The notes under the pieces were generated by a model. The model worked only from the letters and a program-made list of their open reading frames with translations. It did not search any database and was not told the DNA's origin. A program made the position numbers and the translations under genes. A stretch of DNA of 39,182 bases from Rikenella microfusus (GTDB lineage: Bacteria; Bacteroidota; Bacteroidia; Bacteroidales; DYQK01). Numbering within the stretch: the first letter of the stretch is position 1; every line of letters begins with the position of its first letter. Where the stretch lies: NCBI GenBank assembly GCA_020719385.1, contig DYQK01000016.1, positions 1 through 39,182 of the forward strand, written 5' to 3'. Below are positions 1 through 39,182 of this stretch, piece after piece.

Positions 1-3000
1 GACGAGGTGAATATTTCGAAGAAAGATTCTACACAACAAATTCCGACAATTATTTTTGCTTCGCCGAATGTGCCTTCGCAAAATGTTCATCAAGGAACGG
101 CAAATCATTTGTTATACCGTTTAAATTTGTCTGTCAATGATTATTCAACGGTTTTAACCGATTTAACATTTAACACTTCGGGCAATTATTCCGCTTCTGA
201 TGTTACGAATTTGAAACTTTGGTTCTCGCAAGACTCAATTTTAAACATCAACGATGCACAAATTTATTCTACAACGGCGACAAACGTTGGAAATCATTTT
301 GCAACGGCGTTAAATTTGCCGCTTGAAGCAAATTCTACGTATTATTTCTTTGTTACCGCAGACATTTCTGCCAATGCAACCGTTGGAAATTCTATTTTTG
401 TACCGACAATTTCGCCTACTAATGTTACGTTTAATGCAGGAATTAAGTTAGGAATCACCGTTGACGGCGGTTTACAAACTTTTATTCCATCGAATGACAG
501 GACTTCGAATGCGAATGCAACGGGAATTTCGCAACCTGCAAGCACTTCGATTCCGTCAACAAATAATTCGGCAACAGAAAAAGTTGAAATTTTCAAATTT
601 AAAATCACTGACGAAGGTTCAGGAGACGGACTTTCGACTAACGTTTCGCAAATTACTTTGAAAAAAGGTAATCAAAACAATTTTGACTTCACAAATCTCG
701 GAGGAATTTCTCTTACTGACGAAAATAATCAAATTATTTCTGTTGAAAATACAATTTTCAACGCCGATTCTATTATTTTTGTTTTAAATAATTCCTTAAC
801 GGTGGCAGATAATTCTTCGAAAATTATTTCTGTTTCGATTTGGTTGAACAATCAAGTTGTTGATAATCAAATTATTCAGTTAAAAATTTCTGCTTCGAAT
901 CACGGTTTTGTAGCAAATTCTAATGGTTCAATGTTTGCGAATAATTTTGCGAATGAAATTATTTCGAATTTGTTTACAACGCAAGTGCTTGCTTCGAAAT
1001 TTACTTTTGTTCAACAACCGTCGAATGTTTTTGTGAATTCTGTGATGAATCCAGCAGTTGTTTTGCGAACTGAGGATGAAAATGGAAATCTCGATGTTGA
1101 TTTTAACGAAGGTGTAAAAGTTTCGAATCCGAATTTAAACGGTAATCCTTTGATTATCAACGCAATAAACGGAATTATTACGTTTAACAATTTGCAATTC
1201 CACACTGCCGCAACGCAGACGCAATTAACGATTCAAAAAGCGTCAGATAATTTATGGACCATTTTGAGTTCGCCGTTTAATATTTTTGCAATTCCTGTTT
1301 CGAGTTTGTTTATTTCGGAATATGTTGAAGGTTCGGCACAAAATAAGGCTCTTGAAATTTATAACGGCACAGGAAATCCTGTTGATTTGTCGATTTATTC
1401 GTTGAAATTGGCAGAAAACGGAGGAATTTGGACAGAAACTTTAAATTTGTCAGGAACATTATTGAATAATGACGTTTATATAGTTTCGAATTCGCAAGCC
1501 GATTCGGCAAATATTGCGTTGATTCGCGATACTTTCTCGACAATTTGCGATTTTACAGGAAATGATATTGTGGGACTTTTCAGAAATGACTCGTTAATTG
1601 ATGTTATCGGTGAATATTTAACGAATCCTACAAACGGTTTTTCAGTTGCAGGAATTGCGAATGCCACAAAAGACCATACAATTTTGCGAAAATATCCGCA
1701 AATAATTGGAGGAAATACAAATTGGACTCTTTCGGCAGGCACAGACACGGCAAATTCTGAATGGAAAGTGTTACCGCAAAATGAGTTTAACTTTTTTGGG
1801 TGGCACGGCGATTCGACAACGTTAAATCACGATGCAACTTTGCGAAGTTTAACTTCAGATAACGGAACTTTGACTCCAAATTTTGCACCAGAAATTACAA
1901 ATTACACAGTAAGATTGCCTCACGGCACAACGCAATTGCCACATTTAACGGCAGTTAAGAATTTTGCGAAAGCGAACAAACGTACTTTTAACGCAACAAC
2001 TTTTGCAGAAAAAACGCAAATAATTGTTACTGCACAAGATTGTCGCACTCGAAAAGTGTATGAAATTACGTATTTTGTTGAGCCAAGCACTGATGCAACT
2101 TTGAAATCTTTGTCTGTTGATTCAGGAAGTTTAACTCCAAATTTCAACGCAAATATTTTCGAATACGTTGTTGATGTACCTTTTGGTGCGAATGTTCCGA
2201 CAGTTTTTGCTGAAGCAAACGATTCTGATGCAACTTTAAACATTTCTCAAGCAGCAACCTTGAGAGATACTGCGAAAATCACCGTTACTGCACAAGCAGG
2301 AAATACGTTGATTTACAAAGTTTCGTTCAATGAAGCAGAACCTTCAAATGATGCAACTTTGAAAATGTTGACCGTTAGCGAAGGAATTTTGAATTTTGAA
2401 CCTTCAATTCTTGATTACGTTGTGAAACTTCCTTACGGAACGACCAATGTTCCTGTGATTTCTTTCGAGAAAAATGATTCTAATGCGACAACAAATTTTG
2501 TAAACGCAAATTCTTTGTCAGATACGGCAAAAATCGAAGTTACCGCACAAGACGGCACAACGAAATTAACTTATAAAGTTTCTTTCGAAGTGGATTCTGT
2601 GATTTCTCACGATGCAACTTTGAAATCTTTGTCTGCGAATTTGGGAATTTTAAAACCCGATTTCAACGCAAATATTTTCGAATATGTTGTTCGTTTGCCT
2701 TTTGGCACGGTCAATATTCCTGAAATTTCTTTCGAGAAAAATGATTCTAACGCAACAGCGAATTTTGTAAACGCAAATTCTCTTGAAGATACGGCAAAAA
2801 TCGAAGTTACCGCACAAGACGGCACAACGAAATTAACGTATAAAATTTCTTTCGAAGTGAATATTAAACCAGGAATTGTTGTTTTTGGAACATTACCTGA
2901 AGAAATTTTTGTTGGAGATTCAGTAACGATTTTTGCAGGCATTTCTGAAGACCAAGAGGTGAATGTTAAACTTCTTTGGGGGAAGAATCCTGACATTTTG

Positions 3001-3969
3001 ACAGATACCTTGCCAATGACTTTTGTTGGAACAAATACGTATGAAGCGTATGTTGCTCCGCAAATGATTGAGGGAACGGTTTATTATCGCATTGTTGCTG
3101 TAGATAACGAAGGCGAGGAGACAACAAAAGATAGCAGTTATTTTGTTCACGGGATTATTGATACGGTGAAAATTTTCGAAATTCAGTATTCTTTGACAGG
3201 AAATTCACCTTACGAGTTTAAAAAAGTTGTTACGCAAGGCACTGTTACCGTTCAATTCGCAGGAATGGGTTATGTTATTCAAGATTCGGCAAAACTTTGG
3301 AACGGAATTTTAGTTTATGATACGGTAAATACTCCGTCTCGATGGGATAAAATTCAATTACAAGGTAAAGTTGTTGAACTTTTAGGAATGACCATTTTAA
3401 TGGAGATTGAAAATTATAATGTTCTCTCACAAAACGATACGATTCCTTCAATAAAAATTTCTGCAAGCGAGATGAACGAGTCTGTTGAGGGCGTTTTACT
3501 TAAGACCGATACGATTACTTGCGTTGCAACGCATGATTCTTATCTCAATTCGTTGTATATTCGCAACGAATCTGATACCGATTCTTTGTGTATAAATTCT
3601 ACGTTGGCTCAAGAATTTACTCCTGAATTGCAAAAACGATATTGGTTTGTCGGTGTTGGAATTTATGATACGAAGTTTAAACTTTCGATTCGCGATGCAA
3701 ATGATGTTCATTCTGTTAGTGTTTCGGATTTTGAAGTTTCAAAAATTTTGATTTATCCGAATCCTGCTATTGATGTGTTAAATCTTGATAATTTAGAGAA
3801 TGTTGTTGAGATGAAATTGCTTTCTTTGACAGGACAAACACTTTCGCAAACAAAAATTTCGACAAAGCATTTTGTTTTACCTGTTTCTCAATTAAAGAGT
3901 GGAATTTATTTTATTCTTTTGCGAGGAAAAGATGGACAAGTGAAACTTGAAAAATTTGTGAAAAATTAA
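1..3969 (+). CDS. T9SS-secreted cadherin-like repeat / lamin-tail domain protein (5' end missing)
   Basis: The frame is open through base 1, so the visible 1322 codons are the C-terminal part of a larger gene; the GTG at base 7 is probably internal. Numbering residues from that GTG, beta-rich segments come first, then a lamin-tail-like domain at about 430-540 (LFISEYVEGSAQNKALEIYN). Four cadherin-like beta-sandwich repeats start near 608, 695, 781 and 868, each opening with (H/T/N)DATLK/R-L. A T9SS type A sorting domain occupies the last ~75 residues (IYPNPAIDVLNL, then SGIYFILL). The family is exported by a Sec signal (here off the edge) and anchored or released at the cell surface by T9SS. 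Function is inferred to be adhesion or surface architecture; no catalytic motif was seen. Repeats 3 and 4 are almost identical in DNA over 132 bases. Confidence 0.9.
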   Translation, partial: DEVNISKKDSTQQIPTIIFASPNVPSQNVHQGTANHLLYRLNLSVNDYSTVLTDLTFNTSGNYSASDVTNLKLWFSQDSILNINDAQIYSTTATNVGNHFATALNLPLEANSTYYFFVTADISANATVGNSIFVPTISPTNVTFNAGIKLGITVDGGLQTFIPSNDRTSNANATGISQPASTSIPSTNNSATEKVEIFKFKITDEGSGDGLSTNVSQITLKKGNQNNFDFTNLGGISLTDENNQIISVENTIFNADSIIFVLNNSLTVADNSSKIISVSIWLNNQVVDNQIIQLKISASNHGFVANSNGSMFANNFANEIISNLFTTQVLASKFTFVQQPSNVFVNSVMNPAVVLRTEDENGNLDVDFNEGVKVSNPNLNGNPLIINAINGIITFNNLQFHTAATQTQLTIQKASDNLWTILSSPFNIFAIPVSSLFISEYVEGSAQNKALEIYNGTGNPVDLSIYSLKLAENGGIWTETLNLSGTLLNNDVYIVSNSQADSANIALIRDTFSTICDFTGNDIVGLFRNDSLIDVIGEYLTNPTNGFSVAGIANATKDHTILRKYPQIIGGNTNWTLSAGTDTANSEWKVLPQNEFNFFGWHGDSTTLNHDATLRSLTSDNGTLTPNFAPEITNYTVRLPHGTTQLPHLTAVKNFAKANKRTFNATTFAEKTQIIVTAQDCRTRKVYEITYFVEPSTDATLKSLSVDSGSLTPNFNANIFEYVVDVPFGANVPTVFAEANDSDATLNISQAATLRDTAKITVTAQAGNTLIYKVSFNEAEPSNDATLKMLTVSEGILNFEPSILDYVVKLPYGTTNVPVISFEKNDSNATTNFVNANSLSDTAKIEVTAQDGTTKLTYKVSFEVDSVISHDATLKSLSANLGILKPDFNANIFEYVVRLPFGTVNIPEISFEKNDSNATANFVNANSLEDTAKIEVTAQDGTTKLTYKISFEVNIKPGIVVFGTLPEEIFVGDSVTIFAGISEDQEVNVKLLWGKNPDILTDTLPMTFVGTNTYEAYVAPQMIEGTVYYRIVAVDNEGEETTKDSSYFVHGIIDTVKIFEIQYSLTGNSPYEFKKVVTQGTVTVQFAGMGYVIQDSAKLWNGILVYDTVNTPSRWDKIQLQGKVVELLGMTILMEIENYNVLSQNDTIPSIKISASEMNESVEGVLLKTDTITCVATHDSYLNSLYIRNESDTDSLCINSTLAQEFTPELQKRYWFVGVGIYDTKFKLSIRDANDVHSVSVSDFEVSKILIYPNPAIDVLNLDNLENVVEMKLLSLTGQTLSQTKISTKHFVLPVSQLKSGIYFILLRGKDGQVKLEKFVKN
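2461..2592 (+). repeat. Copy 1 of a 132-base near-identical repeat in the adhesin gene
   Basis: This block encodes the C-terminal half of cadherin-like repeat 3. It aligns without gaps to 2728-2859, 267 bases (89 codons) downstream, with only scattered substitutions, some of them silent. Confidence 0.85.
2728..2859 (+). repeat. Copy 2 of a 132-base near-identical repeat in the adhesin gene
   Basis: This block encodes the C-terminal half of cadherin-like repeat 4 and matches 2461-2592. The N-terminal half of repeat 4 instead resembles repeat 2 (around 2090-2200), which points to recombination between repeats. Confidence 0.85.
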
Positions 3970-3976
3970 TTTTGAA

Positions 3977-4010
3977 AACAAAAACCACCTTTTCGAAGGT
4001 GGTTTTTGTT
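3977..4010. terminator. Bidirectional intrinsic terminator with UUCG tetraloop
   Basis: A perfect 15-bp stem (3977-3991 with 3996-4010) closes on the loop TTCG. It has A-rich and T-rich flanks on both sides, so it can end transcription of the adhesin gene (+) and of the acyl-CoA synthetase gene (-), which converge here. Confidence 0.9.
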
Positions 4011-4036
4011 ATTTTCGTTTTATTTGAAAAAAAAAA

Positions 4037-5815
4037 TTAATATCCGCGATAAATTTCTGCCAATAAATGCAGATATTTATTGTAAATAACTTTTCTTTTC
4101 AACTTCAAAGTCGGGGAAAGTTCACCTGTTGTCGGCGTCCATTCGTCTGGAACGAGTTTAAAACCTTTCACTTCCTCGATTTGTCCCAAAAATTTATTCA
4201 ATTTTTTAATTTCGCGTTGAAACAATTCAACAATTTTAGGATGTTTTATTAACTCATTTCTGTCATCAATTCGCAAATTATTTTTTACGCACCAATCGTT
4301 TAATGCGTTAAAATTCGGAGAGATAATTGCACTTGCAAATTTTTGATTTTCACCGACAACAATTAATTGTTCAATTAAGGTCGATTCTTTAAATTTATTC
4401 TCAATAGTTTGTGGGGAAATATATTTGCCGCTTGAGATTTTAAAAATTTCTTTTTTGCGGTCTGTGATTTTCAAATATTTTCCATCAACTAAATGTCCGA
4501 TGTCGCCTGTGTGAAACCAACCTTCCGCATCAATGACTTCGCGAGTCAATTCGGGGTTTTTGTAATAACCTTTCATCACAATATCGCCGCGGCAAAGAAT
4601 TTCTCCGTCTTCGGCAATTTTTACCTCGACATTATCTGTCAAACGAGCGAACATTCCGATTTTTCGATTCGGGCAAGAACCATAATTCAACGCAATGACA
4701 GGCGAGGTTTCTGTTAAACCATATCCTTCAGCGACAGGAATTTGCGAAGCCCAAAAAATTCGCACCAAACGAGACTGCAACGCAGCACCACCGCAACCAA
4801 CAAAACGAATCTCTCTGCCCAAAATATCTTTCAACTTTCCCAGCACTAAACTGCGGGCAATAAACAATTTCACTGCGTACAAAATTCCATTTTTGTTGTT
4901 TAACTCGTATTTTTCTGCCACTTTCAGCGACCAATGAAAGAGAAATTTCTTTATTGATGAGAAATTTTTTGCCTTCTGCAAAATTGCATCGTAGACTTTT
5001 TCCAAAACACGCGGCACCATGTTTATTCCCTGCACTTTTAATTCCTTGAGATTATTCATTATTGTCCCTGTGTGTTCGGCATAAAAAATTGAAACGCCCA
5101 AAATTTGATACGCATAATTAAAAATGCGTTCATAAATATGGCAAAGCGGCAAAAAACTCAACACTTTTTCTGGAAAAGTTAGCGGAATAGCCTTATAACT
5201 TCCAAAAAGATTCGTTAAAACGTTTTTGTGCGACAACATTACTCCTTTCGAGATGCCTGTTGTTCCTGAAGTGTAAATAATCGTCAGCAAATCGTCAGAA
5301 GTAATTGTTTTTTTAATTTCCAACACTTTTTCAGAGAAAAAATTTGCTTTCGTTTTTCCTAACTCAATAATTTCCGACAAATCGGGAATGTTATCGAAAG
5401 GTTGCGTTGAATAAATGTGTGTTATCGCTTCAATTTTCGAGGCAATAGGATAAATTTTTTGATACAACAATTTATCCGAAACGAAAAGCCATTGACTGTC
5501 GGAATGTTTGAGAATGAAATTGAGGTCATCAACAGACATTGTTGGGTACAAAGGAACGTGAATTGCCCCAATTTGTGTGGTTGCCATGTCAATAAAATTC
5601 CATTCGGGGCGGTTATTTGAAAAAATAGACGCAACTTTATCCCCTCGTTTCACACCAAGAGCGAGGAAACCGTAACTCAAAAAATTAACAATTTCAATAT
5701 ATTCCTCAATAGAATAATTTTTCCATTGTCCATCTCTTTTTGTTCCGAAGACGATAAAATTGGGAAATTTTTGTTTAGAAATTTCTAAAATATCGAAGAT
5801 TCGAGTGATATTCAT
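4037..5815 (-). CDS. Long-chain acyl-CoA synthetase (AMP-forming)
   Basis: This 592-residue enzyme of the ANL superfamily activates long-chain fatty acids with ATP and CoA to give acyl-CoA, feeding beta-oxidation or phospholipid synthesis. The motifs are in the expected order: P-loop YTSGTTGISKG at 181-191, GYGLTET at 364-370, GWFHTGD at 432-438, TDRKK at 451-455 and the C-terminal hinge segment KISSGKYISP at 459-468. Length matches the bacterial FAA1/FadD15-like group (about 590-600 residues). The gene stands alone: a strong terminator follows it, and a TAATTTTG box 29 bases upstream of the ATG serves as promoter. The family assignment is firm; chain-length preference cannot be read from sequence. 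An acyl-CoA dehydrogenase lies in the same window at 35369-37099 but is not in the same operon. Confidence 0.93.
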   Translation of the reverse strand: MNITRIFDILEISKQKFPNFIVFGTKRDGQWKNYSIEEYIEIVNFLSYGFLALGVKRGDKVASIFSNNRPEWNFIDMATTQIGAIHVPLYPTMSVDDLNFILKHSDSQWLFVSDKLLYQKIYPIASKIEAITHIYSTQPFDNIPDLSEIIELGKTKANFFSEKVLEIKKTITSDDLLTIIYTSGTTGISKGVMLSHKNVLTNLFGSYKAIPLTFPEKVLSFLPLCHIYERIFNYAYQILGVSIFYAEHTGTIMNNLKELKVQGINMVPRVLEKVYDAILQKAKNFSSIKKFLFHWSLKVAEKYELNNKNGILYAVKLFIARSLVLGKLKDILGREIRFVGCGGAALQSRLVRIFWASQIPVAEGYGLTETSPVIALNYGSCPNRKIGMFARLTDNVEVKIAEDGEILCRGDIVMKGYYKNPELTREVIDAEGWFHTGDIGHLVDGKYLKITDRKKEIFKISSGKYISPQTIENKFKESTLIEQLIVVGENQKFASAIISPNFNALNDWCVKNNLRIDDRNELIKHPKIVELFQREIKKLNKFLGQIEEVKGFKLVPDEWTPTTGELSPTLKLKRKVIYNKYLHLLAEIYRGY

Positions 5816-5843
5816 AAAAAAGTTTTTATAAAATATGAGAGTA

Positions 5844-5851
5844 CAAAATTA
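5844..5851 (-). promoter_or_regulatory. -7 promoter box for the acyl-CoA synthetase gene
   Basis: On the minus strand this reads TAATTTTG, matching the Bacteroidota consensus TAnnTTTG, 29 bases before the ATG at 5815. Confidence 0.55.
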
Positions 5852-5911
5852 GATATATTTCTCTAAATTATCAAATTTTTTATATAAAAAAAGTTAAAAT
5901 ATAAAAAAAAA

Positions 5912-5942
5912 ACGATGTCATCGTTTAGAGAGATGACATCGT
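5912..5942 (-). terminator. Intrinsic terminator of the VWA-domain gene
   Basis: A perfect 11-bp stem (5912-5922 with 5932-5942, arm ACGATGTCATC) is followed on the minus strand by a run of T, seen as ten A at 5902-5911 on the plus strand. It sits just after the stop codon of the 1484-residue protein. Confidence 0.85.
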
Positions 5943-5954
5943 ATAAACAAATTC

Positions 5955-8900
5955 TTATCTAATCACAACTTTTTCTGTTGTTATTCCGTCAGAATTTTGA
6001 ATTTTCACTAAATAAATTCCTGAAGTTTGAAGTGAAATTTTTGAAAAATCAGAATTTACATTTTTTGAAAAAATTAATTTCCCTGAAATGTCAAAAATCT
6101 CGATTTGCGAATTTTTCGTTATTCCTGAAACGTAAACTTCTTTTTCGAAACTGTAAATTTTCATTTTAGCCGAAACTAAATTGTTAACCGAGTTGGGTTT
6201 TCCAAAATGTACTTTGAAACGTAAATTGGGTTCGGTTGTAGAATACGAAAAATCATATTGCGAGGAGCGTAAATCGGTAAAAATTCCTGTTTTTACATCT
6301 TCGAGATAAATTTCTGTATTTCCAAAACGAAGTTCTGTGGCAGAAATGGTATAATTTCCATTTTGTCCTGCTTTGAAAAACACAGGAACAACGCTTGTTG
6401 GTTGCATCGAATTGACGGAAGAGAGATTTCCATCGGCAGTTTGAGTGTAAAGATGAGTTAAATTATCTTCTTCCTCAAAAATTTGAAACGCATCAAGTTC
6501 AAAATCGAAGTTTTCTGTTGCATTATTGTCGAAAGCAATAACTGTTTCGCCGCCTTCTTGTTCTGTGTTATTGATTTTTAATCTCAAAACATTGTGAAAA
6601 TCGGATTCTTCTTTCCAATATGTTTGCGAATGATGAACTCTAGCATTATTGTTTAGTAAAATAGCTGCACCTGTGGCTGTTGCGTAAACACGAAAACCTT
6701 GCATCGCAGGAATATATTGCGTTGCTCCGTAAGTTGATTCGTTTGTTGTTGCGTTAAAAGTTGCGATTCTTTGTCCGCTTTTGAAATAAATTGTCGGAGT
6801 AACATTGGTTTTCGTCCATCCGTTTGTTGATTTCCAATCTAAGGCACAAGGATAAGGATTTCCCAAGAGATAAAAACCGGTAGAAGAAATTCCTGGCGAG
6901 TAAGTATCTTTGTTAAACGGTGTTGTCGCAGGTGTTCCTGTGTAAGTTATGGTTTTTGAAGAAACAGGGAACTTCACCTCGTAACCTTTGAAAACAGCAA
7001 GTTGCGTTTCAGTAACATTATAATCTGTTGTGTCGGTATATCTTTTCAACAAAACCGTATTTCCTAAAACTGAAGTAGAAACAAAACGCATCGGAGTTGA
7101 AAACCAATGAACGCGAGGTGAATTTCCATCGTTGATAAAACATTTCATCTCGCAATTTCCTGTACAAGAAAAACCGCCGAGAGATACGTAAGAACCTGTG
7201 CCGCGTGCAGAACTCAAAATTGTAAAATTACCTTTAACGATGAGATATTTTTGTGCGTTGACGGTTAATTTCCCTGAAGTAGTGATAGTTAAATTTTTGA
7301 CTTTCAAATCTGCTCTGCCATCGTGTTCTCCAACAATATATAAACCAGCTATTGAGGCATTTACGTCTTCGTTTGGTCTTCCGAAATCCCAAGAAGTTCC
7401 GTTCCAAGTGGTTAATTCGGGCAATAAAGTACGAGTGTTTTTGGGATTATTATTTGCAGCGAGATTCTGAGAATTATATTTTTCTGCACCTGTTGCTCCT
7501 TTGTACTCGACAACTGCGATGCGATAATATGACGAAGGTTGCAAATTTGTAATTGTTACCGAATCGCCTGTGCCGTTATAAACGCAAAACCAAACATTAT
7601 TGATTCCTGTTCCTTGACCAAAAACAGAATTTGCCGTATAAGTTGTGTTAACTCGAACAATTGGGAAATCGCCTGATGTTGCACTTGTCGTTTTTAACAC
7701 AAAAACTGCACATTTCGCACCTGTTCCTCTGGTCCAATGTGCGGTTGTTTGTGTAAGTTCGGTGTTTGTAAAAGTAACGTTAGTCGCTTGTACTTCGGGC
7801 AAAGTTGTAACATTTAACGGATTATTGACCGCAATATCAGGATTATGCATTTTTCTATCTCCTGAAATGTTGTATGAAAAAACCATCGTTCTGTATGTGG
7901 AATTTCCATCGAGTCCTGTGATAATCAACGGATTATCGGTAGAATCTATACCTGTAAAAACACAGAACCAACCATTTCCAGCATTCGTTCCTTGTCCAAA
8001 AGTTGTGTTTCCAACATAATTTAACGAATCAGAGATTGTCGGAAGAGCAGTTGACGTTTTTGCAATTAAAATACAACTTCCAACACCATTTCCTCTTCGA
8101 TAATTGAGTGAAAATTGATTTTGAGAAATATTCGTTGCCGCTAAACTATCTGCCTGACGAGTAGGGAAGAAGTTAAATGTTAAAAGATTCGGAGAATCTG
8201 TATTTCCATAATACGAATAAACGTTAAAATTGTCCTTCGCAGCAATATAATATTCAATATTTCTGTCAACTGTGTTTGCAGGAAATTGTCCATTATAGAT
8301 AGAATCGTTGGTTGTCATCGCAATATTTTGAAAGAGAATATCGCCGACATTTCTGTAATGCAACGTAACAGAAACAACTTGATTCGTAATATCAATAACT
8401 TTCGCAGAAATATTTAACGGCTGCAAACGTGTTGCGTTTTGCGTATTGACTAAAACATTTGTAATTGCTGGAGCAACATTGGGTAAAATAGCAATTTGAT
8501 ACGGATTTTCTGTCGGATTCAGGTTTGGTGAAGAAGTATTTGAAACACCGTCTGTCGCAGTGATGTAATAATTCATCCCGTTTCTGTAAACTGCCGAAGT
8601 AGGAATTATTGCTTGCCAAACATTTGGGTATAAAGTGTCGAGTACAGCCATCGCAACTTCGATATATTGAGCTGAGTCGGCATTTTTATAAAATAATTTC
8701 GCTTCCGTAGTGTAAGGAGTAACAATGTCAGTAATTTCTACTTGAATAGTAAACGGCGTATTTTCAGACCATGCTTGCGAGTGATATGCGAGAGTCGAAG
8801 CAGTACGAACAATTCTCGGAGCAGCACCTGGAAGATAAAAATCGGTGTCGTTTTTTGTAGTGTTATTGAAATTTACAGAAACATTGACATTTCGGCGAAC

Positions 8901-10409
8901 ACCATCAAATTCAGGTGAACTTGAGCGGTAACGAACCAAATACGTACTTCCAACTTGAGCAGAAATATCGTTGACAATTGTGTTAAAATTATCAAAAATA
9001 TGATAATATTTTCCTTTTGTGTTTGTACGTTGAGCAATCGGAATGTATTGAACAAGTTGAAGTGGTTTGCTGTTGTCGAAAATTGGGTAGACAGAAATGT
9101 TGTTGGGCAATAAACGGTTGTTGATTAAAGTTTCATTCGTCCAATTTGTTGTGTGAGGGTCTGCGTCTGTGAGAAGAATCTGAACTTTTTGTGCGCCCGG
9201 ACGGAAGTTCATCAACGCTGCTGTTGCCATTGCCTCATATTGATTTTCAGAAATATCATCGCCCGCACCGATATTGTGTTCACCTAATGTGATTTGATTA
9301 ATTTTTGCGAGAATTGTATCTCGATTTGTGTAGAGATTTCCTTGATTATACGAGTAAACAGTATCTCCAAAGACGACAATTCCAACGGCATAATTGATTC
9401 CGCTTGATTCTAATTGATTCACAAACGAGATAATATTATTTTTTACCGCTGTAATTTCTTCTTCCATACTATTTGTTAGGTCTAATACAAAAACAAAATC
9501 GGCTAAACGAGAATTTCCTCCGTTATTTGGTCGTGTAACTTGAAAATATTCCGTTTGTGAAGTATTATTTTCTGTAACAGAAAAAGCACTTTGAGGTATA
9601 GAATCGTTATTTGTCCCATTTGTTTGAACATTTACATTCGCATAAATAAAGGGAAAATTTCCAAAATTCAAATTATTTAACGAAACAGAAAGCGGTGCAG
9701 GAGTTGTAACTTTTATTGCGATGTCGTCAATATACCAACCTGCATAATTTTGTGCATCGTCTGCATCAAGCATAAAAGCAATTTGAACGGTTTGATTTGC
9801 GAAGGAAGTTAGGTCAACAATACTTTGTCGCCATGATAAACATTCGCCGTTTCGAGGAATGTCAATTTGTTGCCAAGTTCCACCATTGGGTTTAACATAG
9901 ATAAAACCGCCGTCTCCGTAAACATTATTTCCGTCAGAGAAGTAAGTTTCAATATTGAACCATTCCCAAAAATGCATTTTTACGCTTGAACCTGCTGAAG
10001 CCGTGAGAGTAATGTTCGGACTAATCAGCCATGCGTGGGTGTTTTCTACGTAATCTCCTGCGAGTTTTGTTGCTGCGAGTTTTGTTCCGCCGTGAGCAGC
10101 ACTTGGTCCCGATGTTGGTGTTCCGACTTGCCAACAAGTAATTGGGGTGTTCGAAACAGAATTTGTATCTCTTGTCACCCAACTTCCGATTCCTGACTCG
10201 AAAGTTTGCAAAAAAATGGTAGAAGTTCCCTTGTCATTTTCTGTTGCTGCGTTTTGATAACGTTCAATTTTGGCAGCAGGAAGTTGTTTTCCGCGCACGG
10301 GTGCAACAGAATTTGTCGATTTTTTGTGATTTATTTGTGCGAAAACATCGCCGTTCACAAACATTATTGCAAGCAATAATGACAGAAAAAATAAAGATTT
10401 TCTTTTCAT
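5955..10409 (-). CDS. T9SS-secreted von Willebrand A domain protein with Fn3-like modules
   Basis: This 1484-residue protein begins with a clear signal peptide (MKRKSLFFLSLLLAIM, likely cleavage after VFA at 24). A jelly-roll/MAM-like segment at about 65-235 contains paired aromatic and Cys residues and ends in WYIDDIAIKV. A VWA domain at about 302-490 carries a MIDAS-type motif DLTNS at 310-314 (Thr in place of the usual first Ser) and a downstream DAD. Two homologous Fn3-like modules lie at about 760-870 and 885-1000; each has a conserved Cys, FGQG and FCV(F/Y) signature. A T9SS type A sorting domain covers the last ~70 residues (SGIYLVKIQNSDG). The VWA domain suggests metal-dependent binding of a protein ligand at the cell surface. 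The gene is monocistronic. Substrate or partner is unknown. Confidence 0.9.
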   Translation of the reverse strand: MKRKSLFFLSLLLAIMFVNGDVFAQINHKKSTNSVAPVRGKQLPAAKIERYQNAATENDKGTSTIFLQTFESGIGSWVTRDTNSVSNTPITCWQVGTPTSGPSAAHGGTKLAATKLAGDYVENTHAWLISPNITLTASAGSSVKMHFWEWFNIETYFSDGNNVYGDGGFIYVKPNGGTWQQIDIPRNGECLSWRQSIVDLTSFANQTVQIAFMLDADDAQNYAGWYIDDIAIKVTTPAPLSVSLNNLNFGNFPFIYANVNVQTNGTNNDSIPQSAFSVTENNTSQTEYFQVTRPNNGGNSRLADFVFVLDLTNSMEEEITAVKNNIISFVNQLESSGINYAVGIVVFGDTVYSYNQGNLYTNRDTILAKINQITLGEHNIGAGDDISENQYEAMATAALMNFRPGAQKVQILLTDADPHTTNWTNETLINNRLLPNNISVYPIFDNSKPLQLVQYIPIAQRTNTKGKYYHIFDNFNTIVNDISAQVGSTYLVRYRSSSPEFDGVRRNVNVSVNFNNTTKNDTDFYLPGAAPRIVRTASTLAYHSQAWSENTPFTIQVEITDIVTPYTTEAKLFYKNADSAQYIEVAMAVLDTLYPNVWQAIIPTSAVYRNGMNYYITATDGVSNTSSPNLNPTENPYQIAILPNVAPAITNVLVNTQNATRLQPLNISAKVIDITNQVVSVTLHYRNVGDILFQNIAMTTNDSIYNGQFPANTVDRNIEYYIAAKDNFNVYSYYGNTDSPNLLTFNFFPTRQADSLAATNISQNQFSLNYRRGNGVGSCILIAKTSTALPTISDSLNYVGNTTFGQGTNAGNGWFCVFTGIDSTDNPLIITGLDGNSTYRTMVFSYNISGDRKMHNPDIAVNNPLNVTTLPEVQATNVTFTNTELTQTTAHWTRGTGAKCAVFVLKTTSATSGDFPIVRVNTTYTANSVFGQGTGINNVWFCVYNGTGDSVTITNLQPSSYYRIAVVEYKGATGAEKYNSQNLAANNNPKNTRTLLPELTTWNGTSWDFGRPNEDVNASIAGLYIVGEHDGRADLKVKNLTITTSGKLTVNAQKYLIVKGNFTILSSARGTGSYVSLGGFSCTGNCEMKCFINDGNSPRVHWFSTPMRFVSTSVLGNTVLLKRYTDTTDYNVTETQLAVFKGYEVKFPVSSKTITYTGTPATTPFNKDTYSPGISSTGFYLLGNPYPCALDWKSTNGWTKTNVTPTIYFKSGQRIATFNATTNESTYGATQYIPAMQGFRVYATATGAAILLNNNARVHHSQTYWKEESDFHNVLRLKINNTEQEGGETVIAFDNNATENFDFELDAFQIFEEEDNLTHLYTQTADGNLSSVNSMQPTSVVPVFFKAGQNGNYTISATELRFGNTEIYLEDVKTGIFTDLRSSQYDFSYSTTEPNLRFKVHFGKPNSVNNLVSAKMKIYSFEKEVYVSGITKNSQIEIFDISGKLIFSKNVNSDFSKISLQTSGIYLVKIQNSDGITTEKVVIR

Positions 10410-10496
10410 ATTTGGAAAATATTTAGAATTTAAACAAGCCGCAATTTATTATTTTTTTTTCAATAAAAAAAATAATCGTTCATTTTTTATAAAAAA

Positions 10497-10527
10497 ATTT
10501 CTCTCAAAAATTTTTTTTGAGAGAAAT
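10497..10527 (-). terminator. Intrinsic terminator of the first MFS gene
   Basis: A 14-bp stem (10497-10510 with 10514-10527, core TCTCAAAAA) with a three-base loop lies just after the stop codon of the MFS gene. The A-run at 10491-10497 becomes a T-run on the minus strand. Confidence 0.8.
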
Positions 10528-10536
10528 GTACGTTTT

Positions 10537-11919
10537 TTATTTTGTTTTATTCGGTAAATCGAGACCGTAGCCTGAGGTTTTGTCTGCTTTGCGAAGGAGA
10601 AAAGCGAAAAGTAAACCCAAACAGCCCAAAACGACTAACATTAAAATTGCGTAGGTGTAATCATAAGTGGCTGTTCCTTTTTCCAACATTTCGGGAGTAA
10701 TATGTGAGTTGGTTTTGTCAAGAACTAATCCTATCAAAATCGGAAATGCCCATAAACCGAGATTTTGAATCGAAAACATTAACCCATATGCTGTTCCCAG
10801 TTTATTTGTGTCAACAATTTTTGCGACAGAGGGCCACATCGCAGCAGGCACAAGCGAGAAGGCAATTCCCAAAACAAACATCGGCACATAAGGAGTAATA
10901 TTCGTAAAAGTAAAGGTTAAATGCACAAGAATCAGTAACGCAGAACCAAGAATCATTACAGAAGCGCTGTAACCTTTGTTATCTGTGAGCCAACCAAAAA
11001 TCGGGGTAAAAATGACGGTTCCAAAAGGTAAAATCGAGGCAATTGTTCCTGCCATATCGGCGGAGAAACCAAATTTATTCTGCATCATATTCGGTGCATA
11101 TTTCAGAAACGGAAAAACCGCCGAGTAAAACGTAACACACAACAAAGTGATGAAAACAAACGAAGGATTTTTCAATAAATTTCCGATGTCAGAAAATTTA
11201 AACACTTCGGTTTCGTCCAAACTGACTTTAATTTGTTTCTGTCTGTCCAGTTTAACATCGTACATCAGATAAACTAAGAAAACTAAAAATCCTAAACACA
11301 TAAAAAATGCGGCAAACCATATTGGTTTGTTCCATTGCGTTTCAGAAACTAATTTCGGCGAAACAATTAACGCCATTGCTGTGCCGATTCGGGCAATTGC
11401 CAAATTTACCGCAAACGCAAACGCAATATCTTTGCCGTTAAACCATTTTACAATAATTTTATTAATAACAACAATACTCGTTTCTGCACCGAGACCGAAG
11501 AGGAAAAATCCTAATGACATCATTTTTAATTCGGGAGAATAATCGGTGAGAAAAGAATTAAAAAAATTATAACCGATTCCGTGTTGTACGTGAAATGCGT
11601 CAGAGGCGCCGTAGGCGGTGAGAAGTGCTCCAATTGTCATCATTGCTACGAAGGAAAAACCTGTTCTGCGAATGCCAAGACGGTCAAGAATGATGCCGCC
11701 AATAACTGCCATGCATAAAAAAGTATTCGGAATAGAATACGTGGAAACTAAAAAGCCATAATTTGTCGCTGAAAATTGTAATTTTTCCTGCAAAAGTTGT
11801 TGCAAAGGTGAAAGTGCGTCATAAAAATAATAATTCGCTGCCATCGTAAAACTTGCTAACAGCAAAATTCCCCATCGAGCCGCAGGTGACTCGTTCAATG
11901 CTTTTTTGATTTCGTTCAT
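10537..11919 (-). CDS. Major facilitator superfamily transporter
   Basis: This 460-residue polytopic membrane protein has about 12 predicted hydrophobic helices. The MFS loop 2-3 motif is visible at 74-87 (GGIILDRLGIRRTG), and a related loop occurs in the second half (FGWLTDNKGYS). An insert of charged residues between helices 6 and 7 (VKLDRQKQIKVSLDE) is the usual central cytoplasmic loop. Length is normal for the family. The substrate cannot be deduced; no transport-partner or catabolic gene lies beside it. It has its own promoter candidate 95 bases upstream and a strong terminator, so it is probably monocistronic. Confidence 0.88.
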   Translation of the reverse strand: MNEIKKALNESPAARWGILLLASFTMAANYYFYDALSPLQQLLQEKLQFSATNYGFLVSTYSIPNTFLCMAVIGGIILDRLGIRRTGFSFVAMMTIGALLTAYGASDAFHVQHGIGYNFFNSFLTDYSPELKMMSLGFFLFGLGAETSIVVINKIIVKWFNGKDIAFAFAVNLAIARIGTAMALIVSPKLVSETQWNKPIWFAAFFMCLGFLVFLVYLMYDVKLDRQKQIKVSLDETEVFKFSDIGNLLKNPSFVFITLLCVTFYSAVFPFLKYAPNMMQNKFGFSADMAGTIASILPFGTVIFTPIFGWLTDNKGYSASVMILGSALLILVHLTFTFTNITPYVPMFVLGIAFSLVPAAMWPSVAKIVDTNKLGTAYGLMFSIQNLGLWAFPILIGLVLDKTNSHITPEMLEKGTATYDYTYAILMLVVLGCLGLLFAFLLRKADKTSGYGLDLPNKTK

Positions 11920-12013
11920 TCGTGAAAGAGTTGAAAAAATTTGGAATAATAAAAAATTTTAGAGATTATTGAGAATAAAATTTTTTGTAAAAATCTAAAA
12001 TATTTTGAAAAGA

Positions 12014-12021
12014 CAAATATA
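12014..12021 (-). promoter_or_regulatory. -7 promoter box for the MFS gene at 10537-11919
   Basis: The minus strand reads TATATTTG, an exact TAnnTTTG match, 95 bases upstream of the start codon; this would give a leader of roughly 85-90 bases. Confidence 0.5.
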
Positions 12022-12055
12022 AAAATAATTTTCATTTTTAACAAAAAATTTTTCA

Positions 12056-12074
12056 CAGAAAAAAGTATTTTCTG
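12056..12074 (-). terminator. Weak hairpin after the YihY/BrkB gene
   Basis: A 7-bp stem (CAGAAAA with TTTTCTG) lies 31-49 bases past the stop codon at 12105. It is AT-rich and the T-run on the minus strand is broken, so termination here is only a possibility. Confidence 0.35.
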
Positions 12075-12104
12075 ACGCAAAAAATTTATTTATGAGAATA
12101 AAAT

Positions 12105-13442
12105 TTATTTTTCCTCATTTAAACGAATCAAAAGTTTGCCCGCCGAGGTTTGCTCCGCTACTTCCTCAAATTCATTGAGAGTTTCCTCTATCGTTTGATA
12201 AGTTTTATTTTGAGAAATATTTGTGCTAACACCCTTATTATCAATTGCTTCGATAATATATTTCACTGTTAGTCGGTGAATATCTTGCGAAGGTTGATAC
12301 GCAACTTGCCCCACTTTGTCGGGAATTTTTACTTCAGCAATCAAATTACATTCCAACAATTCGTCAAGAATAAAATGAACATAATGCTGCGAAATTTTTA
12401 ATTCCTTCGAAATTTCAACAATACTCAACGGCGGTTTTCCATCAGCAAAACGACTCGAAATCAAATGCATCACCCAAAGTGCCAGTTTTCGCTTAAATGA
12501 ATGACTAATTTTTGTATTTCCTTGAAAAACAACATTTTCGACATTTTGTATCGCAAAAGTTAACTCCGCACCGAACAAAACTATATACCAACTCAACTGC
12601 ATCCAAGTCAGAAATAACGGCAAAGCAGCGAAACTTCCATAAATTGCGTTATAACTTCCAATACTTACCTGAAACGAGATATAAAGAAATTGCGTAAATT
12701 GATACGAAACTCCTGCAACCGTTCCCGCAATGAGCGCCGCAGAAACACGCACACGCGTATTGGGCATAATAATGTAAAGCAGCGAAAACACAAGAGAAAT
12801 TAAGACAAATGGGACAATTTTCACCAACGAAAAAACTATCGGCGAGACTTTTTGTAAAATTTCATTTTGCGAGAATAAACTTTTTAACATTGTCTGAATG
12901 AAAACCGAGATACTTCCTGCTAAGATCACGAGAATCGGAGCAAAAAGCATTATTGTTGTGTAATCTGTGAATTTTCGCAAAAAAGTTCGCGAAACTTTTA
13001 CTTCCCAAATCGCATTAAACGAAGTTTCAATGCTGTTTAACAACTGCATAATTGTAAAAAGCAACACAATTAGTCCGATTCCTGCAATCATTCCGCCTTT
13101 TGTTCGCGAAAGCATCGAATCGGTGAAAGACAGAACATAACGCAAAATTTCCTCTTGCCCCGTAAGCATCGAAGCAATTTGTTCTTCAAGAATTTCTTTT
13201 AACCCGAAACCTTGAGCAATTCCAAAACCAAGTGCCAGAACAGGAACAAGCGACAACAAAGACAAAATAGTTAAGGCAGAACCTCGAATCGAACATTGGT
13301 CTACGACGAAACCTCGAATCGCAACAAGCAAAGTTTTCAAACTATTATATAAAATTTGTTTGAAACGAGGCAACTCTTCTATACGAATATTCCAAATGTC
13401 TTTCTGCAAAAAACGAGATAAAGTAGAGATTTTTTCCTTCAT
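12105..13442 (-). CDS. YihY/BrkB-family inner-membrane protein with C-terminal winged-helix-like domain
   Basis: The start chosen is the ATG at 13442 (MKEKISTLSRFLQ), giving 445 residues. The open frame runs upstream to 13520, but that extension would cross this gene's own promoter box at 13481-13488. The N-terminal ~300 residues hold about six hydrophobic helices and the YihY hallmarks: the GSALTILSLLSLVPVLALGFG region, FNAIWEV, and the Y-x-x-FAALPLFLTWMQLSW segment before the last helix. The C-terminal ~120 residues are soluble and resemble a winged helix (LSIVEISKELKISQHYVHFI), an extension found in longer members of this family. YihY proteins are not ribonuclease BN despite old names; their role is unknown, with envelope or transport function suggested. 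The gene diverges from the cation/proton antiporter gene. Confidence 0.87.
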   Translation of the reverse strand: MKEKISTLSRFLQKDIWNIRIEELPRFKQILYNSLKTLLVAIRGFVVDQCSIRGSALTILSLLSLVPVLALGFGIAQGFGLKEILEEQIASMLTGQEEILRYVLSFTDSMLSRTKGGMIAGIGLIVLLFTIMQLLNSIETSFNAIWEVKVSRTFLRKFTDYTTIMLFAPILVILAGSISVFIQTMLKSLFSQNEILQKVSPIVFSLVKIVPFVLISLVFSLLYIIMPNTRVRVSAALIAGTVAGVSYQFTQFLYISFQVSIGSYNAIYGSFAALPLFLTWMQLSWYIVLFGAELTFAIQNVENVVFQGNTKISHSFKRKLALWVMHLISSRFADGKPPLSIVEISKELKISQHYVHFILDELLECNLIAEVKIPDKVGQVAYQPSQDIHRLTVKYIIEAIDNKGVSTNISQNKTYQTIEETLNEFEEVAEQTSAGKLLIRLNEEK

Positions 13443-13480
13443 AAAATAGAGAAATAAAATTTTTTCAAAAAATTGCGGCA

Positions 13481-13488
13481 CAAAATTA
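13481..13488 (-). promoter_or_regulatory. -7 promoter box for the YihY/BrkB gene
   Basis: The minus strand reads TAATTTTG, 39 bases before the chosen ATG at 13442. It supports that start over the longer reading frame, which would overlap it. Confidence 0.55.
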
Positions 13489-13509
13489 GTGAAATTAAAT
13501 AAAAAAATG

Positions 13510-13517
13510 TATATTTG
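13510..13517 (+). promoter_or_regulatory. -7 promoter box for the cation/proton antiporter gene
   Basis: TATATTTG is followed by GC and precedes the ATG at 13536 by 18 bases. The alternative TTG start at 13515 lies inside this box, so it is very unlikely to be used. Confidence 0.65.
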
Positions 13518-13535
13518 CACAATTATTTTCGTTGT

Positions 13536-15683
13536 ATGGAATCGATCTTTGGTTACCCTTTACCTTTTACCAATCCTGTTTTAATTTTTACATTGGTTTT
13601 GCTCATCATTTTGATTGCCCCGATTCTGTTTAAAAAGCTGAGAATTCCTGGAATCATTGGGTTAATCTTGTCAGGAGTGGCTGTTGGACCGCATGGTTTG
13701 AATTTTTTATCGAAAACTGATAGTATCAAAATCTTAGGAACTGTCGGGCTTCTTTATATAATGTTTTTGGCAGGTCTCGAAGTAGATATGCGACAGTTTA
13801 AGAAAAATAAAAATCGGAGTATTACGTTTGGCATTCTCACTTTCACTTTACCATTGATATTTGGGTTTTTAATCGGCACATTTTTCCTGAAATTGCCCTT
13901 TCTCTCGTCATTATTAATTGCTTGTATGTTTGCCACGCAAACTCTCTTGGCATATCCCATCGCAAGCAAACTCGGTTTAGCAAAACACGAAGCGGTAACA
14001 ATTACTATCGGCGGGACAATAATCACCGATACAATTGTTTTGTTGCTCTTAGATGTTATCTCGGCGGCAAGCCGCGGCGGATTAAACGCAATGTTTTGGG
14101 TGAAACAAGGTTTATCTTTTGGGATTTTTGTATTTCTCGTACTTTGGGGAATCCCAAGACTCAGCCGATGGTTTTTGAAAAATTACACAAGCGAAAGTGG
14201 TTTACAATACATTTTCATATTAACTCTCGTTCTCGGTGCAGGACTTCTCGCTCAAAGTGCAGGAATAGAACCCATTGTCGGTGCTTTTTTCGCAGGATTA
14301 GCTCTCAACGGAATCATTCCGTATACTTCTCCCTTAATGAATCGAATCGAATTTATCGGAAATACGTTATTTATTCCGTTTTTTCTGATAAATGTCGGAA
14401 TGTTAGTCGATTTAAAAGTTTTATTCTCAGGATGGATTCCTATTTCTATTGCTTTTGTACTAATTATCGGCGATTTTATGGGGAAATATTTTGCTGCTTT
14501 TATCACACAAAAAATATTTCGATACACCGTTGACGAGAGACATCTAATACTCGGACTCAGCAGCGCACACGCCGCCGCAGCAATTGCAGTTGTATTAGTC
14601 GGTTACGAAAGCAAACTTGTCGATTTAAACATTCTCAACGCAGCAGTTTTAATTATTTTAGTTTCCTGTCTCTCCAGCTCTTTTATTACCGAATGGGCAA
14701 GCAGACGTTTAGCATTGAGCGAAAGTTATGAAAAACCCGATTCTAATCAATTTGTCGAAAAAATATTAGTCGCAGTAAGTGAAAACGACAACATTGATAT
14801 GATGATGGATTTCGCAATGTTGATAAAAAGCTCAAAAACAAAAGAACCCATTTATCCCTTGACCGTGATTAGCGAGGAAGACAAAACAAAAGAAACTATC
14901 ACAAAATTTCAAAAAAAAATGACAAGAGTGACCGAGCATGCGTCTTCGGTTGAGATTTCTCTGGAACTTTCGATTCGTATAGACTTAAATATTGCGAATG
15001 GAATTGTTCGAGCCATCAACGAGATGATGGCAACCAAAGTGATTCTCGGCTGGAGTCCGAAGACAACCACCGATTTTATTTTTGGAAGCACTCTTGACAA
15101 TCTTTTGCCAAAAACGAATCAGATGATAATTGTTACAAAAATTATTAATCCGCTGATGTCGTTTAAAAATGTTTATATTCTTGTTCCGCCGCATGCGGAG
15201 TTGGAAGTTGGTTTTCAAGGTTGGTTTGTCGTTATTTCTCAAATTGCAAAACAAATTACAGGAAATACGTTTTTCTTGGCTCGCACAACTTCCATAAAGT
15301 TGATGAGAAGTTTAAACATTAAACTCAAAGCATACGTAGACCCGATTTATCGCACTTTTAGAGAATGGAACGATTTAGCGGCTTTGCAGCAAGAAATTTC
15401 TGTCAACGATTTAATTGTAGTGATTAGTGCGCGTGCAGATTCGATTTCTCATCATAATTTTTTAACCAATGTTCCCAAACAATTAGATAAATCTTTCGAA
15501 AATTACAGTTTTTTCATCATTTATCCCGAACAAACTAACGTTCAAACCTATATGACTTTGCAACTTGAGCGAGATTTAATCTTGCCGTTTCCGCGAGCGA
15601 TTCAGAAAGTTGCGAAAAAAGGAGATTTAGTTAAACAAAATCTCAAGGAAACTTCAGAGAGCAAAGTTATTATTCCTGAATAA
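13536..15683 (+). CDS. Cation:proton antiporter (CPA2/KefB type) with C-terminal USP-like domains
   Basis: The chosen start is the ATG at 13536 (MESIFGYPLPFTNPV), 715 residues; a TTG seven codons upstream falls within the promoter box. The first ~385 residues form a Na+/H+ exchanger fold of 12-13 helices, with typical stretches IPGIIGLILSGVAVGPHG near the start, MFLAGLEVDMRQFKKNK, and FFAGLALNGIIPYTSPLMNR with FFLINVGMLVDL. The remaining ~320 residues are soluble and look like two universal-stress-protein-like segments (first beginning near KILVAVSENDNIDMMMDFA). This arrangement is common in Bacteroidota antiporters. The protein probably exchanges Na+ or K+ for H+ at the cytoplasmic membrane, with the soluble part as a regulatory domain. 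Ion specificity is not readable here. Confidence 0.9.
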   Translation: MESIFGYPLPFTNPVLIFTLVLLIILIAPILFKKLRIPGIIGLILSGVAVGPHGLNFLSKTDSIKILGTVGLLYIMFLAGLEVDMRQFKKNKNRSITFGILTFTLPLIFGFLIGTFFLKLPFLSSLLIACMFATQTLLAYPIASKLGLAKHEAVTITIGGTIITDTIVLLLLDVISAASRGGLNAMFWVKQGLSFGIFVFLVLWGIPRLSRWFLKNYTSESGLQYIFILTLVLGAGLLAQSAGIEPIVGAFFAGLALNGIIPYTSPLMNRIEFIGNTLFIPFFLINVGMLVDLKVLFSGWIPISIAFVLIIGDFMGKYFAAFITQKIFRYTVDERHLILGLSSAHAAAAIAVVLVGYESKLVDLNILNAAVLIILVSCLSSSFITEWASRRLALSESYEKPDSNQFVEKILVAVSENDNIDMMMDFAMLIKSSKTKEPIYPLTVISEEDKTKETITKFQKKMTRVTEHASSVEISLELSIRIDLNIANGIVRAINEMMATKVILGWSPKTTTDFIFGSTLDNLLPKTNQMIIVTKIINPLMSFKNVYILVPPHAELEVGFQGWFVVISQIAKQITGNTFFLARTTSIKLMRSLNIKLKAYVDPIYRTFREWNDLAALQQEISVNDLIVVISARADSISHHNFLTNVPKQLDKSFENYSFFIIYPEQTNVQTYMTLQLERDLILPFPRAIQKVAKKGDLVKQNLKETSESKVIIPE

Positions 15684-15713
15684 TTTGTTTTTGTGAAAAA
15701 AGTTTTATCTTTG
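15684..15713 (+). promoter_or_regulatory. Promoter of the M16-family gene (-33 and -7 boxes)
   Basis: TTTG at 15684-15687, an 18-base spacer and TATCTTTG at 15706-15713 form the best two-box Bacteroidota promoter in the window. The -33 box directly follows the stop codon of the upstream antiporter gene. Confidence 0.7.
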
Positions 15714-15731
15714 CAAATTAAATTTTTTGAT

Positions 15732-17012
15732 ATGTTATCTCTTGACAGAACACAACAACCGCCATATAAACTCATTGACAAAATTCATATCATTCGGGCG
15801 AAACCGCAAAAATTAGACAATTCGTTGCCCGTTTATGTTATTGAGGCAGGCGAGCAAGATTTAGTGCGTTTAGAATTTATCTTCGAAGCAGGAACGTATT
15901 ATCAACCGTATTCTTTGGTCGCAAATTTCACTAATTCGCTACTTTCTGAAGGCACAAAAAAACGCACTTCCGCAGAAATTTCCGAGAAATTAGATTTTTA
16001 CGGAGCATTTCTTGAAGCGGATACGGGAAAACATTCGGCAAGCATCGTTTTGTATACGTTAAATAAATATCTCGCAGAAACTCTCGAAATGTTGGAAGAT
16101 ATTTTGAAAAACCCGACCTTCCCGCAAAAAGAACTCGAAACGTTGATTCGCAAAAAGAAACAAAAATTTATTGTCGAGAATACAAAAGTTGAAACCATTG
16201 CGAAGGGTTTGTTTGCCGAATCAATTTTTGGAAAACAACATCCTTACGGAAAAATAGTACAACTTCAAGATTTTGACAGAGTGAAGCAAGAATGGCTTGT
16301 TGATTTTTATCAGCAACATTATCACTCGAAAAATTGTAAAATTATTGTTGCGGGCAAAATTGAGAATTCGCTTTTAAGTTTGTTAAATAAATATTTCGGT
16401 GAAAATGATTGGGAGAAATCTTCTCCGACAAAATCGTTTTTCATCCCCATTTTACCCACTGACGAGAAGAAAATTTACCTTCCCAAAAAAGATGCCGTTC
16501 AATCTGCGATAAGAATCGGAAGAGTTTTGTTTAGCAAGCAACATCCTGATTATCAACCACTTCAAGTGTTAAATACGGTTTTGGGCGGCTATTTTGGGTC
16601 GCGTTTAATGAAAAATATTCGCGAGGAGAAAGGTTTTACCTATGGAATTTATTCCTTGGTCGCTTCTTATCGCACAACGGGCTACTTTCTGATTACTGCC
16701 GAGGTCGGAAAAGATACGCGAGAAGCAGCTGTGAAGGAAATTTATGCTGAAATGAAAAAATTACGAGACGAATTTATCTCGCAAGAGGAACTTTCTTTGG
16801 TGAAAAATTCTTTATTAGGTGAATTGTTGCGAATTTTTGATGGTCCTTTTGCGTTAGCAGAAACGTTTAAATCGTTGCTGGAGTATGATTTGGATTACGA
16901 ATATTATGAACGTTTAATTGAAACGGTGAAAACCATTACGGCTTTTGACTTATACGAATTGGCGGATATTTATTTTCGTCCCGAATACTTGACAGAAATT
17001 GTTGTTGGGTAA
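15732..17012 (+). CDS. M16 (insulinase/pitrilysin) family protein lacking the zinc-binding motif
   Basis: The start chosen is the ATG at 15732 (MLSLDRTQQPPYKL), 426 residues; a GTG at 15693 is inside the promoter. The fold is that of M16B peptidases: two homologous halves, with the second carrying the RLMKNIREEKGFTYGIYS substrate-binding region near residues 290-308. Active members have HxxEH close to residue 65; here the equivalent stretch reads ANFTN (64-68), so none of the zinc ligands is present. The protein is therefore probably a non-catalytic subunit, as in the inactive half of two-subunit M16 enzymes. No active M16 gene is next to it in this window, so any partner would be encoded elsewhere. 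It has its own promoter and a strong terminator. Confidence 0.85.
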   Translation: MLSLDRTQQPPYKLIDKIHIIRAKPQKLDNSLPVYVIEAGEQDLVRLEFIFEAGTYYQPYSLVANFTNSLLSEGTKKRTSAEISEKLDFYGAFLEADTGKHSASIVLYTLNKYLAETLEMLEDILKNPTFPQKELETLIRKKKQKFIVENTKVETIAKGLFAESIFGKQHPYGKIVQLQDFDRVKQEWLVDFYQQHYHSKNCKIIVAGKIENSLLSLLNKYFGENDWEKSSPTKSFFIPILPTDEKKIYLPKKDAVQSAIRIGRVLFSKQHPDYQPLQVLNTVLGGYFGSRLMKNIREEKGFTYGIYSLVASYRTTGYFLITAEVGKDTREAAVKEIYAEMKKLRDEFISQEELSLVKNSLLGELLRIFDGPFALAETFKSLLEYDLDYEYYERLIETVKTITAFDLYELADIYFRPEYLTEIVVG

Positions 17013-17019
17013 AATTAAA

Positions 17020-17054
17020 CGATGCCATTGCTAAAAGCGATGGCATCGCTTTTT
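17020..17054. terminator. Intrinsic terminator between convergent M16 and S41 genes
   Basis: A 13-bp stem with one G-U pair (17020-17032 with 17036-17048, arm CGATGCCATTGCT) and a three-A loop is followed by CTTTTT. It lies 8 bases after the M16 stop codon and may also serve the S41 gene on the other strand. Confidence 0.88.
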
Positions 17055-17065
17055 AACAAAAAAAA

Positions 17066-18694
17066 TTATTTCTCTAAATTAAAAACGCTTTCGTACTCGT
17101 TTTTTTGTCGCAAAATTTCCACCGATTTTAAAAATAACGGGTTAATCTCATTTACAACCATATAAAATTCATTTATTCCCCAAACATTTCTCGCAATTCG
17201 GGCTTTCAATTCTGTTTTTACAACCGATTTATAATTCGCAAAGTCATAATTTGCAGGCACTTTTGTGAGAGTATCTTTTTTCTCTTTCAAAATTCTTGTC
17301 ATTTCTTTTTGTGCAAAAATTTGCAAGTCGTTTAAAAATTCATCAGAAATTTGAAAAGTTTTATAAAATTTATCAAAATTCGGATAATTTTTGTGCAAAA
17401 ATTTGCGATTTTCATCAATATATGAGATGACAAATGAGATAACAATTCCGTTTTCGTACCATTTATTATAAAAAGTCGGAAATTGAGCAGTATCTAACGA
17501 AACAAAAACATCAGGAATAATTCCGCCGCCGCCATAGACTTTTCGATTTTTGTCTTTTGTGAAATATTTTAACGAATCATTGATGTGAATGCTGTCGCGG
17601 TGAAAAAGTTCGCCGCTTTTTAAACGATTTTTCACATCATTTTTGTATTCAGAAACGCCTTTTTTGTAAGATTTCTGAATACAACGTCCCGAAGGTGTGA
17701 AATATCGCGAGATAGTTAGTCGAATCATTGAGCCGTCAGCCATGTAATAACTTCGTTGAACGAGTCCTTTGCCGTAGGAGCGTCTGCCGACGAGAATGCC
17801 TCTGTCCCAATCTTGTATTGCTCCTGCAAAAATTTCGCTTGCCGAGGCACTGCCTTCGTCAAGCATTACGACTAATTTCCCTTTTTCAAAAATGCCTCTA
17901 TCTGTTGAGAAATACTCAAAACGCGGCGAATTATAGCCCTCGGTGTAAGTAATAATTTTACTTTCAGGCAAAAATTGGTCAACAAGGTCAGTGGCAACAT
18001 TGAGATAACCTCCGCCGTTGTTGGATAAATCAAAAATTAAGTATTTGAGACCCTGTTTTTTCAATTTATTGAATGCTTCAGTAAATTCGTCAGTGGAAGT
18101 TCTCGCAAAACGAATCAATTTTATATACCCAACATTTTCGGTAACCATATACGAGGCGTCAATGCTGTAATCAGGAAGTTTTGCGCGAACGGCAGTTAAC
18201 ACAAAATTATCCTTCATTTCTTTGCGTTTTATGGTTAAATTGACTTTTGTATCCACATTTCCGCCGATATATTTTTTCACCTGCTTCGAAGTGATTTTTA
18301 CATTCGAAACGGGAATGCTGTCAATTTTAACAATTCTGTCTCCTGCTAAGATTCCTGCTTTCTCTGCGGGAGATTTGGGAAAAACAGAAACTACATAAAC
18401 CGAATCTTTCCAAATTTGATAATGAACACCGATTCCCTCATAACTTCCGTCAAGCGGCTGATTTACTGCCTCGGCTTCTTCTTTGTTAAAATAAACAGAA
18501 TGCGGGTCTAAGGATTTTAAAACCGCAATAATTGCCTCTTCGGACAAACGCAAAGAATTCACCGAATCGACATAATTGTTGAAAATTGCCCGCATCACAA
18601 AATCAAACTTGCTGATGGCAAGATTATTCTCGGCATAATTTTGTGCAAAAACCGTGTTGCAAAACAACAATATAACAAAAATTAACTTTTTCAT
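17066..18694 (-). CDS. S41 family C-terminal processing protease
   Basis: This 542-residue exported serine protease starts with a signal peptide (MKKLIFVILLFCNTVFA, cleavage after 17). A PDZ domain spans about 80-160 (YEGIGVHYQ, then SPAEKAGILAGDRIVKID). The S41 catalytic core follows, with the nucleophile in GSASASEIFAGA (Ser284 by spacing) and the general base Lys309 in SYGKGLVQ, 25 residues apart as in Tsp/Prc. FDLSNNGGG at about 221-229 is the usual oxyanion-side strand. The C-terminal ~200 residues are charged and family-specific. The protein would cut C-termini of periplasmic or envelope proteins. It lies 72 bases downstream of the amidohydrolase gene on the same strand and may be transcribed from the same operon, as no clear TAnnTTTG box occurs in the gap. 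Confidence 0.92.
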   Translation of the reverse strand: MKKLIFVILLFCNTVFAQNYAENNLAISKFDFVMRAIFNNYVDSVNSLRLSEEAIIAVLKSLDPHSVYFNKEEAEAVNQPLDGSYEGIGVHYQIWKDSVYVVSVFPKSPAEKAGILAGDRIVKIDSIPVSNVKITSKQVKKYIGGNVDTKVNLTIKRKEMKDNFVLTAVRAKLPDYSIDASYMVTENVGYIKLIRFARTSTDEFTEAFNKLKKQGLKYLIFDLSNNGGGYLNVATDLVDQFLPESKIITYTEGYNSPRFEYFSTDRGIFEKGKLVVMLDEGSASASEIFAGAIQDWDRGILVGRRSYGKGLVQRSYYMADGSMIRLTISRYFTPSGRCIQKSYKKGVSEYKNDVKNRLKSGELFHRDSIHINDSLKYFTKDKNRKVYGGGGIIPDVFVSLDTAQFPTFYNKWYENGIVISFVISYIDENRKFLHKNYPNFDKFYKTFQISDEFLNDLQIFAQKEMTRILKEKKDTLTKVPANYDFANYKSVVKTELKARIARNVWGINEFYMVVNEINPLFLKSVEILRQKNEYESVFNLEK

Positions 18695-18766
18695 ACCTCA
18701 AAAATTATTTTTTTCATTAATAAAACGTTTTTTTGTATCATTTTATTTTACTTTTTGGAAAATTTT

Positions 18767-19945
18767 TTACGCAATAATTTTCAATTTGCTTTCGTTTGTC
18801 AACTTCATTTTTTGAAAATCAAAATTTTCAATAAGTAAAATTCCTGATTTTTTACTTTTCTCAATACTTCCGATTTTTTCGTGAAAATTCAACGCCTCCG
18901 CACCGTTGATGGTTGCCCAAGAAAGCATTTCTGCAAACGAAATTTCGGGAAAATGTTGCGATAAAGTTTTCAATTCCGACAAAATTGAAATTTGCAAATT
19001 CGATGCCAAACTATCTGTGCCGAGACAAATTTTTTGATTCAAATTGCGAAACATTCGCACATCAGGAAGTTTATCCTCGATATACAAATTAGAATTCGGA
19101 CACAAAACCCAAAACAAAGACTCAAAATGATTTTTTAACTTTTCGACATCGTTTTGCGAGGTAAAAATGTTGTGAACAAACAAAATTTTCGTTTTTTTGT
19201 CAAAAAATGGGAAAATATAATTTGCAGAAGTATCTTTTTTCTCGAAAAATTCAAAATTGCTATTTATTTCTGTCAGAAATTTCACAAAACTGCCGTTAAA
19301 ATGTTGAAACATAAAATTCTCATTTTCACTTTCCTGCAAATGAAGCGAAATATGATTAGAAAATTGCGAAGTTTTTTTCAGCAAATTCGGCGAACAAGAA
19401 TAAGCCGCATGCGGCGAAAGACTTGCTGACAAAGAATTTTTTTGAAACTCGTTTAAAATTTCGATTCCGTTTTCAAAAACTTCAAGAAAAGGTTTTTTCC
19501 ACAAATCATAAACTTCGACAAAAGTATGAAAAAATAAATTTTGCGATTTTTTAATTTCGAGAGTCAGAGTAGAATTTGAAATATCACCGAGAGCAATGAT
19601 TCCTTCGTTTCGAATCTGAATTTCTGCATTTTTTGCCGCTTCGATTTTTTCTTTTTCTGTAAAAATATTTCTCTCCCGCAGCGAGGCAACAGAATTTAAA
19701 AATTGCGGCAAACCTGTTTTTTGCGGAATGTTGCCCTTCATATAAGACAATTCCAAATGACAATGTGCATTGACAAATTGCGGAATCAAAATTCCATTAT
19801 AAAACTCAAGATTTTCCTCTTCGTTCAGAAAACCTTGATTATCAATAACTTCGGTAATAATTCCTTCGTCGTTGAGACAGACAATTCCTTTTTTAATCGG
19901 TTTATCAACGGCAGTAAAAAGATATTGAGCGGCAATTTTTCTCAT
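18767..19945 (-). CDS. Metal-dependent amidohydrolase (deaminase-like, TrzN/SsnA type)
   Basis: This 392-residue cytosolic protein belongs to the amidohydrolase superfamily. The first metal-ligand motif is HCH at 61-63 (NAHCHLEL), then His179 in LSPHAAYSCSP, His202 and Glu205 in LHLQESE, and Asp311 in LGTDSLASN, all in the order seen in the cytosine/S-adenosylhomocysteine/aminofutalosine deaminase group. N- and C-terminal strands form the usual small beta-sandwich. Substrate is undecided: aminodeoxyfutalosine deaminase (menaquinone synthesis) or a nucleoside-type deaminase would both fit, and no menaquinone gene is nearby to decide. Its ATG overlaps the stop of the upstream YqaA-like gene (ATGA at 19942-19945), so the two are translationally coupled. 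Confidence 0.82.
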   Translation of the reverse strand: MRKIAAQYLFTAVDKPIKKGIVCLNDEGIITEVIDNQGFLNEEENLEFYNGILIPQFVNAHCHLELSYMKGNIPQKTGLPQFLNSVASLRERNIFTEKEKIEAAKNAEIQIRNEGIIALGDISNSTLTLEIKKSQNLFFHTFVEVYDLWKKPFLEVFENGIEILNEFQKNSLSASLSPHAAYSCSPNLLKKTSQFSNHISLHLQESENENFMFQHFNGSFVKFLTEINSNFEFFEKKDTSANYIFPFFDKKTKILFVHNIFTSQNDVEKLKNHFESLFWVLCPNSNLYIEDKLPDVRMFRNLNQKICLGTDSLASNLQISILSELKTLSQHFPEISFAEMLSWATINGAEALNFHEKIGSIEKSKKSGILLIENFDFQKMKLTNESKLKIIA

Positions 19946-20382
19946 AAAAATTTCAAAACGATTAGACCTAATATAAAATATCGAATAAATTTTCCAAGAG
20001 TGATGAAAAATAAAACTGGAAGAATTTTTGCCCGAAAAAGTCCGAGAATGATAGGAATAATATCGCCGATGAAGGGCAAAAAAGTAAAAAAAGCAGCAAT
20101 ATTTCCATATTTTCTGACTTTGAGACTAAAATTTTCGATTTTTTCTCTTTTGATTCGTAAACATTTTTCTATCCATTTCCATTTTCCTGCGTAACCGAGA
20201 TAAAAACTCGTTATTGAACCTGCCGAATTTCCTGCGGTCGCAACGAGAATGGTTAGTCCGAAGGAATAATTAAAAATTAACATCAAAACAACGATTCCTT
20301 CGGAGCTGAGCGGCAAGATTGTTGCTGCCAAAAAGCAACCAATAAACAAACCGAGATAACCATATTGAAAAAAATCGGTCAT
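19942..20382 (-). CDS. YqaA/DedA-like (SNARE-associated, VTT) membrane protein
   Basis: The start chosen is the ATG at 20382 (MTDFFQYGYLGLF), 146 residues, because it overlaps the preceding stop as ATGA; an ATG four codons upstream (20394) is also possible. The protein has about four hydrophobic segments and the VTT-domain features of the small YqaA branch: PLSSEGIVVL near the start, GNSAGSITSFYLGYAGKW in the middle, and FLPFIGDIIPIILGLFRAK with the re-entrant proline motif. DedA-superfamily proteins move lipids or affect membrane potential; the role of YqaA itself is not established. It sits third in an overlapping four-gene operon. Confidence 0.85.
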   Translation of the reverse strand: MTDFFQYGYLGLFIGCFLAATILPLSSEGIVVLMLIFNYSFGLTILVATAGNSAGSITSFYLGYAGKWKWIEKCLRIKREKIENFSLKVRKYGNIAAFFTFLPFIGDIIPIILGLFRAKILPVLFFITLGKFIRYFILGLIVLKFL

Positions 20383-20840
20383 TTTTGTGGGCAAATAGAA
20401 TGATTTTTATCTAACCAACAGAGAAAAAATATACTTTCGTGTCGAAAACCGTGAACTCTTATTTTTTCATCTACTCGCAATTCGAAAATTGTTATATCTG
20501 TAGACAAATTTTTCTTAAAATTGCTGTCAGGATAATTTTCAATAGGAATCGGCATATAGGCAAAACCTGTTTTGTTGGTTTTGCTTGCCGTTTGATAAAT
20601 TTGTTGCCAAGAGTATTTGTGTATTTTTTCGTTAAAATTCCAAAAATTATTCATTTCAATTTTATTCCAATCAGAAAAACATTGAAAATCATATTGCAAA
20701 AAACGAATAGACAAAAAAACTGTTGCTTCATTTCCTTTGTTTTTCCATGAATCTAAAACAACGAAAGATTTATTTAGATATTTCGGCGATTCTGTCTCTT
20801 TGATTTCAAGTTTGGGAATCAAATTTTTACTTTTTTTCAT
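20379..20840 (-). CDS. Putative toxin partner of the Panacea-domain protein
   Basis: This 153-residue basic protein overlaps the end of the Panacea gene by 14 bases. I do not recognise a named family with certainty. Its C-terminal third (FELRVDEKIRVHGFR, then FFLCWLDKNHSIC) follows the pattern 'R-hydrophobic-x-GFR ... hydrophobic strand ... W-x-D-x-x-H' seen at the end of RelE/HigB-like mRNA interferases and other toxin-like proteins that I know by pattern only. The N-terminal half has an aromatic-rich block (FWNFNEKIHKYSWQQIYQTA). There is no signal peptide or membrane helix. Genes placed directly beside Panacea (DUF4065) genes are frequently toxins in the published PanAT systems, and that context is the main argument. 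Toxicity is an inference. Confidence 0.55.
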   Translation of the reverse strand: MKKSKNLIPKLEIKETESPKYLNKSFVVLDSWKNKGNEATVFLSIRFLQYDFQCFSDWNKIEMNNFWNFNEKIHKYSWQQIYQTASKTNKTGFAYMPIPIENYPDSNFKKNLSTDITIFELRVDEKIRVHGFRHESIFFLCWLDKNHSICPQK

Positions 20841-21291
20841 CTCGCAACTTGCTATAAAAATCTTTTATTGACGACAAAGTAATTTCATTTTCACATTTTT
20901 CCCAAATTTCGTGACCTTCTCTTGCCATCTGCCAAGGAGATTCGGAATGAGATAATTTTTCCAAATAAGAACCCGAATGTTCACCGTAAACTTCTTGAAC
21001 TTCATTTAATAAATCAAGCGTTTTTTCAGGGAAATCAGGAATATCCAAATCAAAAACTGTTATTGATTCGTTTTTGCCATAATTCGAAAATCGAGAATAC
21101 AAACTTCGCACAACGGGACCGTGAGTCCATGCTTCGATTTTCTCCTCGAACAAAACTTCATCAAAAATTGTATAATGCCAAACTTGAGCGTAATAAACCA
21201 ATTTTTGCAATTTTAACGGGCTAATTGTGTCGCCAACCTCAGGATTTACTTTACTCAGAAAGAAATCCGCAATTTGATTTGCTGTGTACAT
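20827..21291 (-). CDS. Panacea-domain (DUF4065, SocA-like) antitoxin candidate
   Basis: The start chosen is the ATG at 21291 (MYTANQIADFFLSKV), 154 residues; a GTG at 21306 overlaps the promoter box. The protein shows the full Panacea signature: N-terminal ANQIADFFL, ISPLKLQKLVYYAQVWHY at about residues 23-40, the EAWTHGPVV motif, and a C-terminal LEKLSHSESPWQMAREG. Panacea domains occur in SocA, the adaptor that delivers its toxin SocB to ClpXP, and as antitoxins of many unrelated toxins. The next gene starts inside this one, as expected for an antitoxin-first toxin-antitoxin pair. The domain call is firm; antitoxin function follows from context. It is the first gene of a four-gene operon. 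Confidence 0.85.
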   Translation of the reverse strand: MYTANQIADFFLSKVNPEVGDTISPLKLQKLVYYAQVWHYTIFDEVLFEEKIEAWTHGPVVRSLYSRFSNYGKNESITVFDLDIPDFPEKTLDLLNEVQEVYGEHSGSYLEKLSHSESPWQMAREGHEIWEKCENEITLSSIKDFYSKLRDEKK

Positions 21292-21305
21292 AAAATAATT
21301 TTTCA

Positions 21306-21313
21306 CAAAGATA
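21306..21313 (-). promoter_or_regulatory. -7 promoter box for the Panacea operon
   Basis: The minus strand reads TATCTTTG, an exact consensus match, 15 bases before the ATG at 21291. It fits in the 37 bases separating this operon from the ABC transporter gene. Confidence 0.65.
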
Positions 21314-21328
21314 CGAAATTTTTTTTGT

Positions 21329-24300
21329 TTAATCTCTTCGTTTTTTCAAAATCTTCGCAATTAAACTGCCTAAATAATCAAGTACTTTTCGAATCATATC
21401 GAAAAGCAGAGTTGTATATAATGTTGCTGTTGCCAGCCAAATCACGAGAGCATTGAACCAAAACGTATCAATATCTAATTTGCCGATTCGTTTTACAGGT
21501 GCATAAAAATGTGCGCGTCCATAACTTGTTCGCGGCTCCATATAAATTAAATCGGTGTTTTGCACAATTATATCATCAACTTCGATTCCGCGACCTTCAC
21601 CGACAGCCAATTTATTCAATAACAAATCACCGATTCGGTCATTTTGATAATCAATTTTGAACTGTGTAACCAATTCATTCGAACCAAATTGTTTCTCTAA
21701 ATCTTTCTGAATCTTATCTTTTTCCAAATTTATTTTATAACGCAAAGCGGTATAATAAACTTGTAATTGCTCAAAATAACTACGCAACTCGACAATTAAG
21801 TTTGCGTTGAAATGTTTAAACTGAATACTATCGACTTTTTCAAACGAAACTTTTGGAGAATGTTCTAAAAGTACGTTTATCTCGTTGCGAAGCATACGAA
21901 AATTCTTTGTTACCTGTTCGCGTTTTGTTTTTTCCTTGAGATTTTTCTCGCAAAAATCTATTTTTTCAGATAATCTTGACAAAACCCAACTTCGATAATC
22001 AATTTCACTCAATTTTTTGTTCACTTCGTAAAAATGTTCAGTGTAACGGTTATTTTTAAACTGCACAACCATCAAAGCCTCATACGCCCAACGCGAAATC
22101 ATCATATCACCGACCATCGGAACGTAAAGCGGAGAAGTTAAATTTTTGTGCAATTTATCAAAACTCACAATTGTACCACTCAATAACAACTGCGGCACCA
22201 AGATAAACGGTATCAAAATGTAAATTGTTACCACCGAATTTAACGCAGCAGAAATATTTAGTCCGACAATATTCGCAAAGCAACTTGTTGTAAACAAAAT
22301 TGCCCAATAACTAAACGTCATTCCTTTGATTCCGAGAATCAAATTGCCCACTAAGATAAACGAAATCGTCTGAATGGCAGAGATAAAAAACAAAACAATA
22401 ATTTTTGCGTTCAAATAACTTGCCCAGCTGAGATTTAGAAATTTCTCTCGTTTTAGAATTTTCCTGTCGCGAATAATTTCCTCGGCACTGACGGTCATTC
22501 CCAAAAATAACGAAACAACAACTGCCATAAAAAGATATGCAGGAATATTTTCGTTTTCGCAAAATAAATATTGGTCAGGATTTGCAGTTGTTCCTTTGAT
22601 AAACTTCGAGAAATAACCCAAAATAAACGCAAGAAGCGGCGATTCCAAAAAGTTTATCAACAAAAATTGCGTATTTGTAAGTTTTGACAAAACATTTCGA
22701 AACGAGAAGATTTTAAATTGTTTAAAACGTGTCGGAATTTTGAAATAATTATGCGGCAATTCGTATTTCACATCGGGAGAAGGAAAAGTTAACTTCGATT
22801 CTATCTTTGTTTGATAAGATTCGTACAATTCCTTCGGAGCAAATTTTCGATTTCGAGTAAATTTCCCATATTCATTGACAATTCGCGACTCAATAATTTG
22901 TAAAACTTGTTCCGAATTGACATTTCCGCAAGTTACACACTCACTTTCGTGTGCGTTCACAAAATTTCCCATCGTTTTGAAGTACACAACCGCATCAATA
23001 GGGTTTCCATAATAAACTGGATAACCACCTTTGTCCAAAATTAGCAATTTATCGAATAATTTGTAAATATCAGACGAAGGTTGATGAATATTAACAATAA
23101 CCAATTTCCCTTTTAACGTTTGTTCTTTCAAAAGAGTCATTACAATTTCTGAATCCATCGACGAAAGTCCTGACGTTGGTTCGTCAACAATGAGAATCGA
23201 GGGTTCGCGAATCAATTCTAACGCAATATTGAGTCTTTTTCGTTGCCCGCCGCTGATAAATTTATTGAGAGGATCGCCGACAGTGAGATGTTTTATCTCG
23301 TTCAAATCCAAATCTTGCAACACTCTTACCACGCTTCGCAGAATTTTCTTTTCTGAAAAATCGTTAAAACAAAGTTTCGCATTGAAATATAAGTTTTGAA
23401 AAACGGTTAATTCCTCAATTAATAAATCGTCTTGCGGCACAAAACCAATTACTCCTTCGAGTTTGTCGGCGTCTTTGTGCAAATCGTAGCCGTTGATAGT
23501 AATTTTCCCTTTATTTAACGACAGCGAACCGTTGAAAATACTCAATAACGTTGATTTTCCGACTCCACTTCCACCCATTATTCCGATTAAACGCCCCGAT
23601 TCTTCACAAAAATTAAATTTATGAATTCCATTTTCTGAATTTTTGAATCGAAATTCCACCTCGCTTGCGTTAAAAATAATTTTCGTTTTGCTCAACGCAT
23701 TGATAAATTTCCCCGCCACATCGCCATAATATATAGGTGTAATTTTGGGACTTTTTATCACCGAACCGTTGCTCAAGATGTAGGACCAACCGGGGGCAAT
23801 GTTATGTGCCGCCATGTACAAAGTTTCGTCACCTAAGTATTTGAAAATAAACACATTAGCACTTGAGATGTGAATCAAAATAATTTGTCCCTTGAGATTT
23901 TCGTTGTAAATGTGTTTAATTTGCGGGTCAGAAAATTCCTCTTCGTTGTCAACAAACAATAATTTATCTTTGTGCGGAATATTTTGCGGCGATTCTAAGA
24001 TAAAAGCACGAATATTCGCATAATCTGTCGGTGAAATTTTAAACGTTTCTGCCACCGTATCAACGAATTCCAACTCTTTCTCGTTGACCTGAGTGTCCTC
24101 GTTGATAAATTCCAAAAGTCGCAAAATAACGATGACTTTCTCTTTTTGTTGCAAAACTTCATTAATCTCGTTACAAATCAACAAAACTTTCACAGAGTTT
24201 AGCGAAGTACGTTTTCTGCTTTTCGTAGAATCGGAATGCTCGAAATTTTGCAAGTGAACGGATAAATATTCGTTAAAAAGAGTTAAATATTCGTTCATCT

Positions 24301-24430
24301 GGTCTTGATTTAATTGTTGACGCAAATAACTCTCGACAATAGTTTGTGCCGTAGAAGAGACACCCTCTCTATTGACCGTTGCAACAATTGCGAACAGACG
24401 CATTAACGCTTTTAAAATTGATTCGTTCAT
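21329..24430 (-). CDS. ABCG-like ABC transporter, ATPase and permease in one chain, TerB-like N-terminus
   Basis: This 1033-residue protein begins with an alpha-helical region of ~150 residues resembling TerB-like domains (LLVICNEINEVLQQKEKVIV, then FINEDTQVNEKELEFVD). An ABC ATPase follows: Walker A GGSGVGKST at 286-294, signature ISGGQRKRL at 392-400, Walker B ILIVDEP at 412-418, then an H-loop in IVNIHQPSSD. The order ATPase-then-membrane and the PTSGLSS sequence are typical of the ABCG/White group. The permease half starts near 600 and has about six helices, interrupted before the last by a ~170-residue charged, partly coiled-coil segment. A CVTC pair occurs near residue 510. It presumably works as a homodimeric exporter; the substrate is unknown. 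Monocistronic, with its own promoter. Confidence 0.9.
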   Translation of the reverse strand: MNESILKALMRLFAIVATVNREGVSSTAQTIVESYLRQQLNQDQMNEYLTLFNEYLSVHLQNFEHSDSTKSRKRTSLNSVKVLLICNEINEVLQQKEKVIVILRLLEFINEDTQVNEKELEFVDTVAETFKISPTDYANIRAFILESPQNIPHKDKLLFVDNEEEFSDPQIKHIYNENLKGQIILIHISSANVFIFKYLGDETLYMAAHNIAPGWSYILSNGSVIKSPKITPIYYGDVAGKFINALSKTKIIFNASEVEFRFKNSENGIHKFNFCEESGRLIGIMGGSGVGKSTLLSIFNGSLSLNKGKITINGYDLHKDADKLEGVIGFVPQDDLLIEELTVFQNLYFNAKLCFNDFSEKKILRSVVRVLQDLDLNEIKHLTVGDPLNKFISGGQRKRLNIALELIREPSILIVDEPTSGLSSMDSEIVMTLLKEQTLKGKLVIVNIHQPSSDIYKLFDKLLILDKGGYPVYYGNPIDAVVYFKTMGNFVNAHESECVTCGNVNSEQVLQIIESRIVNEYGKFTRNRKFAPKELYESYQTKIESKLTFPSPDVKYELPHNYFKIPTRFKQFKIFSFRNVLSKLTNTQFLLINFLESPLLAFILGYFSKFIKGTTANPDQYLFCENENIPAYLFMAVVVSLFLGMTVSAEEIIRDRKILKREKFLNLSWASYLNAKIIVLFFISAIQTISFILVGNLILGIKGMTFSYWAILFTTSCFANIVGLNISAALNSVVTIYILIPFILVPQLLLSGTIVSFDKLHKNLTSPLYVPMVGDMMISRWAYEALMVVQFKNNRYTEHFYEVNKKLSEIDYRSWVLSRLSEKIDFCEKNLKEKTKREQVTKNFRMLRNEINVLLEHSPKVSFEKVDSIQFKHFNANLIVELRSYFEQLQVYYTALRYKINLEKDKIQKDLEKQFGSNELVTQFKIDYQNDRIGDLLLNKLAVGEGRGIEVDDIIVQNTDLIYMEPRTSYGRAHFYAPVKRIGKLDIDTFWFNALVIWLATATLYTTLLFDMIRKVLDYLGSLIAKILKKRRD

Positions 24431-24492
24431 AATTTTTTAGTTTTTAGGAAAAATTAACAAACTCTGTGCCGACAGAAATATTTTTAATCTCG

Positions 24493-24500
24493 CAAATATA
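24493..24500 (-). promoter_or_regulatory. -7 promoter box for the ABC transporter gene
   Basis: The minus strand reads TATATTTG, an exact consensus match, 63 bases upstream of the ATG at 24430. Confidence 0.6.
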
Positions 24501-24521
24501 CAATTTTATTTCGAAAAATTT

Positions 24522-26387
24522 TTATTTTTGATTCTCAAAAACATTATTTTCGCGAAAAACATCAGGAATTTTATCGTTCCCTAATTTTATTGACTTAACT
24601 CTTCCCTTAATTTTCTTTTCAATAACAACTTTTTTATTGCCCTTTTCCCACGCTCTCACCGATTCTGTGTAAATTTCTTCCCCATTATCTGTGAAAAATG
24701 TTAAATAAATCGGAACAGGTAAATTGCCTTTTCTCTCAATAGTGACAGAAAAACTCTCGCCGTTTATTTTTACCTCTTCAATGCTCAAATCGGGATAACC
24801 TCTTTCGAAAAACCAAATTTTCCAAAACCAATTCAAATTTTCCTTTGCCACATCGTTAAATGTAAAGAAAAAATCATACGGAGTCGGATGTTTTCCCTTC
24901 CAACGATTAAAATATGCCGTTAAACATTCCTTAAACTTCGCCTCACCAAGCATCTCGTACAAAAATCTATACGCAATCTCGGCTTTGTAATAACTCGTAA
25001 CGTAATATTCGTAACCTCGAATCTGCGTCGAGGGTTGCATCAAAGGTGCGTCAAATTCTGTTCCTGCATACATCTCGTAAACCGAAGCACACTCACTTTC
25101 CTGATAATCTTCACTCGAATATGAATTTTGAAACTTCTCAGGCAGAAACATTGCCCAACCCTCGTCCATCCACGAATATTTTACCTGATGAATTCCCATT
25201 AAAAAAGGAAAATACGAATGAGAAATCTCGTGACTCGTTAAATGAACGGTGCGAGACTCCGCGTAACAACTGCCATCGTTTACCATCATTGGAAATTCCA
25301 TTCCATCTTCGCCGTTAAAAACCGTCATAAAAGGATAAGGAAAAGGATAAGCAGGCATTTTTGTCGACAAATAATCGATAGAAAGTTTTGCTATTTCACA
25401 AACTTTATGAAAATCGCTTGACCGTCTGTTGTAAACTGCCGAAATAAAAATATTTTCTCTCGTAGATTCTTGAAAATAATTCACTCCGTCCCACAAATAA
25501 TGCGAACTTGTACCGAAACAAAAGTCAGAAACATCATTTGCAACGTAATGAAAAACATTTTTCTCATTTTTTTTGAAAATATTGTTCTTTTTATAATCAT
25601 CAATAGAGATAATATTGAAAACTTTATCCGATTTTTTTGCATTCTCGTATCTTGAAAATATTTCTTGCGACAAAATGTCAGTAGGATTTTGCCAAAAACC
25701 TGTTGCCCAAATCATAAAATCATTCGGAACAGTAATTTTTACATCATAATTACTAAAATCATCGTAAAATTCATTCAAACCGTTATACTCAAGATTGTCC
25801 CAACCATCAATATCGTCATAAACGGCAATGCGAGGGTACCAATAAGCAATAAAAAACGATGTTGAGTCGTAACTGCCCATACGAATGTGCGTTTTCTTAG
25901 GAATTGTCAACTCCCATTTTAACTCAATTTTAATGCTATCTCTCGACTCAATCTCGGTGTGAATACTATAATTGGTCCCAAAAGGCTGCCGAAAATAATC
26001 TAATTTCTCTCCATTGACAGAAATCTCGTCAATTTTTACTCCATCGTGAAGGTCGGAAGGCGTAATTTCTCTATCGCGTTTCACGCCTTTTTGATAAAGA
26101 TTTTGATAAATTTTAAAATTTATCTCTGAAATACTTTGCGGCGAATTATTGACATACACAATAATTTCTTTTCCCTTAATTTTTTGCGTTTTTGGAAAAA
26201 ATTCTGCTTCTATTTGATACGAAGTTTTATTTTGCCAATATCGCTCGCCTGCCGCACCTGAAAAAGAACGCGTTTTTTGATGATACGCTTGTTTAATATT
26301 AAACGGAATAAACAATTCAGACTCTTGAGAAAGTGCGAAAAAAGATTTTAAAATTGCAAAAACAAACAGAAAAAAGATTTTTCTCAT
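24522..26387 (-). CDS. Secreted M1-family zinc metallopeptidase
   Basis: This 621-residue protein starts with a signal peptide (MRKIFFLFVFAILKSFFALS, cleavage near 20). An N-terminal beta-saddle domain precedes the catalytic domain, which has the exopeptidase-like motif GMEFP at 362-366 (GAMEN equivalent) and the full zinc motif HEISH at 386-390 with Glu409 exactly 18 residues after the second His, inside MDEGWA. All ligands are present, so the enzyme should be active, most likely as a periplasmic or outer-surface aminopeptidase. It lacks a T9SS sorting domain. The start is preceded by a TATCTTTG box and the gene diverges from the histidine kinase gene. Length is typical of the Bacteroidota short M1 group. 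Confidence 0.92.
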   Translation of the reverse strand: MRKIFFLFVFAILKSFFALSQESELFIPFNIKQAYHQKTRSFSGAAGERYWQNKTSYQIEAEFFPKTQKIKGKEIIVYVNNSPQSISEINFKIYQNLYQKGVKRDREITPSDLHDGVKIDEISVNGEKLDYFRQPFGTNYSIHTEIESRDSIKIELKWELTIPKKTHIRMGSYDSTSFFIAYWYPRIAVYDDIDGWDNLEYNGLNEFYDDFSNYDVKITVPNDFMIWATGFWQNPTDILSQEIFSRYENAKKSDKVFNIISIDDYKKNNIFKKNEKNVFHYVANDVSDFCFGTSSHYLWDGVNYFQESTRENIFISAVYNRRSSDFHKVCEIAKLSIDYLSTKMPAYPFPYPFMTVFNGEDGMEFPMMVNDGSCYAESRTVHLTSHEISHSYFPFLMGIHQVKYSWMDEGWAMFLPEKFQNSYSSEDYQESECASVYEMYAGTEFDAPLMQPSTQIRGYEYYVTSYYKAEIAYRFLYEMLGEAKFKECLTAYFNRWKGKHPTPYDFFFTFNDVAKENLNWFWKIWFFERGYPDLSIEEVKINGESFSVTIERKGNLPVPIYLTFFTDNGEEIYTESVRAWEKGNKKVVIEKKIKGRVKSIKLGNDKIPDVFRENNVFENQK

Positions 26388-26406
26388 AAAAATTTTAATT
26401 TTTTTA

Positions 26407-26414
26407 CAAAGATA
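26407..26414 (-). promoter_or_regulatory. -7 promoter box for the M1 peptidase gene
   Basis: The minus strand reads TATCTTTG, 20 bases before the ATG at 26387. Confidence 0.65.
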
Positions 26415-26467
26415 AGAAAAATAATTTTAAAATTAAACATAAAATTTAGAAATTAAAAAAAAAATTG

Positions 26468-26475
26468 TATTTTTG
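26468..26475 (+). promoter_or_regulatory. -7 promoter box for the histidine kinase gene
   Basis: TATTTTTG is followed by TCTC and lies 24 bases before the ATG at 26499. The extension TTTTGTCTC recurs at 33216 and 37173. Confidence 0.65.
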
Positions 26476-26498
26476 TCTCACAATTTTTACAATTTTTT

Positions 26499-28982
26499 AT
26501 GAAAAAATGGTTTATTAAAATCTTCGCAAGTATTTTTCTTTGGGCATTTCTCATTTTTCTCGGAATTATTTCGATAATTCCTCCATTTTTTCAAAAATTT
26601 TCGGCAAAAGTTATCAAAAAAGAACATCAAACTTATTACACAACTCAACACGCCGACATCAACAATGATGGGAAAATCAAAAAAATCAGTCTTTTTGAAC
26701 TAAATAATTTCACGGCTGTTAATTTTTATGACCAAAACGGAGCAAGTATCTCGCAATTTAATTTCGAAAAAAAACTTGCCCCATTTAAAATTTTTTGGGT
26801 CAACGATTATAACCATAATAAAATTAAGGAAATTTATTTTTTTACGCAAAGCAATGACTCAATATTCCTAAATATCAAAGAAGGAATTGATGAAAAAATG
26901 CTTGTAAAAGATAAATTTTGCACAAAAGTTTTGAAAAATCACAAAAATAGTTACGACATCAACACTATGAACTTGATGCCTTCTCACGACCTCAATAATG
27001 ACGGTTATAACGAATTTTATTTTTTCCTATCGGCAGGTTATTCCTACGCACCGCGAGCCATTTTTGCTTACGATATAAAAAATGATACGTTATATAAAAC
27101 TGAAAATGTTGGAAATTTTATTACGATTTGGAATTTCGAAGATTTTAAAAACCAAAAACTCTTGATTCCGACAACCATTGCGACAGAAAATTATAAAAAA
27201 CAAAAACATTCGCACATTTCTTATCCCGACACATCCGCTTGGCTGATGGTTTTTAACGAAAAATTACAATTTTTATTCCCGCCCGTCGAGTTTCAAGGCA
27301 AATTTCAGATAAATTCTACAATTTTCTCGCAAAAAGATTCTGCTTTTATTGCTGTTTTATCTGTGAATTTGCGTACAAAAACGCAAATTTCGAAACTTTC
27401 GCTCTTTAATATGAAGGGAAAAATGTTGCGAAACACGATTTTAGAAACCAATAATTATCATCTTTTCAAAGAATATGATAAAAAACCTAATGAAATTCGT
27501 TTATTATCTGTTGACGGAAATGTCTTTGTCTTTGATAAAAACTTAATTTTGAAGGAAAAATATCAATTATTTGATTTTAAAAATAATTTGATTTTAGAAT
27601 TTCATTACTTCGACATCGATTCTGATGGCGAAATAGAAAAAATTATTGTTACAGAAAACAGTTTAGAAATTTTTCGAAATGATTTTTCGCAAAAAGTTTC
27701 ACTCGCACTGGAGGAAATTGGATTTGCGATGCCTTCGATTATCGAGAAAAATGAAAATTCTACAAAAATTCGCTTTCAATGTATGAATAATCAAAGTTCC
27801 TACATCATTGAATATTCTAAAAATCCACATTTTTATTTTCGATATTTTATTTACATTGGAATTTATCTCGTAATTTTGCTAATTTTATATCTCACTCAAG
27901 TTTTGCGAATGCGAAAATTGAAAGCAGATAACATTCGTTTGCAGAAAATTGTTGACAGACGCACTAATGAATTGAAAGAAAAAAACCAAATTCTCGAACA
28001 ACAGAAGGAAGAAATCTCGGTTCAAGCAGAAAATTTGCGAAGTACTTTGGAAAAATTGCAACAACTCGATGAATTTAAACAAGGTTTAACCTCAATGATT
28101 GTTCATGATTTAAAAAATCCGTTAAATTTTATTTTAAACTCGCAGGAAAATCAATTTGCGAGAATTAAAAATGCAGGAAAACAAATGTTAAACATGGTTT
28201 TGAACATTCTTGACGTGCAAAAATTTGAAGAAGCAAAAGTTTTTCTCGAAAAAATTAATATTTCGCTCAACGAAATCATAAAAGAATCGATTTTTCAAAC
28301 AGAATTTCTTGCGAAACAGAAAAATATCGAGATAAAAAATGAAATTTTTGATAATTTTGTCATCAGAATCGACAAAGAATTGATTATTCGCGTTTTTGTG
28401 AATCTGTTTACAAATGCCATCAAGTATACTCATATCGGCGGGACAATTATTTTAAAAGCGAAAAATGTTTCAGAAAATCATTTAGAAATTTCAATTTCCG
28501 ACAACGGAGACGGAATTCCTGAAGACAAAATCGACAAAGTCTTTGAGAAATTCGAACAAATTGCGGCAAAGGCTTCAGGCAACATTCGCTCTACGGGTTT
28601 GGGACTAACATTTTGCAAATTGGCGATGGAAGCACACAACGGCAACATTTCGGTGAAAAGCAAATTAAACGAAGGAACAACATTTTTTTTGATTTTCCCC
28701 AAAATAGAATTTTTCGAGAAAGATAAATTTTCAGAAAATCGAGAAATAACAGAATCAGAGAAAAGTATATTTTCTGATTTTTCTGAGAAAGAGAAAAATT
28801 TGTTAAAACCATATTTAACGGAATTGCAGAAATTCGAAGTGTATGAAACAACCGAAATTGAGAATATTTTAGAAAACATAAATTTTGAAAATTCTAAAAA
28901 TATCGAAAAATGGAAAAATAAAATTGCCGAAACTTTGTATAATTTAGACAATAAAAATTATTTTAAACTGATAAAATTATAA
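26499..28982 (+). CDS. Membrane-bound sensor histidine kinase with FG-GAP-like extracytoplasmic sensor
   Basis: This 827-residue kinase has a first transmembrane helix at about 7-30, a ~410-residue extracytoplasmic domain, a second helix at about 447-468, a coiled coil (VDRRTNELKEKNQILEQQKE) and the kinase core. The phospho-acceptor is His536 in IVHDLKNPL. The ATP-binding domain shows NAIKYT (N box), DNGDGIP near 668 (G1) and GLGLTF (G2). The sensor domain carries at least three Asp-rich loops of the type DxNNDG or DxDSDG (around 53, 164 and 372) and a related one near 103, as in FG-GAP/VCBS propeller blades, which often bind Ca2+. A C-terminal tail of ~90 residues follows the ATPase domain. 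No response regulator is adjacent, so the kinase is an orphan here. Confidence 0.9.
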   Translation: MKKWFIKIFASIFLWAFLIFLGIISIIPPFFQKFSAKVIKKEHQTYYTTQHADINNDGKIKKISLFELNNFTAVNFYDQNGASISQFNFEKKLAPFKIFWVNDYNHNKIKEIYFFTQSNDSIFLNIKEGIDEKMLVKDKFCTKVLKNHKNSYDINTMNLMPSHDLNNDGYNEFYFFLSAGYSYAPRAIFAYDIKNDTLYKTENVGNFITIWNFEDFKNQKLLIPTTIATENYKKQKHSHISYPDTSAWLMVFNEKLQFLFPPVEFQGKFQINSTIFSQKDSAFIAVLSVNLRTKTQISKLSLFNMKGKMLRNTILETNNYHLFKEYDKKPNEIRLLSVDGNVFVFDKNLILKEKYQLFDFKNNLILEFHYFDIDSDGEIEKIIVTENSLEIFRNDFSQKVSLALEEIGFAMPSIIEKNENSTKIRFQCMNNQSSYIIEYSKNPHFYFRYFIYIGIYLVILLILYLTQVLRMRKLKADNIRLQKIVDRRTNELKEKNQILEQQKEEISVQAENLRSTLEKLQQLDEFKQGLTSMIVHDLKNPLNFILNSQENQFARIKNAGKQMLNMVLNILDVQKFEEAKVFLEKINISLNEIIKESIFQTEFLAKQKNIEIKNEIFDNFVIRIDKELIIRVFVNLFTNAIKYTHIGGTIILKAKNVSENHLEISISDNGDGIPEDKIDKVFEKFEQIAAKASGNIRSTGLGLTFCKLAMEAHNGNISVKSKLNEGTTFFLIFPKIEFFEKDKFSENREITESEKSIFSDFSEKEKNLLKPYLTELQKFEVYETTEIENILENINFENSKNIEKWKNKIAETLYNLDNKNYFKLIKL

Positions 28983-29023
28983 ATTTTCAAAAAAAAGAAA
29001 TTATTTTTTGAGAAAAATATTTG

Positions 29024-29031
29024 TAAATTTG
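29024..29031 (+). promoter_or_regulatory. -7 promoter box upstream of the 93-residue ORF and MFS gene
   Basis: TAAATTTG matches TAnnTTTG, 31 bases before the ATG at 29062. A TTTG lies 13 bases upstream of it, closer than the usual spacing, so this box is less certain than others. Confidence 0.5.
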
Positions 29032-29061
29032 TAAAAAATGAACTTTTAAAAAATCTAAAAT

Positions 29062-29343
29062 ATGGCTTATTCATCTTACACTCTGCGAGAAGTTGTTGAA
29101 ACTTTTCAATTAACTTTTCGGGAGAAAATTCTTTTTCCAGAAGAGAAACCCATTCAGATAAAAATTTACAAACACATCATTGAACGTGGTTTGCTCGAAG
29201 CACTGCCGCGCGGGTCAGAGAAAATACGCAACGAATTGATTATTATGCCATTAATGCTCGAATTATGCGAATTGAACGACAATAAAATGACCGTTTACTC
29301 AGGCGAATTTCAGAATGTTGGTATATGCAAAAATATGTTTTAA
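29062..29343 (+). CDS. Short protein, probable N-terminal remnant of a PD-(D/E)xK-type nuclease family
   Basis: This 93-residue ORF (MAYSSYTLREVVETFQLTF...) resembles from memory the N-terminal half of a ~200-residue family common in cyanobacteria and some Bacteroidota: '(S/T)-FTLE-hydrophobic' start, a middle 'EKIRNELIIMPLMLE' (usually EKARSE-x-I-x-P-I-L-x-E) and then '(L/V)xSG'. In that family the SG motif is followed by the GFCDF and EAKN stretches that hold the nuclease-like acidic residues. Here the frame stops 11 residues after SG, so those residues are missing. It may be a dead remnant or a short functional protein. The MFS start is 27 bases downstream, so the two may be co-transcribed. 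Confidence 0.5.
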   Translation: MAYSSYTLREVVETFQLTFREKILFPEEKPIQIKIYKHIIERGLLEALPRGSEKIRNELIIMPLMLELCELNDNKMTVYSGEFQNVGICKNMF

Positions 29344-29370
29344 CATTTAATTTACAACGCTACCGAAAAA

Positions 29371-30579
29371 ATGGAAAAGAAAAAAATTATCACTAAAACA
29401 ATTTGGATTCTTTCGTTTGTGAGTTTATGTACAGATATTGCAAGCGAAATGTTGTATCCTGTAATGCCAATTTATTTAAAATCAATAGGTTTCGGTTTTC
29501 TCTTAATCGGAATTTTAGAAGGAATTGCTGAAGCAATTGCAGGTTTGAGTAAAGGTTATTTCGGCAATTTGTCCGATTCTGTGGGGAAAAGAGTGCCATT
29601 TATTCGATTTGGATACGGTCTAAGTGCCATCGCAAAACCAATGTTAGCCGTTTTTTCATACATTGGTTGGGTGTTTTTCGCAAGAACACTCGACAGATTG
29701 GGCAAAGGAATGCGAACCAGTGCGCGAGACGCAATGTTATCTGACGAGAGTACTTCCGAAAACAAAGGGAAAGTTTTTGGTTTTCACCGTTCAATGGATA
29801 CTCTCGGAGCGGCTATTGGTCCTTGTTTTGCCCTTTTGTATTTGTTTTTTTACCCGCAAGAATATCGATTTTTATTTCTCATTGCGTTTATTCCTGGAAT
29901 AATTGCGATAATGTTAACTTTTTTTATCAAAGAAAATGCGAAAAAACAGGAAAATGTGAAAAAAAATATCTCATTTTTTCAATATCTTTCGTATTGGAAA
30001 AGGGCTAACATTCAATATAAACGCTTGATTATCGGACTCTTAGCGTTCACTTTGTTCAATAGTTCGGATGCCTTGCTGTTATTGGTCGTGAAATTTCAGG
30101 GTGCGTCAGATTTGGAAGTTATTGGTTTTTACATTTTTTTCAATTTAGTTTACGCAATTTCATCGTATCCTGCAGGAATTTTGGCAGACAAAATTGGTTT
30201 ACAGAAAATTTTAATATTTGGTTTATTTTTGTTTTCTGTCGTTTATGGGACAATTTCGTTCACAAATCATTGGTTATTTTTGGGAATTTTGTTTGCGTTG
30301 TACGGAATTTACTACGCAACAACTGAAGGAATCGCAAAAGCGTTGATAAGTAATTTTTGCGAAAAACAGGAAACCGCAACAGCCATTGGTTTTTATTCAA
30401 GTTTTTCGAGTATTTTCGCACTTTTGGCAAGCATTTTTGCAGGTTTTTTGTGGGAAAAAACAGGAAGTTCTCATCTGCCGTTTTTAATTTCGTCTTTCGG
30501 CGTTTTTTGTGTCGCAATTTATTTAGTGAAAATTTTTTCAGAATCGAAGTCGTTGAAAAATAATTCCGAAAATAATTAA
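29371..30579 (+). CDS. Major facilitator superfamily transporter
   Basis: This 402-residue protein has about 12 hydrophobic helices. The loop 2-3 motif appears at 62-74 (GYFGNLSDSVGKR), followed by the characteristic RTLDRLGKGMRTSARDAM segment at 105-122, found in a widespread group of drug- or metabolite-efflux-like MFS proteins. A mid-protein charged loop (FIKENAKKQENVKKN) separates the halves. Substrate is unknown. It is 27 bases behind the truncated 93-residue ORF. Its last 14 codons overlap, in the opposite orientation, the end of the EamA gene by 42 bases. Confidence 0.88.
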   Translation: MEKKKIITKTIWILSFVSLCTDIASEMLYPVMPIYLKSIGFGFLLIGILEGIAEAIAGLSKGYFGNLSDSVGKRVPFIRFGYGLSAIAKPMLAVFSYIGWVFFARTLDRLGKGMRTSARDAMLSDESTSENKGKVFGFHRSMDTLGAAIGPCFALLYLFFYPQEYRFLFLIAFIPGIIAIMLTFFIKENAKKQENVKKNISFFQYLSYWKRANIQYKRLIIGLLAFTLFNSSDALLLLVVKFQGASDLEVIGFYIFFNLVYAISSYPAGILADKIGLQKILIFGLFLFSVVYGTISFTNHWLFLGILFALYGIYYATTEGIAKALISNFCEKQETATAIGFYSSFSSIFALLASIFAGFLWEKTGSSHLPFLISSFGVFCVAIYLVKIFSESKSLKNNSENN

Positions 30580-31413
30580 ACAAAGTCCAAATATTGTCGT
30601 TGAAAAAATTTCTTCGCCCAAAATAAAATGTATAAAAATCAGGGCTAAAAACGGAGAAAGATAAACCAAATTGTTAATTTTCACATTCGAAGTAGAGTTT
30701 TGCAACGCAGTGAGCCACAAAATAAACGTTATTCCCATCTCGAAACAGCCAACATACATTGCGGCAAGCACAGCTTTCGTTTCTGTAACGACAATATTCG
30801 AAAACAAGGCACACGCAAAAGCAGAATAAATTGTTCCAAAAAGAAAATAACCAAATAATTTGGGGACAGTTTCGTTTTTGTCTTTGAGATTCAAAATCCA
30901 ATAAGTTGCCCAAATGATAGAACTTCCTGCGGCGAGAAATACTCCAAAAAGATTCGTATTTTGAAAAGAAAACCATTTTCCCTGACTCGAAATGAAAAAA
31001 ACGCCTGCAAAACTGATAAAAACTGCGACAAGATTTTTCCACGTCAATTTTTGTCCCAAAAATTTTGCAGAAAACAAAGTTAAAACGATGGGCCACGTAT
31101 AATTTAACGGTTGAGCCATTTGTGCGGGCAAGAGAGAATAGGCTTGCAGCAAAACCACATAATACAAAAACGGATTCAAAAAACCCGAAATTGCCGCTTT
31201 TACAAAATTATTTTTGAGATAATTCTCAAAAACAACAATTTTTTTTGTAAAAAGAATAAATAACCCAAAAATAATCAACGAAGTTGCTGACGAGTAAAAT
31301 AATAATTGCAGAAAATCCATATATTTTAACGCAACTTTAAACGCAGTCGAGACCGTTGACCACAATAAAATTGCCAAAATAGCGAATAAATACGATTTTT
31401 TTGTCGAATCCAT
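30538..31413 (-). CDS. EamA/DMT superfamily permease
   Basis: The start chosen is the ATG at 31413 (MDSTKKSYLFAILAIL), 291 residues; the open frame extends to 31524 but that extension would include the promoter box at 31436-31443 and the leader. The protein has ten hydrophobic helices in two EamA repeats. Typical features are LLWSTVSTAFKVALKYM in helix 1, LNYTWPIVLTLFSAKFLGQKLT at the end of repeat 1 and FIHFILGEEIF at the end of repeat 2. Members export amino acids or other small metabolites; the substrate here is unknown. The 3' end overlaps the convergent MFS gene by 42 bases, leaving no room for a dedicated terminator. Confidence 0.86.
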   Translation of the reverse strand: MDSTKKSYLFAILAILLWSTVSTAFKVALKYMDFLQLLFYSSATSLIIFGLFILFTKKIVVFENYLKNNFVKAAISGFLNPFLYYVVLLQAYSLLPAQMAQPLNYTWPIVLTLFSAKFLGQKLTWKNLVAVFISFAGVFFISSQGKWFSFQNTNLFGVFLAAGSSIIWATYWILNLKDKNETVPKLFGYFLFGTIYSAFACALFSNIVVTETKAVLAAMYVGCFEMGITFILWLTALQNSTSNVKINNLVYLSPFLALIFIHFILGEEIFSTTIFGLCLIIFGIIFQRLRF

Positions 31414-31435
31414 ATTTTTTTTGATAAAATTTTTG

Positions 31436-31443
31436 CAAAAATA
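31436..31443 (-). promoter_or_regulatory. -7 promoter box for the EamA gene
   Basis: The minus strand reads TATTTTTG, 23 bases before the chosen ATG at 31413. Confidence 0.6.
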
Positions 31444-31496
31444 ACAAATTTTCAGAAAATAAAAATTAATATTTTTCGAAAAGTGCCAAAAAGAAT

Positions 31497-31526
31497 CGTT
31501 GCCAGATTTTTGAAAAAACGGCAACG
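31497..31526 (-). terminator. Putative terminator after the AraC-fusion gene
   Basis: A 7-bp GC-containing stem (CGTTGCC at 31497-31503 with GGCAACG at 31520-31526) lies 23-52 bases past the stop codon and is followed on the minus strand by ATTCTTTTTGG. The loop is long but contains complementary A and T runs. Confidence 0.5.
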
Positions 31527-31548
31527 TTCAATTGTGAATTACCGAGCA

Positions 31549-32775
31549 TTATTGATTCGCTCGTTTTTTTCCCAAAAGTAACTCTTTCATATTTCCGTTT
31601 ACTTCGAAACTGACAATAAAAAGATATGGAGCAAGAAATAATATTCCGCCAACAGTTGCTATGATTCCCAAAAGAATTCCTTTTGTCGAAAAGTGATTTC
31701 GCCAAGCAACCCATAATCCTGTAATCATCAAAAAGCACATAAAATCTAAGTCAAATTGTCCTGCCCAATTCATTGCCGTTATGTCGTTAAAGAAAATCGA
31801 AAATAAATTCCATCCGTGATTATTTCCTGCAATAATTGTGTAAACTAACTCCATCGCAAATACGGCAACCAAAAAAACTCGAAACACTTTCATATTTTTC
31901 CTTTCTGTATTAAAAAATTCATAAATTGAAATGTGCGGCAAAAATACAACAGGTTTTTCGCTTTTGACTTGTAAATTTTCGACATTTTTCAATTCCTGTT
32001 TAAAATTTTCGAAAGTTTGTCCGCTATATTTCTTAAAATCCCTTGAAAAATGGGCATAATCATAATAACCGAAATCCCACAGTTTATCTAAATTGAGAGA
32101 TTTATTTACCGTTACATACTCTAAGATTTTCTGAAATCTGACAAGAGACAACATTGTTTTTGGAGAAACACCTGTGTATTTTGCGAAATGTCGCTCTAAG
32201 GTGCGATGCGAAACGTTAAAAGTATTCAATAAATCGTCAATAGAATTAGTCGAAAAATAATTTGCTGCCAAATATTTCACTGCGTTAATGTTATCTGAAA
32301 CTTGTTTTTCCTCGGATAATTTCATTTTTTTCAAAAAATATTGTTCAGCAATCAATGCTTTCTCGGTTAAAAAATTTACAGAATTTATTTTTTCCAACAA
32401 TTCATTGACATCGGTGTTAAAAATTTCGCTAATTTCAATAATATTTCCTGAAAAAAGGTGCAACGGAATTCCTGTAATAAAATATAAAAAACTTGGTTTA
32501 ATTTTTGCCCCCAAAATTTCACTTTCCGAGTCAAGTTTGATGTTAAATTTTATCGGCGACAAAGCAACGGGTTCGATGAACGATTTTTTTGTGTTTAATT
32601 TTTGATTTTGAGAAATAAATTCTAAGGAATGATTAAAATTAAACAAAATATAGGCGAATGGCTGTGCCGAGACATTGACTTGAAACATTCCATTTCCTTT
32701 GAAAAGCACAAAATATTCCACCCAATTATTCAAAAATTTGGGTTTACAAGAGTGAAACGACAATTCTTTTTCCAT
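31549..32775 (-). CDS. AraC-family regulator fused to a C-terminal membrane domain
   Basis: This 408-residue protein joins two parts. Residues 1-294 look like a complete AraC regulator: a beta-rich N-terminal sensing domain (LNNWVEYFVLFKGNG, typical of the DUF6597-like group) and a double helix-turn-helix at about 170-270 (NVSHRTLERHFAKYTGVSPK, then LWDFGYYDYAHFSRDFKKYSG). Residues 295-408 form a separate-looking membrane protein with three hydrophobic helices (VFRVFLVAVFAMELVYTI, FMCFLMITGLWVAW, ILLGIIATVGGILFLAPYLF). The junction contains an internal ATG at 31893 preceded by AGAAAGGAAAAAT, which resembles a start site. Either the fusion anchors the regulator at the membrane, or the membrane part is also made separately. 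No TAnnTTTG box was found upstream. Confidence 0.82.
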   Translation of the reverse strand: MEKELSFHSCKPKFLNNWVEYFVLFKGNGMFQVNVSAQPFAYILFNFNHSLEFISQNQKLNTKKSFIEPVALSPIKFNIKLDSESEILGAKIKPSFLYFITGIPLHLFSGNIIEISEIFNTDVNELLEKINSVNFLTEKALIAEQYFLKKMKLSEEKQVSDNINAVKYLAANYFSTNSIDDLLNTFNVSHRTLERHFAKYTGVSPKTMLSLVRFQKILEYVTVNKSLNLDKLWDFGYYDYAHFSRDFKKYSGQTFENFKQELKNVENLQVKSEKPVVFLPHISIYEFFNTERKNMKVFRVFLVAVFAMELVYTIIAGNNHGWNLFSIFFNDITAMNWAGQFDLDFMCFLMITGLWVAWRNHFSTKGILLGIIATVGGILFLAPYLFIVSFEVNGNMKELLLGKKRANQ

Positions 32776-32842
32776 AATTTAAATATTTTTTAACTTTTTT
32801 AACATCTGTCAGAATTTTTAGAAAAACTTGACATATCTTTTC

Positions 32843-33139
32843 TCAAGACAAAATCGACTTACTGACCAAAATTTCAAAGTATGCAGGCAACCAAAAATCT
32901 TCCATCCATTCCTTCATTGCTGGAGTTGCTCCTTTAAACTCCCGCATATCAGCGATATAACCTTTTACAGAAAATTTTTCAGACATCTCAAGAAATTTAT
33001 TTTTGAAATGAATTATCTCATCGTCTTCTGTAAAATCGTTGTATTGCTCCAAAACGAAATTTCCATCAGGAAAATACTGCAATTTGACATAACTTGTCTC
33101 AAAATGCGTTTCTGCGTCAATAATTTGTGGTGTTTCCAT
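32843..33139 (-). CDS. Short STAS/SpoIIAA-like protein
   Basis: This 98-residue cytosolic protein has the pattern of a Bacteroidota SpoIIAA/STAS-like family, known to me by pattern rather than by name: a beta strand with an aromatic-acidic turn (YFPDGNFVLEQYNDF), a helix, then GYIADMREFKGATPAMKEWMEDFWLP, where related proteins have '(W/Y)-L-A-D-x-R ... Q-x-W-x-x-x-x-W-x-P'. Relatives I recall run to about 125-140 residues, so the C-terminal strand-helix unit may be missing here. Other frames after the stop gave no obvious continuation. The gene has a clear promoter and diverges from the small membrane protein gene. Function unknown. Confidence 0.6.
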   Translation of the reverse strand: METPQIIDAETHFETSYVKLQYFPDGNFVLEQYNDFTEDDEIIHFKNKFLEMSEKFSVKGYIADMREFKGATPAMKEWMEDFWLPAYFEILVSKSILS

Positions 33140-33161
33140 AAATTTTTTATTAATTTTTTTG

Positions 33162-33169
33162 CAAAAATA
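33162..33169 (-). promoter_or_regulatory. -7 promoter box for the STAS-like gene
   Basis: The minus strand reads TATTTTTG, 23 bases before the ATG at 33139. Confidence 0.6.
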
Positions 33170-33212
33170 AAAAATAATTTCGTTTTTTCAAATTTTTTTC
33201 TGAAAAAATAAT

Positions 33213-33220
33213 TACTTTTG
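33213..33220 (+). promoter_or_regulatory. -7 promoter box for the small membrane protein / SDR unit
   Basis: TACTTTTG is followed by TCTC and lies 25 bases before the ATG at 33245. It overlaps the first codon of the longer frame starting at 33218, supporting the later ATG. Confidence 0.65.
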
Positions 33221-33244
33221 TCTCAAATTTTTTTCATTAATTTT

Positions 33245-33475
33245 ATGCAAAAACCTCCTTCGCTTTCGAAATTTTTAAATTTTTTTGCGATAATAATGAT
33301 TTTAGTTTATTTTGTGTTTGGTTTTTTTGTGATATTTTCGAAAAGTTTTGATTATGTTCCCAAAGAAATTCGATTTGCTTTCGGAATATTTCTCATTGCT
33401 TACGGTTTTTTTCGAGCCGTGAGATTGTATTTTAAATTGAGACAACAACGTTATGATTACTCTGATGAAGATTAA
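33245..33475 (+). CDS. Small two-helix membrane protein of unknown function
   Basis: The start chosen is the ATG at 33245 (MQKPPSLSKFLNFFAI), 76 residues, because an upstream TTG falls in the promoter box. Two hydrophobic segments are visible at about 11-35 and 48-63, with a basic/acidic tail ending RQQRYDYSDED. I do not recognise a named family; similar small proteins ending in an R/Y/D-rich tail are common in Bacteroidota. The SDR gene begins 21 bases after its stop, so the two probably share a transcript. Confidence 0.65.
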   Translation: MQKPPSLSKFLNFFAIIMILVYFVFGFFVIFSKSFDYVPKEIRFAFGIFLIAYGFFRAVRLYFKLRQQRYDYSDED

Positions 33476-33496
33476 ATATTTGAAAATCAAGAAGTT

Positions 33497-34507
33497 ATGA
33501 AATGTTTTATGACAGGTGGAACAGGAATGTTAGGAAGTTATTTTTTGTTAGAACTTTTGCAACGCAATTTTTCTGTCAAAGCGTTGAAAAGAAAAAATAG
33601 CAATTTAGAAAATACGTTAAAATTGTTTCAATTTAACAACGCAGAAAATTTATTTCACCAAATCGAATGGATAAACGGCGATGTTACCGATTATGACATT
33701 TTAGAATCAGCCACAAAAGACGTTTCTGCCGTTTTTCACTGTGCCGCAGTGGTTTCGTTTCGCAAAAAAGACAAAAAATCGATGTTCGACATCAATGTTC
33801 AAGGAACAGCCAATTTGGTAAACGCCGCTTTGCAAAATAAAATCGAAAAATTTTGTTATATAAGTTCCGTTGCAGCGTTGAGTGTTTCTGAAACAGAAAA
33901 ACCTATTGACGAAACTTTTGTGCCGCAACCAAATGAAAAACAAAGTGGTTATGCGGAAAGTAAATTTAAGTCGGAACTCGAAGTTTGGCGAGGAATTGCA
34001 GAAGGTTTAAATGCGGTAATTCTGAATCCGTCAATTATTTTAGGTGCGGGAGATTGGAAAAAAGGAAGTGCGAACATTATTTTTCAAGTTGCAAACGGAC
34101 TGAATTTTTATACTGACGGAATAATGGGGTTTGTTTATGCGAAAGATGTCGCACAAATCGGAATAGAATTGATGAATCGAGAAATTTTTAACGAACGTTT
34201 TATTTTGTCTTCAGAAAATTTAACGTACAAAGAAGTTTTCGATTTCGCCGCAGAATTTTTAAACGTTAAAAAACCTCATTACAAAGTTTCGCCATTATTG
34301 TTGAAAATTGGGCAAAAATTAGACAATTTCCGTTGTTTTTTGTCAGGAAAAACTCCTTCGCTTACGCAGGAAATGGTTGATGTGGCTCATTCGAAAATTT
34401 TTTATTCCAATGAAAAAATTTTAAAAACTTTGCCGCAAAAAACTTTTTCGCCGATAAAAAATGCTGTTGAAGAAATTTGTCGTTGTTACGAATTTGCGAA
34501 AAAATAA
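33497..34507 (+). CDS. NAD(P)-dependent epimerase/dehydratase (extended SDR)
   Basis: This 336-residue cytosolic enzyme has the N-terminal Rossmann motif TGGTGMLG at 6-13, a VFHCAAVVSFR strand typical of the extended SDR NAD-binding core, and the catalytic pair Tyr152/Lys156 in YAESK. ILNPSIILG follows, the usual substrate-side strand. Length fits the extended SDR class (dihydroflavonol-reductase-like group). The substrate is not predictable; reduction of an aldehyde or ketone, or sugar-nucleotide or sterol-like modification, all occur in this class. It is probably co-transcribed with the small membrane protein 21 bases upstream, and ends at a weak hairpin. Confidence 0.9.
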   Translation: MKCFMTGGTGMLGSYFLLELLQRNFSVKALKRKNSNLENTLKLFQFNNAENLFHQIEWINGDVTDYDILESATKDVSAVFHCAAVVSFRKKDKKSMFDINVQGTANLVNAALQNKIEKFCYISSVAALSVSETEKPIDETFVPQPNEKQSGYAESKFKSELEVWRGIAEGLNAVILNPSIILGAGDWKKGSANIIFQVANGLNFYTDGIMGFVYAKDVAQIGIELMNREIFNERFILSSENLTYKEVFDFAAEFLNVKKPHYKVSPLLLKIGQKLDNFRCFLSGKTPSLTQEMVDVAHSKIFYSNEKILKTLPQKTFSPIKNAVEEICRCYEFAKK

Positions 34508-34509
34508 AC

Positions 34510-34532
34510 CTGCAAGACACAAAATCTTGCAG
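34510..34532. terminator. Weak hairpin between convergent genes
   Basis: An 8-bp perfect stem (CTGCAAGA with TCTTGCAG) separates the SDR gene (+) and the lipoprotein gene (-). No strong T-run follows on either side, so it is only a possible terminator. Confidence 0.45.
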
Positions 34533-34541
34533 ATTCGTTAT

Positions 34542-35219
34542 TTATTGCATCGGAACGCAACGAATTGCACCTTTTTTCGCTACTTTTAACGTTTTGAAAT
34601 CTAAACTTTTCAACTCTGCATAACCAACTTTCAAGCCTTTTTTTTGCCATTCTTTTGCGTCAGGACAAGTTGATTTCACTTTTTTCGCATCTTTTTCAGA
34701 CAAGATTGCCCGATAAGTCAATTTTCCATCTTTAATTTGAAAATCTTTTCGCAAATCATCGGTGTAAAGAAATTTGTCAACAACTTCTTTTTTCGAAACT
34801 GAATAAATCACCAATTCCGATGTTGTTGAAGTGCCGCACTCAAAGAAAATCAAATCCTCATAACCGCCGAAAAAACGATGCGGAGCATCACTCACTTTTA
34901 CCTGAAATGAATCTTTTTCACCTCTTTTACATACATAACAAACATTTTCTGCTGAAGAAGCACTTTGTTGCAAAAAAATGACTCGAAAATTTCCTGTTTG
35001 AAAACTCTCGCGACCATTTTCCTTAATCCAACTAACATTTGCCATTCCATCAATGCCCCAAGTGGTATCTTTTTTGAAACTCTGTGAAATAACTTTTTTA
35101 GCCGAATCTTTTTGTGAATCAGTTGTACTTGCCGAATTTTGTTTATTTTCAGAACGACAAGAAAAGAAAAAACTCAATAACAAAGCAAAAAAGCAAAAAA
35201 CAAAAATATTTTTTGTCAT
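34542..35219 (-). CDS. Predicted lipoprotein of unknown function
   Basis: This 225-residue protein has a type II signal peptide (MTKNIFVFCFFALLLSFFFSC) with the lipidated Cys at 21; the lipobox FFSC is permissive, as often in Bacteroidota. The first residues after the Cys are Ser, Asn, Gln and Lys rich, a typical linker. The mature part has an alternating-strand pattern and two well-spaced Cys residues (in ENVCYVCKRG) plus one in FFECGTS. I recognise no family. The gene has a clear promoter and stands alone; it converges with the SDR gene. Confidence 0.75.
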   Translation of the reverse strand: MTKNIFVFCFFALLLSFFFSCRSENKQNSASTTDSQKDSAKKVISQSFKKDTTWGIDGMANVSWIKENGRESFQTGNFRVIFLQQSASSAENVCYVCKRGEKDSFQVKVSDAPHRFFGGYEDLIFFECGTSTTSELVIYSVSKKEVVDKFLYTDDLRKDFQIKDGKLTYRAILSEKDAKKVKSTCPDAKEWQKKGLKVGYAELKSLDFKTLKVAKKGAIRCVPMQ

Positions 35220-35249
35220 ATTAAACTATTTTTTTGAAATTAAACTTTG

Positions 35250-35257
35250 CAAAAATA
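35250..35257 (-). promoter_or_regulatory. -7 promoter box for the lipoprotein gene
   Basis: The minus strand reads TATTTTTG, 31 bases before the ATG at 35219. Confidence 0.55.
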
Positions 35258-35368
35258 ATAAAATTATTTCGAAAAACAAATTTTATTTTCCTGCAAAAAT
35301 AAATTCGGGTTTTTCAGAATTCACCAAAAATGCAAATTGTTGATTAAAAAATAAAACGCAAAAATTTT

Positions 35369-37099
35369 TTAGTTATGTCGAAAATTTATTTGTGTTTTAA
35401 ACAACCCCAAATCTTTCATTTCGAAATTTTCGATATATGCAAATTTTTCTTTGTTCTCTGCACAAACTTTTTTGATAAAAATTTCTGTGTCAATATGGAA
35501 TTCGTTATTTCGCAAAGTGTCAAGCAACAACAAATATCCCATAACAATATTTCCTGCCATTTCAACTAACTTACGTGCTTGAAAATCAAGCAGTTCGTTG
35601 TTTTTTGCGTCTGAAACTTTTTTCACTGATATTTCATATTCTTGAGTCATCGCAATTAAAATATTTTTCAAATTGTCCCATTCAGGATTTGAACATTGTT
35701 TTTCGTAAAATTTGATTTGCGAGAGAAATGTTCCTGTTGTAACGCCGCGAATGGCAGCGATGACTTGTAATTGCGAAGTTCCTTCGTAAATTGTGGTGAT
35801 TCTTGCGTCTCGATAGATTCTTTCGATGGGAAAATCTTTCATAAAACCTGTGCCGCCGTGAATTTGTATTGCGTCATAAGCGATTTCGTTGCAATATTCG
35901 CTCGAAACGAGTTTCAATAACGGTGTGAAAGCATCGGCGAGTTTGCGATATTCCTTCATTTCAGTTTTTTCCTCGGCAGAGAGAGTGCGTTCTTTTTGGT
36001 CAAAAATTTCTGTGAGAATTTTGTAAAGGTCGACAAATCTTGCGGTTTCGTATAATAAACTTCTTGCGGCTCGAAGTTTTGCTCGCATAAGGGCTAACAT
36101 TTCGTAAACGGCAGGAAATTCGATAATTGGTTTTCCAAATTGTACTCTTTCGTGGGCATATTTAACTGCTTCGCGGTAGGCTGCTTCTGCAATTCCGACA
36201 GATTGACCGCCGACACCAAGTCTTGCGGCGTTCATCAATGCCATAACATATTTGATTAACCCCATTTTTCTGTCTCCGACTAATTGAGCAGGTGCGTTTT
36301 TGAAAACCATCTCGCAGGTCGGTGAACTTTTTATTCCCATTTTATTTTCTAAACGGCGAATAGTTACTGCATTGCTTTTTTTGTCATAGACGAAAAGCGA
36401 GAGTCCGCGTCCGTCTGTTGTATTTTCCTCTGAACGTGCCAAAACAAGCGATATTTCTGCGTCTCCGTTTGTGATAAAACGTTTAACGCCGTTGAGAATC
36501 CAAATGTTTTTGGCAGAATCGAAATGTGCTTTGAGTTGAACTGACTGCAAATCTGAACCCGCATCGGGTTCGGTGAGAATCATTGCGGCTGTTGCTCCTT
36601 CGTTGAAACGAGGCAAGAATTGATTTTTAATTTCTTCGGTGGCAAATTCGTGCAAAGTTTCTGCACAATCTTGCAGTCCCCAAATATTCGCAAAACCTGC
36701 GTCGGCTCTTGAAATCATTTCTCCCGCAAGTACGTAAGGAATAATTGAGAAATTTAAACCGTTATATTTTCGGGGCAAAGTCATTCCGATTAAATTTGCC
36801 TGCACCAGAGCGTCATAACTTTGTTGAGTGCCTTCGGCATATTTTACCCTTCCATCAACAATTTCGGGACCGTGTTTATCTACGGCGTCAGCATTGGGAG
36901 CAATAATGTTACCGCAAATTTCTCCGACAATATCGGAGATTTGGTCGTAATTATCCATTGCGTCTTCGAAATCGACAGGTGCGTAATCGAATTTTTCTTT
37001 GTCTGAAAAATTTCTTTCTCGCAACGTAATAATTTTTTTCATCAAAGGATGCGAAAGATGAAATTTCAAATCGGGATTATCGCTATAAAAATTGGGCAT
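35369..37099 (-). CDS. Acyl-CoA dehydrogenase family protein
   Basis: This 576-residue FAD enzyme oxidises acyl-CoA at the alpha-beta bond. The ACAD signatures are present in order: AAMILTEPDAGSDLQSV near 175, a GVKRFITNGD segment that binds FAD, and RDARITTIYEGTSQLQ with the catalytic-base position Glu439 in YEGT. An N-terminal ~60-residue extension and a C-terminal ~120-residue helical extension make it longer than the 380-residue core, as in the larger ACAD group with a C-terminal domain. It would act in beta-oxidation or amino-acid breakdown with an electron-transfer flavoprotein that is not in this window. Monocistronic, diverging from the transglutaminase-like gene. Confidence 0.93.
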   Translation of the reverse strand: MPNFYSDNPDLKFHLSHPLMKKIITLRERNFSDKEKFDYAPVDFEDAMDNYDQISDIVGEICGNIIAPNADAVDKHGPEIVDGRVKYAEGTQQSYDALVQANLIGMTLPRKYNGLNFSIIPYVLAGEMISRADAGFANIWGLQDCAETLHEFATEEIKNQFLPRFNEGATAAMILTEPDAGSDLQSVQLKAHFDSAKNIWILNGVKRFITNGDAEISLVLARSEENTTDGRGLSLFVYDKKSNAVTIRRLENKMGIKSSPTCEMVFKNAPAQLVGDRKMGLIKYVMALMNAARLGVGGQSVGIAEAAYREAVKYAHERVQFGKPIIEFPAVYEMLALMRAKLRAARSLLYETARFVDLYKILTEIFDQKERTLSAEEKTEMKEYRKLADAFTPLLKLVSSEYCNEIAYDAIQIHGGTGFMKDFPIERIYRDARITTIYEGTSQLQVIAAIRGVTTGTFLSQIKFYEKQCSNPEWDNLKNILIAMTQEYEISVKKVSDAKNNELLDFQARKLVEMAGNIVMGYLLLLDTLRNNEFHIDTEIFIKKVCAENKEKFAYIENFEMKDLGLFKTQINFRHN

Positions 37100-37133
37100 A
37101 AAATTTCAATAATTGATTTTTTTTAAACGGCGG

Positions 37134-37141
37134 CAAAGATA
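37134..37141 (-). promoter_or_regulatory. -7 promoter box for the acyl-CoA dehydrogenase gene
   Basis: The minus strand reads TATCTTTG, 35 bases before the ATG at 37099. Confidence 0.6.
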
Positions 37142-37169
37142 ATTATTTTTTTTAAAAAGAAAAAATTTT

Positions 37170-37177
37170 TACTTTTG
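37170..37177 (+). promoter_or_regulatory. -7 promoter box for the transglutaminase-like gene
   Basis: TACTTTTG followed by TCTC lies 24 bases before the ATG at 37201. It is nearly identical to the boxes at 33213 and 26468. Confidence 0.65.
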
Positions 37178-37200
37178 TCTCGAATTTTTAATGAAAAAAA

Positions 37201-37830
37201 ATGAAATATTTACAAAAAATTTGGACTGACGAGGAATTGTTAAAAATTTCTCATCTCAATTCACCGATAAAAATTCAAGAATTTCTTTTCGAAATTCCTT
37301 ATAATCCTGTTGCGGAATGTCGTTCGCCACGTAAAATTTTACAAAACCCGAAGGCACATTGTTTTGAAGGTGCATTATTTGCCGCTGCGATGTTGCAAAA
37401 CATTGGTTTTCAGCCCCTCTTGCTTGATATGTACGCAATTAACGATGACGACCACGTAATTGCAGTTTTTAAACAGGGAAAATATTGGGGTGCAATTGGA
37501 AAATCGAATTTTACAACGCTTTGCTTTCGAGAACCCGTTTACAAAACGTTGCGAGAGTTGGTTATGTCGTATTTCGATTTTTATTTTAATACAAAAAATG
37601 AGAAAACCTTGCGAAGTTACTCGAAAACGTTAAATTTGAATCGGTTTAACAAAGAAACTTGGCGGACAACGGAGCAAGATTTAGAATTTATCGGAGATTT
37701 TCTTACTCAAATGAAACATTTTCCCTTGTTAGAAGAAGGAATGGAAAAAAATTTGCAACCCGTTGACAAATATCTCTTGCAAGGTTCGTTGATAAATTGC
37801 GTTACTGAAGGACTTTTTAAACCTGAATAA
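37201..37830 (+). CDS. Transglutaminase-like cysteine-protease-fold protein
   Basis: This 209-residue cytosolic protein has the core pattern of the transglutaminase-like superfamily: Cys54 at the start of a long helix (KAHCFEGALFAAAML), then a strand with His85 (DDDHVIAVF) and a third strand (YWGAIGKSN) where the catalytic Asp/Asn would sit. There is no signal peptide. The remaining ~105 residues are helical and less conserved in pattern. Family members act as peptidases, amidases or deamidases, and many have no assigned role. The gene has its own promoter and is followed by a 330-base intergenic region. Fold call is moderate; activity is not shown. Confidence 0.65.
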   Translation: MKYLQKIWTDEELLKISHLNSPIKIQEFLFEIPYNPVAECRSPRKILQNPKAHCFEGALFAAAMLQNIGFQPLLLDMYAINDDDHVIAVFKQGKYWGAIGKSNFTTLCFREPVYKTLRELVMSYFDFYFNTKNEKTLRSYSKTLNLNRFNKETWRTTEQDLEFIGDFLTQMKHFPLLEEGMEKNLQPVDKYLLQGSLINCVTEGLFKPE

Positions 37831-37989
37831 AAATTTTCGGGATTGTTGTTTAAGTATAGGTATATCAACAATTATCTTTCTAAACTTTGAAAAACTGGAA
37901 TTTCAATTAAAATATTTCACAAATTTTAACTTAATTTATCAAATTTTAACAAAAAATTGAGTGATAAATTGGGAAAATTGCTTGTTTTG

Positions 37990-38015
37990 TGTATCATTTT
38001 TTACAAAATGATACA
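37990..38015. repeat. Perfect 11-bp hairpin
   Basis: TGTATCATTTT (37990-38000) pairs with AAAATGATACA (38005-38015) around a four-base loop. It lies 160 bases past the transglutaminase-like gene, so it is more likely part of a regulatory or repeat element than a simple terminator. Confidence 0.6.
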
Positions 38016-38093
38016 TCATTTGGGGCTATACTGGGGGGTAATAATTACAAATCTACATTTAAACAACAATCTCATTTTTTTCAATGTTTTTTC

Positions 38094-38125
38094 TTTTTTC
38101 GAAAAACTTGTTTATATTTGCCGCA
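38094..38125 (+). promoter_or_regulatory. Promoter of the nuclease-fold gene, near-duplicate of 38817-38849
   Basis: The -7 box TATATTTG is at 38113-38120, with CCGCA after it and TTTTTTCGAAAAACTT before it. It lies 41 bases upstream of the ATG at 38161. Confidence 0.65.
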
Positions 38126-38160
38126 CAAAAATCATTAATTTTACTAAAAACGAAAATCGT

Positions 38161-38781
38161 ATGAAAACTATTTTGACAAAACAAGATATTTTACAATTAA
38201 TTGCTGCCAGCAGCGAGAAATTCGACGCTGCTTTGCAGAAAAGCAACGAAGCAGCAGAGAAACGTAATGCAGAATTTGATGCCGCTTTGCAGAAAAGTAA
38301 TGCCGAACTGAGGCAACAGATGAAGGAATTGAACAAAAAAATGGGCGACCTAACCGACACAATGGGCGAATTTGCCGAAGGACAAGTTAAACCCAAGATT
38401 TTAGAAATGTTTCGCGAGCGCGGCATCGAATTAGAGGAAACTCACGAACACGTAAAAATCAAAAAAAACGGAAAATTATATGTCGAAATAGATTTGTTAC
38501 TCGTCAATACCAAATTTATGATAGTTCTTGAGGTGAAAAATACGCTTCAACAGAAACACATTGACGAGCATCTCAAGCGTTTAGACAAATTGAAAACATT
38601 TTGTCCCTCGTCAATGAAAGGTTTTAGACTTCTCGGTGCTGTTGCGGGAATGGTCGTTTGCGAAAGTGTCGAGAAATATGCGTTCAAAAAAGGTTTTTTT
38701 GTGATTCGTCCCAAAGGTGAGGGAATAATTATCTCAAATAAACGCAATTTTAAATTTCAAGAATGGAAAATTGAAAAATAA
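38161..38781 (+). CDS. PD-(D/E)xK nuclease-fold protein with coiled-coil N-terminus (DUF3782-like)
   Basis: The start chosen is the ATG at 38161 (MKTILTKQDILQLIAAS), 206 residues, 41 bases after a good promoter; the longer frame from 37957 would run through that promoter. Residues 15-75 are a coiled coil containing two copies of FDAALQKSN (21-29 and 39-47). The C-terminal half has the nuclease-like core: EIDLLL with Glu109/Asp111, then VLEVKN with Glu124 and Lys126, as in the PD-(D/E)xK superfamily, followed by a helix HIDEHLKRLDKLK. Proteins of this type are very common in Bacteroidota and cyanobacteria, often in many copies; their target is unknown. No signal peptide. Confidence 0.78.
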   Translation: MKTILTKQDILQLIAASSEKFDAALQKSNEAAEKRNAEFDAALQKSNAELRQQMKELNKKMGDLTDTMGEFAEGQVKPKILEMFRERGIELEETHEHVKIKKNGKLYVEIDLLLVNTKFMIVLEVKNTLQQKHIDEHLKRLDKLKTFCPSSMKGFRLLGAVAGMVVCESVEKYAFKKGFFVIRPKGEGIIISNKRNFKFQEWKIEK

Positions 38782-38816
38782 TTTCATTTTTTACAAATAA
38801 TTTCGAAAAATATTTG

Positions 38817-38849
38817 TTTTTTCGAAAACTTTTTTTTATATTTGCCGCA
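38817..38849 (+). promoter_or_regulatory. Promoter of the WD40 gene, near-duplicate of 38094-38125
   Basis: The -7 box TATATTTG is at 38837-38844, followed by CCGCA and preceded by TTTTTTCGAAAACTT. It lies 23 bases before the ATG at 38867. Confidence 0.65.
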
Positions 38850-38890
38850 ACTAATTTTTTACGAAAATGAAAAACGTATTTATTCGATTA

Positions 38891-38952
38891 AACTCTGTCA
38901 GGTTATAAAAAACTCGACAAAAAACCTAACAGGGTTTCGAAGAAACCTGTTA
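38891..38952 (+). repeat. 62-base palindromic insertion (MITE/REP-like) with TTA duplication
   Basis: The segment contains CTAACAGG/CCTGTTAG (38926-38933 and 38946-38953) and a second CTGTCAGGTT half-palindrome that pairs imperfectly with AACCTAACAG. TTA occurs directly before it (38888-38890) and at its end (38950-38952), like a target-site duplication. It encodes no protein. Confidence 0.65.
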
Positions 38953-39024
38953 GCGTTTACACTATTCCTCTTTTTTGCTGCTGCGCACCTTGCCGCCCAA
39001 GAACTCGTATTAACCCCAAACATC

Positions 39025-39182
39025 GGACATACAGATGATGTTAATTCTGTGTGTTTCTCCCCCGATGGAAAATACATCGCTTCGGGAAGTGGAGACAATA
39101 CTGTCAAAATTTGGGAAGCAAAGACAGGAAAAGAGATAACGACATTCAGAGGACATACAAACGATGTTAATTCTGTGTGTTT
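39025..39182 (+). repeat. 126-base tandem WD40 DNA repeat (runs off the edge)
   Basis: GGACATACA starts at 39025 and again at 39151. The following 23 bases are nearly the same, including GATGTTAATTCTGTGTGTTT. The period is 42 codons, one propeller blade. Confidence 0.8.

Follow-up and report, generated by a model that had tools for sequence, protein, structure and literature searches.

An AraC-family regulator joined in frame to a small three-helix membrane protein in Rikenella microfusus, a likely lineage-specific gene fusion

The window, by which we mean the whole 39,182-nucleotide stretch of Rikenella microfusus DNA that was analysed, contains a real, uninterrupted frame of 408 codons that runs from an AraC-family regulator into a small three-helix membrane protein (the tail; Table 1). 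We consider it likely that the frame is a derived, lineage-specific in-frame fusion of the two, since relatives of the tail all stand alone and relatives of the regulator end before or within the linker that separates the parts. The fusion is probably recent and confined to a single genome or lineage, and the case is built on one genome, assembled in 288 contigs with no match to 16S, that is the sole family member among the genomes searched.

Table 1. Features of the fused frame and loci of the TetR-linked set.
Feature	Position	Strand	Basis
Fused ORF, 408 aa, ATG start	31549..32775	(-)	Continuous open frame
AraC-family regulator part, residues 1-262	31990..32775	(-)	Pfam and where AraC relatives end
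Linker, residues 263-294, T6 run at 31912-31917	31894..31989	(-)	AraC C-terminal remnant and/or ex-intergenic DNA
Three-helix membrane protein, 114 aa from own ATG	31549..31893	(-)	Stand-alone in 25/25 relatives found
TATTTTTGC, match to Bacteroidetes -7 promoter element (TAnnTTTG)	31938..31946	(-)	Motif per PMC6847099
Loci of the TetR-linked set: L032, L039, L040, L044, L045, L047, L048, L068, L069, L071-L074, L076

An AraC regulator in frame with a three-helix membrane protein was already proposed in the first-pass annotation, and the unbroken 408-aa ORF, the Pfam match to HTH_18 and the three modelled helices all bear this out. HTH_18 matched residues 184-260 with 46.8 bits (cut-off 33.6, E 3.8e-12) and HTH_AraC was matched with 30.3 bits (cut-off 26.6, E 4.5e-7), placing the AraC-type helix-turn-helix (HTH) of the protein among AraC/XylS regulators above curated cut-offs, while a DUF6597-like match at residues 13-112 was weak (19.7 bits, below the cut-off of 27; E 9e-4). 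Relatives of this part within the same phylum showed just 21-37% identity, and the plasmid collection yielded distant matches only. Since these AraC relatives normally end at query residue 254-290, i.e., before or within the linker, the earlier description of residues 1-294 as a complete AraC regulator was right about the regulator (residues ~1-262) but overstated its extent, residues ~263-294 being linker.

Two other features of the window were noted. Just upstream of the AraC gene lies a 98-aa ORF (32843-33139, minus strand) that matches three longer paralogues of the same genome (L065, L066, and L067; 142-151 aa) and aligns to them through its first 83-89 residues and no further, lacking their final ~50. 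No remnant of the missing residues was found in the window, and from its sequence the ORF is apparently a copy that was truncated near 32.88-32.89 kb, adjoining the AraC start. The large gene at 1-3969 carries internal repeats of ~500 bp (70% identical, at 2091-2862), and its product closes with a sorting tail for type IX secretion (TIGR04183, above cut-off).

An AlphaFold2 model of the tail, built from a seven-row alignment (pLDDT 76.9), showed long helices at residues 2-26, 44-65, and 70-99 and a short helix at 30-40; a model of the full 408 residues from the single sequence was uninformative (pLDDT 38). Stand-alone relatives were 33-57% identical across the tail, which resembles them over its whole length, including the residues invariant among 17 sequences (W43, Q46, D50, F51, L55, W61, W64, R65, G83, Y90, G100, and G108). 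Searches of the tail against Pfam, NCBIfam, PADLOC, PDB sequences, and PDB folds gave no significant match. DUF2834 (PF11196) was considered as an identity for the tail and rejected, with no match at E<=1 in the 17-sequence alignment and none in the genome itself, tail included. Counts of K/R in the tail (two at the N-terminus, none in loop 1, two in loop 2) favour an N-terminus inside; its K/R-rich C-terminus fits an end on the outside poorly and is ambiguous. With the tail's N-terminus inside, the AraC part would face the cytoplasm, so that a tethered regulator is topologically possible.

Relatives of the tail were sought in ~1,100 genomes together with genome_contigs and plasmids, the whole genomes searched numbering 393 for the order, 395 for the phylum, and 395 for the class, with partial overlap. 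These gave 25 relatives: 18 in same-phylum genomes, all of them other genomes, from the order, phylum, and class searches, six in proteobacterial MAGs from the genome_contigs scan, and one on a Vibrio pelagius plasmid from the plasmid collection. The full protein and the tail profile had no match in viral_contigs; there was likewise none in phage records, and none to the locus at the DNA level among plasmids. All 25 relatives are stand-alone proteins of about 110-147 aa rather than the long protein, and none, whether from order, phylum, or class genomes, genome_contigs, or plasmids, is fused. Conservation spans the entire tail, start included, and in the alignment the relatives' starts coincide with the internal ATG at 31893 or differ from it by a few residues, a clear start not being evident in the retrieved DNA of one locus (L036, which is adjoined by an EamA gene). 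This alignment of N-termini upholds the idea that the internal ATG was the start of a formerly separate gene. The proposal that loss of a stop fused two neighbouring genes fared less evenly: the tail is an old gene that was once independent, to judge from its relatives, but in none of those found does a separate AraC gene lie beside it. Therefore, the step from two neighbours is inferred from the joint and not from a relative, and the direct ancestor of the fusion is unproven.

The neighbourhoods of these relatives were also compared. Of the 18 same-phylum loci, 14 have a same-strand TetR-like gene upstream (TetR_N scoring at or near cut-off in most loci scanned and some calls resting on alignment only), and in nine of those 14 a 140-aa membrane protein lies between it and the tail homologue. 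There is thus a recurrent same-phylum set of a TetR-like regulator, often the 140-aa membrane protein, and then the small three-helix protein, both membrane proteins being without a Pfam family above cut-off. In Vibrio and in one alphaproteobacterium (L041:2113-3360; L034:2129-3342) the tail homologue is adjoined by a divergently encoded regulator that carries an MmyB-like ligand domain; the Vibrio regulators were ruled out as kin of the AraC part. In the tree, the window's tail falls into a nine-member, mainly proteobacterial clade (support 100/98), apart from the TetR-linked clade, and just one same-phylum genome (G595) groups with it and the proteobacterial set. Since the tail groups in this way, it may plausibly have arrived by transfer, and the TetR-linked set is not its direct ancestor; the idea that AraC took the place of the usual TetR was dropped because the tail sits outside that clade. 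A search of the genome itself, run without a positive control, found no TetR of the tail-linked kind. An unnamed family of small membrane proteins is thus found repeatedly beside unrelated types of regulator, namely TetR, XRE with an MmyB-like domain and, here, AraC.

At the joint, ~32 codons of linker are open, and since 30-34 codons would stay open with a chance of 0.14-0.18 at the local intergenic composition, the open linker alone is not striking; what is striking in the sequence is that the joint coincides precisely with the point where a stand-alone family begins. One T added to the T6 run creates a TAA that ends the AraC frame after residue 288, one T removed creates a TGA overlapping the internal ATG, and 13 of the 32 linker codons are one substitution away from a stop. 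A single event, whether real or a sequencing error, could therefore explain the joint. If it was an error, an assembly or sequencing indel in or near the T6 run would conceal what are truly two genes, an araC with its own stop and a 114-aa gene close behind or overlapping it. That one T more or less parts the frames at a natural place speaks for this, as does the separate state of the tail in all its relatives; however, the window's 22 long frames, 35 kb in all, contain 176 homopolymer runs of at least six bases and are nowhere interrupted (a partly circular check, as those frames were picked as open ones), so the assembly is not visibly indel-prone, and we regard such an error as unlikely. 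Less probable still is a long-standing, functional fusion, whereby an undersampled lineage would possess an AraC receptor integrated into the membrane, its membrane part acting as the sensor and its AraC part giving the response. The topology permits such a receptor, both halves look intact, and relatives of the tail tend to adjoin regulators, but a second fusion is absent from all searched genomes of the order, class, and phylum.

A nearly even contender is that the two parts function as two genes, the tail being made from its own ATG, perhaps from its own promoter, with the 408-aa read-through neutral or of minor importance. This account overlaps with a lineage-specific fusion and differs from it only in which product matters. 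The internal ATG and the AGAAAGGAAAAAT before it are both present, but the earlier reading of the latter as Shine-Dalgarno (SD)-like is a weak argument, as Bacteroidetes are without SD sequences and instead favour A at -3, -6, -12, and -13 (PMC6847099). Since A stands at -3, -6, and -13 relative to the internal ATG, internal initiation there is plausible, and this A-rich context argues for a separate tail gene, together with the whole-length conservation of the tail and the close packing, seen in many relatives, of regulator, membrane genes, and tail. So does TATTTTTGC, whose first base lies 53 nt before the internal ATG and which would occur by chance in a 70-nt stretch at ~2%. TAnnTTTG elements precede several genes and, with the TIGR04183 sorting tail, suggest a Bacteroidota genome. 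Against two working genes, no -33 element is in place to partner TATTTTTGC, which is thus a weak candidate for an internal promoter, and openness of the RNA near the internal ATG is unremarkable (z 0.46).

In the lineage-specific fusion that we prefer, an AraC one-component regulator would have lain just upstream of a small three-helix protein of the unnamed, often regulator-adjacent family, and its stop would have been lost, whether through a substitution or because the T6 run changed by one base, joining the frames. The 408-aa protein would then be made with its AraC part in the cytoplasm and its tail in the inner membrane, i.e., as a membrane-tethered regulator, while the internal ATG probably still yields some free 114-aa protein. 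Whether the product works as a membrane-tethered AraC, with an N-terminal DNA-binding half, a C-terminal three-helix domain of an undescribed family and perhaps the free internal-start product besides, is doubtful, and any function for the predicted tethering is a guess. If real, it would show, in a natural case, how the loss of a single stop codon may turn a soluble regulator into a membrane-bound one.

The protein has the domain order and HTH of AraC one-component regulators in which a DUF6597-like N-terminal domain precedes HTH_18, its own N-terminal match to DUF6597 being below the cut-off, but whereas relatives of its AraC part end soon after the HTH (mostly 240-330 aa), it runs on into a membrane domain. 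The stand-alone three-helix proteins (110-147 aa) are always encoded by their own gene, whereas the tail is continuous with the AraC frame. Membrane-integrated one-component regulators of the ToxR/CadC type consist of a winged-helix DNA-binding domain, a single transmembrane helix, and a periplasmic part. By analogy only, the protein resembles them in that its N-terminal half would bind DNA in the cytoplasm and a membrane part comes after it; however, it had no match to the winged-helix (OmpR-type) family in Pfam, and it combines an AraC HTH with a three-helix domain and lacks a periplasmic domain.

Follow-up and report, generated by a model that had tools for sequence, protein, structure and literature searches.

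A 71-nt copy of a repeated palindrome lies between the sole conventional start codon of a predicted exported WD40 gene and its signal-peptide core, close to the end of the window, i.e. the whole stretch of 39,182 nucleotides analysed here. The segment belongs to a repeat family of the genome, its right boundary is fixed by aligned copies, and the reading frames on its two sides conflict. The family is best read as REP-like and lineage-specific, and this copy probably silences the WD40 gene as assembled; inactivation is the likeliest present state of the gene rather than a proven one. The window corresponds to contig C225, one of 288 in a genome of 3,657,117 bases, and stops with that contig at position 39182, which truncates the WD40 gene about 220 bases past the core hairpin. 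The features of the locus are as follows.

38813 to 38844, forward strand: Bacteroidetes-type promoter, TTTG (38813-38816), 20-nt spacer and TATATTTG (38837-38844), letters checked
38867 to 38908, forward strand: short frame opened by the sole conventional start codon, MKNVFIRLNSVRL followed by a stop, letters checked
38889 to 38959, forward strand: repeat copy of 71 nt; its terminal arms, TAAACTCTGTCAGGTT / AACCTGTTAGCGTTTA, define the left end, and the alignment of 13 copies defines the right end
38890 to 38935, reverse strand: left part of the copy, an inverted match to the linker and arm found in double-hairpin copies (37/46 for C45b, 36/46 for C139b)
38891 to 38952, forward strand: segment delimited by the first-pass annotation, its right end falling within the conserved GTTAGCGTTTA
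38905 to 38964, forward strand: ungapped match (50/60) to C139:4429-4488, which starts with ATG where the window has ATA
38918 to 38959, forward strand: core hairpin, 42/42 identical to C139:4547-4588; 38920-38959 is 40/40 identical to a second copy on that contig
38953 to 39182, forward strand: WD40 frame, comprising the signal-peptide core and the first WD40 repeats (Pfam WD40, E 1.9e-18), cut at the contig end

The repeat copy and its family

The outer arms of the copy (38889-38904/38944-38959) are 16 nt long and 81% complementary, and a second palindrome with the same arm length and percentage is found at 38921-38936/38943-38958. The palindromic character ascribed to the segment by the first-pass annotation is borne out by these two arm pairs and by the predicted fold of the single-stranded DNA (38886-38962), which reaches -13.1 kcal/mol (z -4.67), with none of 200 shuffles as stable. 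The RNA fold (38849-39010; -31.3, z -2.22, 3/200 shuffles as stable) is less striking. Within the window, the two-arm pattern has one site on both strands together and none in 100 shuffles. The half-site alone matches four times, against a chance mean of 1.47, and is not significant, as 7 of 100 shuffles also reach four.

The search of the segment against the rest of the genome, suggested at the outset, identifies it as a repeat: the region 38860-38990 has at least 18 matches in its own genome (40 of 63 candidates scored), and 13 copies could be aligned. The two-arm pattern gives 7 matches and its backwards control none, the left hairpin of the family gives 9 matches with 0 in controls, and the strict pattern gives 11. 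For the half-site with one mismatch, 58 matches stand against 21 in controls, and single half-sites are thus not all meaningful. The building block of the repeat is a hairpin module, AACCTAACAGSGTTT-loop-AAACCTGTTAGCGTTTA, which occurs alone or with a second hairpin. Judged by eye, five copies are single hairpins (C61, C149a, C243, C249, C133) and five are double (C45b, C139b, C149b, C149c, C149d); the C139a copy comes after a tandem array of half-sites, and the C45a copy has an N run upstream. The window copy combines the core hairpin with a left part that corresponds, in inverted orientation, to the linker plus arm seen in the double-hairpin copies.

The right boundary follows from the alignment. 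The block GTTAGCGTTTA, which contains the TTA at 38950-38952, is present in 13/13 copies, the next base being A in 12 and C in the window; consequently, the element ends near 38959 and this TTA belongs to it. Read by eye from the aligned copies, the ends are TAAAC and GTTTA, and the bases flanking the 71-nt element are GAT and CAC.

With one base tested per copy, the window copy alone overlaps an ORF of at least 90 codons, the other 12 of 13 overlapping none. A further copy sits in a 66-codon open frame on C139 (4429-4627, MKNSTKNLTGYVKNLSAF...), which consists largely of half-sites of the window repeat in one phase, opening at ATG and running through five further half-sites. On C149 (19516-21341), three near-identical double-hairpin copies occur in one orientation between successive small genes. 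These copies prompted a comparison with the attC consensus of integrons, and an attC site was set aside, the conserved part exceeding the attC core end and single-hairpin copies occurring elsewhere. Rfam gave no match at gathering score for four loci (15,574 bases).

Beyond this genome, the strict pattern occurs in 3 of 393 genomes of the order, including its own with 11 matches; the others have 3 and 1 and both belong to one other family. A somewhat looser pattern is present in 3 of 60 genomes, its own included. The compared genomes (392 others in the strict and 59 others in the looser search) all lie outside its genus and family, and the WD40 gene itself was sought in its own genome. In a public genome collection, which may omit records close to that of the window, five matching stretches were found in three uncultured Bacteroidota/Bacteroidales assemblies. 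In two uncultured Bacteroidota assemblies, the hairpin is embedded in a repeat about 165 bases long, which starts with AACCTGAYC and ends with ATTCAGGTTA. Viral contigs contain no exact match to the strict pattern, and a literature search returned no paper title naming this repeat family.

Start codon and reading frames of the WD40 gene

The letters ATG (38867-38869), TTA (38888-38890), TTA (38950-38952) and GCG (38953-38955) are present, and the ATG frame running to the first TTA differs from the WD40 coding frame that resumes at GCG, as the first-pass annotation had stated; the ATG is followed by seven codons, not eight. The ATG frame stops at 38908, and the WD40 frame contains no ATG, GTG or TTG between 38845 and 38975. 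From TTG 38842 onwards the WD40 frame also stays open across the element, but this TTG was rejected as a start codon because it lies within the promoter box TATATTTG. The arrangement of TTTG, 20 nt and this box upstream of ATG 38867 fits the Bacteroidetes promoter consensus and spacing. Taking into account that the phylum lacks Shine-Dalgarno sequences, according to PMC6847099, the missing Shine-Dalgarno sequence is uninformative on the start site.

Joining the flanks without 38891-38952 brings the frames into phase, as had been reported, and yields MKNVFIRLAFTLFLFFAAAHLAAQELV, a credible signal peptide judged by hydrophobicity only. The best 12-residue hydrophobic stretch scores 2.43 after this cut versus 2.15 after the 71-nt cut, which restores the phase as well. 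Exact restoration of the frame had been taken as a sign of insertion; the phase itself holds, whereas its evidential weight does not, since the prior chance is about 1/3 and 6 of the 483 cut pairs tried around the element, the original one included, give both phase and a 3-nt repeat. Restored phase is therefore weak evidence, compatible with an insertion without proving one. The frame disruption attributed to the element likewise stands as regards the ATG frame, but through a length of 71 nt (2 modulo 3) instead of 62.

As assembled, the 71-nt element puts the sole conventional start codon out of the WD40 frame, so that the gene is probably silenced or nearly so. The copy lies at the 5' end of the coding region of this exported gene, in the order start codon, copy, signal-peptide core, and may have arrived recently; the 42/42 identity of its core hairpin with another copy suggests recent spread. 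It could have spread in REP fashion, either by a transposase acting in trans or by template switching, and expression of the WD40 gene would then be lost. This reading is favoured by the genomic matches, the aligned copies and the zero control for the two-arm pattern, by the early stop of the ATG frame together with the missing conventional start in the WD40 frame, by the strong single-strand fold, and by the window copy being the only one to overlap a long ORF.

Several observations point the other way. No relative showed an empty site, the compared genomes all being from other genera and families. Besides running open through the element, the WD40 frame has 76 codons without a stop from 38953, an observation tempered by the 2 and 3 stops of the other two frames. 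The left half of the copy departs from the standard family form, and a second copy lies in the open frame on C139. Finally, the transposon search in the genome, which covered the Y1_Tnp family only, found two loci, one with a TAG inside, and neither carries these repeats: around both, the eight motifs searched gave only one GCGTTTA. Upstream of one Y1-transposase gene (C57:1-744), a GTAG-tagged palindrome of other sequence (GTAGGGACGGGTTGCAACCCGTCCCTAC) is present, as expected of a REP-associated transposase.

Related gene starts and alternative readings

A 33-nt piece of the signal-peptide DNA is found twice in the genome, in the window and on C45 (33/33), each time behind the hairpin; at the C45 site it is not covered by any ORF of 90 codons. 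The arrangement may thus predate a single recent event, which counts against the favoured reading. The gene upstream of the WD40 gene (window 38161-38781, MKTILTKQDILQLIAAS...) looks, by eye, like a paralogue of a gene beside the C45 repeat copy (L027 2525-3082); its protein has no Pfam match. In the WD40 paralogue on C202 the signal peptide, MKTNIFFIFFILFFATTTANAQE, is plain, and the leader contains half-sites. Over 50 codons of the WD40 part compared with this paralogue, differences at codon positions 1, 2 and 3 number 13, 9 and 15, a distribution that says little about selection.

In the C95 paralogue, the ATG is followed in frame by a palindrome pair of another kind and by CCTGACAGCGTTT, in the signal-peptide region; the frame is open for 345 codons and has no other ATG, GTG or TTG ahead of the signal-peptide core. 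This second palindrome family, CCCACGA...TCGTGGG, occurs directly behind the start codons of exported genes at C95:7129-7299, C178:2398-2555, C121:6053-6166 and C147:21168-21279. The 5' cassette is common to C95 and C178, where 178 of 189 aligned bases are identical with 9 gap positions. On C178 it precedes a different exported ORF with an ATG of its own, so that the piece need not be translated there. On C121, a similar piece continues into another signal peptide, with the contig ending after 52 codons, whereas the C147 piece is a relic with a stop after 11 codons.

These gene starts tentatively suggest that, in exported genes of this genome, the region separating the start codon from the signal-peptide core might be a recurrent, tolerated landing site for two palindrome families, the arms of which (NLTAF, ILTAF, NLLAF) would supply signal-peptide codons, and that 5' cassettes with promoter, start codon and palindromes could have been copied before different exported genes (C95, C178, C121). 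We regard this pattern as doubtful: no such repeat is present within the 280 bases examined at the exported WD40 genes of C250 and C197, and the ATG-started frames of 60 codons that were tested do not contain the remaining matches of the second palindrome, both of which argue against it. If true, it would make it possible to study the remodelling of export signals by repeats while the mature protein is left untouched.

For the window copy, the gene starts above bear on an unlikely alternative, in which the element would be a tolerated N-terminal extension of the Rickettsia palindromic element type. Translation would begin at a rare start, ATA 38905 or CTG 38947, giving (M)KNSTKNLTGFRRNLLAFTLFLFFAAAHLAAQE or a shorter form, with repeat codons as the first signal-peptide codons. 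The open WD40 frame agrees with this, and read from either position it contains a hydrophobic stretch of 2.59, above the value reached when the element is removed. The C139:4429 match, moreover, has ATG at the position of the ATA and opens its 66-codon frame there, and the palindromes of the C95 paralogue remain in frame. The extension would nevertheless have to do without any conventional start between 38845 and 38975, and the rarity of ATA and CTG as start codons argues against it. The pattern search from the ATA to the C139 ATG, in which the window match has 1 mismatch, allowed 3 mismatches and gave 3 matches in the controls too.

An assembly or consensus error at the junction, with two loci joined or bases mis-called, is improbable. 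The perfect identity of the core hairpin to the C139 copies, the contig end within the same gene, the 288 contigs of the assembly and the N run just upstream of the similar C45 locus are what such an error might leave. Against it, the identical signal-peptide DNA behind the C45 hairpin indicates that the right-side neighbourhood is probably real. The proposal made at the outset, a 62-base MITE at 38891-38952 flanked by a TTA target duplication, is hardly credible. TTA does occur at both places and the cut restores the phase, but the right-hand TTA is part of the block conserved in 13/13 copies, the terminal arms extend the element to 38889-38959, and five other cuts among the 483 do equally well; the copy alignment thus rejects both the extent and the duplication. 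Silencing by a REP-like repeat remains the preferred reading.

Comparison with known repeat systems

As described in PMC3733652 and PMC3116915, REPs and REPINs resemble the window repeat in being many-copy short hairpins, single and paired, mostly intergenic with some in genes. REPs lie mostly downstream of coding regions and some inside genes (PMC3733652), and REPINs are REP doublets (PMC3116915). Copy number and a location mostly outside genes agree with these systems, although only about a dozen full copies exist. The ends, TAAAC/GTTTA by eye, lack the GTAG tag, and the repeat is therefore called REP-like and not a member of the GTAG superfamily. Neither Y1-transposase locus is flanked by it; since some REP families, the CGTC repeats among them, have no dedicated transposase (PMC3733652), the missing repeat-flanked RAYT weighs little.

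Rickettsia palindromic elements, as described in PMC10969869, share with the window copy a palindromic repeat within a protein-coding region and an open frame through it, and their in-frame insertions are frequent. The window repeat is unrelated to them in sequence and shorter, and the host frame is lost relative to ATG 38867, being kept only with a non-standard start; its ends also differ from the CGTC end given in PMC3733652. The enterobacterial RU-1 (ERIC), RU-2 and RU-3 are unrelated longer sequences fused in frame, according to PMC2759123.

With MITEs, as outlined in PMC10969869, the repeat shares its shortness, non-coding nature and imperfect terminal inverted arms (16 nt, 81%), and it differs in having no demonstrated target-site duplication (flanks GAT and CAC) or identified parent transposon. 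From the original designation as a small element of MITE or REP type, the small repeated palindrome is supported. REP-like fits better than MITE, because no target duplication is demonstrable, copies are mostly intergenic and hairpins occur both singly and paired. In-frame fusions of repeats, one of them to a predicted signal peptide, have already been published (PMC10969869, PMC2759123); the window copy would add one more small palindromic repeat that disrupts or re-tunes the start of an exported protein to a kind of repeat already known.
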